DNA of 64,000 bases from Xenorhabdus japonica (lineage in GTDB: Bacteria > Pseudomonadota > Gammaproteobacteria > Enterobacterales > Enterobacteriaceae). The first letter of the stretch is position 1. Each line of letters opens with the position of its first letter. Below the pieces are notes generated by a model that had not been told where the DNA came from, searched no databases, and saw only the letters and a list, made by a program, of their open reading frames with translations. The stretch is from the NCBI RefSeq assembly GCF_900115195.1, contig NZ_FOVO01000020.1:1-64000 (forward strand), written 5' to 3'. The position numbers were made by a program, and so were the translations under genes. Shown piece after piece: positions 1-64,000 of this stretch.

Positions 1-131
1 TCAGCAAGAATGGCATCAAAACCATCAGAGTCGTTACTTGCAGTGAACTGTGCAAACTCATGACTGGCAGCGATGTCCAGTGTGGCTTTAGAAACATCAA
101 TTCCCACACAGAGTGGATTTGGCAGACTCAT
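1..131 (-). mobile_element. IS110-family transposase, N-terminal part (runs off window)
   Basis: On the minus strand an ORF starts with ATG at 131 behind a strong ribosome binding site (aaggagggg, about 137-145) and is still open at base 1. The product begins MSLPNPLCVGIDVSKATLDI, the DEDD-type IS110/IS1111 transposase start in which the Asp of 'GIDVSK' is the first catalytic residue. The 132-285 stretch beside it is non-coding and contains a small inverted repeat (ctagg/cctag, 227-240), as expected for the end of such an element. Only 43 residues lie in the window, so whether the gene is intact cannot be judged. Confidence 0.85.
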
Positions 132-285
132 TATTACCCCTCCTTGCAAATACGTTATGGAATACGGACAACTGTTCGGGTTTCAGATGAGTGGCTGGGT
201 GTATGCGCCAATCGCTTACAGACGGGCTAGGAACCCTAGGCGGCATCAGGCTGCATACACCGCACCAAATCTAATCGTATTTATT

Positions 286-760
286 TTAACCTACATTTAA
301 GATACAAGGCGGTAGGTAATGCAATTCAATATTAAGGACATACGCAATATCTTTTACCCACTCTGCCCGGTGGTAACCCGCTCCATCCAGAATAATATGG
401 GTTTTTTGCGAAAGCGGATAAGGTTCCCGGATTGTCCCGAAAAAATACGCGATGTTTTTAGCATTGATGCTCGGATATTCACGGATCACCGTGTCTTCAA
501 TGCGTTGTCAATTGAGGGCACCCAGAATATTGAGACGGGTACGACTGCCGGTGGTTTCGACCACTTTTACCTGATTTTTTCTTGCTTTCATCCAGCCATA
601 GCTGAGCTTTGTGTACTGGGAAGGATGCACCGCATCAATAAATAGGATCAGTTCACTCTAACCTACTCCGTTTTTCAGAGGCGGGTAGTCATCAATAAAT
701 TGTTGCTGTTTATCTGCATCGAATTTATGTGAAACCTTCTTCCCTTTTTACTTTTTACTT
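286..760 (-). pseudogene. IS630-family transposase remnant
   Basis: Reading the minus strand from about 760 to 286 gives a DDE transposase core: 'QQFIDDYPPLKN', then 'ILFIDAVHPSQYTKLSYGW', 'KVVETTGSRTRLNILGALN' and 'HIILDGAGYHRAEWV'. The first catalytic Asp (FIDAVHP) and the second (ILDGAGYHRA) are visible. The reading frame is broken by at least two stops, a TAG before 'ILFIDA' and a TGA after 'GALN', and it ends in 'YLPPCILNVG' where intact IS630 proteins continue with SPNLNPIE and the catalytic Glu. The N-terminal DNA-binding part is also missing. It is a dead copy abutting the IS110 end. Confidence 0.82.
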
Positions 761-1170
761 TTTACTTTTCCCAGAAGCCTAACCAGTTATCATAATCAGC
801 AGGTGGTTTTTTATTTGACGTGTTATTTTTTTACTTTAAAACAAGACATTTTATTACCCCTTAAATATATCGATAATTTACTAGCTAGATCGAAAGAATT
901 AATATTAACAATCGCTTACGCATAAATAGTGTGTATTATGAATTTCATTGCATTGAATCTAATGCTGTTTGGTGCATATAAATTGCAGTAAAATCTTAAT
1001 TGTAGAGTTGTATTGCAATCACAGTTTTCAACACATTAAATATATAATTAAATTATAGATACTTTTGTCAATCAAATAATAAAAATTGAAATTTAACCCC
1101 ATAAATGTGTCGGCTAATATAATTGATAAATAAGAATTTATTCTGCAAACAAAATGAGGTTAAATTTACA
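761..1170. other. AT-rich intergenic stretch upstream of the Cry-like gene
   Basis: No ORF of note was seen on either strand. The left end holds a short run of three 'tttttac' units (about 747-767). The rest is strongly AT-rich and is the only place for the promoter of the toxin-like gene, but no convincing -35/-10 pair could be picked by eye. No partner gene such as a PirA-like subunit lies here. Confidence 0.6.
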
Positions 1171-2379
1171 ATGGAATTGGAAAATATTATAGATACACAA
1201 GACAATAATGTTAAATTGCATATTTTGACTTTAGAAGCATTAAACATGATTAAAACGAAAGGTTTTAATCAACCAACTTCCGCATCTCCACTAAGTGTCG
1301 TATCCACCGTATTAAGCATTTTATTAAAACTGACTTACAAAAAATTGACAGAGCCTAAGGAAGTTGATGTTATTGGAATTATTCAGGATACATTAATTAA
1401 ATATACCAGTGAATGGTTAGAGTCAGAATATCAAGCTGTAAGAAAAGATGCAGAAAGCTTACAGGATGCTATCTCCGCTTATCAAAAAAATCCAACAGAT
1501 GAAGCAAGGCAGCTTATTGTCGTTCGTAATGAGATCTCAATATCCAATATGCGTCGTTTATGCATTCTCAGCATTAATACTGCTAAAAGTCAAAGCATTC
1601 CTCAATTATCAAGTATTTGTGCTCTTTCCTGCTTATTGTATTTCTTTACATTAAGAGACACGATAGTTAATGGCGCTGAATGGGGTTATGCACCTGATAA
1701 TCTTGAAAAATACAGTAAATCACTAACTGAGCAAGCGGATATTATGTTCAATGATATCCTCATTGCTGCTCTTAATAATTATAATGGTGATGATCTTTAT
1801 GAGCCACAAACCCAGGCAAAACGTTCAATGATATATTGGACAAGTGACTATACTAATATCCAATCCCATTTGACTTTTGGTGCACAAAGAAAGCCTTCAC
1901 GGGTTTGTTTAGATCCAAATGACACAGACAATTTATTTATCGACCATAACTATAATAATATTTTCCTCGGTGATGTATTCCTGAATGGTGGTCGTTCATC
2001 TAATGACGGGAGCTATAATTATCTTTCAGCAACAGAACGGAGAAGTTATGAGAGAGGCCCGACTACAATCACCTTACAGGTTAAGTCAGCAGGCCGCTAT
2101 CGTTTACGTATGTATTATGCTTATATGTCAGATTCATTCAATTTTGATTATGCAGTCAAAATGAAGCTGCAACAATCTCGTCTTATTTTTGATCAAAATA
2201 TCAAGTTCTTTGAAGAAAGAGTGTTAACACCTTATAAATCAGGCTCAAACTACGGGCCGGTTGTATATCGAACAACTGAGGTTGATTTAGAAGCAGGAAC
2301 TTTAGAGTTAACATTACATGAAGATAATTATCTATCTGGTAAAGGATTCATTCAGCATATTGAGTTTTTAGGTCTATAA
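1171..2379 (+). CDS. Cry-like (delta-endotoxin family) insecticidal protein, compact form
   Basis: A 402-residue protein if started at ATG 1171, preceded by 'aatgaggt' (1153-1160). The frame stays open to a TTG at 1123 that lacks a ribosome binding site. Residues about 20-215 look like the helical pore-forming domain I of Cry toxins; the clearest match is the central helix region 'LRDTIVNGAEWGYAPDN', which corresponds to the LRD-x5-G-x-x-WG signature. Residues about 290-402 resemble Cry domain III, with 'GRYRLRMYYAYMSDSF' (the YRxRxxYAS strand) and a terminal 'GFIQHIEFLG' (the YIDRIEF end). Cry toxins have a prism domain II between these and are over 600 residues long; here fewer than 80 residues link the two, so domain II is absent. 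The overall size is similar to PirB (about 420 residues). There is no signal peptide, and flanking IS debris suggests acquisition by transfer. Insecticidal activity is inferred, not shown. Confidence 0.72.
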   Translation: MELENIIDTQDNNVKLHILTLEALNMIKTKGFNQPTSASPLSVVSTVLSILLKLTYKKLTEPKEVDVIGIIQDTLIKYTSEWLESEYQAVRKDAESLQDAISAYQKNPTDEARQLIVVRNEISISNMRRLCILSINTAKSQSIPQLSSICALSCLLYFFTLRDTIVNGAEWGYAPDNLEKYSKSLTEQADIMFNDILIAALNNYNGDDLYEPQTQAKRSMIYWTSDYTNIQSHLTFGAQRKPSRVCLDPNDTDNLFIDHNYNNIFLGDVFLNGGRSSNDGSYNYLSATERRSYERGPTTITLQVKSAGRYRLRMYYAYMSDSFNFDYAVKMKLQQSRLIFDQNIKFFEERVLTPYKSGSNYGPVVYRTTEVDLEAGTLELTLHEDNYLSGKGFIQHIEFLGL

Positions 2380-2960
2380 TGTAGCAGATTCTAATGAAGC
2401 ATGAGAGTTATCAACTTAAATTTAAAATCTTTTAATCGAAGTTGGTAACTCATTTATTTCCAAGTTGAAATTTTTGGTTATGTATTCAATGTATGTATTC
2501 TAGTTTTATAAAGTCAATTTTAATGCCGAACAAAGCCAGTAGAATAAGACAATTGAACTAATCGAATGCTATCGTGTGTATTGCTATATCAACAGATTGA
2601 ATACTTGACCAATTTATCAGATTAAATCGAAATTTATTTTTAATTCATAATATTAGAATAAGTAGTAGTATTTATTCAAGTATAAAAATTAAACGGACTT
2701 AAAAACAGAATTTGGTCACGTATTAAACCCATTGATTAGCACTCTGACCTCATTTTTCCTCTGTGGGGTAATCTGTTTCCCCACACCTTCACCTACATTT
2801 ACTCTTTTTAAGATGCTATAACGGTATTTACTTTGTTACTATGCTTTACCGTGTTTTAGTGCTCGTGCAATGAATTGTGGGGTAATGTGCGGGGTAATAA
2901 AATGATTTTTCCTCATTATGTAGAACTAAAACTTATTAAAATTCAACAGGAAATAAAGTA
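2380..2960. other. Intergenic stretch between Cry-like gene and rlmJ
   Basis: No gene was recognised. The first 350 bases are AT-rich. Bases about 2760-2905 contain repeated ggggtaat words (2766, 2879, 2893) and read on the minus strand as a short open stretch, possibly the tail of a lost integration module, but nothing could be identified. The rlmJ promoter should lie in the last 150 bases. Confidence 0.45.
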
Positions 2961-3803
2961 ATGTTAAGTTATCGCCACAGCTTCCATGCCGGCAACCATG
3001 CTGATGTGTTAAAGCACACAGTGCAAAGCCTGATCATTGAATCAATGAAAGAAAAAGAAAAACCTTTCCTGTATCTGGATACTCATTCTGGCGCAGGCCG
3101 TTTTCAATTGAGTGGGGAACATGCTGAGCGCACGGGAGAGTATCTGGAAGGTATTGCCCGTATCTGGCAGCGTGATGATATTCCGGAAGAATTGGTGACG
3201 TACATAAATGCCGTGAAAGCACTGAATCCGTCTAGCTCTCTACGCTATTACCCGGGTTCTCCGCTGATTGCTCGTCACTTATTGCGGGAATATGATGAGC
3301 TTAATCTGAGTGAATTACATCCCAGTGATTTTCCTTTGTTGCGTACGGAATTCTCCCGCGACAAACGCACCCGTGTCCTGCGGGAAAATGGTTTCCAGCA
3401 GTTGAAATCAAAACTGCCACCACGAAGCCGTCGTGGATTTGTGTTGATTGACCCATCTTATGAATTGAAATCGGATTATCAAAATGTCGTTCGGGGCATT
3501 CAGGAAGGGTATAAGCGCTTTGCGACAGGCACTTATGCACTGTGGTATCCCGTTGTTCTACGTCAGCAGATTAAACGCTTGGTCAAGGAGCTTGAAGCAA
3601 CGGGCATCCGCAAAATTTTGCAAATTGAACTAGGCGTGCGTCCTGACAGTGATCAACGTGGTATGACGGCATCAGGCATGATCGTCATTAATCCACCGTG
3701 GAAATTGGAGCAGCAGATGAAGGCTATATTGCCTTGGCTGCATCAGGTGCTGGTTCCTAAAGGTACAGGGCATACATCAGTAGAGTGGATTGTACCTGAA
3801 TAA
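2961..3803 (+). CDS. rlmJ: 23S rRNA (adenine2030-N6)-methyltransferase RlmJ
   Basis: A 280-residue protein, the same length as E. coli RlmJ (YhiR), with the diagnostic start 'MLSYRHSFHAGNHADVLKH'. It transfers a methyl group from SAM to N6 of A2030 in 23S rRNA. The SAM-binding strand is 'LYLDTHSGAGRF' (residues about 37-48). The catalytic motif reads DPSY in 'FVLIDPSYELK', a Pro-to-Ser change from the usual DPPY that still keeps the Asp and Tyr. The ATG follows 'aggaaataaagta'. It is followed by gor, as in E. coli, so this part of the chromosome keeps the ancestral order. Confidence 0.95.
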   Translation: MLSYRHSFHAGNHADVLKHTVQSLIIESMKEKEKPFLYLDTHSGAGRFQLSGEHAERTGEYLEGIARIWQRDDIPEELVTYINAVKALNPSSSLRYYPGSPLIARHLLREYDELNLSELHPSDFPLLRTEFSRDKRTRVLRENGFQQLKSKLPPRSRRGFVLIDPSYELKSDYQNVVRGIQEGYKRFATGTYALWYPVVLRQQIKRLVKELEATGIRKILQIELGVRPDSDQRGMTASGMIVINPPWKLEQQMKAILPWLHQVLVPKGTGHTSVEWIVPE

Positions 3804-4024
3804 GGCAAGGGTTCCGCATGGCGTTATCATTAGATGTATTTCATTAAATATATTGTTATTCAATGGATTATCTCTGAATACGTTATGGCGTGATATCACT
3901 CAATAGGCGTGGCCTATGGTAATGAGAGTTAGAATCGTCCTCCGTCTGTGATAACTTTTTGTAATAATAGACGCCAGGTTGAACTTTAGCAGTAACTTAA
4001 TTGATTAGACGGAAGTGACCTAAG

Positions 4025-5377
4025 ATGAATAAACATTATGATTATATTGCAATTGGTGGCGGCAGTGGTGGCATTGCTTCCATTAACCGTGCTGCCATGT
4101 ATGGGCAGAAATGTGCCCTGATTGAAGCAAAGGCATTAGGTGGGACATGTGTTAATGTGGGCTGTGTACCGAAGAAAGTGATGTGGCACGCTGCTCAAGT
4201 TGCGGAATCTATTCATCAATATGGTCCCGATTATGGTTTTGATACCACCGTTAATCGTTTTGACTGGAAAAAACTGATTGCCAGCCGCACTGCCTATATT
4301 GATCGTATCCACCAATCTTATGAGCGCGTATTGGGGAACAATAAGGTAGATGTCATTCAAGGATTCGCCCGTTTTGTTGATGCACATACTGTCGAAGTTA
4401 ATGGTGAAAAAATCACAGCTGACCACATTCTGATCGCAACAGGTGGTCGCCCAGTACGCCCTGATATTCTCGGTGCAGAATATGGCATTGATTCAGATGG
4501 TTTCTTCGATCTTGATGAAATGCCGAAGCGTGTTGCCGTAGTGGGCGCTGGCTATATTGCGGTTGAAATCGCCGGTGTTTTGAATGCGTTAGGCAGTGAA
4601 ACCAATCTATTTGTCCGTAAACATGCCCCTCTGCGTTCTTTTGACCCGATGATTGTGGAAACATTGCTGGAAGTCATCAAAAATGAAGGGCCGATACTGC
4701 ATACGGAAGCAATATTACAATCCGTGATTAAAAATAGTGATGGCAGCCTGACAGTTAAATTGCAAGATGGCCGGGAGCAGACGGTTGATACGTTAATCTG
4801 GGCGATTGGGCGCGAACCAATGACGGATAAGCTGAATCTGGCTGCGACAGGTATTGAGCTGAATGAGAAAGGCTATATTCAAGTTGATAAATATCAGAAC
4901 ACGAATGTTAGCGGTATTTATGCGGTTGGTGATAATACAGGGGCGGTGGAATTGACGCCAGTAGCGGTTGCAGCCGGACGTCGTCTGTCAGAACGTCTGT
5001 TTAATAACAAACCGGAAGAGCACTTGGATTACTCTAATATACCAACCGTGGTATTCAGCCATCCACCCATTGGCATCGTGGGATTGACGGAGCCACAGGC
5101 CAAGGCCGAGTATGGTGAAGATCAGGTTAAGGTTTATACATCATCATTTACCGCAATGTATACTGCCGTGACACAATACCGCCAGCCATGCTGCATGAAA
5201 CTGGTCTGTGTGGGTGCCAATGAGAAGATAGTAGGCATCCACGGTATTGGCTTTGGAATGGATGAAATGCTGCAAGGTTTTGCGGTTGCCCTGAAAATGG
5301 GAGCAACGAAAAAGGATTTCGATAATACGGTTGCGATCCATCCGACTGCGGCGGAAGAGTTTGTTACCATGAGGTAA
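4025..5377 (+). CDS. gor: Glutathione reductase (NADPH)
   Basis: A 450-residue flavoprotein disulfide reductase that regenerates GSH from GSSG in the cytoplasm. The N-terminal FAD motif is '[18 protein letters not shown]'; the redox-active pair is C42/C47 in '[13 protein letters not shown]', the glutathione reductase form of the motif. The NADPH-binding fold starts at '[19 protein letters not shown]', the second FAD motif is '[10 protein letters not shown]', and the C-terminal catalytic His-Glu lies in '[14 protein letters not shown]'. Length and motifs are those of E. coli Gor. It stands alone in its transcription unit, 221 bases after rlmJ, with a terminator just downstream. Confidence 0.97.
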
Positions 5378-5439
5378 TTTTGTAAAAAAGCCGCTGTCAT
5401 TGCTTTTCAAATAATAACAATCTGGGATTTTGATAATTA

Positions 5440-5470
5440 GGTCAGATGATTTAGTGCTCTGACCTTTTTT
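5440..5470 (+). terminator. Rho-independent terminator after gor
   Basis: The stem ggtcaga (5440-5446) pairs with tctgacc (5458-5464), an 11-base loop lies between, and six T follow. It sits 63 bases after the gor stop. Confidence 0.8.
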
Positions 5471-5538
5471 GCATTTATGAAAGAGGCGTTAGGCTTAGAC
5501 TTGGAAGAAGAATTCAAAGCTGGCCGCATGCATATCAT

Positions 5539-5675
5539 TCTTGATGGTTAGGAAATTGAATCACTTCTTTTCGCTGATGTCTGATCCAAAACTGCATTTA
5601 TAAACGTCAGTCAGGACAAGATATGGTGTACTCTTTCGTATAATAAATCCGTTTTAGTCGGGTTTTTAACCTAAA
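5539..5675. repeat. IS91-family oriIS end, copy 1 (direct repeat of 13357-13493)
   Basis: These 137 bases are repeated nearly without change at 13357-13493, in the same orientation. Both copies begin with tCTTG followed by the same 'atggttaggaaattgaatc'. CTTG/CAAG is a tetranucleotide known to abut the origin end of IS91 elements, and the transposase ORFs read towards this end on the minus strand, where IS91 elements carry oriIS. A tiny open frame at 5477-5551 runs into the CTTG and was probably a gene cut by the insertion. Confidence 0.75.
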
Positions 5676-5890
5676 GCCCGGTTTCACCGGTTTTGTTCGC
5701 ACTTCCATTTCCAGCACTTTATAGACCCGTGGCAACAACGTGCCCCGTTTGCGGTTGGCCAGGAAACCGTAATAGCGCACCATTTTAAAGTGGCAGGCCG
5801 GAATGTGGCTGGTATAGCGGCGCAACATCTCTTCCTGTGCTATCTCCCGTGCCCGATGCGGGTCATCAGGATCAGTGAGGCCATAACGGG
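5607..5890 (-). pseudogene. IS91-family transposase C-terminal remnant, copy 1
   Basis: On the minus strand the fragment reads 'EEMLRRYTSHIPACHFKMV', 'RYYGFLANRKRGTLLPRVYK' and 'KTKPVKPGF'-like sequence, the C-terminal part of a Y2 (HUH) rolling-circle transposase of the IS91 family. Against copy 2 (13518-14489) it lacks an internal segment of about 192 bases (the counterpart of 13494-13685). It also lacks everything upstream of the position near 5890, where the DNA changes to an IS5-type fragment. It cannot be active. Confidence 0.8.
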
Positions 5891-5995
5891 CGTCAAACGA
5901 CAAAAACGTTGCCAGCTCATTCGGTCAAGCAATTGATATTCCATCTTTTCATCGGAAAGGTTATGGAAATGTTTCAGGATAATGATACGAACCAT
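5840..5995 (-). pseudogene. IS5-family transposase N-terminal fragment
   Basis: On the minus strand, from ATG 5995, the frame gives 'MVRIIILKHFHNLSDEKMEY' and then 'QLLDRMSWQRFCRL', the typical early segment of IS5-family transposases (the 'LSDxxxEYQLLDR..W.RF' block). Homology is lost soon after 'RFC', where the frame runs into the IS91 fragment in another phase and stops at 5840. The right end is also broken. It is a relic fused to the IS91 copy 1 remnant; the exact junction, near 5890, is uncertain. Confidence 0.65.
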
Positions 5996-6045
5996 CACCT
6001 CTGTGGGTCACGGCGGGCGTCCCCCTTTAGGAGAAACAATGCGGG

Positions 6046-6114
6046 GCGGCCCGCGATATCTTACGCGACTATGTGACTGAACATCTGGGCGATGAGCAAG
6101 GTAACTACATGTAA
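6046..6114 (+). pseudogene. IS701-like transposase fragment
   Basis: A 23-codon piece reading 'AARDILRDYVTEHLGDEQG' resembles the start of the DDE_5 domain of IS701-type transposases (RDDLRGYVVEHLGDP..), just before the catalytic Asp, which is lost. It is too short for a firm call. It marks a third kind of mobile element in the junction left of the car genes. Confidence 0.45.
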
Positions 6115-6355
6115 ATGAAACTATATAATTTCTAATTATAAAAAAAGAAATAAAGTCATATTAATATAATGTATTATTTAACTAGATTTTTTAAAATTAT
6201 TAAATAACAAGAAGTTAAGGTAATCATGTTAAATATATTTAATTAAAATAACCAAATATATTGATTGTATTTTTCTTGTTTGTTATCCTTATGTAAAGTC
6301 AAGCTTTTTGTTAAAAACCTGTTTTTAGTATTATAAAAATAAAAGGAGTTTTGAA
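6115..6355. promoter_or_regulatory. AT-rich leader region of the car operon
   Basis: These 241 bases are over 75% A+T and hold no ORF. They must contain the promoter of carA. There is no LuxR-type carR gene as in Pectobacterium and no obvious dyad resembling a lux box. The last bases contain 'aaaaggag' (6341-6348), the ribosome binding site for carA. Confidence 0.5.
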
Positions 6356-7861
6356 TTGGGCTCTGAATTTTGCTTTATCAAATATGGCACTGATAAAAAA
6401 TCGAATAAACTAATAAATGATTTTGAATTTCATGAGTTATTTACTGGAATTATATTATTTCGTGATAAAACGAATGTATCAAAATTTGAAAATGAAAAAT
6501 ATAATGCTTTTTTGATTGGTAATATATATAACATATCTACCATTAGATCTATTCTTGGAACATTAGATGGAAGATCTAGTGTGCTAAGTGATGTTGAGGT
6601 TGTATTATCAATTAGAGAAAAATTTGGCAATTCTATTCTTTCTATAGCAGAAGGAGACTACTGCCTTTTTATTGAAGATAAAAAAGGAAATCTAGAAGTA
6701 ATTACAGAGTCTCGAGGATTAAATTTAGTAAATTTAGTACAAACTGATTCTATTTGGATTACTAATAGTTTAAAAATTGTTGGTATAGTAGAAGAAGAAA
6801 AAGCTTTTGATTTTAAGCCTGAAATAGAAATTGTTAGAAAATCATTAAAGCCAGATAATTTTTCACCAATAAGAAATGTATCCAGATTAAAACCTGGAAC
6901 AATAAATAAATTAGCATTTGATACACAGGGATATCCTTATTTAGAAGTAAAATATATTGCATCTTCTGTAGATGAAAATTCGTTTGATATAAAAAGAAGC
7001 GTCCTTTTGGATATAATTGATTCGGAATTGAGAAGTTCAATCTCTAGATTGTCTAAAAATAACGAAACTATAGGTATTCCATTATCAGGTGGATTAGATT
7101 CAAGCTTAGTTACTGCTTTATCATCACAGTATTTTAATAAAATTAAAACATGGTCTATAGGTACAGAATTAAGCAATGAATTTGAATTTTCTCAAATTGT
7201 TTCTGATCATCTTGGTACCGAACATGAAATTAAAATTCTTAGTGAAGATGAAATTATATCAGGTATAGTAAAGTCTATTTATCATAATGAAATATTTGAC
7301 GGACTATCTTCTGAGATTCAATCAGGACTATTTAACATTTATGAATTAGCAAAAGGAAAAGTTAATTCGCTGATAACAGGGTATGGTTCTGATCTATTGT
7401 TTGGAGGAATATTAGAACCTAGAAAATTCTATATTGAACCAAATAAAATATTGTCTGAACAAGTTTATAGAACTAAATGGACTGGGGAGTTTTCAACTCA
7501 TGGAGCTGTAAATTATGGATTAAATGTTTACCACCCATTTTGGACTAACAACCTTATATCTTTATGTAATAACTTAGACCCATACTATAAAATTAGAGAT
7601 AATGAGGTGAAAAATATTTTGCGTGAGTATGCTGATAGTATAAATTTGCTTCCAAAAGAGATAGTATGGAGAAAAAAAATAGGTATTCATGAAGGATCAT
7701 CTGTTAATAAATCTTTTGCAAAAATAATAGGAACTGAGGTAAATAATTACCAAGATAAAACAAGGTTTAGTTACTCTATATATAAAGAATTTTTAACAGG
7801 AAGGCTATCAATAGAGGAAGCAAATCAAAATAAGTTGCGTGAAATTATAAAAAGGAATTAA
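6356..7861 (+). CDS. carA: Carbapenam synthetase CarA (CpmA)
   Basis: A 501-residue ATP-dependent enzyme that closes the beta-lactam ring of (2S,5S)-carboxymethylproline to carbapenam. It has the layout of asparagine synthetase B and beta-lactam synthetase. The N-terminal Ntn domain is degenerate and has no catalytic Cys at position 2. The synthetase domain carries the PPi loop 'GIPLSGGLDSSLVTAL' (about residue 242 on), then 'SIGTELSNEFEFSQ', 'LITGYGSDLLFGGIL' and the C-terminal 'EIVWRKKIGIHEGSS', whose Lys stabilises the transition state. These blocks match Pectobacterium CarA (503 residues) almost word for word. The start is TTG 6356, seven bases after aggag. One base separates it from carB. 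The gene is far more AT-rich than its core neighbours. Confidence 0.95.
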   Translation: MGSEFCFIKYGTDKKSNKLINDFEFHELFTGIILFRDKTNVSKFENEKYNAFLIGNIYNISTIRSILGTLDGRSSVLSDVEVVLSIREKFGNSILSIAEGDYCLFIEDKKGNLEVITESRGLNLVNLVQTDSIWITNSLKIVGIVEEEKAFDFKPEIEIVRKSLKPDNFSPIRNVSRLKPGTINKLAFDTQGYPYLEVKYIASSVDENSFDIKRSVLLDIIDSELRSSISRLSKNNETIGIPLSGGLDSSLVTALSSQYFNKIKTWSIGTELSNEFEFSQIVSDHLGTEHEIKILSEDEIISGIVKSIYHNEIFDGLSSEIQSGLFNIYELAKGKVNSLITGYGSDLLFGGILEPRKFYIEPNKILSEQVYRTKWTGEFSTHGAVNYGLNVYHPFWTNNLISLCNNLDPYYKIRDNEVKNILREYADSINLLPKEIVWRKKIGIHEGSSVNKSFAKIIGTEVNNYQDKTRFSYSIYKEFLTGRLSIEEANQNKLREIIKRN

Positions 7862-7862
7862 T

Positions 7863-9448
<1,586 letters not shown>

Positions 9449-9454
9449 ATTATC

Positions 9455-9491
9455 TTTTTTTAGTAGTGGATCTTTCACTGACCCACTACTA
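9455..9491. promoter_or_regulatory. Intercistronic hairpin between carC and carD
   Basis: tagtagtgg (9461-9469) pairs perfectly with ccactacta (9483-9491). A T run precedes the stem (9455-9460) but none follows it, so it is not a classical forward terminator. It may act as an mRNA-protecting or partially attenuating element that separates expression of carABC from carDEFGH. Confidence 0.55.
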
Positions 9492-9543
9492 GGAACTGAA
9501 ATTTAAATAATTCATAAATTGTTTAATATATAAGCTATAAATA

Positions 9544-10719
9544 ATGAATGATAATAAATTGAAAAATAATAACCTATTAGAAGATAATATATCATTGTAT
9601 TCTAGATACAGCGTATCAACTCTTTTTTTAAAATTCTTTGTTACTTTATTATTAACAAATAAAATCACAAAGAGTGTTTCTTTGAAAATAATCAGATTCA
9701 CCTTAATTAAAAACAATAAATTTCTTATTGGTTTTTTAAATGGAGTTTATTTTGGAGGGAGGAACATAAACGAGGTAAGAAATAATGTAAGAATTTTATC
9801 AAAAAATAATATTTACAGTGTATTAGATTATGCAATTGAAGGGGAAAATGATGAGATTTTCTTTGATAATGCTGTTGAATCAACATTGAAATTGATTGAT
9901 CTTGCTAGTGAAGAAAAAAACATACCGTATGTTGTTATTAAACCCTCATCATTAGGTTCAATTCATGTTTACGAAAAAAAAGCAAAAGATATTAATTTTT
10001 TTGGAGAGAATATAAATTCTTGGGATAGAATATTAAAACGTTATAATAAAATATTTTCTTATGCAGAACTCAAGTCTGTTAGAGTAATGATCGATGCAGA
10101 GCAGTCTTGGATTCAAACAGCAGTGGATAAAATTGCAATAGATTGTATGATTAAATATAATAAATCTTCACCTATTATAACATTGACAATACAGTCTTAT
10201 AAAAAAGAAGCAGTTGATCTTTTGACGATGATTCACAGTATTGCTATTAATAACAATATTAAAGCTGGTGTTAAAATTGTCAGAGGAGCTTATTTAGAAG
10301 AGGAAACTAACAATAAAGAAAAATCAGTTGGAACATTCTTTTCAAAAAAAGAAGACACTGATTCAAATTACCATTTTTTAGTTAAATTTATTTCAAAAGA
10401 AATAGATTTTTTTTATCCTTTCTTTGCAACTCATAATGAAAAAAGCATATCAACTATATTAAATGAAAATGAATTGAAAAATAGATCGTTTTGGATCGGA
10501 CAGTTATATGGAATTAGAGATGATATTTCATCAGAACTAGCTTTTAATGGTATTAAAACATGCAAATATTTACCATATGGTCCAATTGATAAATCATTAC
10601 CATACTTATTAAGAAGAATTAACGAAAACGCAGTTGCTACTGATACTTTCGTTAAAGAGAATAAAAATATAAGAAAAGAAATAATTTCAAGATTAAAACA
10701 TAAATTAGAATGGCAATGA
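9544..10719 (+). CDS. carD: CarD, proline dehydrogenase-like flavoenzyme (CpmD)
   Basis: A 391-residue member of the proline dehydrogenase (PRODH) family, thought to supply pyrroline-5-carboxylate for CarB from proline. Family signatures are visible: 'AGVKIVRGAYLEEE', 'FFATHNEKS' and the FAD/substrate segment 'YLPYGPIDKSLPYLLRRINE', with the paired Arg of the RRxxEN motif (here RRINEN). There is no signal peptide. It starts at ATG 9544, after a 95-base gap holding a hairpin, and its stop overlaps the carE start. CarD and CarE together raise carbapenem yield in Pectobacterium but are not strictly essential. Confidence 0.9.
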   Translation: MNDNKLKNNNLLEDNISLYSRYSVSTLFLKFFVTLLLTNKITKSVSLKIIRFTLIKNNKFLIGFLNGVYFGGRNINEVRNNVRILSKNNIYSVLDYAIEGENDEIFFDNAVESTLKLIDLASEEKNIPYVVIKPSSLGSIHVYEKKAKDINFFGENINSWDRILKRYNKIFSYAELKSVRVMIDAEQSWIQTAVDKIAIDCMIKYNKSSPIITLTIQSYKKEAVDLLTMIHSIAINNNIKAGVKIVRGAYLEEETNNKEKSVGTFFSKKEDTDSNYHFLVKFISKEIDFFYPFFATHNEKSISTILNENELKNRSFWIGQLYGIRDDISSELAFNGIKTCKYLPYGPIDKSLPYLLRRINENAVATDTFVKENKNIRKEIISRLKHKLEWQ

Positions 10720-10970
10720 ATATGTTTAAGCTAAAAATAGGAAATGATGTTCTCGATATCTCATCTGATGAAACAATTTTAAAATGTGCTTATAAGAATG
10801 ATATAAAATTAAAGTATCATTGTGCCTCTGGATATTGTGGGAAATGTAGAGTTAAACTTGTTTCTGGTAAGGTTAACTTAGAGCACTCAGGAGGTATATC
10901 TAGAGAAAAAATATCAGAAGGATATATTTTGACCTGCTGCTCATATCCCATTAGTAACATTGAAATATAA
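10716..10970 (+). CDS. carE: CarE, [2Fe-2S] ferredoxin-like protein (CpmE)
   Basis: A small plant-type ferredoxin of 84 residues, probably the electron acceptor or donor partner of CarD. The cluster ligands are the CX4CX2C of 'HCASGYCGKCRVKL' and a distal Cys in 'ILTCCSYP'. The start chosen is ATG 10716, because its ATGA overlaps the carD TGA stop, a classic coupled junction; ATGs at 10710 and 10722 are also in frame. Confidence 0.9.
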   Translation: MNMFKLKIGNDVLDISSDETILKCAYKNDIKLKYHCASGYCGKCRVKLVSGKVNLEHSGGISREKISEGYILTCCSYPISNIEI

Positions 10971-10987
10971 AAATTGGAAATAATAAA

Positions 10988-11833
10988 ATGAAATTTATTG
11001 TTTTATTTTTATCTATAGTTATGTCAGTGAAATCATATTCGTTTAATGAAATTAAATTTAGTTTTGTTGAAGGAGGTGATTTTTATGTAGGTAATGTATT
11101 TGGTGTTCAAGATTATGAATCTAATTTTAACGTTAAATTAGATTCATTTTATATAATGAAAAATGAAGTAACCTATTCACTATATAAAGAAATATATGAA
11201 TGGGCAATATTAAATGGTTATGAATTTGATGATGGCTGTAATGGTGCATCTTATGAAGATTGTCTTCCCTCTGAACAAGATAATGGGAAACATCCTGTAA
11301 CTAATATTGAATGGTTAGATACTATTATCTTTTCAAATGCATTAAGTGAAAAATCAAATCTCAACCCTGTATATTTACAAAAAGGAAATGAAATTATTAA
11401 GAAAAAAAAAGAATTAAACATTTATATAAATAAAAAAGCTAATGGTTATCGTTTACCTACATTAAATGAATGGCATGTTGCAGCAAGAGGTGGAAAGCCT
11501 GCATTACGATTAGGAAGATATGGATATTATCATTCAGGGAGTAATGACCCCAAAAAAGTAGCATGGTATCCTGAATTTAATCTAAATCATTTTGGCACAC
11601 AGATAGTAGGTAAATTATCTCCAAATGATTTAGGTTTATATGATATGAGTGGAAATGTTTCTGAGTGGATTTACCACATTTATGATTTTAATGGAACTAA
11701 AATGTATTATTTTTGTGGGGGTAGTTATCTTTCTCACTCAAAGAGTTTATCAAGCTGTGATATGCATAGTTCAAATTATTTTCTTCCAGATGTTGGATTT
11801 AGATTAGTAAGGAGTTACTTAAATGAGAATTAA
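10988..11833 (+). CDS. carF: CarF-like formylglycine-generating-enzyme-fold protein (CpmF)
   Basis: A 281-residue secreted protein with a signal peptide ('MKFIVLFLSIVMSVKSYS'). It has an FGE/SUMF1-type fold, with 'MKNEVTYSLYKEIYEWA', 'HPVTNIEWLDTIIFSNALSE', 'NGYRLPTLNEWHVAARGG', 'GLYDMSGNVSEWIYH' and 'GGSYLS...VGFRLVRS' as the family landmarks. Its position directly after carE matches carF of the Pectobacterium and Serratia clusters, where CarF and CarG protect the producer from its carbapenem. The molecular action of CarF is not known. Whether the copper-binding Cys pair of true FGE enzymes is kept was not established. It overlaps carG by 11 bases. Confidence 0.82.
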   Translation: MKFIVLFLSIVMSVKSYSFNEIKFSFVEGGDFYVGNVFGVQDYESNFNVKLDSFYIMKNEVTYSLYKEIYEWAILNGYEFDDGCNGASYEDCLPSEQDNGKHPVTNIEWLDTIIFSNALSEKSNLNPVYLQKGNEIIKKKKELNIYINKKANGYRLPTLNEWHVAARGGKPALRLGRYGYYHSGSNDPKKVAWYPEFNLNHFGTQIVGKLSPNDLGLYDMSGNVSEWIYHIYDFNGTKMYYFCGGSYLSHSKSLSSCDMHSSNYFLPDVGFRLVRSYLNEN

Positions 11834-12356
11834 ATATTATTTCATCTTTATCTTTATCTTTTCATTTGATACATTATCTTGTAACGGGAGTAAAGTAAAT
11901 CTAAATAATGGTGCTAATTTTTTAGATTTAAATGGAGATGGAAAAAAAGATGTGGTTTTTTATGCGGAATTTGAAAATAACACATCACATCCAAGCAACA
12001 CTTTAACAATCTTTATAAAAAATAAAGATAAGATATTTAATATAATTCCTGTTCCAAATGATAATACTTTCACCTGGTTTGATTTTAAATTATCTTCATC
12101 TGAAATAAAAATACAAGATTATGAACTAAGAGTCAAGAACGGGACTTATTATATGATATTATCAAAGAAAAAAATTAATAAAGAAGATGTATTTGGAGAA
12201 TCCCCCGTTGAGTTCATTACATATGAGATAAAATATAATAATGAAGATGCTGGTATTTCTGATTATTATTGGGATTATGTTAATGAATTTATTACAAAAA
12301 ATAAATATAAAAGTGTTAGTGATGCTATTTCAGAATTCGATGAGGAATGTAACTAA
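11823..12356 (+). CDS. carG: CarG-like carbapenem intrinsic-resistance protein (CpmG)
   Basis: A 177-residue exported protein: the signal peptide covers about residues 1-20, with a Cys in 'DTLSCNG' at the processing region. The mature part carries 'FLDLNGDGKKDVVFYAEFEN', the DxNxDGxxD segment also found in CarG of Pectobacterium and Serratia, which gives self-resistance to the carbapenem in the periplasm without hydrolysing it. A strong ribosome binding site (aaggag, 11810-11815) lies inside the carF end. Its stop overlaps the carH start (TAATG). Confidence 0.8.
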   Translation: MRIKYYFIFIFIFSFDTLSCNGSKVNLNNGANFLDLNGDGKKDVVFYAEFENNTSHPSNTLTIFIKNKDKIFNIIPVPNDNTFTWFDFKLSSSEIKIQDYELRVKNGTYYMILSKKKINKEDVFGESPVEFITYEIKYNNEDAGISDYYWDYVNEFITKNKYKSVSDAISEFDEECN

Positions 12357-12909
12357 TGAAAATAATTTTTTTGTCTTTTTTGTCTTTTTTGTCTTTTTTG
12401 TCTTTTTCTTGCCATTCAGAAGAACTTAAATTTTATATAAACAAAGTGCAAGAAGAAATCGATAAAAAAATTGATTTATGTTTAGGAGAAACTGAATGGC
12501 CAGCTTCAAATAGTGATAATTCTATATGGGTCAATGCTAGAATGGAGTCTCTTGTTGATTCTGGTTTAGTTAAATCAAATTTAAAAGGAAAGAATAAGAT
12601 ATGGATACTTACTGATTTAGGAAAAAAAGAATTTAATAGAAATGGTGATTTCTGTTACGGTAGAATGATGGTAAAAGAGATTTTGAATATCACTTACGTG
12701 AATAAAAAAAAGGTTTCATAGTTTTTAACTATTACATAGACTTACTGCCAAATTGGGCTAAAAATAAATCAATAAGATTCGCGTATACTTATCTAGATAA
12801 TATTATCTCAGGCATTAATACTGAAAAATATCAAGTCGAATTTGAAAAAACCAACACTGAGATTATTAAAATAATAAGTGATCCTGTGCAAGTTGAAATT
12901 CTTTACTAA
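12356..12909 (+). pseudogene. carH: CarH-like exported protein, interrupted by a -1 frameshift
   Basis: The open frame from ATG 12356 gives 121 residues and stops at 12721. A continuing frame from 12712 reads 'GFIVFNYYIDLLPNWAKNKS' and on to a TAA at 12907-12909, so the full product would be about 184 residues. The switch falls on an eight-A run (12704-12711) followed by G, which contains A AAA AAG, the dnaX-type slippery heptamer. Slipping back by one base there leads exactly into the second frame. It is therefore either a broken gene or one read by programmed frameshifting. The signal peptide is built from four exact 9-base repeats encoding Phe-Leu-Ser. The function of CarH is unknown, and the name rests on position as the eighth gene of the cluster. 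Confidence 0.65.
12368..12403 (+). repeat. Four tandem 9-base repeats in the carH signal peptide
   Basis: The unit tttttgtct occurs four times in a row and encodes (Phe-Leu-Ser)4. Because the unit is nine bases, gain or loss changes the length of the signal peptide without shifting the frame. Confidence 0.9.
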
Positions 12910-13004
12910 TTAACCCGATATATGGACACTGACTTAATTCAAGTGGGTGAGTGAATTTTTCTGACAACGTAGTCGCAAACATATATTCGGCTTCAGTGAG
13001 CCAT

Positions 13005-13147
13005 TGTCATTTTTAGAAGACGACTGCACCAATTAATAGGGATTAGAGCCTGGTGTGTATATGACTTCTGATAAAATAATGTCAGAAGTCGGCTGCACTA
13101 AACACGATTATACTCAGTATTCGTGTGCACTAAAGTGAAGTGTGAGC
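13005..13147. mobile_element. Tn402/Tn5053-family terminal inverted repeat and transposase-binding repeats
   Basis: From 13005 the sequence tgtcatttttagaagacgac, continuing tgcacc, is the outer 25-base terminal repeat (IRi) of Tn402/Tn5053 elements with one change. It is followed by further 'gtcggctgcacta' and 'gtgtgcactaaagtgaag' motifs (13105-13140), the 19-base TniA-binding repeats of these ends. The tniA start follows at once. No integron, resistance cargo or second end was seen here. It shows that a Tn402-type transposon once inserted to the right of the car operon. Confidence 0.85.
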
Positions 13148-13360
13148 ATGTTAGACACACCACAAATTACCGAGCGGGGCGTGATGACATTGCCTGATAA
13201 GGCATGGCAAGAAGCTCAACGCAGAAATGAGGTCATTGAACCACTGGCAGTGCTTAATACGGTCGGTCATCAAGCCGCTGATGCTGCTGTTCAGACATTG
13301 GGTTTATCCCGGCGGCAGGTATATGCCCTGATTAGCCGAGCTCGGCAAGGCTCTGGTCTT
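13148..13360 (+). pseudogene. tniA: tniA, N-terminal fragment of Tn402/Tn5053 transposase
   Basis: The frame gives 'MLDTPQITERGVMTLPDKAW' and later 'PLAVLNTVGHQAADAAVQTL' and 'SRRQVYALISRARQGSGL', matching the first 70 residues of the TniA DDE transposase, including the HTH ('LSRRQVYALI'). Homology ends at 'GSGL', where intact tniA goes on with VTDL. The break is at CTTG (13357-13360), exactly where the IS91-type repeat begins, so the gene was cut by insertion of IS91 copy 2. The ATG at 13148 is preferred; a GTG at 13142 is also in frame. Confidence 0.85.
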
Positions 13361-13493
13361 GATGGTTAGGAAATTGAATCACTTCTTTTCGCTGATGTCT
13401 GATCCAAAACTGCATTTATAAACGTCAGTCAGGACAAGATATGGTGTACTCTTTCGTATAATAAATCCGTTTTAGTCGGGTTTTTAACCTAAA
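13357..13493. repeat. IS91-family oriIS end, copy 2 (direct repeat of 5539-5675)
   Basis: These bases are identical or nearly so to 5539-5675, at a constant offset of 7818 bases, until 'ctaaa' at the right end. They start at a CTTG that is native to tniA, which confirms the outer boundary of the element. The transposase gene on the minus strand reads towards this end. Confidence 0.85.
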
Positions 13494-13517
13494 ACCCGTT
13501 TTTTAGGCACATTGATC

Positions 13518-14489
13518 CTAAGAAGACGTTTGCAGCCATCGTTTTCGCTCCATCCGATGAAGCCTCTCTGACAGTAATTCCGCCGCCCTCAGCCCCCTCT
13601 GGGTGCCCGCAAAACGCAGACGGTTACCACACAAGAGACATTGATAAGGAACGGTGCCCAAAAATCCCTTCATCAGCACCGCGAAGCCCGGTTTCACCGG
13701 TTTTGTTCGCACTTCCATTTCCAGCACTTTATAGACCCGTGGCAACAGCGTGCCCCGTTTGCGGTTGGCCAGAAAACCGTAATAGCAAACCATTTTAAAG
13801 TGGCGGCCGGAATGTGGCTGGTATAGCGGCGTAACATCTCTTCCTGTGTCAGCTCCTGCTGTCGGTGTTGCTGTGTCCGGTGATCGTAATATTGGTGCAC
13901 GACCGTCCCTCTTTTGGCGAAGTACACTTTCCAACGGCGCTGATATTGCGCTTCCAGGTAACGACACCACTGGCGATAATCGCGTATATGACCCAGGCCG
14001 GGGCACAAAGCGGGAGCTGCCCTGTCGTAGCGGGTACGCAGCAGCCTGACGACGGCTATGCACTAGATAGACTCCACGACCTTTTTCTTAAAAAACAGCC
14101 TGCGCCAGACCCCTGTTTGAGATCCAGGCCACCTTGGGTCACCGACAAATGAATATGAGGATGCTGGTTCAGCTGACGACCGTAGGTGTGCAGCGCACAG
14201 AAAATTCTGATTTCAATGCCCATTTTTCGGGCAAAGCGGAGCATCGCTTGGGTGGCACAACGAAACAGCTCATTGAGCAGCGGCAGTTGTCGTTGAAGAA
14301 AGGCCAGAGTACATGGGGCATCGTAAAGGTGATGTGCTGCCAGTCACAATCAGGCAGAATGTGCTGTTGTTCGGCAATCCATTGTTCGGTCGCTTTAAGC
14401 TCGCAGGCACTGCACACTTTGGACTTACAGCTCTGGCAAAAAAAGTTACCAAGAACGAAAAGCGTAATCGGGTTAATTTCGAACAACAA
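13518..14489 (-). pseudogene. IS91-family Y2 rolling-circle transposase, frameshifted, copy 2
   Basis: The minus strand shows, in order but in different frames, a zinc-binding start 'CQSCKSKVCSACELKATEQW', then 'PDCDWQHITFTMPHVLWPFF', the HUH motif segment 'QLNQHPHIHLSVTQGGLD', 'DYRQWCRYLEAQYQRRWKVY', the C-terminal 'YYGFLANRKRGTLLPRVYKV', and a closing zinc-ribbon-like 'PYQCLLCGNRLRF'. At least three frame changes (near 14270, 14056 and 13820) kill the gene. The N-terminal zinc finger is incomplete, since its first Cys pair is missing. A second, shorter copy lies at 5607-5890. Confidence 0.85.
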
Positions 14490-14676
14490 ATTTTGGTTGA
14501 TAGTGTTGTATACGCTGACGTAACATTCGTGGCTACTTATTTAATAAGTGGGCGTCCAACAGTGCCTGAAATTGTTATGAATGCCATTGTTGATTGATTG
14601 TTTTCAAACAGAAAAATATCGCTATGCAAGGATGTAGGATGTTTAGCAAATGCTTGGTCAGTAGTATGTCTTTATC
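14490..14676. other. Junction between IS91 copy 2 and the lsr locus
   Basis: Mixed sequence with short open frames, none of which was recognised. The terminal (terIS) end of the IS91 copy should be in this stretch, but no boundary can be set without a second intact element. Confidence 0.4.
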
Positions 14677-14710
14677 ATAACAGAGCAAGCCGCCCTACTT
14701 GCTCTGTTAT
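14677..14710 (-). terminator. Perfect inverted repeat downstream of lsrK
   Basis: ataacagagcaag (14677-14689) pairs over 13 bases with cttgctctgttat (14698-14710), with an 8-base loop. It lies 16 bases past the lsrK stop and is the likely terminator of the minus-strand lsrR-lsrK unit, although no T run follows. Confidence 0.65.
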
Positions 14711-14725
14711 GCTTGTTAATAGAGA

Positions 14726-16318
14726 TTACAACCCCGGCGCTTTCCACAATGAAGTCGTTAACCCATCATCCACCAGATGAAGTTGGTCTGCATATACCGC
14801 TTGCCAATCTTTCTTCGCTTTTTGATAAACCTCGCGGTGGCTTAAATTCGGCTGGTATTCCCGCTCCCAACGTACCAATTTTTCTCCTGTGGCGGGCAGT
14901 GAGTTATATAACCCAACGCCAACACCTGCGGCAATCGCACAACCCAGAGCAGTTGCTTCTTTAACCACGGGTACTCGTACTGGCAGCCCGGTAACGTCAG
15001 AGAGAATTTGGCTCCAGAGTTTGCCTTTTGAGCCGCCACCTGCAAATACCAGTGAATCAGGTTGAACGCCAGAGAATGACGAAACCATATCGAGGTTGCA
15101 CGCTGAGACAATAGCCGCGTTCTCTTCCAGTGCGCGAAATAGCGTTGCCTTATTGCATTTTTCCGGATCAATCGAGAGGTTGAGGAAAGACGGAGCAGCG
15201 TGATACCACGATTTAAAGCGCATGACATCGGAGAAAATCGGCATAACACCATGTGCTCCGGCAGGAACCCGCGCTGCCATATCTTCCAGCAGATTGTAAG
15301 TATCAACGCCCAATCGTTCTGCCAGCAATTTTTCTTCTGCGCAGAAAGCATCACGGAACCAACGCATGGTGAGGCCAGTAAAGAAACTGATGGATTCTGC
15401 CTGTGCCATGCCGGGGATAACATGCGGGTTGATGCGGATATTCATGTTTGGATCAGTGATCGGTTCCGGCAGGTTAACAACTTGCTGCCAGAATGTTCCG
15501 CCGAGTACTGCAGTTTGGGCGGGTTTGACGACACCAATACCAAGACAGCCGAGTTGAACGTCCCCACCGCCCATAATCACGGGTGTACCGCTGCTCAGGC
15601 CACATTCTGCCGCTGCTTGTTCCGTGATATAGCCGAGCAAGGTTCCTGTTTCTTTGACGGGGGAGAGAATATTGGATCGCAGTCCGGCCATTTCCAGCAG
15701 GCTTGGGCGCCAATTGCGGCTGACTAAATCCAGCATGCCTGTTGTGCCCGCGTTAGAGGGGTCAACGGCCAGCTCACCGCTTAAAATATAAGCCAGCCAA
15801 TCACTGATCATGGTTAAGGTGCTGGCTTGCCGATAGATATCGGGACGATGATGCGCCAGCCAAAGCAGGCGCGGCATTGCCCCCAATGCCAATGTTTGGC
15901 CGGAGTAGCGGTAGACGTCATACTCAAAGGTATTGTTGTAAAGCTCTTTCAGCTCGCTGACTTCATGACTGGAGCGGGCATCTACATTGGCACACGCCCA
16001 GATAGGATCGCCACTGCGATTATAAAGGACAATGCCTTCTCGCATTGAACAGGCGGCAACGCCCTGAATCGCGTTGGCAGGCAGTTCCGCCTTTTGCAGT
16101 GCCTGCCGAATGCATTGGCAGGCCAGTTGCCAGTTGTTTTTCAGATCAAATTCCATCGAACCCGCAACATTCGGTACAGGTTGGTGTATCCACTCAGTTT
16201 GCCCAACGGAAACCTGATTCCCTTCGAGATCAAATATAACTGCACGGATACTGCCAGTTCCTGCATCAAGCGCCATCAGATACTTCCTTGATGGGTGAAC
16301 ATGAGCGCGTTGATTCAT
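14726..16318 (-). CDS. lsrK: Autoinducer-2 kinase LsrK
   Basis: A 530-residue FGGY-family carbohydrate kinase, the E. coli length, that phosphorylates AI-2 (DPD) in the cytoplasm to trap it and to make the LsrR ligand. Visible are the N-terminal ATPase strand '[20 protein letters not shown]', '[15 protein letters not shown]', the catalytic-Asp region '[11 protein letters not shown]' and the C-terminal FGGY signature '[20 protein letters not shown]'. The start ATG 16318 follows 'gaggatagc'. It is downstream of lsrR on the same strand. Since the lsr importer genes are lost here, AI-2 would have to enter by another route, such as a ribose-type transporter or PTS. Confidence 0.95.
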
Positions 16319-16392
16319 GATGCTATCCTCGTCTGTTGTTATCTTCTTTTTATTCGATATGGCACAGGGGATGGGTGGCGATTATTAGTTGA

Positions 16393-17358
16393 TCAAATTA
16401 GCATAGCTCTCGCAGTCTGTTCTTCTGTCACCAGTGAATTGATATGGCCTCCGTTCAGCGCAGCAACGATAGCGTCTGCTTTTTCGATGCCACCCGCTAC
16501 ACCAATCACATTCGGGATGTTTTTCATCTCTGGCAAGGAGATACCGATCAGTTCCTTATGGATATCAATATCACTGACCAATTCACCTTCCATGTTGAAG
16601 AAGTAACCAAGAATGTCTCCGACAGCACCTTTGCGGCCAAACATCAATTGTTCGCCATCACTAATATAGCCGGAACGCATAATTGTTGCGTTTTGCTTCT
16701 GTTTGATAGCGCCAATCCCGACAATGGCAGTATCGGCTGCACAAGCAGCCAAAATCACGTCCCGTACACTGCGTTCTTCGCGGAATGTTGCCGCAACTTG
16801 ATGTGTGGAGGCTCGCAGTGGTGCAGGAATGATGCTGACAGGACAGGCTGCATCAAGTTGACCGATGCCAGTCATATAAGAGCCAACACCTCCCGATAGC
16901 GTCACCAGTCGAATTCGCTGGGATGAGATAAAACCGCTCAGGTGCTGTAAAGTGCACATGGGAGTTTCGCCAAATCCAATCGCCAATAGCTGATAAGGCT
17001 CAATCAGCGCCATCAACAGGTGAGCGGCTCCGATACCGAGACGGGCATTCAGATTCATGCCATCAAGGGTAGGTAATACGCGAATCTGTCTGAGATTAAA
17101 GCGTTTTTGCAAGGTATCTTCCAATTCCAAACACCCTTCATAGCGTGAATTGATCTGAACGCGGATCACGCCAGACTGCCGTCCTTTCTCTAACAGACGG
17201 GAGACCTTGAGGCGATTGAGGCCAAGCAATTCACCGATGTCCCCTTGCGTCAGACCATCGTGATAGTAAAACCAGGCAATTCGGGCCATTAGTTCTTCTT
17301 CACTTATGCTATTTCCTGGATAGTTGTGACTTGAATAGTCAGTTTCTTCAGATAACAT
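16393..17358 (-). CDS. lsrR: LsrR, repressor of the lsr operon
   Basis: A SorC/DeoR-family regulator that represses lsr genes until phospho-AI-2 binds. The N-terminal HTH is '[26 protein letters not shown]', followed by a sugar-phosphate isomerase-like effector domain with '[15 protein letters not shown]', '[10 protein letters not shown]' and '[18 protein letters not shown]'. Starting at ATG 17358 gives 321 residues (E. coli 317). The frame is open to ATG 17502, but the extra 48 residues have no counterpart in the family and no ribosome binding site was seen there. It faces away from the remains of the lsr transport operon, as in E. coli. Confidence 0.92.
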
Positions 17359-17669
17359 ATTTCTCTCTGATACTAATTGTTTCTTAGTTGATTTGGTCGA
17401 CATTTTTATCCACAAAGAAAGAATAAGCACGAAAGCTCCTGATGCGCCAGAGTCTTTTTGTGAAAATTTGAACATATTTTCACATAATTTTAATTTTTCC
17501 ACAGAGTGTGATCAAAATACTGCAATAATTCCAAATTATGAATTAAAGTTTTGAACAAAAATACTTTTAATAAATAAATATTCATACTTAGTTGTATTAG
17601 TGTCAAAAACGAAAGCTCAGAATTCCATAAATTACAGTGATGTTACACGGTGATGCTATCACTAATACA
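17359..17669. promoter_or_regulatory. Divergent lsrR / former lsrACDB promoter region
   Basis: The AT-rich stretch between lsrR and the first traces of lsrC. In E. coli the region between lsrR and lsrA binds LsrR and CRP. Here lsrA is entirely absent, so the original operator may be partly deleted. No clear operator was identified by eye. It could still drive lsrFG. Confidence 0.4.
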
Positions 17670-17925
17670 GATGATCCGTTTTTCCTGAAACTGACTATGA
17701 ATTTTACTGATAGTGCACCAGTCAGCCTTGTCCTACTGGTGACGTTGGCACTGGATAGGTGTTTGAACAGGGTCGTTAAGCTGATTATCTCAGCAACGTT
17801 ACGGCTGGAACGGTGCTATTGGTGGCGTAAATACTGCTTTTTGACATGGTTAATCTATGGATGCTGGATCTTAATGTATTGTTGTTCAGTGCCAGTAATT
17901 TTATCAGTATCGTTACCAAATTTGT
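17670..17925 (+). pseudogene. Fused remnants of lsrC (3' end) and lsrD (5' end)
   Basis: At 17676-17770 the frame reads 'FFLKLTMNFTDSAPVSLVLL' and on to 'VTLALDRCL', resembling the last membrane segment of LsrC. At 17794 begins 'QRYGWNGAIGGV' and at 17861 'MLDLNVLLFSASNFISI', close to the E. coli LsrD start (RYGWELAL...MLDLNMLLFSTSDFICI). The two lsrD pieces are in different frames and a TGA intervenes. The order C-then-D fits the lsrACDB operon. lsrA and most of lsrC and lsrD have been deleted. Confidence 0.7.
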
Positions 17926-18001
17926 GATTAGTAGCAACACTGGTAGTCTTCTGTTTTACAACAACATATTTTTGGAACGTAAAAGACACTCCTGAAAAGT
18001 A

Positions 18002-18688
18002 TTGACGTGGGATTCAGATACATCACCAGAATGTCGTTCTATCTATATCACCCAAGGAACTTCAAAACAGTTGGGGGAGCTTTTGGTGGATATGGCTGCC
18101 AATCAGGTAAAAAAAGAGAAAGCGAAAGTGGCATTTTTCTATTCAAGCCCGACAGTGACGGATCAGAACCAGTGGGTGAAAGAGGCCAAAGCGAAAATTG
18201 CAAAGGAACATCCGAATTGGGAAATTGTCACCACTCGGTTTGGGTATAACGATGCCACTAAATCTTTGCAGACAGCGGAAGGCATTTTGAAAGCATGGGA
18301 GGATTTGGATGCGATTATTGCTCCTGATGCCAACGCTTTGCCAGCGGCAGCTCAAGCAGCAGAAAACCTGAAGCGGCAGGATGTTGCGATCGTTGGGTTC
18401 AGTACCCCAAATGTAATGCGCCCTTATGTTGAAAATGGTACGGTCAAACAGTTCGCTCTGTGGGATGTGGTCAAGCAGGGCAAAATCGCCATTCGTGTTG
18501 CTAATGAGATATTGCAAAAAGGCGATTTGAATGTGGGAGATAAATTGAATATTCCTGATGTTGGCTATGTTGAAATTTCACCTAACAGCGTGCAGGGATA
18601 CCGTTATGAAGCGAAAGGCAACGGTATCGTTGTTATGCCGGAGCGGGTGATTTTCACCAAAGATAATATCAATCAGTACGATTTCTAA
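18002..18688 (+). pseudogene. lsrB: lsrB, 5'-truncated AI-2 binding protein gene
   Basis: The frame begins inside the protein at '[20 protein letters not shown]', a segment located about 110 residues into E. coli LsrB. It is then collinear to the end ('[16 protein letters not shown]'). The signal peptide and most of lobe I of the periplasmic AI-2 receptor are missing, so the product cannot be exported or bind AI-2. The remaining 228 codons show no further frame damage, so the deletion is likely recent. Confidence 0.92.
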
Positions 18689-18754
18689 TCAAGATGATTT
18701 CTGATTCATGGGGCTGACATGCAGCCTGACTCTGACACCTTTCTGGAGGAAGAA

Positions 18755-19639
18755 ATGGCAGATTTAGATGATATCAAAGACGGTAAAGATTTTGGCATTG
18801 ATACACCGCAAAAGAACACGCTGTTTGAACTGAAAGGCTGTGGTGCGTTGGATTGGGGTATGCAGTCCCGTTTGTCTCGAATTTTCAATCCCGCTACCAA
18901 TAAAACGGTGATGCTGGCATTTGACCACGGTTATTTTCAGGGGCCAACAACGGGTTTGGAGCGTATTGATATTAATATCGCCCCGCTATTTGAACATACC
19001 GATGTGCTGATGTGTACCCGTGGTATTCTGCGCAGTCAGGTTCCGCCTGCAACCAATAAACCTGTGGTCTTACGCGCGTCTGGTGCCAATTCCATTCTGA
19101 CTGAGCTATCCAATGAAGCGGTTGCGGTGGCAATGGAAGATGCACTTCGTCTTAACGTCTGTGCGGTGGCGGCACAGGTTTATATCGGTTCAGAGCACGA
19201 ACACCAATCCATCAAGAATATTATCAAGCTGGTGGATCAGGGGATGCGTTATGGGATGCCAACGATGGCAGTGACGGGGGTCGGTAAAGATATGGCTCGT
19301 GACCAACGTTACTTCTCGCTGGCGACTCGAATTGCAGCCGAAATGGGGGCGAACATTATCAAAACCTATTATGTTGATAGCGGTTTTGAGCGGATTGCAG
19401 GAGGTTGTCCAGTGCCGATTGTCATTGCGGGTGGTAAGAAATTACCGGAGCTGGATGCACTGAATATGTGCTATCAGGCGATAGATCAGGGTGCATCTGG
19501 GGTAGACATGGGGCGCAACATCTTCCAATCGGAAGCGCCTGTTGCAATGCTGAAAGCGGTGCAGGCAGTGGTGCATCACAATGAGAAACCCGCTCAGGCT
19601 TATGAAATTTTCCTGAGTGAAAAAGCCAAGGGGGAATAA
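18755..19639 (+). CDS. lsrF: LsrF, phospho-AI-2 processing thiolase
   Basis: A 294-residue class I aldolase-fold enzyme that acts after LsrG and transfers an acetyl group from 3-hydroxy-2,4-pentanedione-5-phosphate to CoA. It is collinear with E. coli LsrF from '[20 protein letters not shown]'. Landmarks are '[13 protein letters not shown]', '[11 protein letters not shown]', the catalytic Lys in 'ANIIKTYYV' and '[11 protein letters not shown]'. ATG 18755 is chosen because ggagg lies at 18744-18748 and the family start fits; an ATG 36 bases upstream is in frame. It lies directly after the lsrB remnant, in the ancestral order. Confidence 0.93.
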
Positions 19640-19640
19640 T

Positions 19641-19940
19641 ATGCATGTCACATTCGTTGAGATTAACGTTAAAGCCGACAAGATAGACGAATTTATCGAA
19701 GTATTCCGGGATAATCATCTCGGCTCTATTAAAGAGCCGGGCAATTTACGATTTGATGTACTGCGTGATGAAAATATCCCGACTCGCTTCTATATCTATG
19801 AAGCCTATAACGATGAAGAGGCTGTTGCGGCGCATAAGAAAACTCCTCATTACTTACGTTGTGTGGAAAAACTGGAAGCATTGATGACTGAGCCACGGAA
19901 AAAGACCTCATTTATTGGTTTGATGCCGGAAGGTAAGTAA
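19641..19940 (+). CDS. lsrG: LsrG, phospho-AI-2 isomerase
   Basis: A 99-residue ferredoxin-like ABM-fold enzyme that converts phospho-AI-2 to 3-hydroxy-2,4-pentanedione-5-phosphate and so ends the signal. It starts '[20 protein letters not shown]' as in E. coli (MHVTLVEINV...), with conserved 'GNLRFDVL' and 'RFYIYEAY' strands. ATG 19641 follows 'aagggggaataat', one base after the lsrF stop. Confidence 0.93.
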
Positions 19941-20056
19941 GGCAAAGGTATATCAGGATAAATGGCAGGTGATTTTTCACTTGCCATTAAATGGAAAACA
20001 GGATTACTTTACCCTCTATTTACCTCTAATAAAAGTAATATCAGATGGTAATAGTA

Positions 20057-20572
20057 ATGATTGAAAAAAATTTAGATTATAACTTCATCGCTGATCGCTA
20101 TGAACATTTTATGAAGGCTGCAGCTCACATTAAGGTAGAAGTACGTACTATCCTCGATAATGTACATGGTAAATCAGTTCTGGATATAGCTTGTGGAAAT
20201 GGGTATTTCGGTCGGAAGCTTCGCAATTGTGGGGCAGCAAAAGTTGTCGGTATAGATATCTCAGAAAAAATGATAGAGTTTGCCAGGGCAAAATCGAAAC
20301 AATCTGGTAATGATCTCGAGTTTCATATCCGAAATGTTTGCGATATGGAATCATTTGACAAGTTTTATCTCGTTGTTGCAGCTTGGTTGTTTAATTATGC
20401 TGAATCGCTCAAAGATCTTGAGAGCATGTTCTATAACATTGCTTGTAACCTAAAACCTTCGGGTAAGTTAGTGGATTATACGATTTCACCAGATTATCGG
20501 TTAGAAATGGGCAACTATGATGTTTATGGCATAAATATCTTAGGCAAAGAACCTATGATTTCACGCCCTTGA
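20057..20572 (+). CDS. SAM-dependent methyltransferase, probably 3'-truncated
   Basis: A class I methyltransferase of about 171 residues from ATG 20057 (ATG 20045 is also in frame). Motif I is 'SVLDIACGNGYFGRKL', the acidic ribose-binding residue is in 'VVGIDISEKMIEFAR' and motif IV region is 'LVVAAWLFNYAESL'. Family members of this type are usually 230-250 residues; here the frame ends soon after 'LVDYTISPDYRLEMGNYDVYG', inside a terminator hairpin, so the 3' part appears replaced. The substrate is unknown. It sits between the lsr remains and another truncated gene, at a synteny break. Confidence 0.7.
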   Translation: MIEKNLDYNFIADRYEHFMKAAAHIKVEVRTILDNVHGKSVLDIACGNGYFGRKLRNCGAAKVVGIDISEKMIEFARAKSKQSGNDLEFHIRNVCDMESFDKFYLVVAAWLFNYAESLKDLESMFYNIACNLKPSGKLVDYTISPDYRLEMGNYDVYGINILGKEPMISRP

Positions 20573-20589
20573 TATGACTATCAGGGCGT
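20563..20589 (+). terminator. Terminator-like hairpin at the end of the methyltransferase
   Basis: acgccc-t-tgata (20563-20574) pairs with tatca-gggcgt (20579-20589), around a short loop, and a weak T-rich tract follows. It overlaps the last codons of the methyltransferase ORF. Confidence 0.6.
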
Positions 20590-20636
20590 TTGGATTTTTG
20601 ACAATATAATTTCTGCTGTCATATATAAGGCAGATT

Positions 20637-21300
20637 TTAAACAGCCTGTTGTTTAATCTCGCCAATAGCGGTAGAAATTGCTTTCAAGCTGCGTTGAATA
20701 TCATCTTCTGTGGTAGCCCAGGAGCTGACGCTGAGACGAATGGCTTCTTGCCCTTGCCACGTTGTTTGTCCAAACCAGCATTCACCGGATTGCTGTACTT
20801 TGTGTAACATTGCGCGCTGCAAATGGGTATCGGGGAAGCAAGCTACGACCTGATTAAGCACTATGTCATTGAGAATGGTAAAACCGAGTGACTCCAGCCC
20901 TTTTGCCAATATTTTTGTGTATAAACAGCAGCAATCAACCAGTGCCTCAATTCCCTGTGAGCCAAGCTCTGCAATTGCCGCCCAAACTTCAACTGCTCTC
21001 GCTCTGCCGGAGAACTCTGGCAGCATGTCTTTTGCCTGCCACATATCTGGCGTCTCCACATAGGCAGCCGAGGTTGTCATGACTTCTCTTTGCATTTGCT
21101 TGTTACGTACGATACACATGCCACAATCGTACGGGGTATTAAGCCATTTATGAGCATCCACCGCCCAAGAGTCAGCAGCTTCAACGCCTTTTACTAAAGC
21201 GGATTTTTCCTTTGATGCCCGCGCCCAGAGTCCAAAAGCGCCATCCACATGTACCCAACAACCCGCTTTTTTGTGCTTGGTTAACTGCCTATCATCCTCA
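20637..21300 (-). pseudogene. PLP group II amino-acid decarboxylase, 5'-truncated
   Basis: The minus-strand frame contains the C-terminal half of a diaminobutyrate/aromatic amino acid decarboxylase: 'CWVHVDGAFGLWARASKEKS', the PLP-lysine motif 'SWAVDAHKWLNTPYDCGMC' and 'EFSGRARAVEVWAAIAELG'. It ends normally. The N-terminal half, with the substrate-binding His and the cofactor-clamping residues, is missing; near 21300 the sequence turns into the end of mobB, whose frame overlaps. About 215 codons remain of a usual 450-500. It is a deletion relic. Confidence 0.85.
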
Positions 21301-21861
21301 ATACCTTCTGGTTTTTTGTGAGTACAACCATTCAGCAATAAAGACTGTGATCTGTTCTGGTTGATTGATATCGAGCTGTGGAAGTGATGTTTCCAGTGGA
21401 ATGTCACTGGCAATGGCGAGTACATAAGGATCTAGGATTTCATCAAAACCAAGGTTTATGCTATTTCGGCTTAGGCTATTTCGATACAACGCGATTTTTG
21501 GGATCGGTTCTTGTTTGAATCCTTCCACCAGAATCAGATCCAGTGAATTTGCATCAAATCGACTGGCGAGGTAGTGAAGATTTAGCTCTGGCAAATCTGG
21601 AGTCTCAGTCATCAATGCCCAACGTTGCTGGCTGGCGACCAGCGTCTGAGTCGCACCCGCTTTGCACAGTTCATAGCTATCTTTGCCCGGTTTATCAACA
21701 TCCATATTATGGTGAGTATGCTTAATCAACCCAACCCGGATGCGCTGTTGGCGCAATAGTGGAATGACCTGTTTTAATAGCGTCGTTTTTCCGGTTCCAC
21801 TATAAGCAGTAATACCCAGAATGGGCAGTGTAGTGTCAATGGTATTGATATTGCGATTCAT
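21298..21861 (-). CDS. mobB: MobB, molybdopterin-guanine dinucleotide accessory GTPase
   Basis: A 187-residue P-loop protein with Walker A 'GITAYSGTGKTTLLKQ', then 'RVGLIKHTHHNMDVDKPGKD', 'TQTLVASQQRWALMTETPD' and 'LDLILVEGFKQEPIPKIALYR', all MobB hallmarks. It assists MobA in making MGD cofactor. It is encoded after mobA with a 4-base overlap (ATGA), as in E. coli. The last residues (about 175-187) read into the junction with the decarboxylase remnant and may differ from the ancestral C-terminus. Confidence 0.93.
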   Translation of the reverse strand: MNRNINTIDTTLPILGITAYSGTGKTTLLKQVIPLLRQQRIRVGLIKHTHHNMDVDKPGKDSYELCKAGATQTLVASQQRWALMTETPDLPELNLHYLASRFDANSLDLILVEGFKQEPIPKIALYRNSLSRNSINLGFDEILDPYVLAIASDIPLETSLPQLDINQPEQITVFIAEWLYSQKTRRY

Positions 21862-22460
21862 GCTGACTCCTGAAGGAGTTCCCTATATTGGTATTCCCAG
21901 TTACGGTGATCTTCAGGTGTATTTAAATTGATGAAAGCGTTAGGCGTGGGGAAATAGACCGCTTTTGCCTTAATCATCTGCATAAAGAACATCAGTTTCC
22001 GATCCCCCAATGCGAGGTAACTTTCCAGACGCGGTATCAGGTTGCGGTGCATTAATGCCAAGGTAGGATGTGCGCGCTCGCAATCATGTGCATAAGCGGC
22101 CCAAGCGTTTTGTTTGTAGTGCCACAGTTTTGCTACGAGGTCTTCAGGGTAATCGGGAACATCGCATGGAACAAACACCACCCATTCATTGAGGGCTTTT
22201 TTTAAAACTGCCAGCATACCAGCTAGTGGCCCAGAAAAATCGGTAATAATATCCGGTATGATTGGATAGCCACTCTGCTGATAAATCCCCAGATTGCGAT
22301 TGGCGTTAATCAACAACTCATGAACCTGTGGCTGCAACTTTGTAGCGATGTGTTGGTATAGTGGTAAGCCATCGAATTGTAGCAATCCTTTGTCATTTCC
22401 GCCCATGCGGGTGGATAGCCCTCCAGCCAGAATTGCGCCACTGATTTTTGGATGCGTCAT
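21858..22460 (-). CDS. mobA: MobA, molybdenum cofactor guanylyltransferase
   Basis: A 200-residue nucleotidyltransferase that attaches GMP to molybdopterin. The N-terminal GTP-binding signature is 'GAILAGGLSTRMGGNDKGLL', with 'LLINANRN' and 'DFSGPLAGMLAVL' and the metal-binding 'VFVPCDVPDYP' following. The C-terminal 'FINLNTPEDHRN' closes the family pattern. Length is close to E. coli MobA (194). First gene of mobAB, divergent from yihD. Confidence 0.95.
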   Translation of the reverse strand: MTHPKISGAILAGGLSTRMGGNDKGLLQFDGLPLYQHIATKLQPQVHELLINANRNLGIYQQSGYPIIPDIITDFSGPLAGMLAVLKKALNEWVVFVPCDVPDYPEDLVAKLWHYKQNAWAAYAHDCERAHPTLALMHRNLIPRLESYLALGDRKLMFFMQMIKAKAVYFPTPNAFINLNTPEDHRNWEYQYRELLQESA

Positions 22461-22643
22461 GTTAAATCACCTGATATTGGGCAATGAAATATTTAATGTT
22501 TGGGTATATAACATTTTTAAATCAATATCTAACCATGCTGCTTTGAAGTGGCAGTATAACTTTACACTGATTGACAGACCAATGCTTTCTCAGAGCCATT
22601 AACCTTGCTAATTTGTTTAGTTATTTATAAGGAACTAAAAATA

Positions 22644-22913
22644 ATGAAGTATCACCACCTCAATGAAGTTATCGAACTTTTACATCCAGTATGGAAGAAT
22701 GAGTCGGATTTAAATTTGGTGGAGCTTTTGCAAAAACTGGCTGATGAAGCGGGATTCAAGGGGCAGTTGTCTGAATTAACGGATGATATTCTTATTTATC
22801 ACCTGAAAATGCGTGGTACGGATAGCCATGCAGAAATCCCCGGATTGAAAAAAGATTATGAAGAAGATTTTAAGACCGCGTTACTGCGTGCCCGGGGCAT
22901 TATTAAAGATTGA
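22644..22913 (+). CDS. yihD: YihD, conserved DUF1040 protein
   Basis: An 89-residue protein, the E. coli YihD length, with the conserved stretch '[20 protein letters not shown]' and '[20 protein letters not shown]'. ATG 22644 is used since it follows 'aaggaactaaaaata'; the upstream ATG at 22605 is an unrelated extension. The function is unknown. It keeps its conserved place between mobA and srkA. Confidence 0.92.
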
Positions 22914-22931
22914 TGAAGAGAGAACTGTGTT

Positions 22932-23921
22932 GTGACGGAAGAGAAAGCTTTTAATTTTCAGAATATTACACCAGATTTAATTATGGATGCGTTGGTGCAG
23001 TCTGGCTTGTATCTTGATTCTGGGCTGACCGAACTGAATAGCTATGAGAATCGTGTATATCAGTTCATAGATGAGAACCGCAAACGCTATGTTGTGAAGT
23101 TTTATCGTCCCTTGCGTTGGAGCCAACAGCAAATCCAAGAGGAACATGATCTTGCGCATGAATTGCAGCAAGCCGATTTGCCAATAGCGGCACCGTTGAA
23201 GTTTGACGGACAGACCGTACTGAATCATGGCGGTTTCTTTTTTACCATTTTCCCCAGTGTGGGAGGTCGCCAGTACGAATTAGATAATTTTGAACAATTG
23301 GAAGATGTTGGTCGATTGTTGGGAAGAGTGCATCAAATTGGAGTAAAAAAAACATTTTCGGCGCGTCCCACTCTTAATTTGAATGAATATTTATATCAGC
23401 CGTATCAATATTTGGCTGAATGTGAGCTAATCCCAGCTCGGCATAAACAGGGCTTTTTGGCTGCGCTGGATGAATTAAATCAGGCAGTAGCAAGCCAATG
23501 GCACGATAACTGGCAAGTATTGCGGCTGCATGGGGATTGTCATGCTGGCAATATCTTGTGGCGCGATGAAGCATGGTTTGTAGATCTTGATGATGCCCGT
23601 AATGGCCCTGCTGTTCAGGATTTGTGGATGTTGCTCAATGGCTCACGGCAAGAGCGACTGATCCAGTTGGATATTTTGCTGGAGTCATATGGTCAGTTTA
23701 TGGAATTTGATTCCAAGACATTGGCGTTAATAGAACCTCTGCGTGCTATGCGAATGATCTATTATTTAGCTTGGGTTGCTCGTCGCTGGCAAGATCCCGC
23801 TTTTCCAAAAGCGTTTCCGTGGATGGCTGATAGTGATTTTTGGCATAAGCAAGTGGGCCTTTTTTCTGAACAAGTCCGGTTGTTGCAGGAACCACCTTTA
23901 CAACTCAATCCGATGTATTAA
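22932..23921 (+). CDS. srkA: Stress response kinase SrkA (YihE/RdoA)
   Basis: A 329-residue Ser/Thr kinase of the APH/choline kinase fold; E. coli SrkA has 328. It counters stress-induced cell death, acting with the Cpx response. Catalytic loop 'VLRLHGDCHAGNILWRD' and the metal-binding 'FVDLDDARNGPAVQDLW' are both intact. It starts at GTG 22932. dsbA follows 17 bases downstream; in E. coli the two are co-transcribed from a Cpx-controlled promoter. Confidence 0.94.
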   Translation: MTEEKAFNFQNITPDLIMDALVQSGLYLDSGLTELNSYENRVYQFIDENRKRYVVKFYRPLRWSQQQIQEEHDLAHELQQADLPIAAPLKFDGQTVLNHGGFFFTIFPSVGGRQYELDNFEQLEDVGRLLGRVHQIGVKKTFSARPTLNLNEYLYQPYQYLAECELIPARHKQGFLAALDELNQAVASQWHDNWQVLRLHGDCHAGNILWRDEAWFVDLDDARNGPAVQDLWMLLNGSRQERLIQLDILLESYGQFMEFDSKTLALIEPLRAMRMIYYLAWVARRWQDPAFPKAFPWMADSDFWHKQVGLFSEQVRLLQEPPLQLNPMY

Positions 23922-23938
23922 TTTTTTTGGAGACCACT

Positions 23939-24562
23939 ATGAAAAAATTTTGGCTATTATTGGTAGGAGCGTTCATGGTATTTAATGCATCCGCTTCCGG
24001 TTTTTCTGAAGGCAAACAGTATACTGAGTTAAGAAATCCGGTTGCGAACCAGCCTCAGGTGTTAGAGTTTTTCTCTTTTTATTGCCCTCACTGCTATCAG
24101 TTTGAAAACACTTACCATGTTCGTTCAACTATCAAGAAAAATTTGCCAGCTGGTGTGACGAATGAACGTTATCATGTTGATTTTCTGGGGCCTTTGGGTA
24201 AGGAATTGACTGATGCTTGGGCCGTCGCTATTGTCATGAAGGTTGAAGATAAAGTCACACCAATTTTGTTTGAGGGTATTCAAAAAAATCAAACCATCAA
24301 GAGTAAAGAAGACATCCGTAATGCTTTCATCAAAGCGGGTGTATCTGGTGAAGAGTATGATGCAGCATTGAATAGCTTTATTGTGAAATCTGTGGCAAAT
24401 AAAGAGCGTCAGGCGGCTAAAGAACTTGGTTTGAGAGGTGTTCCGGCTGTCTTTGTTAAGGGCAAATATTTGATTAACAATGCCGGCATCGAATCCAGTT
24501 CCACTCTGGATTATGGTCAGAAATTCTCTGAGGTAGTGAACTCTCTGGTGAACAAAAAATAA
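23939..24562 (+). CDS. dsbA: Thiol:disulfide interchange protein DsbA
   Basis: A 207-residue periplasmic oxidase that introduces disulfides into exported proteins. Signal peptide 'MKKFWLLLVGAFMVFNASAS' comes first, then the active site C49-P-H-C52 in 'FSFYCPHCYQF' and the cis-Pro loop 'LGLRGVPAVFVKGKY'. ATG 23939 follows 'tggag'; the TTG 12 bases earlier is unlikely. E. coli DsbA is 208 residues. Likely clients nearby include the invasin, whose C-terminal domain has a Cys pair. Confidence 0.96.
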   Translation: MKKFWLLLVGAFMVFNASASGFSEGKQYTELRNPVANQPQVLEFFSFYCPHCYQFENTYHVRSTIKKNLPAGVTNERYHVDFLGPLGKELTDAWAVAIVMKVEDKVTPILFEGIQKNQTIKSKEDIRNAFIKAGVSGEEYDAALNSFIVKSVANKERQAAKELGLRGVPAVFVKGKYLINNAGIESSSTLDYGQKFSEVVNSLVNKK

Positions 24563-24968
24563 GTCACAGGATGGTGACGTAAGAAACAAGACGCGAATAT
24601 TAATATAAAATAATATAGGTATTGTGCCAGCCATAATAAGGTTGGCACAATACTTGCCAAAAAATACATTTCATAACATAAACTCCGGTAATATCCACAA
24701 CTCAGTGATTTTAAAACGGTTGTAATATTTCTTTAATTTTCCGCGTAATTCATTGATTTTAACCTCCTGTTATTTACTTTTTACGGTTATAAACATAAAT
24801 CTGTTTTATGTGCCATTTTTTGTGCACAAAGTTATCCACAGCGTATTCATCAAAATATTTGTCATAATATGCAAGTCAGTACGAGAAAATTACCGCAAAA
24901 TTCGTTTATAGCGACGCAGTATGGCATTCTATTCTTTAATCATCTCACAGAACGACGAAGAAAATTTT
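24563..24968. other. dsbA-polA intergenic region with a strong hairpin
   Basis: gtattgtgccagcc (24619-24632) pairs with ggttggcacaatac (24640-24653) with a single mismatch, the probable end of the srkA-dsbA transcript although no T run follows. The rest is AT-rich and should contain the polA promoter. No ORF was seen. Confidence 0.65.
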
Positions 24969-27788
24969 ATGGCACAGATAGCAGACAATCCCCTGATTTT
25001 GGTTGATGGTTCTTCATACCTTTATCGTGCATACCATGCGTTTCCTCCACTGACAAACAGTTCAGGAGAACCGACGGGCGCCATGTATGGCGTGCTGAAC
25101 ATGCTGCGAAGTTTAATCATACAGTACAAACCGAGTCATGTGGCGGTTGTATTTGATGCCAAGGGCAAAACGTTCCGTGATGAACTATTTGCTGAATATA
25201 AATCTCATCGACCGCCAATGCCGGATGATTTGCGTTCGCAGATTGAGCCGTTGCACAAGATGGTCAAGGCAATGGGGCTGCCAATTCTGGTTGTTCCGGG
25301 TGTTGAGGCTGACGATGTTATCGGTACATTGGCCTTGCAGGCTGAAAAAGAGGGCCGTTCAGTTCTGATCAGCACAGGTGATAAAGATATGGCGCAATTA
25401 GTTACGCCAAATATCACGTTGATTAACACTATGACTAACACCATTTTGGGGCCAGAAGAAGTTACGGAAAAATATGGTATTCCTCCTGAACTGATTATCG
25501 ATTTTCTCGCCTTAATGGGGGATTCTTCCGATAATATTCCGGGTGTGCCGGGAGTGGGTGCAAAAACAGCTCAGGGGCTATTGCAGGGTATCGGTGGATT
25601 GAATGAGATCTATAACCGACTTGATGAAATCGCTGCACTTGGTTTCCGTGGAGCCAAAACATTGGGCGGTAAAATGGAGCAGCATAAAGAGGTGGCTTTT
25701 CTTTCCTACCAACTGGCGACCATCAAAACCGACATTGAGCTGGATAAAGCCTGTCTGGCGCTTTCCGTTATGCCGCCGGATACGGATGAATTGTTGACAC
25801 TATTCAGTCATTATGAGTTTAAACGTTGGATCAGTGACGTACAGAATGGTAGTTGGCTGGAAAGGAGCGGACAGAAACCCGCCGCAGGCGCTATTAATAA
25901 ATCAGATAAATCAGAATCAGTGTCAATTGAACCCACTGCTGTCAAAATTTCGCCGGAAAGCTATCAAACCATCCTTGAACGCCAATCCCTTGATGAGTGG
26001 ATTGAAAAACTGAAACAGGCTCCGGCATTCTCTTTTGATACTGAAACCGACGGTTTGGACACCCTGACAGCCAATCTGGTGGGAATGTCTTTTGCCATTG
26101 CCGTGGGGGAATCAGAAGCAGGAGAATCAGAAGTTGAAGCTGCTTATCTGCCATTGGGACACGATTATCTGGATGCGCCACAGCAATTGGATCTACATGA
26201 AGTTCTTGCCGCATTAAAGCCGCTACTGGAAGATGCTAACTTGCCTAAGATTGGTCAAAACCTGAAGTTTGATCGTGGTGTTCTGGCGCGTTATGACATT
26301 GCTTTGCATGGCATTGTTTTTGATACCATGCTGGAATCGTATGTTTTGAACAGTGTCGGCGGTCGGCATGACATGGATAGCCTTGCTGATCGTCACTTAG
26401 GCTATAAAACTACGACATTTGAAGAAATTGCGGGCAAGGGCAAAAAACAACTTACCTTCAATCAAATTGCATTAGAGGAAGCCTCAAAATATGCAGCAGA
26501 AGATGCGGATGTGACTTTGAGACTGCATCAGGCCATGTATCCTCAGTTAGAAAGCGTCCCAACCCTGAAAAAAGTTTTCCAGAAGATCGAAATGCCGCTG
26601 GTGCCGGTGCTGTCCCGTATGGAAAGAACGGGGGTATTGATCAACGCTCAAACGCTGGCAGAACATTCAAGGGAAATCACTGCACGTTTAGATGAATTGG
26701 AAAAATCCGCTTATGAGTTGGCAGGGGAAGAATTCAATCTGGCTTCGCCAAAACAGTTGCAAGTCATTCTATTTGAAAAAATGAACTTACCTGTGCTGAA
26801 AAAGACGCCGAATGGCGCACCATCAACGAATGAAGAAGTGTTGGAAGAATTGGCGGAGAACCATGCATTGCCAAGAGTGATTCTGGAGCATCGTGGTCTG
26901 GCAAAACTGAAATCCACTTATACGGATAAATTGCCTCAGATGGTGAATCCACTGACAAATCGTGTTCATACTTCTTATCATCAGGCGGTAACTGCGACAG
27001 GGCGTCTTTCTTCCCGCGATCCGAATTTGCAAAACATTCCTGTCCGTAATGAGGAAGGACGACGTATTCGTCAGGCATTTATTGCGCCGGAAGGCTACCG
27101 AATTATGGCGGCGGACTATTCACAGATTGAACTGCGCATTATGGCTCATTTATCACAAGATAAAGGGCTGCTAAAGGCATTTGCACAAGGTAAGGATATC
27201 CACCGTGCGACTGCTGCGGAAGTGTTCGGTGTGCCATTGGAACAAGTGACCAGCGAGCAACGCCGCAGTGCTAAGGCAATTAACTTTGGCTTGATTTATG
27301 GCATGAGTTCGTTTGGTTTATCCCGTCAGTTAGGTATTCTGCGTGGCGAAGCACAACGCTATATGGATCTCTATTTTGAGCGCTATCCGGGTGTATTGGC
27401 TTATATGGAACGCACACGCCAGCAAGCGGCTGATCATGGATTTGTCGAAACACTGGAAGGTCGTCGGTTGTACCTGCCGGATATCAAATCGCGTAATGCC
27501 ATGCGTCGCAAGGCATCAGAACGTGAAGCCATCAACGCACCGATGCAAGGTACGGCAGCGGATATCATCAAATTGGCGATGATTGCGGTAGATGACTGGA
27601 TTATCAGTGAGCAGCCAAATGTACGCATGATCATGCAGGTTCATGATGAACTGGTATTTGAAGTACATGAATCAGAGTTGGAGACCGCAGAGCAGAAGAT
27701 CCGAGAGTTGATGGAACAAAGCATGCTGCTTGACGTACCGTTAAAAGTGGATGTTGGGATTGGTGATGACTGGGATCAGGCACATTGA
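24969..27788 (+). CDS. polA: DNA polymerase I
   Basis: A 939-residue enzyme (E. coli 928) for primer removal and repair synthesis. It starts '[20 protein letters not shown]'. The N-terminal 5'-3' exonuclease has '[20 protein letters not shown]' and the metal site '[12 protein letters not shown]'. The 3'-5' exonuclease is active by motif, with '[11 protein letters not shown]' and '[13 protein letters not shown]'. The polymerase domain has motif A '[16 protein letters not shown]', the O-helix '[20 protein letters not shown]' and motif C '[11 protein letters not shown]'. An ATG 48 bases upstream is in frame but lies outside the family alignment. Confidence 0.97.
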
Positions 27789-27830
27789 TATGCCTTTTAT
27801 CTTAGAACCGTCATCTTAGAAGCTGAAAAA

Positions 27831-27858
27831 GAGCCGCAAAAATGCGGTTCTTTTTTTA
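27831..27858 (+). terminator. Terminator after polA
   Basis: gagccgca (27831-27838) pairs with tgcggttc (27843-27850), with one G-T pair, and is followed by ttttttt. It lies 42 bases after the polA stop. Confidence 0.85.
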
Positions 27859-28143
27859 TTACTGAATTTTGTAGTAGTGGTTTTTTATTGAATGATTTTT
27901 ATGAAATCACTGTTTGTTTAATGAACTGAGATAAGCTAAATCACACCGAGAAGAGGCTTGTGACAAGAATTTAGGTTAGGTTTTATATTAGATCTAGATC
28001 CCATAAATATGTAATTAAACTACATGAATGATGTCAAAGTAACCTATTTTACTTAAATGTTAGTGGCTTTATCGAGGTATTTTGTGAAAATTAATTACAA
28101 AAAAGTCTTTTTTTGATTAAAGGAATAGGTTAAAGTTATCGGC

Positions 28144-28253
28144 GTAGGGTACAGAGGTAAGATGTTCTATCTTTCAGACCTTTTACTTCACGTAATCGGA
28201 TTTAGCTGAATATTAGCTGCCCCAGTCATCTTTTTTGACTGGGGCGTTTTTTT
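28144..28253 (+). ncRNA. spf: Spot 42 small RNA
   Basis: The sequence gtagggtacagaggtaagat, then gttctatctttcagacc, is nearly identical to E. coli Spot 42, including the unstructured regions that base-pair with targets such as galK. It ends with the terminator stem gccccagtca/tgactggggc and a T run. The size is about 110 nt. It lies between polA and engB, the conserved location. In E. coli it is repressed by cAMP-CRP, made when glucose is present, and works with Hfq in catabolite control. The 354 bases between polA and spf hold no gene apart from the terminator. Confidence 0.96.
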
Positions 28254-28294
28254 ATATCTGGTTTATGGGTGCGTGATAAGATCAAGCGCGGATA

Positions 28295-28918
28295 TTACTC
28301 CGTTTCAATGGCAGGTTGATTGAACCAAAGGTCAAGTTTTTGCTCTAGTTTATCGATGCCGATTTTTTTCAAAGTGGAGAAATACTCGATCTGAACATCA
28401 CCATCCAGAGAGGCTAATTCCTGACGAACTTTCGCCAATTGACTTTTACGAGCACCGGATGCCAGTTTATCGGCTTTAGTCAGCAATACCATGACAGGTA
28501 CCTGCATCACGACAGCCCATTCGATCATTTGCATATCCAGATCTTTCAGTGGATGGCGGATATCCATCAAAACCACCAACCCTAACAGGCATTCGCGTTT
28601 CTGGAGATACTCCCCTAAGGCTTTCTGCCATTTGCGCTTCATCTCTTCTGGTACTTCAGCGTAACCATAGCCCGGCAAGTCGACCAGGCGAACCCCTTCT
28701 TCGACCTCGAACAGGTTAATCAACTGAGTACGGCCAGGAGTTTTACTGGTACGCGCAAGGCTCTTTTGGCGGGTCAGTGCATTCAATGCGCTGGATTTAC
28801 CCGCATTTGACCGACCGGCAAACGCGACCTCAATGCCCACATCTTGAGGTAGGTGGCGAATATCAGGTGCGCTCGTAATAAAATGAGTCATATGATAGTT
28901 GTAGTTTTTGATGGTCAA
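28295..28918 (-). CDS. engB: Ribosome biogenesis GTPase EngB (YsxC/YihA)
   Basis: A 207-residue essential TRAFAC GTPase for 50S assembly. G1 is '[12 protein letters not shown]', G3 'VDLPGYGYA', G4 '[14 protein letters not shown]', and the switch I region '[15 protein letters not shown]' is complete. It is collinear with the E. coli protein over its whole length. It is convergent with spf, the normal arrangement. Confidence 0.96.
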
Positions 28919-29920
28919 AATGGTTATCTCCCCGAGGAATACACAAAAATAGCGTGGTGATTATACCGAGAGCAGCTGCTTGTGGACAGGCGTAACTTTA
29001 TTCCGATAAAGAACGGCATTCCGATAAAGAACGGCGAAGGTAGTCGGCGAAAAGTGAATATAATTCCCCTTGAGCTGTGGTCATAATGAAATAGACACCT
29101 TCTAAAATTGGCTTCAGTAAGCCAAAACAAGCTGAATTGCTGGGCACACTATGCTTGGAAGGCAATATATATAAAGCATCAGTCAATTAAAAAAGTCTGA
29201 ATCGAAAAACAATAGGTTACTCCATATCGGAAGAAATTCACGATAAGATCTTAGGGACTTTCATTGAGCGTGAACACTACATTTGATAGCCAATCTAACC
29301 TTTAAATATATGCCCCGGCGTTTCCCTTTAGTACAACTTTGATGAAGTAAAAGGGAATATATTAGATAATGTATTTTCAAAGTTAATTCTAAGCAGTATT
29401 AATTTAAATTACTATTCACCTTTGATATTTTTTATTCGTTCAAAAGATTTTCTTGGGAATTAAGCGTATTTTGCATGGGCACTCTCTAAAATAAAAAATA
29501 ATTTAGGTGGATAATATTTCATAATAGCGCTACCCATTTTTTATGTATAATTCTAAATTCTTTAATGTAATATATTATAAGGTTTTAATATTTGCATGTT
29601 AAAAATGTGATCAATATTCCATCTTAGTGTTTTTTTTATAAATCATGTTGTTTTTCCTAATGTTAGGAGGGTAAGATTCGGAAAAATTTACCCATGCATC
29701 ATAATCCTAATCAAAAAATAAAAAAGAATTACTACAACAAAAATTATTTTTATTTAAATAAATTTAATATCATAATTATTTTTATCTTAGCCAGAGCAGA
29801 TTAATAACTTCTAGTTATTGATAAAAAACCTGATTTTTGTTTTTGCATCTGTAATACTCTGTTTCAATAATAAGTATTGTACCCATAAAGAGAATGTTAT
29901 TTCTAAGGTAAATTACAGCT
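28919..29920. other. 1-kb gap between engB and the cycloserine-type operon
   Basis: No intact gene was found. At 29000-29035 an 18-base unit (attccgataaagaacggc) is repeated twice in tandem. Short minus-strand open frames near 28924-29186 read like a degraded coding sequence but could not be named. From about 29370 on the DNA is over 75% A+T. The left edge is a synteny break: in E. coli engB is not followed by the genes found here. The promoter of the operon should lie in 29750-29900. Confidence 0.5.
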
Positions 29921-31063
29921 ATGCCGAAAATTATTTCTATTATTTTACTTGCTCTAGCATTATTTACAGCGACATTTGCTGTAAATCTTCAAACACCATT
30001 ATACGGAGTTTATGCTGCTGGAAACAATATGAAGGCAACTGCCGTGACTGTCGCTTTTGCTGCTTATGTGGCAGGCCTGATGCCAACACTACTCTTATTA
30101 GGTGGTTTGTCGGATCGAATTGGTCGACGACTACCTATTACAATATCTCTGTTTCTTGTAACAATTGCTACGCTTCTTTTAGTCTTATTTCCTAACTGGG
30201 AAAGTCTTTTTGTTGCACGGGTACTACTTGGTATTGGTACAGGGTTAGTGACGACAGCAGGTACGGCCTACATGGTCGAGATTATGGGGAATGATGATGC
30301 TCGGCGTGCTGCCCTGATCGTAACATCTTCTACATCTCTCGGTTTTGGTGGGGGTGCGTTGGCCACAAGTTTAAGTTTAGGGATACAGGGGCCAACCCTT
30401 ATTCCCATTAGCTTTATTGTGCTATTTGTAATAGCTCCTATTCTTGCCATTATTGGACTTAAGATGCCACGTGTTGATGTACCTAAGCGCGTTTCGATCA
30501 TCAAACTTCCAGTGTTCCCGCCTAGAACATGGGTATTTGGTATTGCCATGGCCCTGGCATGGTCAACAACTGGAATGATAATTGCGGTAGTGCCATTAGA
30601 ACTAAAAACTCAGGATCTTGATGGTTGGACAGGCCTTGTCATTTTCTTAGCAATCTTTATAGGCTTTCTCTGCCAACCTATTGCACGTCGGATGGCTAAT
30701 CCAAAAGCACTAGCTTTAGGATTGTTACTAACTCCTCTCGGTTTCCTTGTTCTTCTTATAGGATTCTGGATTCAATCAATAACCTTAATACTGCTAGGTA
30801 CCTCTATTACTAGTGCAGCAAGCTATGGCTTTACCTATCTTTCGGCTTTATTCGAATTTTCTTCAAGAGCTCTAGATAATCGAGCTAGGGCAACAGCGGG
30901 TCTTTTTATTTATGCTTATATTGGATTTTCTCTCCCGGTCATTGCTAGTGGAGCTTTAGCTGATATGTTCGGCTTATTGCCCGCAATGGCAATATTCTCA
31001 GTGACCCAGATAATCATCACCTTAATTACTATTTGGCTCTGGAAAAAACATTCAGTCCTCTAA
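29921..31063 (+). CDS. MFS transporter, probable exporter of the cluster product
   Basis: A 380-residue major facilitator with about 12 predicted membrane segments. The loop 2-3 signature reads 'GGLSDRIGRRLPITISLFLV' and the TM5 (motif C) stretch 'GLVTTAGTAYMVEI' points to drug export. It is the first gene of a co-directional set with the DcsA, B, D, E and G homologues, 85 bases before the DcsA-like gene. The D-cycloserine cluster of Streptomyces lavendulae also contains an exporter gene (dcsJ), so export and self-protection are the natural reading; direct homology to DcsJ was not established. Confidence 0.8.
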   Translation: MPKIISIILLALALFTATFAVNLQTPLYGVYAAGNNMKATAVTVAFAAYVAGLMPTLLLLGGLSDRIGRRLPITISLFLVTIATLLLVLFPNWESLFVARVLLGIGTGLVTTAGTAYMVEIMGNDDARRAALIVTSSTSLGFGGGALATSLSLGIQGPTLIPISFIVLFVIAPILAIIGLKMPRVDVPKRVSIIKLPVFPPRTWVFGIAMALAWSTTGMIIAVVPLELKTQDLDGWTGLVIFLAIFIGFLCQPIARRMANPKALALGLLLTPLGFLVLLIGFWIQSITLILLGTSITSAASYGFTYLSALFEFSSRALDNRARATAGLFIYAYIGFSLPVIASGALADMFGLLPAMAIFSVTQIIITLITIWLWKKHSVL

Positions 31064-31148
31064 ATAGATAAGATTTTGACAGCCATAGATTCGATTTCAA
31101 AGGTAGTTCGTAAGAAAACTATTTTTTCATTGATGAAGGGGCGTTTAA

Positions 31149-31907
31149 GTGAGTATTTTAGATAAAAATCATAATCTTAATGTGTTAATTTCTCAGCAGC
31201 AATTAAATAAAAGTGGAGTAGATTGGCACCATGCTGTTTTTAGAGATATTGAATCTCGGCTTAGTGATGTCGATTTCCCCTGCGTTTTCTCGAAAAGAGC
31301 ATTTAGAAAGAATCTGTTGAAATTCATCTTCATAGAAAATTTTGATACAAGTGGTGTCCAACATCTGGGAAATGGAATTAAGGAATATGTTGAAATCTCG
31401 AAGAATTGGGATGGTGACCTAAATACAGCGTATCCACTTATTGTGGCATTCTCACAGAGTGTCATAGATGCTCAGTCTGTTGATGATTATCATGCGTTTG
31501 GTTGGAAAGTTCTTCAGAATTTACATTATATTGACTCTGTACCTTGGCCAGAGAACGTTAGTAAAGATCCTAATTCTTCATCTTGGTCCATGTGTTTTAA
31601 CGGAATGCAGTTATTCTGCAATATGAGTAGCCCTGCTAACCAAGTTCGCCGGAGCAGAAATCTTGGTAAGCACTTTATTCTAGTTATTAACCCGCGTGAG
31701 CGCTTCGATATTGTTGCTGGTGACACACCAGCTGGTCGTAGGGTTCGTTTCAATATCCGTGATCGCATAGATAAGTATGACGGCCTTCCTCGTTCCTTAC
31801 AACTTGGTTCTTATGGTTCCAATGCACTCGAGTGGCAGCAGTATGGTCTCTTGGAAGAAAACATTGAGAATACAGGTAAGTGTCCATTTTTGTTTAGGAA
31901 AAAATGA
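31149..31907 (+). CDS. dcsA: DcsA-like heme-dependent N-omega-hydroxy-L-arginine synthase (YqcI/YcgG family)
   Basis: A 252-residue protein of the YqcI/YcgG family, recognisable by 'DVDFPCVFSKRAFRKNLLKF' near the N-terminus and 'HFILVINPRERFDIVAGDTP' near the C-terminus. In D-cycloserine synthesis the family member DcsA is a heme enzyme that N-hydroxylates L-arginine; GntA of guanitoxin synthesis is another member that hydroxylates a guanidine. GTG 31149 follows 'gaaggggcg'. The neighbouring arginase gene would process its product to hydroxyurea. The assignment rests on family plus context; which His binds heme was not determined. Confidence 0.8.
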   Translation: MSILDKNHNLNVLISQQQLNKSGVDWHHAVFRDIESRLSDVDFPCVFSKRAFRKNLLKFIFIENFDTSGVQHLGNGIKEYVEISKNWDGDLNTAYPLIVAFSQSVIDAQSVDDYHAFGWKVLQNLHYIDSVPWPENVSKDPNSSSWSMCFNGMQLFCNMSSPANQVRRSRNLGKHFILVINPRERFDIVAGDTPAGRRVRFNIRDRIDKYDGLPRSLQLGSYGSNALEWQQYGLLEENIENTGKCPFLFRKK

Positions 31908-31994
31908 GCTTAGCACATTTTTTGCACATGATGGCAGAAGGTTTTAGGTAACCCAAAGTCTCCACTGACAATAATGAAAAGGAAATATTAATCC

Positions 31995-32816
31995 ATGATT
32001 GATCTTATTGTTTCTCAGGGGCGCGTAGCGGATAGAGCTGCACGTATGATTGAAGGTGCTGCACGTACAGCGAAAGCATTAGAAAAACGCTATGGTACTC
32101 AAAGCTATTTCATTGGAAAAAGTGCACCACCTGCCAATGATGATTGGAGTATCAGTCTTCCTCAAGCGAAGGAAACACTGGTTGAATTAAGGCAAGCAAT
32201 TGAAACAAGTATCAAGGGCAACAACCGTACGGTTATGCTTGCCAATACATGTTCGGCAAGTCTTGCTTCATTGCCAATTGTGGCAAGAGAGCATCCTGAG
32301 GCTGTAGTGCTGTGGATTGATGCACATGGGGATTTTAATACCCCAGAAACGACAAAATCAGGCTACCTCGGAGGTATGGTACTTTCTGCTGCTTGTGGTC
32401 TTTGGGATAGTGGGCATGGCTCAGGACTTTGCTCTGAACAAGTCATTCTAGTTGGTGCTCGTGATATAGACCCTGCTGAATATGAGCTTTTACAGAAAGC
32501 TGGTGTTCGGATTATCCCGCCAACAGAAGCAACACCTAGAAACATCTTGAATGCCATTGATGGTTCTCCTGTATGGATACATATTGATTGGGATGTACTT
32601 GAACCAGGTTTTTTGCCCGCCGATTACACGGTTCCGAATGGTATGTTGCCGTCACAAATTCAAACAATATTTGAAGAAATTCCTTTGGAGCAAATTTTAG
32701 GAATAGAACTGGCAGAGTTTAATGCTTCAACCGATGAAGAAAGTAATGAAAAAGCGCTTGCAATTATTCTCGATATTGTTGCTCCTGTGTTTAAGATGTT
32801 AGAGAGGGCTAAATAA
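31995..32816 (+). CDS. dcsB: DcsB-like N-omega-hydroxy-L-arginine amidinohydrolase (arginase family)
   Basis: A 273-residue ureohydrolase, the same length as DcsB, which splits N-omega-hydroxyarginine into hydroxyurea and ornithine. Metal ligands are visible as D109-A-H-x-D113 ('LWIDAHGDFNTP') and D198/D200 ('HIDWDVLEPGF'). The first metal motif, GGDHS in arginases, is here 'ANTCSAS' with Cys86 at the His position. A Cys at this place is a feature recalled for DcsB and marks it off from catabolic arginases. It follows the DcsA-like gene by 87 bases. A plain arginase seems unlikely in this setting. Confidence 0.82.
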   Translation: MIDLIVSQGRVADRAARMIEGAARTAKALEKRYGTQSYFIGKSAPPANDDWSISLPQAKETLVELRQAIETSIKGNNRTVMLANTCSASLASLPIVAREHPEAVVLWIDAHGDFNTPETTKSGYLGGMVLSAACGLWDSGHGSGLCSEQVILVGARDIDPAEYELLQKAGVRIIPPTEATPRNILNAIDGSPVWIHIDWDVLEPGFLPADYTVPNGMLPSQIQTIFEEIPLEQILGIELAEFNASTDEESNEKALAIILDIVAPVFKMLERAK

Positions 32817-32947
32817 TGGTTGATTGTGTCATACGGAAATATATCCATATCCTTTTTTCATACGAAGTGTTTTCGCCACAATTGCTCAGACTCTGTTAAA
32901 CAATCTTAATGCCAATCTATTGTATTTTTACGAAGGATAATTTTCTG

Positions 32948-33925
32948 ATGCCACTTTACAATAGTATTCTTGATACAATCGGTAATACACCTATCGTTAA
33001 GTTAAATCGTCTTGCGCCTAAGCATGTCACAGTCTATGTGAAAGTAGAGTCTTTCAATCCTGGTGGTTCGGTAAAGGATAGGCTTGCCCTTGCAGTGATC
33101 CTTGATGCAGAGTCTAAAGGATTACTGAAACCCGGTGATACAATCTGCGAATGTACCTCTGGCAATGTAGGTATTGCGTTGGCAATGGTGGCAGCAGCAC
33201 GCGGCTACAAGTTTGTAGCGGTGATGTCTGATACCTATTCGGAGGAACGACGTAAGCTAATGAGAGCCTATGGAGGAAAAGTTATTCTCTTCCCTGGTTC
33301 CGAAGGCAGTAGTGGCGGAAATCGTATAGCTGATGAGTTAGCAAGAAAATATGGTTGGTTTCGATCTAATCAGTTCAAAAATCCAGCCAATCCGGCCTAT
33401 CACCGTGAAACTACAGCAGCAGAAATCCTCAGTGATTTTGCAGGAAAGAGATTAGATTACTTTGTTACTGGTTTCGGTACTAGCGGAACTCTTACTGGCG
33501 TCGGTCAGATGCTAAAACTTGCACGGCCTAATGTACGCATCATTGCTACCGAACCAGAAAATGCAGCCGTGCTATCAGGTCAGACATGGAATGTACATCA
33601 AATTCAGGGCTGGGCCCCTAATTTTATACCGGAAGTACTCGATTCTACAGTTATTGATGAACTTCTGACGATTGATGAAGTCTCTGCTCGTGATACAGCG
33701 AGGCGTCTCTCCACTGAAGAAGGTATATTTGTGGGTATTTCAGCAGGAGCTACTTTGGCTACAGCACTTAATGTAGCTAAAAGCGCCCCAGAGGGTTCTG
33801 TATTACTCACAATGCTACCAGATACTGGTGAACGCTATCTGTCTACTTTCTTGCTCGAAGGAATTAATGAAGGCTCGGATGATGAATGGTTAGCTTCTTT
33901 AGGATCTTCCCTTAACGACTCTTAA
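32948..33925 (+). CDS. dcsD: DcsD-like O-ureido-L-serine synthase (cysteine synthase family)
   Basis: A 325-residue fold type II PLP enzyme. The Schiff-base lysine is K43 in 'FNPGGSVKDRLALAV', the substrate loop reads 'CTSGNVGIALAMVAAARGY' and the phosphate cup 'GTSGTLTGVG'. DcsD (324 residues) joins O-acetyl-L-serine with hydroxyurea to make O-ureido-L-serine and can also act as a cysteine synthase. The context favours the ureidoserine role. Start ATG 32948 follows 'gaaggat'; the ATG at 32909 gives an unlikely extension. Confidence 0.85.
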   Translation: MPLYNSILDTIGNTPIVKLNRLAPKHVTVYVKVESFNPGGSVKDRLALAVILDAESKGLLKPGDTICECTSGNVGIALAMVAAARGYKFVAVMSDTYSEERRKLMRAYGGKVILFPGSEGSSGGNRIADELARKYGWFRSNQFKNPANPAYHRETTAAEILSDFAGKRLDYFVTGFGTSGTLTGVGQMLKLARPNVRIIATEPENAAVLSGQTWNVHQIQGWAPNFIPEVLDSTVIDELLTIDEVSARDTARRLSTEEGIFVGISAGATLATALNVAKSAPEGSVLLTMLPDTGERYLSTFLLEGINEGSDDEWLASLGSSLNDS

Positions 33926-34014
33926 TTTGGGGAGGTCTTCCTTCTGAAATTAAACAACTGTGTTGTTTCATATCGTTTTTTTATAAGAAAAAATCATGTA
34001 ATTGGAGTGAATAT

Positions 34015-35130
34015 ATGAGGGAGTTCATACCAATAACTACTCGATTTATCAACCTGCCTAATGAATTTACGATGAAGCGTGGAGGTGTGATAAAGGGTGC
34101 ACGCATAGCTTATGAGGTTTTTGGGCAGTTAAATGCACAACATAATAATGTCATCTTGATCCTTGCTGGTCTTTCACCTGATGCTCATGCAGCTTCGCAT
34201 GCGGACGATCCAACGCCTGGTTGGTGGGAAAATATGTTAGGGTCAGGAAAGCCTATTGACACAGATCGTTGGTACGTGATTTGTATCAATCCATTAGGCA
34301 GTTGTAAAGGTTCAACAGGTCCGGCCTCAGTCAATCCAAATACAGGCAAACCCTATCGACTGGATTTTCCTGAGTTATCTATTGAGGATATGGCTGATGC
34401 AGCGGCCTTTACTGTATTTGCATTGGGCTTTGAATATTTGTCTTGCGTGGTAGGTGCTTCTATGGGAAGCATGGTTGCTCTGGCTTTGTTATATCGGTAT
34501 CCCTATCTGGCACGTAACCATATTAATATCTCTGGAGCGGTGCATTCTCTTCCGTTTTCTATTGCAATCCGCTCTTTGCAACGTGAGGCTATCCGGCTTG
34601 ATCCGAATTGGAGGAAGGGCCAATATGATGAGGAGAATTATCCGATAGACGGCATGCTTATAGCTCGTAAATTAGGCATGATAACTTACCGCTCAGCTCA
34701 AGAATGGGACAGTCGTTTCGGTCGTAATTACTTAAATTCTAGTCATCACGTAGATGAGAAACCGTTTGGTTTAGAATTTGAAGTGGAAAGTTATTTGGAA
34801 TGTCATGCACATCGCTTTTTGCGAACTTTTGATCCCAATAGTTATCTCTATCTGAGCCGTAGTATGGATTGGTTTGACCTTGGTGAATCTTATGGTAATG
34901 CTGCTGCTGAAGCTTTGTCTCGATTGTACATTGAGAAAGCTTTGGTGATTGGTGTACAGACTGACATTTTGTTTCCATTATGGCAACAGCAGCAGATTGC
35001 TGAGGGGTTGAGTGCAAGTGGTGCTAATGTACAGTTCCTGCCATTGGAATCACCGATAGGACATGATGCTTTTCTGGTTGATATAGACCGTTTCGGGCCA
35101 CCTGTAGCGACTTTTTTAGCGAAGCTATAA
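34015..35130 (+). CDS. dcsE: DcsE-like L-serine O-acetyltransferase (homoserine O-acetyltransferase family)
   Basis: A 371-residue alpha/beta-hydrolase acyltransferase of the MetX family. The nucleophile is S149 in 'VVGASMGSMVALALLYRYP', the Asp lies in 'VIGVQTDILFPLWQQQQ' and the His in 'ESPIGHDAFLVD'. The oxyanion area 'INPLGSCKGSTGPASVNPNT' is typical. DcsE (374 residues) is a MetX homologue that acetylates serine, giving the co-substrate for DcsD. MetX activity in methionine synthesis is an alternative, but the cluster setting argues for serine. Confidence 0.85.
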   Translation: MREFIPITTRFINLPNEFTMKRGGVIKGARIAYEVFGQLNAQHNNVILILAGLSPDAHAASHADDPTPGWWENMLGSGKPIDTDRWYVICINPLGSCKGSTGPASVNPNTGKPYRLDFPELSIEDMADAAAFTVFALGFEYLSCVVGASMGSMVALALLYRYPYLARNHINISGAVHSLPFSIAIRSLQREAIRLDPNWRKGQYDEENYPIDGMLIARKLGMITYRSAQEWDSRFGRNYLNSSHHVDEKPFGLEFEVESYLECHAHRFLRTFDPNSYLYLSRSMDWFDLGESYGNAAAEALSRLYIEKALVIGVQTDILFPLWQQQQIAEGLSASGANVQFLPLESPIGHDAFLVDIDRFGPPVATFLAKL

Positions 35131-35193
35131 TTTAATTTGGTAAGCAATCAGCGCTTATCATTTTTTTTCTTCCTTCAAAATGGAGGATTTGAT

Positions 35194-35940
35194 TTGTCCG
35201 CATATCCATTCAAAATTGCTCTTGTTACTGGTGCCAATCGTGGCATTGGATTCGAAACAGTACGCCAACTTGCTGAAAACGGAATCCATGTATTGTTAAC
35301 TGGTCGCAATCATGAGGAAACTACCAAAGCAGCGATTAAATTGAAGAGCGAAGGCCTTAATGTTGAAGCTTTAATACTGGATGTAACGAAGACGGATAGT
35401 ATCTTTGCCGCTGTCACAGAAGTAACTAGAAAATACGGGCGCCTTGATATCTTGATCAACAATGCAGGCATTCGAATTGAGGAGTATGGTAAACAACCAT
35501 CAGAACAGCCATTGCAACAATGGCGGGAAACATTCAACACTAATCTATTCGGTATTGTTGAAGTAACTACTGCTTTTCTGCCACTAATTCGTAAATCTAT
35601 AGCAGGGCGTATTGTTAATGTTTCTAGCCTGCTCGCTTCACTAAGTATGCATAGCGATCCAAGCTCTTATTCTTATAGCCCGATGTTTAAATCCCTTCCA
35701 GCCTATAGTGCCTCCAAAAGCGCTGTCAACTCTTGGACAGTACACTTGGCTTACGAATTACGCGAAACACCGATCAAGGTAAACTCTGTACATCCTGGTT
35801 ATACCAAGACTGATATGAATGAAGGTTCTGGTAAACTGGATATTTCGACAGGAGCTAAAACAACTGTCAGCATGGCTCTGCTCGATAGTAATGGACCAAC
35901 TGGTAGCTATATGCATATGGGAGAAATTGTGCCATGGTAA
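35194..35940 (+). CDS. Short-chain dehydrogenase/reductase embedded in the cycloserine-type operon
   Basis: A 248-residue classical SDR. The cofactor motif is 'ALVTGANRGIGFETVRQLAE', followed by 'LDVTKTD', 'LDILINNAGI' (NNAG), Ser in 'GRIVNVSSLLASL' and the catalytic Y-x3-K in 'PAYSASKSAVNSWT'. TTG 35194 is used because ggagg lies eight bases upstream (35182-35186); an in-frame GTG further up has no ribosome binding site. No SDR belongs to the known D-cycloserine pathway as far as I know. It may tailor the product, make a precursor, or give self-protection; the substrate is open. Confidence 0.82.
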   Translation: MSAYPFKIALVTGANRGIGFETVRQLAENGIHVLLTGRNHEETTKAAIKLKSEGLNVEALILDVTKTDSIFAAVTEVTRKYGRLDILINNAGIRIEEYGKQPSEQPLQQWRETFNTNLFGIVEVTTAFLPLIRKSIAGRIVNVSSLLASLSMHSDPSSYSYSPMFKSLPAYSASKSAVNSWTVHLAYELRETPIKVNSVHPGYTKTDMNEGSGKLDISTGAKTTVSMALLDSNGPTGSYMHMGEIVPW

Positions 35941-36024
35941 TTAGTTTCTTCGAGATTTGCATCGCTGAAAAATGAGAATACCAACACAATAATCTTTTTT
36001 TGGATCAAATATTGGAATTGTTCT

Positions 36025-36924
36025 ATGAATATTATTGCCTTGATTACCGATGAAATCAGTCTTCCAAACGATTATGATATGCCATTACTGCTTGATGCCT
36101 GCCAAACAATTGGTCTCACCGTGGAAGTATGTTTTTGGGAGGATAGGTCCATTGATTGGTCACGCTTTTATGCTGTTTTATTGCGTTCTCCTTGGAATTA
36201 TGTAGACCAATTACCTAAGTTTCTAGCTTGGTGTGAACATATTACACGTTTAACACACCTGTTTAATCCTTTATCGGTAGTACGATGGAATCTTGATAAA
36301 TTTTATCTGGTCGATCTTGCAGCACATGGAGTACCGATCGTACCGAGTAAGTTTATTAATTCCAACACAAACATACGGCAGGCTCTACGGGAATTTTTCA
36401 CTGGGAATCCTGAAATCAAAGAAATTGTGATAAAACCCACAGTTGGTGCTTACTCGAAGGATGTTAAACGCTATGCACGACAACTGGAAGATAAGGCTAT
36501 TAAACATATTAATAGTCTAATAGAAAAGGGTCATCATGTAATATTACAACCCTATTTGGAGTCAATTGATAGTGATGGGGAGACTAACTTGTCTTATTTT
36601 GACGGTGTTTATAGTCATGCTATCTGCAAGCGCGCTCTACTTATGCCAGATGGTACAGTGAATTCACCATTACAAGAATTTCGTAAGGCACGCTCTGCTG
36701 ATGAAGATGAACGTGCGGTTGCTACTGCTGTTCTCAATGCTGTAACATTACACTTACACCTTGAACAACCTCTTCTTTATGCGCGTATTGATCTTATTCG
36801 TGGCAATAATGGTCAGCCGATGGTATTGGAAGTAGAAATATGTGAGCCTTCTTTAAATCTGCCTTTTTCTGAAGGTAGTGCAATACAATTTGCAAAAGCG
36901 TTGGCTAAACGGATAGGTTGTTGA
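36025..36924 (+). CDS. dcsG: DcsG-like cycloserine synthetase (ATP-grasp)
   Basis: A 299-residue ATP-grasp ligase, the DcsG length. Visible are 'VLLRSPWNYVDQLPKFLAW', the start of the grasp domain 'RWNLDKFYLVDLAAHGVPIV', the ATP-lysine strand 'EIVIKPTVGAYSKDVKRY', 'VILQPYLESIDSDGETNLSY' and the metal-binding end 'LYARIDLIRGN' and 'LEVEICEPSLNLPFSEGSA'. DcsG closes O-ureido-D-serine to D-cycloserine with ATP. It is the last gene of the operon. The substrate stereochemistry here is unknown, since no racemase gene is present. Confidence 0.82.
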   Translation: MNIIALITDEISLPNDYDMPLLLDACQTIGLTVEVCFWEDRSIDWSRFYAVLLRSPWNYVDQLPKFLAWCEHITRLTHLFNPLSVVRWNLDKFYLVDLAAHGVPIVPSKFINSNTNIRQALREFFTGNPEIKEIVIKPTVGAYSKDVKRYARQLEDKAIKHINSLIEKGHHVILQPYLESIDSDGETNLSYFDGVYSHAICKRALLMPDGTVNSPLQEFRKARSADEDERAVATAVLNAVTLHLHLEQPLLYARIDLIRGNNGQPMVLEVEICEPSLNLPFSEGSAIQFAKALAKRIGC

Positions 36925-36988
36925 AACGTTGTAGTTATCCAGAGAGCTTTGGCATTATCTTAACTGTTATTAGCAAAATCTGCCGTAA

Positions 36989-37009
36989 ACCCTCGCCCAG
37001 AGCGAGGGT
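36989..37009 (+). terminator. Hairpin after the cycloserine-type operon
   Basis: accctcgc (36989-36996) pairs with gcgagggt (37002-37009) with a 5-base loop. No T run follows, so its strength as a terminator is uncertain. Confidence 0.5.
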
Positions 37010-37417
37010 GTCGTAAAAGGGTTGAGGTCATTTTTTCAACGCGTCAAGTTGAGCCCATATCACATTTTTTAGTGCCTGTTATTTGTACGAGTAACAATAC
37101 TAAAAAATGTATACGGGCACACTCTCAGAAGCCAAGTGCGCAGATTTTGAATGAATATCATCATACTGTCGAACATGCATTAGTTCCCAGTTTATGCTCC
37201 TTGGCGTGGAAAGCGCATCAATATTGAGGTTATTCACAAAATGACCATTATCAAAATGTGCGAATATAAACGTCGTATCAATGGAATTCCCCTCTGTTCA
37301 CCTAAAATACTCGTAAATGTAGGTAAATCTTTGGAACTTAATGCGATAGGGAATTAAACTTAAAAAGTTTTGTTGTTATGAGTTTTATTGTTGACCTCAA
37401 AAATAAAGGAATCATTA
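37010..37417. other. Gap between the cycloserine-type operon and ppiA
   Basis: No gene was recognised. A coherent open stretch of about 33 codons near 37126-37230 ('QKPSAQILNEYHHTVEHALV...') looks like a coding relic but was not identified. The fic-type genes that flank ppiA and pabA in E. coli are absent. ppiA's ribosome binding site (aaagga) is at the right end. Confidence 0.4.
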
Positions 37418-37984
37418 ATGTTTAAACGTATTTTTGTGTCGCTTATGACGGCATGTGCTATCAGTGCAATTGCTGTCCCAGCATTGGCCGCTGAAACTCA
37501 CGTGAAGTTGGTAACATCAGCAGGCGAAATCGAACTTGAGTTGGATAGCAATAAGGCACCAATTACTACCAAGAATTTCGTTGAGTATGCCAATGAAGGA
37601 TTTTATAACAACACTATCTTTCACCGTGTTATCCCTGGTTTTATGGTTCAGGGTGGCGGTTTCACAAAAGATATGAAACAGAAGGCCGCCAGGGCTCCAA
37701 TTAAAAATGAAGCCGATAATGGTCTGCGCAATCTTCGGGGCACTATTGCGATGGCACGTACCGCAGATAAGGATAGCGCCACCGCTCAGTTTTTTATTAA
37801 TGTGACTGATAATGCTTTCCTTGACCACGGACAGCGTGACTTTGGTTATGCAGTTTTTGGGAAGGTAGTAAAAGGTATGGACGTAGTTGATAAAATTTCT
37901 CAAGTCAAAACAGAAAATGCCGGCCCTTATCAAAATGTGCCGGTGACACCTATTGTGATTTTGTCTGCCAAGATTGAGCCTTAA
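37418..37984 (+). CDS. ppiA: Peptidyl-prolyl cis-trans isomerase A (periplasmic cyclophilin)
   Basis: A 188-residue cyclophilin with a signal peptide ('[20 protein letters not shown]...ALA'). The active-site Arg/Phe/Gln are in '[16 protein letters not shown]', with '[20 protein letters not shown]' and '[17 protein letters not shown]' following. It assists folding of periplasmic and outer membrane proteins. ATG 37418 follows 'aaaggaatcatt'. Confidence 0.95.
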
Positions 37985-38228
37985 TAATTTGAACTGACAT
38001 AATACGGTATTCGGATAATCATTAATGGTTGTTTGAATGCCGTCCGTTTTCTCTCCATCATCTTTCTCTCCGCCATTTCTCTGTACCTCTATTTTAAAAA
38101 TGCGTCTGTGGTATGATGACTCCCCCCGTTGGTACTGATTTACCTGATTTTACCGTAATACAGAATGCATAATATCCCAATGGGGTAGGACAACTTATAA
38201 AACTATAAAATCAGTAGGATATACTCCT

Positions 38229-38804
38229 ATGTTATTAATAATAGATAACTACGATTCTTTTACATTCAATTTATATCAATATTTTTGTGAATTAGGGACA
38301 GAGGTTTTAGTTAAGCGTAATGATGAGCTACAGCTTGAAGATATCGAAGATTTGGCGCCGACACATTTAGTTATTTCTCCTGGCCCTTGCACCCCAAATG
38401 AAGCTGGGATCTCGTTGGAAGCGATTTCACATTTTGCAGGGAAATTGCCTATCCTCGGTGTATGCTTGGGACATCAGGCGATAGGTCAGGCTTTTGGAGC
38501 CAGTGTTGTTAAAGCCCGTGAAGTGATGCATGGAAAAACCAGTTTGCTCCACCATAGCCAGCAAGGAGTATTCAAAGGGTTGGATCATCCATTAACTGTC
38601 ACGCGTTACCACTCTCTGGTTATTGCCGCAGAAACGCTTCCCGCTTCATTTGAAGTGACGGCATGGAGTCAGCGTAATGGTGATGTGGATGAAATCATGG
38701 GAATACGTCACCGTACTTTGCCACTGGAAGGAGTGCAATTTCATCCGGAAAGCATTCTTAGTGAGCAGGGACATGAGTTATTGAATAATTTCCTCAAATA
38801 TTAA
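38229..38804 (+). CDS. pabA: Aminodeoxychorismate synthase component 2 (glutamine amidotransferase)
   Basis: A 191-residue class I amidotransferase that feeds ammonia to PabB for p-aminobenzoate (folate) synthesis. It has '[18 protein letters not shown]', the oxyanion loop '[13 protein letters not shown]', the nucleophile Cys in '[16 protein letters not shown]' and the His-Glu pair in '[14 protein letters not shown]'. It stands ahead of argD, as in E. coli. Confidence 0.95.
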
Positions 38805-38896
38805 TCAGATACCATTACACTCCCTCATTCGGTTGTTTTTTTATTTGCTCTTGCGTGATTTTTTATTCATATTAAATGACTATTATTTCACTTTGA

Positions 38897-40144
<1,248 letters not shown>

Positions 40145-40192
40145 ATGGCTGAAAAAATAGATGGTTGGAAAAATAACAGTTAGGTGAAGTAA

Positions 40193-40231
40193 CAAAAAAG
40201 CCAGTGCGAATATAAAAGAGCGCTGGCTGGA
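40193..40231 (-). terminator. Bidirectional terminator between argD and crp
   Basis: agccagtgcg (about 40199-40208) pairs with agcgctggct (about 40220-40229) across an A+T loop. Read on the minus strand the stem is followed by tttttt, so it ends crp well; on the plus strand it can serve argD. Confidence 0.8.
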
Positions 40232-40249
40232 TTTCAGGTTTACTGGGAA

Positions 40250-40882
40250 TTAACGTGTCCCATAAACGACGATGGTTTTACCGTGTGCTGAGATCAGGTT
40301 TTGATCTTCCAACATTTTCAGAATGCGACCAACTGTTTCACGGGAGCAACCCACAATCTGCCCAATTTCCTGACGAGTGATTTTGATTTGCATACCATCA
40401 GGGTGAGTCATTGCATCAGGCTGTTTAGCCAAATTAAGCAATGTTTGGGCGATACGGCCTGTAACGTCCAAGAAGGCTAAATTACCTACTTTTTCGGAAG
40501 TGGTTTGTAGACGACTTGCCATCTGAGCAGATAAACGCATCAGAATATCAGGGTTAACCTGAATTAACTGGCGGAATTTTTTATAGGAAATTTCAGCCAC
40601 TTCACAGGCACTTTTAGCTCGTACCCATGCAGTACGTTCTTGTCCCTCTTCAAACAATCCAAGTTCACCAATAAAATCTCCCTGATTTAAATAAGAGAGA
40701 ATCATTTCCTTGCCTTCTTCATCTTTTATTAGAACAGCAACTGAACCTTTAACAATATAGTAAAGTGTTTCTGCTTTCTCACCTTGATGAATAAGCGTAC
40801 TCTTGGATGGATATTTGTGAATATGGCAGTGTGACAAAAACCATTCAAGAGTAGGGTCTGTTTGTGGCTTGCCGAGAACCAT
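40250..40882 (-). CDS. crp: cAMP receptor protein
   Basis: A 210-residue global regulator nearly identical to E. coli CRP. The cAMP pocket is '[20 protein letters not shown]', the C-helix contact '[14 protein letters not shown]' keeps the Thr-Ser pair, and the HTH is '[20 protein letters not shown]'. It responds to cAMP and controls, among others, spf, murQP and lsr-type genes in relatives. Convergent with argD. The yhfK and yhfA genes that flank crp in E. coli are not present. Confidence 0.97.
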
Positions 40883-41316
40883 TCGCTTTATCCTCTGTTG
40901 TTATTTTTGCCTTTATGAAGTGAGAAACTGGGTTTCTCTTCAGGCTAGCTTTATAAAGTCAATAGATTAACATATTAATTTGCTGAAAAACTGACAAGCT
41001 GGAATTTTATATGAATTATAAAGACGTCAGAGTGCTGACATATTGATCTAAAACCATATCCCTTGCCAGCTCACGCTTGTAACTTTGTTTGTAACACAGG
41101 AAAACGTTTCTGTCTTCTCCTGTATCGCTTCAGCATGTTAAATTGACTGCCAGATTATAAAAAATCTGTCATAAAGGACGTTTATTTATAAAAGAACAAA
41201 AATATACTGGATACTAGCTGAACAGTAATTCTGTTCGATGTTGTTTTTTTTACCAGTTACTGCATTTTAGGAAGTCTGATTTTTATCATCTGATTTATCA
41301 TTATAAAAATGGCTCA
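40883..41316. promoter_or_regulatory. crp upstream region
   Basis: About 430 bases without an ORF. In E. coli the crp promoter region carries CRP sites for autoregulation; no site was assigned here by eye. An E. coli-type yhfA gene, expected here, is missing. Confidence 0.45.
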
Positions 41317-41372
41317 TTTATTTTAATAAAACAAGTAACGTTATTTTTTGTTGCTTGTTTTATTAAAATAAA
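41317..41372 (-). terminator. Long A+T-rich inverted repeat after prkB
   Basis: The 23 bases 41317-41339 pair with 41350-41372 with a single mismatch, around a 10-base loop. The stem consists mainly of A and T (core ttgttttattaaaataaa). It starts 17 bases past the prkB stop and is the likely terminator of the yheT-yheU-prkB transcript. Its length is unusual. Confidence 0.65.
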
Positions 41373-41389
41373 ATGCTGTTTAACTTAAA

Positions 41390-42259
41390 TTATGAAATTT
41401 TTTTTCCTTCCAATAATTGTTTAACGAGAGGAGCCATAATTAATTCCATCGCCAGTTCCATTTTTCCGCCCGGAACGACGAGAGTATCTATGCGGGAAAT
41501 AAATGAACCCTGAAGCATTGCCAGTAAATAAGGAAAATCAATTTGGGTCAGACCGCGAAAGCGAATCACGATAAAACTTTCGTCCAGCGAGGGAATCGCT
41601 TTGGCAGAGAAGGGGTTGGAGGTATCAACGGTGGGAACTCGCTGGAAATTGATGTGAGTGCGTGAAAACTGAGGCGTGATATAACGAATATAGTCATCCA
41701 TCGAACGTACAACGGAATCCATAACGGCCTCTCTGGAATGTCCGCGTTCACTCGTATCACGGATGAGTTTCTGTATCCATTCCAGATTGACGATAGGTAC
41801 GACACCAATCAACAAATCAACATGGCTGGCAACATTATGTTGCGGAGTGACAATACCGCCATGTAAACCTTCATAAAACAGAACGTCTGTATTGGTTGGT
41901 AAGGATTCCCACGGCGTAAAAGTACCCGGAAGTTGGTTATAAGGTACGGCTTCATCGTAGGTATGGAGATATTTTCGACAGCGGCCTTCCCCTGTTTTCC
42001 CATAGTCAAAAAACGTCTTTTCCAGTGTACTGAAATCATTGGCCTCCGGCCCAAAGTAACTGATATGTCTGCCTTGTTCCTTCGCTTTTCGGATTTCGGC
42101 ATCCATTTCAGGACGAGTATAACGATGGAAGCTATCCCCTTCTATCTGTGCGGCAGTGACATCAAGTTTCTGGAAGATTTTTCGGAAGGCGGCACTGGTC
42201 GTGGTTGTTCCTGCTCCACTGGAGCCAGTAATGGCGATGACAGGGTGTTTGGCAGACAT
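41390..42259 (-). CDS. prkB: Probable phosphoribulokinase PrkB
   Basis: A 289-residue P-loop kinase of the phosphoribulokinase/uridine kinase family; the E. coli protein is the same length. The P-loop reads 'IAITGSSGAGTTTTSAAF'. Other conserved segments are 'GDSFHRYTRPEMD', 'LFYEGLHGGIV' and 'DTSERGHSREAVMDSVVRSM'. The enterobacterial substrate is not established, since there is no Calvin cycle. It lies between crp and yheU, as in E. coli apart from the missing yhfA. Confidence 0.93.
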   Translation of the reverse strand: MSAKHPVIAITGSSGAGTTTTSAAFRKIFQKLDVTAAQIEGDSFHRYTRPEMDAEIRKAKEQGRHISYFGPEANDFSTLEKTFFDYGKTGEGRCRKYLHTYDEAVPYNQLPGTFTPWESLPTNTDVLFYEGLHGGIVTPQHNVASHVDLLIGVVPIVNLEWIQKLIRDTSERGHSREAVMDSVVRSMDDYIRYITPQFSRTHINFQRVPTVDTSNPFSAKAIPSLDESFIVIRFRGLTQIDFPYLLAMLQGSFISRIDTLVVPGGKMELAMELIMAPLVKQLLEGKKIS

Positions 42260-42329
42260 GAACAGATCCTTATCAATAAAATTGGGGATTATATTTTTTT
42301 AATCAGTCTCTTAAAGTGAACAGAAAAAA

Positions 42330-42554
42330 TCAGGCTTTATGGTGGAGCATATCTTTGGGCATGATATTGACGGTTTCATGTAATTCAGACCATACCAGCA
42401 GAACCTCACCTCGTTCAAGTTGACGTTTGATGTCCTGTACTTTCTGTTCGAGAGTTTTTTCCTGTTCGCCGTAATCAGTACCCTCCCGTAAGACAAAACT
42501 TTCAATCAGGTTGAGGAGGGTATCGGTTTCCAATTGTTGCCACGGGATAATCAT
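42330..42554 (-). CDS. yheU: YheU family protein
   Basis: A 74-residue protein collinear with E. coli YheU (72): '[20 protein letters not shown]' and '[20 protein letters not shown]'. The function is unknown. It follows yheT on the same strand. Confidence 0.92.
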
Positions 42555-42629
42555 TGTTATTGCTCCTGATAATGCTGTAATGGTTTTTAGAACGACGGTC
42601 TTAGAATGACAGTTTTAAAATGGTAGTTT

Positions 42630-43685
42630 TTAGAATGATGGCTTTGAAGATAGATGTTCTAAATATTCCGGCTCTAAATGTCCCGATTCTAACTGCACCG
42701 ATTCTGAATGCGCTGATTCTAAATAAGGCGCTAACCATTTCGGAATACGTTGTTCCAGCCACATTTGTGGTTTTTTCAAAGAACCGCTAACGAAACCAAC
42801 ATGACCACCATGTTCAGTCATCTGATATTCAATATTGGCTGGTAAATTCTCTGGTTCAGGGATAACTTCCGGAGCCATGAAAGGGTCATCCTTGGCGTGG
42901 ATAATCAACAATGGTACCGTGATATTCGGTAAACGAGGCAGCGCACTGCACTGGTGATAATAATCTGTTGCGTCTTTAAAACCGTGGATTTTAGCGGTGA
43001 TGGCATCATCAAACTCACGCAGTTTTTTCATTGAGTTAAGTTGGCTAAGGCTTAAAGGTAGAGAGTTGGGATAACGCAGCAACTTGCGGGTAGCATTATT
43101 TTTCAGCTTGCTGAGCAAATAGTACTGATAAAACTGAGAAAATCCTTGTTCGATTCGTTTTGAACAAGCTTCCAGCATAAATGGTGCTGAGACAATAACC
43201 GCTGCATTTACTTGGGCACGTTCTTGCTCTTCTGCCAGATAACAGGCCAGCATATTGCCACCAAGGGAATAGCCGACAGCAGCGGTGGGAACTTCACCAT
43301 ATGTCGTTTTTAGCCAGTTGAGAAAATAGCGGGCATCACTGGTTTCTCCCGAGTGATAAATGCGTTGTTGGCGGTTAGGCTCACCGCTGCATCCACGAAA
43401 ATGCATTACAACACCAAGCCAGCCTTTTTTCTGACAGGCACTGATCAGACCGTGGGCGTAAGGGCTTCTGAATCCACCTTCTAAACCATGGAAAAGAACC
43501 AGCCGTGGTTTGTGGGCAGCGGTTTCAGGATCTTCACTCCATGCCAAATCAACAAAATCATCATCGGGTAAATTTAGCCGTTGCCAATGCGGTTGCAATT
43601 TCGGGCGGTGCCGCAAAATACGGGGCAAAAGAGTTTGTAGATGGGGATTGCTCACCCCACTTAAAGGATAAAAGTTATCACTCAT
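42630..43685 (-). CDS. yheT: YheT, alpha/beta hydrolase
   Basis: A 351-residue hydrolase of the UPF0017/ABHD1-3 group. Nucleophile Ser is in 'AAVGYSLGGNMLACYLAEE', Asp in 'LLIIHAKDDPFMAPE', His in 'TEHGGHVGFVSG', and the N-terminal signature is 'RLVLFHGLEGGFRSPYAHGL'. The last 25 residues (ESAHSESVQLESGHLEP...) are a low-complexity tail encoded by degenerate repeats of about 15 bases and are not part of the fold; E. coli YheT has 340 residues. Confidence 0.93.
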   Translation of the reverse strand: MSDNFYPLSGVSNPHLQTLLPRILRHRPKLQPHWQRLNLPDDDFVDLAWSEDPETAAHKPRLVLFHGLEGGFRSPYAHGLISACQKKGWLGVVMHFRGCSGEPNRQQRIYHSGETSDARYFLNWLKTTYGEVPTAAVGYSLGGNMLACYLAEEQERAQVNAAVIVSAPFMLEACSKRIEQGFSQFYQYYLLSKLKNNATRKLLRYPNSLPLSLSQLNSMKKLREFDDAITAKIHGFKDATDYYHQCSALPRLPNITVPLLIIHAKDDPFMAPEVIPEPENLPANIEYQMTEHGGHVGFVSGSLKKPQMWLEQRIPKWLAPYLESAHSESVQLESGHLEPEYLEHLSSKPSF

Positions 43686-43784
43686 AATGAATCGATTTCA
43701 TGATTAGTCATCTTGTGTGTGGAATGACATACTGTTATTTTCTCGAAAGGAAATGTCAACTCTTTGGGTGAGGGGAGTCTACCC

Positions 43785-44390
43785 ATGACTGTAAGTCTGC
43801 TATTTTCGCTTAGTATATTTATGTTTATTTCTGCTGTTACACCCGGCCCAAATAACTTGTTGCTGACATCATCAGGAGCGAATTTTGGTCTCCGTCGTTC
43901 CATGCCACTTTATCTGGGTATCATATTGGGAATGCAGACAATTTTGTTGTTGTCTGCGTTTGGTGTTGCTGCTCTGCTACTGATTTATCCTGCCATGCAT
44001 ACTGGCCTGAAAGTGCTCGGAAGCCTGTATTTATTATGGCTGGCCTGGAAAACTGCCATTTCACATTATAAACGATTGGACACCATAAAATCGGTAGGGA
44101 AGCCAACCAGAATTTATCAAGGCTGGCTATTGCAGTTCCTGAACCCGAAAGCATGGTTGATGGGATTGGGAGCCGTCAGTAGTTACAGTTTGTCCGAGCC
44201 GTTATATAACCACTCCATTTTTGCCATTAGCATCGTGATGTTAATCGCTAATACACTTGCTGGCGCAATTTGGCTTGTTCTCGGTTCACTGATTGGTCAG
44301 TTATTGAGAAGTCGCCGCGCATGGTTCATGTTCAATATCACAATGGGTATTCTGACTGCTGCCTGTGTGCCTTTAATCTGGTTTGGCTGA
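43785..44390 (+). CDS. LysE/RhtB-family amino acid exporter
   Basis: A 201-residue membrane protein with about six hydrophobic segments. It carries the family signature 'AVTPGPNNLLLTSSGANFGL' near the N-terminus and 'LLQFLNPKAWLMGLGAVSSY' in the middle. Such proteins export amino acids; the specific substrate cannot be told. ATG 43785 follows 'gaggggag'; the ATG at 43764 is in frame without a ribosome binding site. It converges with murP at a 1-base gap. Confidence 0.88.
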   Translation: MTVSLLFSLSIFMFISAVTPGPNNLLLTSSGANFGLRRSMPLYLGIILGMQTILLLSAFGVAALLLIYPAMHTGLKVLGSLYLLWLAWKTAISHYKRLDTIKSVGKPTRIYQGWLLQFLNPKAWLMGLGAVSSYSLSEPLYNHSIFAISIVMLIANTLAGAIWLVLGSLIGQLLRSRRAWFMFNITMGILTAACVPLIWFG

Positions 44391-44391
44391 A

Positions 44392-45858
44392 TCAACTTAA
44401 ATCGATATTTTTGCTCCCGAAGAATAACGTTAGCGTGAAGCCCGCGATATAAGAGATAAATAACCCGGCGGCATATATAGCCATGCCCGTGAAAATGCCA
44501 CTGTTGGATGTCATCAGTGGCAGGGCGACCAGCCCTGAAGGGCCGAAAACGCTGTTTAACCCGACAGGCCATCCCCACCAAGCAATCAGGCCGACAAAAA
44601 ATCCACCCACAGCGCCTCCGAAACAGGCGGTGACAAAAGGTTTGATGCGTGGCAGTGTTACGCCATAAATCAAGGGTTCTCCAATTCCCAGAAATCCAGG
44701 AATAATGGCACCTTTGATTTGGGTTCGCAGTAGAGAACCTTTTTTCGCTTTCACATACAAGGCCAATGCAGAGCCAACCTGACCCGCACCTGCCATCGCG
44801 AGAATGGGGAACAGGGAGTTAAAGCCTTGTGCATCCATCAAGGCAAAATAGACAGGTACAAAGCCTTGGTGCACACCAAACATTACGGCAATTAAGAACA
44901 ATCCCGCCAAGATTGCTGTACCGAACGGGTTGCCATTTAAGTTAATGAACAGCCATGACATCGCGGTAAATAGATAACTTCCGACAGGCATGATAACAAT
45001 AAAGGTAACGGCACCCATGATAAGTAAGGTGATGGCGGAAGTCAGGATCATATCCAGATCGGATGGCATAATTTTGCGGATCTGTCTTTCGACCCAAGCG
45101 CCGAGGATACAGGCTATCAGTACCCCGATAATATTGCCCCGTGGGTCGATGGTGAAGCCAAAAAAATTACTGATACCCGAATAGAATCCACTAGTGGCTT
45201 CGGCGTTATATCCCAGTATAAATAGGGATGCGATAATGGCGCCATTAACTCCTGACCCTCCAAATGCCTTTTGTGCATTATAGCCAATCAAAATGCTCAG
45301 GAAGCTGAACATGCCTTTACTGAAGATTTTCATATAGCCGATCATTTCAACCAATACGGCATGGGGATGAGAGACTTCTTTGATAAAAACCTGTTCCAAC
45401 AGAGTCGCGAAACCCAATAACAGGCCAACGGCGATAAATCCGGGGATCAGGGGAGTAAAGATAGTGGCGAATTTAGCCAGAAATTTATGGATTGAGCTGG
45501 TTTGTTTTTCTTTAATATGTTGTTTATTGGAGATGGCAATCTCTTTTAGCTTATCGGAATGATGTTCTGCAGCAGGCGCTTCTGAACTGCGGAGATGATG
45601 TGATTCACTTAACCGTGTATTCATCATTTCTGCGGCTGTTTGTGCTTTGCCGGAGCCAAGTACAATCTGGAGCTGGTTATCACTTTCTATGATGCCTAAA
45701 ACCCCTGCGATTTTTTTCAATCTGGTTTTATCGACAAGCTCATTATTATACAGAGTCAATCGTAGGCGAGTCATGCAGTTGCCACAATGTACAATGTTAC
45801 TCGTTCCACCGATAGCATTGAGTATTTCGATCAGCATTTCCTGATTAATTTTAGCCAT
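44392..45858 (-). CDS. murP: PTS N-acetylmuramic acid transporter subunit EIIBC
   Basis: A 488-residue permease of the sucrose/glucose PTS group. The EIIB domain has the phosphocysteine in '[17 protein letters not shown]', and the EIIC domain begins near residue 120 with '[20 protein letters not shown]' and contains '[20 protein letters not shown]'. There is no EIIA domain, so it would use Crr. The pairing with murQ identifies MurNAc as substrate. A strong ribosome binding site (aaaggaggt) precedes ATG 45858. It is 27 bases after murQ. Confidence 0.92.
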
Positions 45859-45885
45859 TTATAACCTCCTTTAAAGAGGCAATGA

Positions 45886-46824
45886 TTATTGGTTTATCGA
45901 AATATACTCTTCATCTTTTTTTGATGCATTAGGTATAGCTGGTCGGATAAACCCGTGGTGTTTTGCCAATAAAGCTTTGGCTTCTTCGGCACTGACGCCC
46001 GATAAAATCATGACAATAGCGGTCTTGCTGTGACCACCACAGGCATTGAGGGCTTGCTCTGCTATTTCCTTGCTGCACTCAGTGGCGGTCATGACAATAT
46101 TTTTCTGGCGTTCGATCAATTTGGCATTGGTGGCTTCCACATCTACCATCAAATTGCCATACACTTTTCCCGTACGGATCATGGCACCTGTTGTGATCAT
46201 ATTCAGTATCAGTTTTTGCGCTGTTCCTGCTTTCATGCGGGAAGAGCCTGTCACCACTTCAGGCCCGACTATGGGAGTAATGGTGATATCTGCCAACTGT
46301 GTCATCGGGCTGTCTGGGTTGCAGCTGATACAGGCAACGGTAGCGCCCACTGATTTGGCATATTCCATTGCACTCAATACGTAAGGTGTCCGGCCACTGG
46401 CGGCGATCCCTACCAGAATATCTCTTTGGCTAAAGTGTAGTATCTTAAGGTCATTGATGCCTGATTGCCTGTTATCTTCCGCATTTTCGACAGCTTTCAA
46501 AATGGCCTGATGCCCACCGGCAATTAAGCCGATGACTTGTTCTGGTTTTGTGCCGTAAGTCGGTGGACATTCACTGGCATCCAAAATTCCCAAACGCCCG
46601 GATGTTCCGGCTCCAATGTAGATTAATCGCCCGCCCTGGCGAAATGTGTCGGCAACTTTATCAACCAAATCGGCAATTTGAGGCAGGTTTTTTTCGACGG
46701 CGATGGCCACTTTTTTATCTTCATCGTTGATAACACGCAACATGTCGAGAGTGGATAACGTATCGATATGAGTGCTGGAGGGATTGCGACTCTCAGTTAC
46801 CATATTACTTAGGTCGATTTTCAT
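45886..46824 (-). CDS. murQ: N-acetylmuramic acid 6-phosphate etherase
   Basis: A 312-residue SIS-domain enzyme that splits MurNAc-6-phosphate into GlcNAc-6-phosphate and D-lactate for cell-wall recycling or MurNAc use. Motifs are '[16 protein letters not shown]', '[20 protein letters not shown]' and 'ECPPTYGT', '[13 protein letters not shown]', '[18 protein letters not shown]'. It is the first gene of murQP. No murR regulator gene lies beside it. Confidence 0.95.
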
Positions 46825-47241
46825 TATTTTTTCCTGCTATGTAGTCAGAATAGAGTTGTAGTCAAAATAGAGTTGTAGTCAGAATAGATTTATCGATTAC
46901 TGATTATCGTACAGTTTATTAGTTTTATACCCAATATATTTCTAACCGCATCGCAGAAGCCAGTAGGTGCCCTCCTTATTATTTATATAAGTCTAAATTA
47001 TTTATATGAACGTAAATTATATGAATATAAAAAATAATTTTGAATTTTAACTCCGGAAAACGGATTTATATTCAATATGTGATAACCATTGTTTATCAGG
47101 CGATAAGAATATTTCATTAAGCACTTTGCCTAAAAGTTTCCTAATGTATTTTAAGTATGTGTAAGTGTTATTTTTTTCTCTAAATTTGGACATCAATGCT
47201 TAATTGCTGGAAAAGAACCATATTTTATGAGGTACTCATAT
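46825..47241. promoter_or_regulatory. Intergenic region between murQ and the invasin gene, with a tandem repeat
   Basis: This divergent region must hold promoters for both units. At 46841-46891 a 17-base unit (gtagtcagaatagagtt) is repeated three times with two base changes. At about 46927 starts a 'tacccaatatatttct' word shared with dispersed palindromic repeats elsewhere in the window. No ORF was seen. Confidence 0.55.
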
Positions 47242-50200
47242 ATGGACTCGTATATTAGTAAAAAGTTCGTTAGATTTTTAGTCTTTATATATTCGATACT
47301 TATATTTCCACTCACATCATTGAGTGCATTTGCTGTGGATGGAAAAAAATATGAACATCAATTGCAAAAAAAACTCTTAGAAAATCAGGAGAGTGAAAAT
47401 AATCTCAATGATAAGGAAAATGAAACAGCGGGTTTGATTGCCAGAAATATTCGAACTGTTAGCAATGTGTTGTCATCATCACCGTCTGAGCTTACTGAAC
47501 AAGCTAAAGCTTATGCACTGGGAAAAATAAATAGCGCGGTAAATAGTGAAGCACAAAAGTGGCTATCGCAATTTGGTACAGCCAAAATTAATTTTTCTAT
47601 GGATAGAAAAGGAAAATTAGATAACGGATCTTTGGACTTATTGTTACCACTTTACGATAACAAATCCGATTGGCTATTTTTTTCACAGTTGGGTTATCGC
47701 AATAAAGACAGCCGACATACTCTGAATTTAGGATTTGGTGGGCGTTATTTTACACCAAGCTGGATGTATGGATTGAATTCTTTCTATGACTTTGATGTCA
47801 CGGGTAATAATAAACGTATCGGTTTAGGGGGCGAGGCATGGACAGATTATGCCAAGTTCTCTGCCAATACTTATTTGCGTGTGAGTGACTGGCATGATTC
47901 ACCACATGAAAAAGGATGGGAAGAACGCCCTGCCAACGGTTTTGATATCAATGGTGAATTCTTCCTGCCTGTTTACCCGAATATTGGCGGTAAGTTAGCC
48001 TATGAACAGTATTTTGGCGATCAAGTCGCTTTGTTCAATCGTGATACCAAGCAGAAAGACCCAAGTCTGGCTCGATTTGGGGTGAACTATACACCTGTTC
48101 CACTGGTGACCATGGGAGTTGATTATAAACTTGGCAGTGGCGGACACAGTGAAACGCTGTTCCAAACCAATCTTAATTACAGATTCGGCGTACCGTTTGA
48201 AGCCCAGCTATCATCAGATAGCGTTGCATCTATGCGTACATTGGCAGGCAGCCGCTATGATTTGGTGGAAAGAAATAACCAGATTGTTCTTGATTACCGT
48301 AAGAAAGGTGAAAAAGAAGTGTTGCTGAATATTCAGCAACAGAATATTACGGGATATAGCTACCAAAGATGGGCTCCGATACATGCCACTGTCACACCTA
48401 AGGACGCGAAACTGGAATGGCAGCTAAATGATTCATTCGCTCATGCGCAGGGAGAAGTTACTGAAGGTGTGAACCCTATCGGGCTGACACTGCCAAAATA
48501 TGACCCTGACTCTAAAACTGACAATACCTATGTGCTCAGTTTTACGGCGAAAGACAGCAATGGCAAAGAATCTAAACCCAGCAATATAACCGTCAAAGTT
48601 GAGCCATTTGTTTTAAAAGAAGATGTGACGAAAGAGGTGGTTAAAACCGGCAAGACTGATGAAGTGGCCTACAAATTGCTGGCGACCATCACTCACGGTA
48701 CAAAAGATAAGGACCCCCTTGCTAAACTGAAAGTCAGTAATTTGCAGTGGTCTGTCGATGAGCCTAACACTGACAAAGTTAAATGGGTGCAAAGTGACAC
48801 AACGAATGACAAAGGGCAGTTAGAGGCAACGGTAAGCAGTACACAACTGCTTAAGGATGTGAAGGTTTACCTGACAATGGACGGAATGCCTAAAAAAGAA
48901 GTCAATAATCTCAATTTCGCGAAGGTAGCTGAATCTAAGTACAAAGTTAAGGTTGAAACTAAAGAGAGCGGTCCGTTGGTGGTTGGTAAAAACGAGGGTT
49001 ACATTTTTACTGCAACTGTAACTGACGCAGCTGGCAATCTTCTGAAAGGGAAAGATGTGAAAGTTGATTGGAGCGTTAAGGGTGGCCTTCCGGATGGTGT
49101 GACATGGCTAAATGAGAAAAAAACTGATAAAACGGATGAAAATGGTCAAATATCAGCGACTTTAGTCAGTAATAAAGCTGCAAAAGATATCATTGTTGAA
49201 GTGACAATAGATGGTGCTGAGAAAGCATCTGCTAAACCTGTAGAATTCACTGAAGATGATTCTGCAACAAGCGGTATTACCTGGACAGGAGCGCAGGAAT
49301 ATGAGGCCGTGAAAGGTAAGCAGCATGTGGTTGCTGTTAACATCCAGGATATTACTAAGTTTAAACCAGAGTACACTTATAATATAACCTTCGACAAGGA
49401 CAAGTACCCTGGCCTCAAGAGTGCCAAATTATCGTCCCCTACTACTCTTAGGAAGCAGATGACTTTCACTTTTGAAAGTACCCAAGAAACCGAACCAGGA
49501 GTGATAGAGCTTACCCTCACAGAGGCGCAGAGTGGTAAGACAGTCAAAATTTCGTCACCTCCGATATCCTTTAAAGCAGGACTTAATGCTATTAAAGTTG
49601 GTTCGTTTGAAATGGTCAATATCAATACGAATAATTACAAGGCGGATGGGCAAGATAAGGTTAACTTGAAGATAAATGTTAATTATTCAGCTGGTGGTCC
49701 GGCAAGAAATCTCAGTATTGATCCTAGCAAAATTGAGTGGTCGACTGACGTCGTCGATAAGCTTAAAGATAAATTCACATTCACAGTTGAATCGCCAACA
49801 ACAAATGACCGTGGGGAACTGTATGCCAACATGGTATCTAATGTAAGTATTTGGAAGCGTGGGAATGGCGTTAAGCCGAAAGTTAAATTACCTACTAGTG
49901 ATGCAAACGGTGGGCAGGAAGTCGACCTGAAAGATGATCGGAGTATACTCTTTAATCCAATTCCGAAACGTGCGCAGCTTCATGTATTTAATAAAGATAA
50001 GACCGAAGTTAATTATACCTATAAAGCCGATAAACATGGGCCTAGTAACGTTTTCAACTCGCTACAAGCATATCTACTTTATGAGGAGGATGGGAAGCGC
50101 CTGCCAGCTAATGGTACGGAGTTTGATGTTACCTATGAAGCTGATGAACACGATTCTATAGGTAATCGTTTTATAGATAAGAATAGTGGCTTAATTTCTT

Positions 50201-50673
50201 TCAATATCACACCTAAAGATCGGTTCGAGTACGTAGTACTGGAGGAGCGGACGTTCAGGGCAACGTTAACGGATAAGAGCACATTCGAGAGGACTGCGTA
50301 CGAATACCATTGGAAACCTGAGCGCTGGTTCCTGCTGATGGGAGTGGAAGCGCAGGCGCTCAACCAGACTAAGAATCAATATTGCCCTACAAGAGAGGGG
50401 CTTGAGGATGTAAAAGAAACTGATGTATGGAACTATAATGAGATGGGAGATGGAGAGACACTATTGAATGAATTCGAGGAGATAGTGGATTGGGGCTTCT
50501 TTACAGTTTCAGTAAAAGGGAGCTACCAACCCAAACCAAGTGGGACAACTTTCATAAATGTTCTAAAGATGGATAAAGATAAATTTAAACCAATCGATCT
50601 TACAAACATAAACGAGATTGGCAACCCTGATATTCCGCAACCAGTTGCTTGTTTATTAGGGATAAAGAGGTAG
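47242..50673 (+). CDS. Invasin/intimin-like inverse autotransporter adhesin
   Basis: A 1143-residue outer membrane adhesin. It has a signal peptide ('FVRFLVFIYSILIFPLTSLS...AFA'). The beta-barrel domain covers about residues 60-345, with intimin-type landmarks 'AKINFSMDRKGKLDNGSLDLL', 'WLFFSQLGYRNKDSRHTLNL' and 'FDINGEFFLPVYPNIGGKLA'. Several Ig-like domains follow; the Big_1 types at about 450-680 repeat 'W.vk/vd..TND/TDE.GQL/I.AT..S'. The last 100 residues hold two Cys ('NQYCPT', 'PVACLLG'), as in the disulfide-closed tip of invasin. ATG 47242 is preferred (atgagg 10 bases upstream) over ATG 47227. The receptor is unknown; a role in nematode or insect colonisation is inferred. Confidence 0.9.
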   Translation: MDSYISKKFVRFLVFIYSILIFPLTSLSAFAVDGKKYEHQLQKKLLENQESENNLNDKENETAGLIARNIRTVSNVLSSSPSELTEQAKAYALGKINSAVNSEAQKWLSQFGTAKINFSMDRKGKLDNGSLDLLLPLYDNKSDWLFFSQLGYRNKDSRHTLNLGFGGRYFTPSWMYGLNSFYDFDVTGNNKRIGLGGEAWTDYAKFSANTYLRVSDWHDSPHEKGWEERPANGFDINGEFFLPVYPNIGGKLAYEQYFGDQVALFNRDTKQKDPSLARFGVNYTPVPLVTMGVDYKLGSGGHSETLFQTNLNYRFGVPFEAQLSSDSVASMRTLAGSRYDLVERNNQIVLDYRKKGEKEVLLNIQQQNITGYSYQRWAPIHATVTPKDAKLEWQLNDSFAHAQGEVTEGVNPIGLTLPKYDPDSKTDNTYVLSFTAKDSNGKESKPSNITVKVEPFVLKEDVTKEVVKTGKTDEVAYKLLATITHGTKDKDPLAKLKVSNLQWSVDEPNTDKVKWVQSDTTNDKGQLEATVSSTQLLKDVKVYLTMDGMPKKEVNNLNFAKVAESKYKVKVETKESGPLVVGKNEGYIFTATVTDAAGNLLKGKDVKVDWSVKGGLPDGVTWLNEKKTDKTDENGQISATLVSNKAAKDIIVEVTIDGAEKASAKPVEFTEDDSATSGITWTGAQEYEAVKGKQHVVAVNIQDITKFKPEYTYNITFDKDKYPGLKSAKLSSPTTLRKQMTFTFESTQETEPGVIELTLTEAQSGKTVKISSPPISFKAGLNAIKVGSFEMVNINTNNYKADGQDKVNLKINVNYSAGGPARNLSIDPSKIEWSTDVVDKLKDKFTFTVESPTTNDRGELYANMVSNVSIWKRGNGVKPKVKLPTSDANGGQEVDLKDDRSILFNPIPKRAQLHVFNKDKTEVNYTYKADKHGPSNVFNSLQAYLLYEEDGKRLPANGTEFDVTYEADEHDSIGNRFIDKNSGLISFNITPKDRFEYVVLEERTFRATLTDKSTFERTAYEYHWKPERWFLLMGVEAQALNQTKNQYCPTREGLEDVKETDVWNYNEMGDGETLLNEFEEIVDWGFFTVSVKGSYQPKPSGTTFINVLKMDKDKFKPIDLTNINEIGNPDIPQPVACLLGIKR

Positions 50674-50698
50674 GTAAGTAATAAGTTTATAGTAATAA

Positions 50699-50731
50699 AA
50701 ACACAGGCTCAATATTGAGCCTGTGTTTTTT
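50699..50731 (+). terminator. Terminator after the invasin gene
   Basis: acacaggctcaat (50701-50713) pairs fully with attgagcctgtgt (50714-50726), allowing for the tight loop, and five T follow. Confidence 0.9.
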
Positions 50732-51857
50732 AATGCATGATAATTTTTTATTTGATTATCTTGTAATGATTAAATGAAGAATGTCTGGTGATACGCTAAC
50801 GGATAAATAATTTGAGAGTAGGGGAATCCAAGAAACTCTAAGCTGGTTAATTCATTAATATGAAATTATCCTTGGGTACATAAATCTCAGCATGGTGTGT
50901 TCCACAGAATATCATCCCAATACAGAATATTCCGATATCAAAAAGCTTCATAATTTGGAATAAGACTAGATGGATTTTATCAATGATAACACACTAAAAA
51001 CCTGCCATTACACGTATTGTTATTTATCAACACCATATTTCCGAGTAAGTTTCATACTCGTTTTATGATAGTGAAAATCATTATTATTATATTTGATGCA
51101 GTGCTTTTAATTAAAGTGAGTCATTATTAACGCGTAATAAGAGTAGGTTTTAAAGTAGCCATAAAAGTAAATATTTGACTAAGGAGGAGTAATAAAATGA
51201 ATGTGGATTATCTGATATTTATTTCACTATGCGAGTAAGTCAGCTATATATGCTTTTCTTTGCATCTAAGAATTAAATTATTCACACAATAGTTTCTTAG
51301 TATGATATTTTAACTTTCATGGTTTTTTGGTATTTCCATAGATGGGTTGCCAATAAATGAAAGTTATCAATTGATAACTTGTTGCTCATTATTTTTTCTT
51401 AGTGGTAGCCCTAACTTTAGGACATATAACCTAGCCAGCAGTAGGTTTATTTGTATGTTTTACATCTGTTCACTCTCAAATTTTAGCATAATAAGTTAAG
51501 CCAAAATTTGAAAAATGAAGGGGGATTTGTATACCCGATAAATTTCAGGTTATATCACAGCCAACAGAGAAATAACTTGAAAGATGAAGGGTATAAATGT
51601 GGATAACAAGAGGTCATTTTAATCTGTATTATAAAATGTAAACTTTGTTTTAGTTGCATTGGGTATTATTTCTATACGTCATTAATTCGCAATAATAATA
51701 AATCTTTTGCTTATTGTACCCTTATTAACTAACATTTTATTAGTTAACATTTTGACAGTTGACCAGATAAAACCTTTGGCAAAACGTTAAGTTAAAATGC
51801 TATCACCATGAATCTGTAATGTTTTGTAGTTATTTAACAATCATTGGGCGAAAGAAC
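50732..51857. other. 1.1-kb region between invasin and LysR regulator genes
   Basis: No gene of normal size. At 51197-51238 a 13-residue frame (MNVDYLIFISLCE) follows a perfect aaggagg (51181-51187). A palindromic repeat lies at 51529-51595. The remaining sequence is AT-rich and shows only scattered stops in all frames. The promoter of the LysR gene should be within 51600-51840. Confidence 0.5.
51529..51595. repeat. Imperfect palindromic repeat (ERIC-like)
   Basis: gtatacccgataaatttcag at the left end pairs imperfectly with cttgaaagatgaagggtata at the right end, with about 25 bases in between. A related palindrome lies at 56527-56589, and half-copies appear near 22475-22510 and 46927. Confidence 0.6.
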
Positions 51858-52748
51858 ATGGATATACGCAATCTTGAAGCTTTTATCGTTTTGGCTGAGA
51901 CTCTTAATTATCATAAGGCTTCTGAGAGGCTTTATCTTTCTCAGCCAGCCTTGACGAAGAAAATACACGGGTTGGAAGATATTCTTGGTGCTTCACTATT
52001 TACAAGGGGGCCAAATGGAACAAGATTGACAGATTTTGGGCATAAGACGCTGGATAATGCCAGAAAATTCTTAACACACTATGAACGCTTCAAAAGTCAG
52101 GTTCATTTTGATTCAAAAGAAGATTTGGTCAGGCATTTATATGTTGGCTCATGTTTTCCTATCCATAATTATTCTCAAATAGAGAAACAGATTGCGGGGA
52201 ATAAAGGAAATGTTGTATTAGCATTGGTGACCGGGCTGTCTGTTGAGCAGCAGATAAATTTATTGAATGCGGGAATGTTACATGTTGCTGTGATACCTAT
52301 GGCATCCATTGCGCAGTTAGAGCCTAAAAAGACGTTTACAGAACGGTTAGTTTTTATCTTTAGAAAAAAGAGTAACTTGATCTCTAAGTTCAGGATAGCT
52401 TTTAGTCAATATGGCAATGGGATTACTCCAGCAAATTCATCAGAAAAAAATGAGGTAATTGAGTTAACGAATTGCCTTAATGTTTTCCCTATTTATACCG
52501 GTGACAATATGAATTTGTTATTAAAGACAAATGATATCATGTTGATAATTGAGATGGTGACAAAAAATAATTATTATACTTGGGTTCCTGAACGAATTAT
52601 TAGTTCGATTCCTGATTATTATATGAATTTGTTGGAAATTGTTAAAACAGATAAAAAAATTGATCTCGGTGTGGTTTGGGGGAAATCAATAGACGATCAT
52701 CTGCTTGACGACGCAGAAAGTTTTTCTACGTTGGTTGCGAGTGTATAA
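51858..52748 (+). CDS. LysR-family transcriptional regulator
   Basis: A 296-residue regulator. The winged HTH is at residues about 1-60, 'DIRNLEAFIVLAETLNYHKA' then 'SERLYLSQPALTKKIHGLED'. The effector domain is divergent, and no known member was recognised. ATG 51858 is the family start; an extension to 51819 is open but unlikely. It has no obvious divergent partner and may act on the invasin gene or elsewhere. Confidence 0.88.
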   Translation: MDIRNLEAFIVLAETLNYHKASERLYLSQPALTKKIHGLEDILGASLFTRGPNGTRLTDFGHKTLDNARKFLTHYERFKSQVHFDSKEDLVRHLYVGSCFPIHNYSQIEKQIAGNKGNVVLALVTGLSVEQQINLLNAGMLHVAVIPMASIAQLEPKKTFTERLVFIFRKKSNLISKFRIAFSQYGNGITPANSSEKNEVIELTNCLNVFPIYTGDNMNLLLKTNDIMLIIEMVTKNNYYTWVPERIISSIPDYYMNLLEIVKTDKKIDLGVVWGKSIDDHLLDDAESFSTLVASV

Positions 52749-53056
52749 GTAGGATATCTGTTATCTAATTTCTATATTATTATGGAGATTAATGTATAAA
52801 TTATAAAGAAACTTTTTCAGTAAGGAGCGCAAAATGAGAACGTATATATCCACTTAATTTGAAGATGCCGGTTTCAGGATTTGAAAATTATCATTTAATC
52901 GGCAAACGAGAACGTTATCTGTCAGCGTTCCCAATTAAATGAAATAATGGATATTTAATTGGGAATGCTTCATGCAAACAAAAAGGCCACGCGGATGCGC
53001 AGCCTTGAATTCGGGATGTAGATTTTGGGGATTTAGTTATCACGCTAAATTAAGGA
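52749..53056. other. Non-coding stretch after the LysR gene
   Basis: No ORF was recognised. A short ccacgcggatgcgcagcc stretch (52988-53005) with an inverted core (gcgga/tgcgc) is the only G+C-rich element. Confidence 0.35.
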
Positions 53057-53250
53057 AAAGCGCTTAGTTTGACCTGTTTGTTTCAATATAGCACCTAATT
53101 TTTGTGCCTCAGCTCCCTCCATATGAATAGTAAATATAATGTGATAACCAACGTTTATATAGGTACAATCAGATGCATCAATTCCTGTCTGACCTAAATT
53201 ATAAGATATGTCATCAACAATTACATAAAGGTATTTTGCCAGTCAATTTT
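53057..53250 (-). pseudogene. 3' fragment of an unidentified gene
   Basis: The minus strand reads in one frame 'AKYLYVIVDDISYNLGQTGI', 'DASDCTYINVGYHIIFTIHM' and 'EGAEAQKLGAILKQTGQTKR' to a TAG stop near 53057. It is closed upstream by a TGA and has no start. The codon pattern looks coding. The family was not recognised. Confidence 0.4.
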
Positions 53251-53838
53251 ACCTAAGATGGATTTTTATCTCAATTTAATAACGATAAACAGAATTAATA
53301 CGCATTAAAATATGGCTGCGCATTATAAAATCTGTCTATTGGTCGAGTGCGTGATTCACTGAGTTGTAAATTCGAAATTTGCTGCTGATAAATGCCATAT
53401 CAGCCATTAGCCAGATGATAACTATTGTCTGAAAACGGAGAATATGGGGTTATCTATGGGGATCGAAGTGCTGATCATACCACCAAAAACAAAGTTAACA
53501 TATTTATTTAACAGAAATATGAGATAACGACTGACTCCGATCAGTTATCCAGCTTAACTGAATTACTTGAATTTGTGCCGATATCGAGAATTTTAACTAC
53601 TGCATTTTTTGCAGGAGTTGGATTGTAAATTCAAAGTATTACTAACCATATAATCTTTAATAACCAACTTTATTTATCTTTTATTAATATTTTATTCGAA
53701 ATAAATCGGTTCTGGTTTTAATTTCGTTTATTTAAGTATCTATATAATGCTTGATATTACACCAGAATAATTCTAAAAACACCATTACTAATAAGCCATT
53801 ATTACATGACTTGAGAAAAGAGAAAAGAGAAAAGAGGA
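53251..53838. other. Intergenic stretch without recognised genes
   Basis: AT-rich DNA with many stops in all frames. The right end has a short tandem run (gagaaaa units, 53814-53836) leading into the fragment at 53839. Nothing else could be supported. Confidence 0.4.
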
Positions 53839-53982
53839 AAATGGTTTAAAATCTATCGGGATGGTGTGGTTAACGGCAAAAAAGTGTCGCTTCATTATTT
53901 TGCCCATGAAAGTGGTAGTCCAGTATATGGGCTGAAAATCGCTTCTAACTGGAGTAATAAGACCAGCAGGCTTAAATCATAA
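53839..53982 (+). pseudogene. Possible polymorphic-toxin C-terminal tip remnant
   Basis: A 47-codon frame without its own start reads 'KWFKIYRDGVVNGKKVSLHY', 'FAHESGSPVYGLKIASNWSN' and 'KTSRLKS' and stops at 53980-53982. It looks like the very end of a larger secreted or delivered protein (the 'SLHYFxHxSGxVYGLKI' style of toxin tips). An immunity-like gene follows after 75 bases. The identity is a guess from style and position; no domain was matched with confidence. Confidence 0.4.
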
Positions 53983-54057
53983 TTCCATTTCACTCTTGGG
54001 TATGTTATATCCCCCATAATAAAAAATGAATATCATTGGTGAAGTGGAGGAACAAAC

Positions 54058-54417
54058 ATGGATTTTGATTATCGCCTTCAAGATAAACATGCGGCCAAAT
54101 TTGTTAGCTTTATAATCTTGGGAGTATTGTATTCTCTCGATAAAAAACTCATCTCTATTGATGAGGCAGAGGGATTTATATTTATGCCTTATGTTTCCAA
54201 GGTAGTGAAGCAAACAAAAGTCCCGGGTGCATTAAGTGATGTTGATGCAGTCGTTAAGATTATTAATGCCGCATGTGAACTTGACGATTTAGAAAGGTTA
54301 CGTCCCGAGTTACTGTCAGAGTCTATTCAAACGTTGATAGAAGAAACATTCTTAGTTATTAAAAACAGTAAAGAAATTGAAAGATTGGTAAACAAAGATG
54401 TCAGTATACTCAAATGA
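54058..54417 (+). CDS. Small acidic helical protein, DUF3969-like, probable immunity protein
   Basis: A 119-residue soluble protein without signal peptide, rich in helix-forming and acidic residues. The N-terminal 'FVSFIILGVLYSLDKKLISI' and 'DEAEGFIFMPYVSKVVKQ' resemble DUF3969-type proteins, which are small cytoplasmic proteins often found as orphan immunity genes. A clear ribosome binding site (tggagg, 54045-54050) precedes ATG 54058. The gene just upstream is only a toxin-tip-like remnant, which fits an orphan toxin/immunity locus. Function is inferred from context. Confidence 0.6.
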   Translation: MDFDYRLQDKHAAKFVSFIILGVLYSLDKKLISIDEAEGFIFMPYVSKVVKQTKVPGALSDVDAVVKIINAACELDDLERLRPELLSESIQTLIEETFLVIKNSKEIERLVNKDVSILK

Positions 54418-54521
54418 AAATAAATTATGCAGGCTGCAATATAGCCCGCTTAAACACAATGTAACAGTCACCCGTTTTGTTTAGTTATTTCAAAGCGGGT
54501 GACATCATTTGCAAAATTAAT

Positions 54522-56483
54522 TTATTGACTGGCATTAAATGCTTCGGCCATCTGCTCGATTTGTTCCTGAATATTCAACCATTCCATTTCAATATCTTCG
54601 AGCCTGGACTTTGTTTGTGTCTGCTGATGAAGGCATTTGGTTAATTCAGCCTTACGATGATTTTCGTAAAGCGTGTTGTCTGATAGTTCTTCTTCTAAAC
54701 CCGCTAATTCAGTACTCAATTTTTCCATTTGTTTTTCAAGAGCTGTAAGTTGTTTACGTAGTGGTTGAGTCTGATTGCGAAATTCGGCTTCACGCCGTTT
54801 TTGATCTTTACGCTCTTGGGCACTGTAATTTTGTGTACTGTTATTTGACGCATTGGTGTTTGACGCATTGCTATCTGTTCGTTCTTTTTCTTGGCTGTCA
54901 CGCACTTGCTGGCGTTGTAGCTCGGTCAGCCATTGCTGGTAATCTTCTAAATCACCTTTAAACACTTCTACTTTGCCATCATGTACCAGATACAGCTCAT
55001 CTGTGGTAGAACGCAGTAAATGCCTGTCATGCGATACGACGACCAGAGCACCTTCGAAATCAATAAGTGCTTCAGTCAGTGCTTGCCTCATGTCCAGATC
55101 AAGGTGGTTGGTCGGTTCGTCGAGCAGCAGGAGATTAGGGCGCTGCCAGACAACCAGAGCCAATACTAATCGGGCTTTTTCTCCACCGGAAAAACGCCTG
55201 CTCGGATCGGTGACTTGATCGCCTTTAAAACCAAATCCACCCAGATAATCCCGCAGTTGTTGTTCCATCTCTTGTGGCGCTATTCGGGCTAAATGCTGTA
55301 ATGGCGATTCATCTGCCCGCAGGTATTCCAACTGATGCTGTGCGAAGTAACCCAGTTTAATACCTTTTGATAAAGCGATTTTTCCTTGCTGGGGTGCAAG
55401 CTCGTTGGCCAGCAATTTGATCAACGTGGATTTACCCGCGCCATTGCGACCTAACAAACCGATTCGTGAACCCGGTACCAGATTTAATTTGATCGAATTC
55501 AATACAGTTTTTTCACCATAACCTGCACTGACTTCTTCCATGCTCAATAGCGGATTTGGCAGGTTGTCCGGTTGGCGGAAACTGAAATGAAAAGGATTAT
55601 CGACATGAGCGGGAGCGATAAGCTCCATGCGTTCCAGCATTTTGATGCGACTTTGAGCCTGTTTAGCCTTAGAGGCTTTGGCACGAAAACGATCAATGTA
55701 GCTCTGCAAATGTGCCACTTTTTCCTGTTGGCTTTGGTATAGCGCTTGTTGCTGGGCGAGCTTGGTGGCGCGTTGCCGCTCGAAGGAGGAATAGTTGCCG
55801 GTATATTCGTATAGATTCAGTTGTTCAATGTGCAGAATCTTATCAATGATCGGATCGAGGAAATCGCGGTCGTGGGAAATTAGGATCAAGGTACCGGTAT
55901 AATTCTTTAGCCATTTTTCGAGCCAGATAACGGCATCCAGATCAAGGTGGTTGGTCGGTTCGTCGAGCAATAGCAGATCAGAACGACAAATCAGCGCTTG
56001 TGCCAGGTTGAGGCGCATGCGCCAGCCACCGGAAAATGAACGTACAGGGAGTTCTAGCTGAGCTTGGGAAAAACCCAATCCGTGCAGCAAGCTGGCTGCT
56101 CGTGCGCGGATTGTCCATGCCTGAATGGTATCAAGCAAGCCATGAAGATGGGCAATGGCATGTCCATCATTTTGTTCGTTGGCTATTTTTAGTTTTTGTT
56201 CCAGTTGCCGGAATTCGCGGTCACCATCAATTACATATTCCAGCGCGGATGTCTCCAGAGCAGGTGTTTCCTGATTCACCCAAGCCAAAGCCCAGTTGTT
56301 GGGAAATGTTACGGAACCATTTTCGGCCTGAAGCTCATCCTTTAGTAATGCGAGTAGGGTCGATTTACCACAGCCATTCTTGCCCACTAATCCGACTTTC
56401 TGTCCGGGATTAATGGTTGCGCTGGCATTGTCCAGCAGGACGCGAATGCCACGACGGATTTGCAGTGAAGAGAAAAGAATCAT
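54522..56483 (-). CDS. yheS: ABC-F family ATPase YheS
   Basis: A 653-residue soluble protein with two ATP-binding domains and no membrane part (E. coli YheS 637). Walker A 1 is 'GLVGKNGCGKSTLLALLK' and signature 1 'VRSFSGGWRMRLNLAQAL'; Walker A 2 is 'GLLGRNGAGKSTLIKLLANE' and signature 2 'SRRFSGGEKARLVLALVV'; both Walker B end in 'LLLDEPTNHLDLD'. The linker at about 240-280 is the P-site tRNA interaction motif. The C-terminal 120 residues form a charged coiled coil. ABC-F proteins act at the ribosome and resolve translation stalls. Confidence 0.95.
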   Translation of the reverse strand: MILFSSLQIRRGIRVLLDNASATINPGQKVGLVGKNGCGKSTLLALLKDELQAENGSVTFPNNWALAWVNQETPALETSALEYVIDGDREFRQLEQKLKIANEQNDGHAIAHLHGLLDTIQAWTIRARAASLLHGLGFSQAQLELPVRSFSGGWRMRLNLAQALICRSDLLLLDEPTNHLDLDAVIWLEKWLKNYTGTLILISHDRDFLDPIIDKILHIEQLNLYEYTGNYSSFERQRATKLAQQQALYQSQQEKVAHLQSYIDRFRAKASKAKQAQSRIKMLERMELIAPAHVDNPFHFSFRQPDNLPNPLLSMEEVSAGYGEKTVLNSIKLNLVPGSRIGLLGRNGAGKSTLIKLLANELAPQQGKIALSKGIKLGYFAQHQLEYLRADESPLQHLARIAPQEMEQQLRDYLGGFGFKGDQVTDPSRRFSGGEKARLVLALVVWQRPNLLLLDEPTNHLDLDMRQALTEALIDFEGALVVVSHDRHLLRSTTDELYLVHDGKVEVFKGDLEDYQQWLTELQRQQVRDSQEKERTDSNASNTNASNNSTQNYSAQERKDQKRREAEFRNQTQPLRKQLTALEKQMEKLSTELAGLEEELSDNTLYENHRKAELTKCLHQQTQTKSRLEDIEMEWLNIQEQIEQMAEAFNASQ

Positions 56484-56783
56484 AGATGTTGTCTATATAT
56501 AGTATGTTGAGTTAATAATTAGGTTAATATCTTTCAAGTTGCTGTTGTGTTGATACCACCATGCTGCAATTTGAAATGTATTGGGTATTTATTCAATTTG
56601 ATTTAATAGCTTGTCGTGCATGGTAGCGGAAAATATGTGCCCTGACACGTCCAGGAGAGATTGATGTTGTTATCTTCTAACATATTGCCGCCTAAAGTGT
56701 TGCTGATATATACCCATCCGGAATCGATGAATTCAGTTGCTAATAAAATGTTATTGTAGTTGGTGCAGAAATTAGGTATACGC
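56484..56783. other. Gap where kefG and most of kefB are missing
   Basis: In E. coli kefG and kefB lie between yheS and yheV. Here no kefG trace is seen and only the 3' end of kefB remains. The left part contains the palindromic repeat at 56527-56589. Confidence 0.6.
56527..56589. repeat. Imperfect palindromic repeat (ERIC-like)
   Basis: atatctttcaagttgc at the left end faces gcaatttgaaatgtattggg and tat at the right end. It belongs to the same family as 51529-51595. Confidence 0.55.
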
Positions 56784-56930
56784 ATGTTGCATGAATTGAT
56801 GCCCTGTCTGCATGAGGATCTGGCACAGATATCCCGCGTAAAAAAGGCTCGCAGGGAATTGGAAGAACTGTTTGAACGGGAAATGATTAATGAGTGTCGC
56901 CGACCGGAAGGGTGGGATGAACATGAATAG
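56784..56930 (+). pseudogene. kefB: kefB, 3'-terminal remnant
   Basis: The 48 codons read 'MLHELMPCLHEDLAQISRVK', 'KARRELEELFEREMINECRR' and 'PEGWDEHE', collinear with the C-terminus of E. coli KefB ([20 protein letters not shown]...GWDEFE). The transporter and RCK domains of this glutathione-gated K+/H+ antiporter are gone, and the frame is closed by a stop upstream. It directly precedes yheV, as in E. coli. It could still be translated as a tiny peptide but cannot transport. Confidence 0.85.
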
Positions 56931-56944
56931 CGTTGGGGGGAATT

Positions 56945-57148
56945 ATGTCAGTTAGTCGTAAGCGTTTTATCGCGGGAGCTGTTTGTCCAAAATGTCAATC
57001 ACAGGATACGTTGGCAATGTGGCAGGAGAATAAGGTTGATGTTGTTGAGTGTGTCCATTGTGGTCACATACAAAGGCAAACGGATGAAGCTGCCGCATCT
57101 CATGTCAGGGAACAGGAACAGATTATTGGGATCTTTACGCCACAATAA
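56945..57148 (+). CDS. yheV: YheV family zinc-ribbon protein
   Basis: A 67-residue protein with a four-Cys zinc ribbon: 'AVCPKCQSQDTLAMW' and 'VVECVHCGHIQRQ'. It is collinear with E. coli YheV (66 residues). ATG 56945 is the family start; an upstream ATG adds four residues. The function is unknown. It sits between kefB and slyD in relatives. Confidence 0.93.
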   Translation: MSVSRKRFIAGAVCPKCQSQDTLAMWQENKVDVVECVHCGHIQRQTDEAAASHVREQEQIIGIFTPQ

Positions 57149-57331
57149 ATCAAAACACAATAATAAATCAGCACACACAATAATAAATTAATATACATAC
57201 AATAAATTGTGGATAAATTTTATCGTCGCTAGGTACAGCGACGTAGAATTCCGTTACAATCAGCAGCATTTTTTGAGCTGTAAAAATTTCCCTCACGGGT
57301 TTTCTCCCCTCTCGGGTATGTAGGAGTTGTC

Positions 57332-57862
57332 ATGAAAGTAGCAAAAGATTTGGTGGTCAGCCTGGCTTATCAAGTAAGAACAGAAGATGGTGTTTTAGTT
57401 GATGAGTCTCCGGTGAGCGCACCGTTAGACTATCTGCATGGTCGCGGTGGTCTGATCAGCGGATTGGAGAAATCATTGGAAGGTCGTGAGGCGGGTGAAC
57501 GTTTTGATGTTAGCGTAGAAGCAGATGACGCATATGGTCAGTATGATGATAGTCTGGTTCAGCGTGCACCAAAAGATGTGTTTGTTGGTGTGGATGATCT
57601 TGAGGTTGGCATGCGTTTTCTGGCTGATACGGATCAGGGGCCTATCCCAGTAGAAATCACCGCGATAGAAGGTGATGAAGTGGTTGTTGATGCTAACCAC
57701 ATGCTGGCTGGTCAGAATCTGAAATTCAATGTTGAAATTGTAGCGATTCGTGAAGCGACTGAAGAAGAATTGGCTCACGGCCATGTGCATGGTCAAGGTG
57801 GTTGTGGTGATCACGCCCATGAGCATGACGATCATGGATGCTGCGGCGGTAGCTGCCACTAA
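57332..57862 (+). CDS. slyD: FKBP-type prolyl isomerase and metallochaperone SlyD
   Basis: A 176-residue cytoplasmic protein (E. coli 196). The FKBP domain (residues 1-70 and 125-145) encloses an IF chaperone domain, with 'DYLHGRGGLISGLEKSLEGR' and 'VDANHMLAGQNLKFNVEIV'. The His/Cys-rich tail 'HGHVHGQGGCGDHAHEHDDH' followed by 'GCCGGSCH' binds nickel and serves hydrogenase maturation. The tail is shorter than in E. coli but keeps its metal ligands. Confidence 0.95.
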   Translation: MKVAKDLVVSLAYQVRTEDGVLVDESPVSAPLDYLHGRGGLISGLEKSLEGREAGERFDVSVEADDAYGQYDDSLVQRAPKDVFVGVDDLEVGMRFLADTDQGPIPVEITAIEGDEVVVDANHMLAGQNLKFNVEIVAIREATEEELAHGHVHGQGGCGDHAHEHDDHGCCGGSCH

Positions 57863-57897
57863 TTCGGGGCTAACTGATAAATTAGTAAGCTGAAGAA

Positions 57898-57930
57898 AAA
57901 GGGAAGCGCATTATAAGCTTCTCTTTTTTT
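57898..57930 (+). terminator. Terminator after slyD
   Basis: The stem gggaagc (57901-57907) pairs with gcttctc (57917-57923) and is followed by ttttttt. It lies between convergent slyD and slyX. Confidence 0.75.
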
Positions 57931-57976
57931 GCTTTATTCCTGAGCCTTCCTTGGCAGAGGTTTTCCTTGATTAATA

Positions 57977-58195
57977 TCAGTAATGGGGAGGCGGTGTTTC
58001 TTCAGAAAGTGGTGCAATGATGGATGTTTGATGAGTTTTCAGGCGTTCAGTCATTAATTTCAGCTGTTCTTTCAACCTGTCAGTTTCTATCTGTTGTTTT
58101 CTCACTTCCTGATTTAATTCTTCAATAGTGGCTTCTTGATAGGCCAGTTTAGTTTCCAGCAGCTCAAATCTTTGTTCAAATTCAGATAATGCCAT
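57977..58195 (-). CDS. slyX: SlyX family protein
   Basis: A 72-residue coiled-coil protein with heptads in 'EQRFELLETKLAYQEATIEE' and 'LNQEVRKQQIETDRLKEQLK', ending in the typical 'EETPPPHY'. The E. coli homologue also has 72 residues. The function is unknown. It is convergent with slyD and divergent from fkpA, as in relatives. Confidence 0.94.
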   Translation of the reverse strand: MALSEFEQRFELLETKLAYQEATIEELNQEVRKQQIETDRLKEQLKLMTERLKTHQTSIIAPLSEETPPPHY

Positions 58196-58447
58196 TATCT
58201 TTCCTCCTATTTCTGATCAATTAATTAAATGACGAAGTAATTACTCGGCCAAATTAACACTATAATACTCAAAAAATTCAGTGAAATAGGATCTTGCGAA
58301 TCCTTTTTATTTTAATATTGTTCCAGTGGTTGCTATTGAGAGGTCGAGGTGTAGCAAATATTGTCATTGGTTTCCTCAGGCGGTTATAGTAAATGTTATG
58401 TGTGATCTATGCTGATAATAAACCCACCAAACTTATTGGAGAATAGG

Positions 58448-59212
58448 ATGAAATCATTGTTTAAAACAACTCTGCTGGCAACGACTCTGGCGGTGGCGTT
58501 TAATGTACCTCAAGCCTTGGCTGCTAACACTGAAACTCAAAGTGAGCTAAAACTGAATAGTGCTTTTAAAACTATAGAACAGCAAAATGCTTATGCTTTG
58601 GGGGCTTCTTTAGGGGGCTATATGGTCAACGCCTTGAAAGAGCAGAAAGCGCTCGGTATCAATATGGAAAAAGCACAGTTGTTGGCTGGTGTTGAAGATG
58701 CTGTAAATAATAAAGCCAAATTGACTGATCAAGAAATTCGGGAAACTCTGTCAGCTTTAGAATCTAACATGAGAAGTGCAGCACAGGCCAAGGCAGAAAA
58801 AGAAGCGGGTGAAAATAGCGAAAAAGGTGCCAAGTATCGTAAAGAGTTTGCTAAGAAAGCTGGCGTGATTGAAACCAAAACAGGGCTTCTTTACAAAATT
58901 GAAAAAGAAGGTACTGGTAAAGCACCTAAAGAGGCTGATACTGTGGTTGTCAACTACAAAGGTGCTTTAATTGATGATAAAGTTTTCGACAGTTCTTATG
59001 ATCGTAAAGAGCCTCTGACCATTCGTTTGGATAGCGTTATCCCGGGCTGGAAAGAAGGCTTACAGCATGTGAAGAAAGGCGGAAAAATCACATTAGTTAT
59101 TCCACCTAATCTGGCTTATGGTCAGGCAAGCGTACCTAGCATCCCAGCTAACTCCACTTTAGTCTTTGATGTTGAATTATTGGATATTAAGCCTGCTGCT
59201 AAGGCAAAATAA
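58448..59212 (+). CDS. fkpA: Periplasmic FKBP-type prolyl isomerase and chaperone FkpA
   Basis: A 254-residue protein (E. coli 270). The signal peptide 'MKSLFKTTLLATTLAVAFNV' ends with 'PQALAAN', the N-terminal helical dimerisation part covers about residues 40-130, and the FKBP domain holds 'TVVVNYKGALIDDKVFDSSY', 'SVIPGWKEGLQHVKKGGKIT' and 'IPPNLAYGQASVPSIPANST'. ATG 58448 follows 'ggagaatagg'. In E. coli fkpA is in the sigma-E regulon. Confidence 0.95.
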   Translation: MKSLFKTTLLATTLAVAFNVPQALAANTETQSELKLNSAFKTIEQQNAYALGASLGGYMVNALKEQKALGINMEKAQLLAGVEDAVNNKAKLTDQEIRETLSALESNMRSAAQAKAEKEAGENSEKGAKYRKEFAKKAGVIETKTGLLYKIEKEGTGKAPKEADTVVVNYKGALIDDKVFDSSYDRKEPLTIRLDSVIPGWKEGLQHVKKGGKITLVIPPNLAYGQASVPSIPANSTLVFDVELLDIKPAAKAK

Positions 59213-59239
59213 ATTCTGTAATAATTAAAAGAAATATTG

Positions 59240-59266
59240 GCAGGGGCTTAATGCTCCTGCTTTATT
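59240..59266 (+). terminator. Terminator after fkpA
   Basis: gcaggggc (59240-59247) pairs with gctcctgc (59253-59260), with one G-T pair, and is followed by tttatt. Confidence 0.75.
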
Positions 59267-59378
59267 ATGTGTTTCTTTTGCTGAGTTAGAATCTGAGTTG
59301 CAGTAATCTGATTTTATAATAAATATTGCCCTGAATTTTTGATGAGGCAAAGTCTGAATTTGAAGGATGGTGTATTAC

Positions 59379-60116
59379 ATGTCTACCCCGATATTAACTG
59401 GTGATAATATATCTAGTGATAACAGTGATATTGATTTAATGGAAAACCAACCATTTAATGAAACTGATCATGAAATTCTGAAATCTTACGAAGCTGCTGT
59501 TGATGGCCTGGCTATGTTGATTGGTGGGCATTGTGAAATAGTTCTTCATTCACTGGAAGATCTTAAATGTTCAGCCGTCAGAATAGCTAATGGAGAGCAT
59601 ACAGGTCGTAAGATTGGTTCTCCGATTACTGATCTGGCGTTGCGAATGCTGCATGATATTACGGATGAAGACAGTAGCGTTTCTAAAGCGTATTTCACGC
59701 GGGCAAAAAGTGGCTCGTTGATGAAATCTATCACAATTGCTATTCGCAATCGCCAGCGTCGAGTCATTGGGCTTTTGTGTATCAATATGAACCTTGATGT
59801 GCCTTTCTCCGAAATTATTCAGACCTTTATCCCAGAAAAAACCCATGAAGTTGCTTCAAACGTCAATTTTGCTTCTTCCGTGGATGATTTGGTGGCACAA
59901 ACGCTGGAATTCACTATTGAAGAAGTGAATGCTGATCGCAATGTTTCCAATAATGCGAAAAACAGACAGGTGGTACTGAATCTTTATGAAAAAGGTATTT
60001 TTGATATTAAAGATGCCATTAATCAGGTCGCTGATCGTTTGAATATCTCCAAACATACGGTATATCTCTACATTCGTCAGTTTAAAAATGGTGAATGTAC
60101 TAGCCCGGAGAAGTAA
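59379..60116 (+). CDS. yheO: YheO-like PAS/HTH transcriptional regulator
   Basis: A 244-residue YheO/DauR-type protein. The YheO (PAS-like) domain covers residues about 30-145 ('[19 protein letters not shown]', '[20 protein letters not shown]') and the C-terminal HTH reads '[20 protein letters not shown]'. ATG 59379 is chosen (gaagga 59362-59367 upstream); the first twelve codons are not conserved. Its stop overlaps the tusD start, which suggests an operon with tusDCB, as in E. coli. Confidence 0.92.
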
Positions 60117-60511
60117 TGTCGTCACTGTCTTATTGTCTGCTGGTCACTGGGCCAGCTTACGGCACTCAACAAGCCAGCAGTGCCTACCAATTTGCTCAGG
60201 CGTTAATCGCTTCAGGTCATAAACTGCATAGCGTGTTTTTTTATCGCGAAGGTGTCCAAAACGGTAATCAACTGGTCGCTCCTGCCAATGATGAGTTTGA
60301 TTTAGTCAGAGCCTGGCAGGCACTGGCAGTCCAACATCAGTGTAATCTATTTATCTGTGTCGCGGCGGCATTGCGGCGCGGTATCGTAGATGAACAGCAA
60401 GCCCGCGAATTGAATCTGCCTGCCGCTAATCTGGCTGAAGGGTTTGAGCTTAGTGGGTTAGGAGCGTTGGCAGAAGCCATGATGTTGTGTGATCGTGTCA
60501 TGCAATTTTAG
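60116..60511 (+). CDS. tusD: Sulfurtransferase TusD
   Basis: A 131-residue DsrE-family subunit of the TusBCD complex, which relays sulfur from TusA to TusE for 2-thiouridine in tRNA wobble positions. The relay Cys lies in '[14 protein letters not shown]'. The N-terminal '[20 protein letters not shown]' matches the family. It overlaps the yheO stop. Confidence 0.95.
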
Positions 60512-60547
60512 GGTCCTCCGTGGATGTCGATGAAATAGTAGGTATTG

Positions 60548-60907
60548 ATGAAAAAAATCGCCTTTGTTTTTACTGAAGCCCCTCATGGCTCTTCTGCCGG
60601 TAGGGAAGGGTTGGATGCACTGCTTGCGACGTCGGCATTGACTGAGCAGATTGGTGTATTTTTTATTTCTGATGGAGTATTCCAATTGCTGGCTAATCAG
60701 CAGCCGGACAAAGCCCTGAGCCGTGACTATATCTCAACCTTTAAGATCTTGCCTCTTTATGACATTGATAAATGTTATGTTTGCCTGGACGATCTGGTTA
60801 TTCGAGGAGGCAGTCCAGCAAGCAATTTTGTGCTGGAAGCTGAATTCCTTTCCGCTACAGCAATTCGAGAATTGCTGGCGGGATATGATTTTGTGTTGAA
60901 ATTTTAA
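60548..60907 (+). CDS. tusC: TusC, sulfur relay protein
   Basis: A 119-residue DsrF-family subunit of TusBCD, with '[20 protein letters not shown]', '[14 protein letters not shown]' and '[13 protein letters not shown]' as landmarks. ATG 60548 matches the family; the TTG immediately before is in frame. It lies 36 bases after tusD. Confidence 0.95.
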
Positions 60908-60926
60908 TCTATTTCAGGCGGATAAC

Positions 60927-61214
60927 ATGTTATATACTGTCAGTCGCTCACCTTACCATGATGACTTCAATGCAATGCTTGGCCTTGTATCGGATACAGA
61001 TGATGTTCTATTGACTCAGAATGGTGTATTACTGGGCATCAATGATAATCGCTATTTGACTGAGTTGGCCCGTACAGGGGCAGGCATTTATGTTTTGAAG
61101 GAAGACCTAGAGGCACGAGGACTGTCTGAACAGGTTTCAGACCGTGTAATGGTGATTGATTACAACGGCTTTGTTAGCTTAACGGTAAAACATCAGCAAA
61201 ATTTTGCCTGGTAG
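60927..61214 (+). CDS. tusB: TusB, sulfur relay protein
   Basis: A 95-residue DsrH-family subunit, the E. coli length, collinear with TusB ('MLYTVSRSPYHDDFNAMLGL'; 'DDVLLTQNGVLLGINDN'). It precedes the str operon. Confidence 0.95.
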   Translation: MLYTVSRSPYHDDFNAMLGLVSDTDDVLLTQNGVLLGINDNRYLTELARTGAGIYVLKEDLEARGLSEQVSDRVMVIDYNGFVSLTVKHQQNFAW

Positions 61215-61279
61215 ATTAACGGGTAAATCTGAATTGTGCTTTTCCGCCATTTTACCAGCATAGAAAAACTGTATATTTC

Positions 61280-61308
61280 TTGACACCTCGTCAAGTCAGC
61301 AATAAAAT
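61280..61308 (+). promoter_or_regulatory. str operon promoter
   Basis: A perfect -35 ttgaca (61280-61285) and a -10 taaaat (61303-61308) are separated by 17 bases, about 85 bases before rpsL. The bases after the -10 are G+C-rich (ccgcgtcc), a discriminator typical of stringently controlled ribosomal promoters. Confidence 0.85.
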
Positions 61309-61336
61309 TCCGCGTCCTCTCGTTTTGTCATTATGA

Positions 61337-61768
<432 letters not shown>

Positions 61769-61845
61769 TGGTTCTCCGTTAAGTAAGGCCAAACATTTTT
61801 CACTTTAATGTCAAAATAAACTCGTAGAGTTTTGGACAACCCTGA

Positions 61846-62337
<492 letters not shown>

Positions 62338-62430
62338 TCCCTTTGTTGGTGAACCATCGGCAGTGAATATGTTCTGGGTAGCTACTTGGCTACCCGTTCT
62401 CTAAATTGAACGCCCACGAGAGAGGAAAAA

Positions 62431-64000
62431 ATGGCTCGTAAAACACCCATAGAGCGCTACCGTAATATCGGTATCAGTGCCCACATCGACGCCGGTAAGA
62501 CCACGACAACTGAACGTATTCTGTTTTACACAGGCGTGAACCATAAAATCGGTGAAACTCACGAAGGTTCAGCAACTATGGACTGGATGGAGCAGGAACA
62601 GGAGCGTGGTATTACCATCACGTCTGCTGCGACGACTGCATTCTGGTCTGGTATGGCTAAACAGTATGAACCACACCGTATCAACATTATCGACACCCCG
62701 GGACACGTTGACTTCACTATCGAAGTAGAACGTTCCATGCGTGTTCTTGATGGAGCAGTAATGGTTTACTGTGCGGTTGGTGGTGTTCAGCCTCAGTCTG
62801 AGACCGTATGGCGTCAGGCTAACAAATATAATGTTCCACGTATCGCGTTCGTTAACAAAATGGACCGTATGGGTGCGAACTTCCTGCGCGTTGTTGAGCA
62901 GATCAAAACTCGTCTGGCTGCTAACCCAGTTCCACTTCAACTGGCGATCGGTGCTGAAGATACCTTCACTGGTATTGTTGACTTGTTGAAGATGAAAGCA
63001 ATCAACTGGAACGAGGCTGATCAGGGAACTACCTTCACTTATGAAGATATCCCAGCAGACATGGTTGAACTGGCTCAAGAATGGCATCAGAACCTGATTG
63101 AATCCGCAGCAGAAGCATCAGAAGACCTGATGGACAAATATCTGGGCGGTGAAGAGCTGACTGAAGAAGAAATTAAGGCAGCTCTGCGTAAGCGTGTTCT
63201 GGCTAACGAAATTATTCTGGTTACCTGTGGTTCTGCATTTAAGAACAAAGGTGTTCAGGCAATGCTGGATGCAGTTGTTGAATATCTGCCAGCACCAACA
63301 GACGTTGAGTCTATCAAAGGTGTTTTGCCAGACGGTAAAGATACTCCAGCAGAACGTCACTCTAGCGATGATGAGCCATTCTCTGCACTGGCGTTCAAAA
63401 TTGCTACTGACCCATTCGTGGGTAACCTGACGTTCTTCCGTGTTTATTCTGGTGTTGTTAACTCTGGTGACACCGTACTGAACCCGATAAAAGAAAAAAG
63501 AGAACGTTTTGGTCGTATCGTACAGATGCACGCCAATAAACGTGAAGAAATCAAAGAAGTCCGCGCAGGCGACATCGCTGCTGCGATCGGTCTGAAAGAT
63601 GTAACTACAGGTGATACTCTCTGTGACATGGGCTCTCCAATCATTCTGGAGCGTATGGAATTCCCAGAGCCAGTTATCTCTGTTGCTATCGAGCCAAAAA
63701 CTAAAGCTGACCAAGAAAAAATGGGTATCGCTTTAGGTCGTTTGGCTCAAGAAGACCCATCATTCCGCGTAAGCAGTGATGAAGAGTCTGGTCAAACTAT
63801 CATTGCAGGTATGGGTGAGCTGCACCTCGATGTACTGGTTGACCGTATGCGTCGTGAATTCAACGTTGAAGCGAACGTAGGTAAACCTCAGGTTGCTTAT
63901 CGTGAAACTATCCGTGCTTCTGTTGAGCAGGAAGGTAAACACGCTAAACAATCTGGTGGTCGCGGTCAGTTCGGTCACGTTTGGTTACGCATTGAGCCTC
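62431..64000 (+). CDS. fusA: Elongation factor G (runs off window)
   Basis: The first 523 codons of EF-G, the translocation GTPase. ATG 62431 follows 'gagaggaaaaa'. G1 is '[17 protein letters not shown]', switch II/G3 '[20 protein letters not shown]' and G4 '[12 protein letters not shown]'. Domain II begins near residue 300 and domain III ('[17 protein letters not shown]') is reached before the end of the window. No frame damage was seen. Third gene of the str operon; tuf is expected downstream. Confidence 0.97.

Follow-up and report, generated by a model that had tools for sequence, protein, structure and literature searches.

A cycloserine-type gene set without a dedicated racemase in Xenorhabdus japonica, with L-cycloserine as its possible product

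What product, and of which hand, can be expected from cycloserine-type genes that have no racemase gene among them? The question is raised by a 64,000-nucleotide stretch of the Xenorhabdus japonica genome (contig NZ_FOVO01000020.1; hereafter, the window), in which seven genes lie in one direction on the + strand between positions 29921 and 36924: MFS, dcsA, dcsB, dcsD, dcsE, SDR and dcsG. Our reading, to which we give a probability of roughly 0.46, is that they form an inserted, apparently functional dcs-type pathway without a dedicated racemase, which makes a cycloserine, most likely L-cycloserine. That the cluster makes a cycloserine of either hand appears highly probable; L-cycloserine specifically is the simplest prediction, at slightly less than even odds.

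An earlier note, made from the sequence alone, had placed six genes here, the MFS gene first and then the dcs-type enzymes. The ORF check found all six on the + strand, unbroken and of the lengths given, while a short-chain dehydrogenase/reductase (SDR) gene between dcsE and dcsG had been overlooked. The set opens with the putative MFS exporter (29921..31063, 380 aa; Pfam MFS_1, 80.6 bits), followed by dcsA (31149..31907, 252 aa, GTG start), dcsB (31995..32816, 273 aa) and dcsD. The dcsD ORF is open from 32909 (32909-33925, 338 aa), but the alignment to the solved structure 3x43 begins at Met14, which makes 32948 the likely start (32948..33925, 325 aa). Next come dcsE (34015..35130, 371 aa), the SDR gene and dcsG (36025..36924, 299 aa). 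The SDR ORF spans 35137-35940, and its translation probably starts from a TTG at 35194, preceded by GGAGG (35194..35940, 248 aa; adh_short, 180.2 bits). Its best solved match is an alcohol dehydrogenase (124.3 bits), none of its solved matches suggests a role in amino-acid chemistry, and its best relatives among the plasmid matches listed are about 47% identical: by these matches it would be a generic member of its family.

The same note had equated five of the genes, one for one, with the enzymes of D-cycloserine synthesis. For DcsB, DcsD, DcsE and DcsG this was upheld, since all four are far closer to cycloserine enzymes than to those of primary metabolism: the best solved match points in each case, by a wide margin and at 57-78% identity, to a cycloserine-pathway enzyme (6lug, 3x43, 3vvl and 6jil, respectively, which we take to come from Streptomyces lavendulae). 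DcsB matched 6lug, N-omega-hydroxy-L-arginine amidinohydrolase, at 424.3 bits (68.9% identity) versus 75.7 bits for arginase, and retains Cys86 where the arginase 2ef4 has His at the equivalent position; it is thus probably of the hydroxyarginine amidinohydrolase type, distinct from arginase. DcsD matched 3x43, O-ureido-L-serine synthase, at 568.7 bits (77.5% identity) versus 311.8 bits for the best cysteine synthase, carries the SVKDR lysine, and is predicted to be of the O-ureido-L-serine synthase type, distinct from CysK. DcsE matched 3vvl at 577.3 bits (69.4% identity) versus 247.3 bits for the next MetX-type entry, and has the motifs of Ser149, Asp317 and His350, presumably its catalytic triad. 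The structure database annotates 3vvl as 'Homoserine O-acetyltransferase'; we take it to be DcsE, and the window's protein would then be a MetX-type serine O-acetyltransferase, distinct from MetX itself. The NCBIfam labels speak against the last two assignments: DcsD is called 'cysK' (387.1 bits) and DcsE 'MetX' (NF001209, 427.6 bits), both above cut-off, and no DcsD model was found among the 25 of 37 matching families listed. On the scores against solved structures we nevertheless reject ordinary arginase, CysK and MetX as the identities of dcsB, dcsD and dcsE.

For DcsA the equation reached family level only. The protein matched the Pfam family YqcI_YcgG (PF08892) at 189.1 bits and AglA structures at 92-94 bits in the solved-structure search, and its score to NCBIfam NF041366 (GntA) was 56.6 bits, below the cut-off of 145. 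This would be the right family for a DcsA-type heme N-hydroxylase.

DcsG appears to be a clear orthologue of the cycloserine synthetase. Its best solved match is 6jil, 'Cycloserine biosynthesis protein DcsG' (395.5 bits, 56.9% identity), the sole other row standing at E 0.41, and it scored 486.9 bits against NCBIfam NF058666 (cut-off 360). That family alone is too lax as proof of DcsG: an orphan protein (G689, locus L006) also passed, with 376.7 bits, but has TEPSLFF where four cluster-borne DcsG have CEPSLNL, and adjoins a gene that we take to be etfB-like. Compared with 6jil, the three Xenorhabdus copies of DcsG share 18 fixed non-conservative changes, including V140 in the KPT-x-G loop; the V at this position was also found in orphan homologues.

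Among the 29 other genomes of the genus, dcsA-B-D-G were present in two, X. stockiae DSM 17904 and X. innexi DSM 16336 (3/30 carriers overall), with enzymes 70-87% identical to those of the window (73.0% and 70.2%, respectively, for DcsA). These four are the smallest gene set that would make O-ureido-L-serine and cyclise it. DcsE was not found in either carrier genome; across the 30 genomes the only strong match was the window's own copy, beside one weak match (E 9.8e-5). Within the examined flanks, neither four-gene cluster had anything related to the window's MFS, DcsE or SDR; some 5 kb past dcsG, both genomes carry an unrelated MFS gene of 471 aa.

The X. stockiae and X. innexi clusters occupy a different chromosomal site from that of the window, where the cluster is an insertion at engB-ppiA (approximately 29080..37186, as delimited by matches to relatives with an empty site). 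The two relatives closest in EngB have an empty engB-ppiA junction: the DNA of one (L077) matches the window to 29074, with a further 20-base match at 29123-29142, that of the other (L076) matches to 29079, and both resume at 37187. Of 28 other Xenorhabdus genomes, 17 have ppiA closely downstream of engB. The DcsG identity within the genus (70.2% between window and X. stockiae, 85.6% between X. stockiae and X. innexi) was rejected as proof of separate acquisitions; DapF divergence scales alike (88.3% and 94.9%), so a single ancient acquisition followed by relocations would also fit.

The shared genes are under purifying selection, with dN/dS of 0.072-0.129 in all 12 pairwise comparisons of the four genes among the three carriers. 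Together with the open state of every frame and the retained catalytic motifs, these values make it very unlikely that the cluster is silent or decaying and yields no product. Such a state would agree with the patchy occurrence in the genus (3/30), with the weak start codon of the SDR gene and with a terminator-like hairpin with a T-run inside the operon, on the + strand between dcsE and SDR (35138..35170). The hairpin is one of 6 such sites in the region, against a mean of 5.9 in shuffles, and not significant alone; it is perhaps an attenuator. The promoter and terminator scans of the region gave no enrichment over shuffled sequence.

We compared the set with what we take to be the full gene list of the S. 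lavendulae cluster (dcs) for D-cycloserine, which is used as a tuberculosis drug. Both have DcsB, DcsD, DcsE and DcsG, as orthologues at the identities given above, plus a DcsA-family enzyme; the window's set differs in having the MFS exporter and the SDR, and its genome in lacking DcsC and DcsI. The earlier note had reported both as absent from the window, and the genome-wide searches extended this to the whole genome. PF01678 found one 278-aa DapF only, its matches being two half-domains of the single gene, and also one DapF gene each in X. stockiae and X. innexi; therefore, DcsC, a DapF-type O-ureidoserine racemase, is missing in all three carriers, on the assumption, drawn from DapF kinship, that DcsC would match this profile. 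The search for a DcsC homologue that had been proposed as a check thus found none. PF07478 gave one strong match (215.4 bits) and no second full-length Ddl. This sole full Ddl (311 aa) lies in the mur cluster, between murC-like and ftsQ-like genes, so the genome has no DcsI; three weaker matches (35.8, 28.3 and 20.8 bits, where the cut-off is 24) to ORFs of 453, 596 and 1094 aa were taken, by length, for other ATP-grasp enzymes. A DcsC elsewhere in the genome and a second strong Ddl are both rejected on these profiles.

With no dedicated racemase to give the D form, the set may make L-cycloserine, and we infer the reactions, stereochemistry, export and target of the pathway as follows. DcsA would convert L-arginine to N-hydroxylated arginine, from which DcsB would release hydroxyurea and ornithine. 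DcsE would make O-acetyl-L-serine, a step presumably taken by CysE in the four-gene relatives, and DcsD would join O-acetyl-L-serine and hydroxyurea to O-ureido-L-serine. DcsG would then cyclise O-ureido-L-serine at the expense of ATP, with no inversion beforehand, and the MFS protein would export the resulting compound, whose targets would be PLP enzymes. L-cycloserine inhibits serine palmitoyltransferase and transaminases and is said to be used against ceramide synthesis; an anti-insect role of the product is plausible. We also propose, more tentatively and with less than even confidence, that the dcs clusters without DcsC in Xenorhabdus serve specifically to make L-cycloserine. Built on the A-B-D-G core, with a DcsG that has changed over to O-ureido-L-serine or at least tolerates it, they would provide the nematode symbiont with an inhibitor of PLP enzymes directed against the metabolism of insects or competitors and not against the cell wall.

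Several points stand against the L form. DcsG is, judged by alignment, clearly orthologous to the S. lavendulae enzyme, which reportedly acts on the D-isomer, and a host racemase could supply O-ureido-D-serine. The product might then be D-cycloserine, with Bsr, Alr, DadX or a cysteate-racemase-like protein replacing DcsC and MFS export serving as self-protection, which we regard as possible but would not expect. A homologue of the broad-specificity racemase (Bsr) is present in all three carriers (NF009879, 'alanine racemase', above cut-off in 3/3), the one of the window's genome scoring 452.8 bits to 4dyj, 'broad specificity amino acid racemase', and that genome also has a cysteate-racemase-like (CuyB-type) protein (224.4 bits, above cut-off). 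However, the Bsr family is periplasmic and the N-terminus resembles, by eye, a signal peptide, so that Bsr is probably in the wrong compartment for the pathway; Alr and DadX have narrow specificity and are reportedly cycloserine targets themselves. The two four-gene carriers, moreover, have no Ddl and no adjacent exporter among the local ORFs listed. The relatives of the window's exporter point the other way, to D-cycloserine. The closest were found on three Rhodobacterales plasmids (65-71% identity) and in 3 of 398 genomes (57-70%); all six have a divergently oriented MocR regulator gene next to them, and in two of the six a D-Ala-D-Ala ligase follows, a pairing that would fit better with what is expected for D-cycloserine defence.

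It is unlikely that the pathway ends in free O-ureido-L-serine or in hydroxyurea, or that the SDR modifies the cycloserine further. The SDR gene does lie inside the set, and nothing like it occurs around the four-gene clusters, although its generic character argues against a part in such a modification, and DcsG is retained and constrained in 3/3 carriers. DcsA and DcsB by themselves would yield hydroxyurea, by the pathway described in PMC10214352.

If our preferred reading of an L-cycloserine pathway is true, the locus offers a candidate gene set for L-cycloserine, and the handedness of cycloserine would depend on whether one racemase is present and on which isomer DcsG chooses. Cycloserine biosynthesis would then occur in Gram-negative insect pathogens besides Streptomyces, and a probable cycloserine exporter family would be named. 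To our knowledge, no genes have so far been assigned to natural L-cycloserine biosynthesis. Erwinia uredovora, an enterobacterial relative, is said to produce L-cycloserine, and we know of no gene cluster for it; our literature search found no paper joining 'L-cycloserine' with 'Pantoea'. The earlier note knew of no described pathway of this kind in Xenorhabdus or Photorhabdus; for Xenorhabdus this needs correcting, as a cycloserine cluster was already predicted by antiSMASH in X. bovienii subsp. africana XENO-1 (PMC10371910). In the passages on it, the entry consists of a plus sign in an eight-taxon table and the name in a list, and gives no gene content, racemase or product.

Finally, DcsG clusters outside Pseudomonadota were sought in a plasmid collection and in one close-relative pattern scan of genome contigs. 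The 'arginases' resembling DcsB that occur on rhizobial plasmids (55.8-64.3% identity) were rejected as markers of further dcs clusters: at the 3 loci inspected out of 173 matching records, dcsA, dcsD and dcsG were not nearby. Seven plasmid records matched DcsG; none was a Pantoea plasmid, and one (H7) was a fragment whose annotation shows no dcs genes nearby. The genome-contig scan with close-relative DcsG patterns returned 3 loci, including one (L030) at 30% match.

Seven + strand genes occupy 29921-36924 of the Xenorhabdus japonica window, in the order MFS exporter, dcsA, dcsB, dcsD, dcsE, short-chain dehydrogenase (SDR) and dcsG, according to the ORF listing. The coordinates in the earlier note were thus correct, but its gene list lacked the short-chain dehydrogenase between dcsE and dcsG. 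Among solved structures, DcsD scored 568.7 bits against the O-ureido-L-serine synthase 3x43 (311.8 bits for the next cysteine synthase), DcsB 424.3 bits against the hydroxyarginine amidinohydrolase 6lug (75.7 bits for arginase), and DcsE 577.3 bits against 3vvl, presumably DcsE itself (247.3 bits for the next MetX-type entry). DcsG reached 395.5 bits against 6jil, and every other match was no better than E 0.41. Identities to these chains, which we take to be S. lavendulae proteins, were 77.5% for DcsD, 68.9% for DcsB, 69.4% for DcsE and 56.9% for DcsG. Cys86 is present in DcsB, at a position occupied by His in the arginase 2ef4 and in entries 7eul and 7euq. None of these four proteins was closer to primary-metabolism enzymes, in agreement with the Dcs identity that had been proposed. 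NCBIfam labels DcsD 'cysK' and DcsE 'MetX', both above cut-off, but direct comparison with the solved enzymes outweighs those labels. DcsA, a YqcI/YcgG protein by Pfam, is the least secure of the assignments, being supported at family level only. In the Dcs pathway, as a passage of PMC10214352 describes it, DcsA and DcsB lead to hydroxyurea and DcsE to O-acetyl-L-serine. The dcs set is real, functional-looking and mostly explained, as a racemase-less variant of a known pathway in Gram-negative insect pathogens.

Three of the 30 genomes of the genus have a DcsG above the NF058666 cut-off, the other two carriers being X. stockiae DSM 17904 and X. innexi DSM 16336. It passed the cut-off in 1 of 392 sampled genomes of the family (the window's own) and in 2 of 398 of the phylum (the window's own and one with an orphan gene); 36 of these 398 had a DcsG match at E 0.001 or better. 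Orphan DcsG-like ATP-grasp proteins adjoin etfB-like genes at three loci (L006, L007 and L008) in genomes of the same class. One of them passes the NF058666 cut-off yet is without the DcsG motif, so this threshold is perhaps not strict enough. Rhizobial plasmids (loci L063, L064 and L065) also carry DcsB-like genes of the arginase family (55.8-64.3% identity), with no dcsA, dcsD or dcsG near them.

In X. stockiae and X. innexi, dcsA-dcsB-dcsD-dcsG are consecutive, with an fdhD-like gene upstream and an opposite-strand gene of about 700 aa, presumably pRiA4b ORF-3-like, downstream of dcsG. In these flanks nothing related to the window's MFS, DcsE or SDR was detected at E up to 1; both genomes have an unrelated MFS gene (471 aa) some 5 kb past dcsG. 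When the genus was searched with DcsE, the window's own copy was the sole strong hit, and a second genome had a weak one (E 9.8e-5). Across 12 pairwise comparisons of the four genes shared by the three carriers, dN/dS (NG86) was 0.072-0.129; dS against the window's copies exceeded 1, which leaves those between X. stockiae and X. innexi as the only firm values (dN/dS 0.106-0.118, dS 0.43-0.63). The earlier statement that nothing of the kind had been described in the genus has to be narrowed: a Xenorhabdus taxonomy paper (PMC10371910) lists antiSMASH 'cycloserine' for a single one of eight taxa, X. bovienii subsp. africana, and the sections of it bearing on this discuss neither a missing racemase nor a measured product.

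The O-ureidoserine racemase (DcsC) is treated in part of the review PMC8142540, and self-resistance by Ddl plus a transporter is mentioned in a passage of PMC6804068. Both DcsC and DcsI had been reported absent from the window, and their absence extends to the whole genome (3.56 Mb, 92 contigs, listed as 100% complete) in the PF01678 and PF07478 searches, respectively. The sole PF01678 gene, found when a DcsC homologue was sought elsewhere as the earlier note had advised, encodes a 278-aa DapF near hemC-like and xerC-like genes. PF07478 gave one strong match, the 311-aa Ddl of the mur-fts cluster. Three further matches were weak (two above the cut-off) and lay in long frames, which by their length were taken for other ATP-grasp enzymes. 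DapF is likewise single-copy in X. stockiae and in X. innexi, so DcsC is missing in all three carriers found.

The hand of the cycloserine is a sharp question, decidable with one enzyme. We lean, at a little under even odds (roughly 0.46), towards the L form, because no carrier has DcsC, the four-gene core needs no racemase, and the window's genome has no second Ddl. We propose more tentatively that the Xenorhabdus racemase-less sets are dedicated L-cycloserine pathways with a four-enzyme core, in which DcsG would use O-ureido-L-serine. The orthology of DcsG to D-cycloserine synthetase speaks for the less likely alternative that the product is D-cycloserine, inverted by another host racemase in place of DcsC, and further racemases are indeed encoded. 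PF01177 matched two proteins in the window's genome (among them a 232-aa cysteate-racemase-like protein, above its cut-off), one in X. stockiae and two in X. innexi, and PF01168 gave six matches in each carrier, one of them a homologue of broad-specificity racemase, 410 aa long (the copy in the window's genome scored 452.8 bits to 4dyj). This homologue has, by eye, a signal-peptide-like N-terminal stretch and is thus probably periplasmic, like its family, which weighs against its standing in for DcsC. The DcsG proteins of the three carriers have in common 18 fixed non-conservative differences from 6jil, including V140 in the K-P-T-x-G loop; V occurs there in the orphan homologues too.

The exporter's relatives also bear on the D alternative. 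At six loci with relatives of 57-71% identity (three plasmids and three genomes), a MocR-type GntR-aminotransferase regulator is adjacent and divergent in 6/6, a count with no matched MFS baseline, and a D-Ala-D-Ala ligase lies downstream of the exporter in 2/6. Pfam or NCBIfam confirmed the two ligases as well as four of the MocRs; record annotation and tblastn were the basis for MocR at the other two loci. Relatives of 34-40% identity had a MocR-like gene nearby in 4/7 and Ddl in 0/7 (two of the seven, plasmids of a single species, are nearly identical); the MocRs here were only 23-28% like those of the close-relative loci. In Brevibacillus brevis, a D-Ala-D-Ala ligase is under the control of the MocR protein DdlR (passages of PMC4944035 and PMC6677901), and Ddl variants confer D-cycloserine resistance (a passage of PMC7691350). 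In our reading, the compound that this exporter family handles is a PLP-reactive analogue of D-Ala, namely cycloserine, which would support a cycloserine product, leaning to D and against L. What counts against this reading is that, among NCBIfam models, the MocRs come closest to EhuR, an ectoine-utilisation regulator (346-354 bits, below its cut-off of 480). The loci with MocR, some with Ddl, look like a cycloserine-defence cassette. On a Sulfuriferula nivalis plasmid (locus L111), a distant MFS relative shares its operon with genes for a cysteine-synthase-family protein, two ATP-grasp proteins and a PhzF-family protein, and with one annotated as argH; this may be a small, unrelated amino-acid pathway.

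The dcs block is flanked by polA-engB on one side and ppiA-pabA-argD-crp on the other (names recognised from sequence), and polA, engB, ppiA and pabA are also grouped in other genomes of the genus. The site is empty in the nearest relatives by EngB (99%), G392 and G415, and G415 DNA matches the window up to 29074 and resumes at 37187, at 94-95% identity; a block of about 8.1 kb was thus recently gained or moved in this lineage. The next relatives (98%), G414 and G412, had no ppiA within the roughly 1.5 kb examined. GC3 was 28-35% in the block versus 33-50% in seven neighbour genes, a weak sign. Within the window, a 1148-aa inverse-autotransporter-like protein lies at 47227-50673, where intimin/invasin models match, each below its curated cut-off. 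A full engB locus was present in 28 further genomes of the genus (omitting G410, with a spurious engB match only), and ppiA followed engB within roughly 1.5 kb in 17 of them and did not in 11; because of these 11, the engB-ppiA junction (28295-37387; loci L076-L103) may be an insertion hotspot of the genus.
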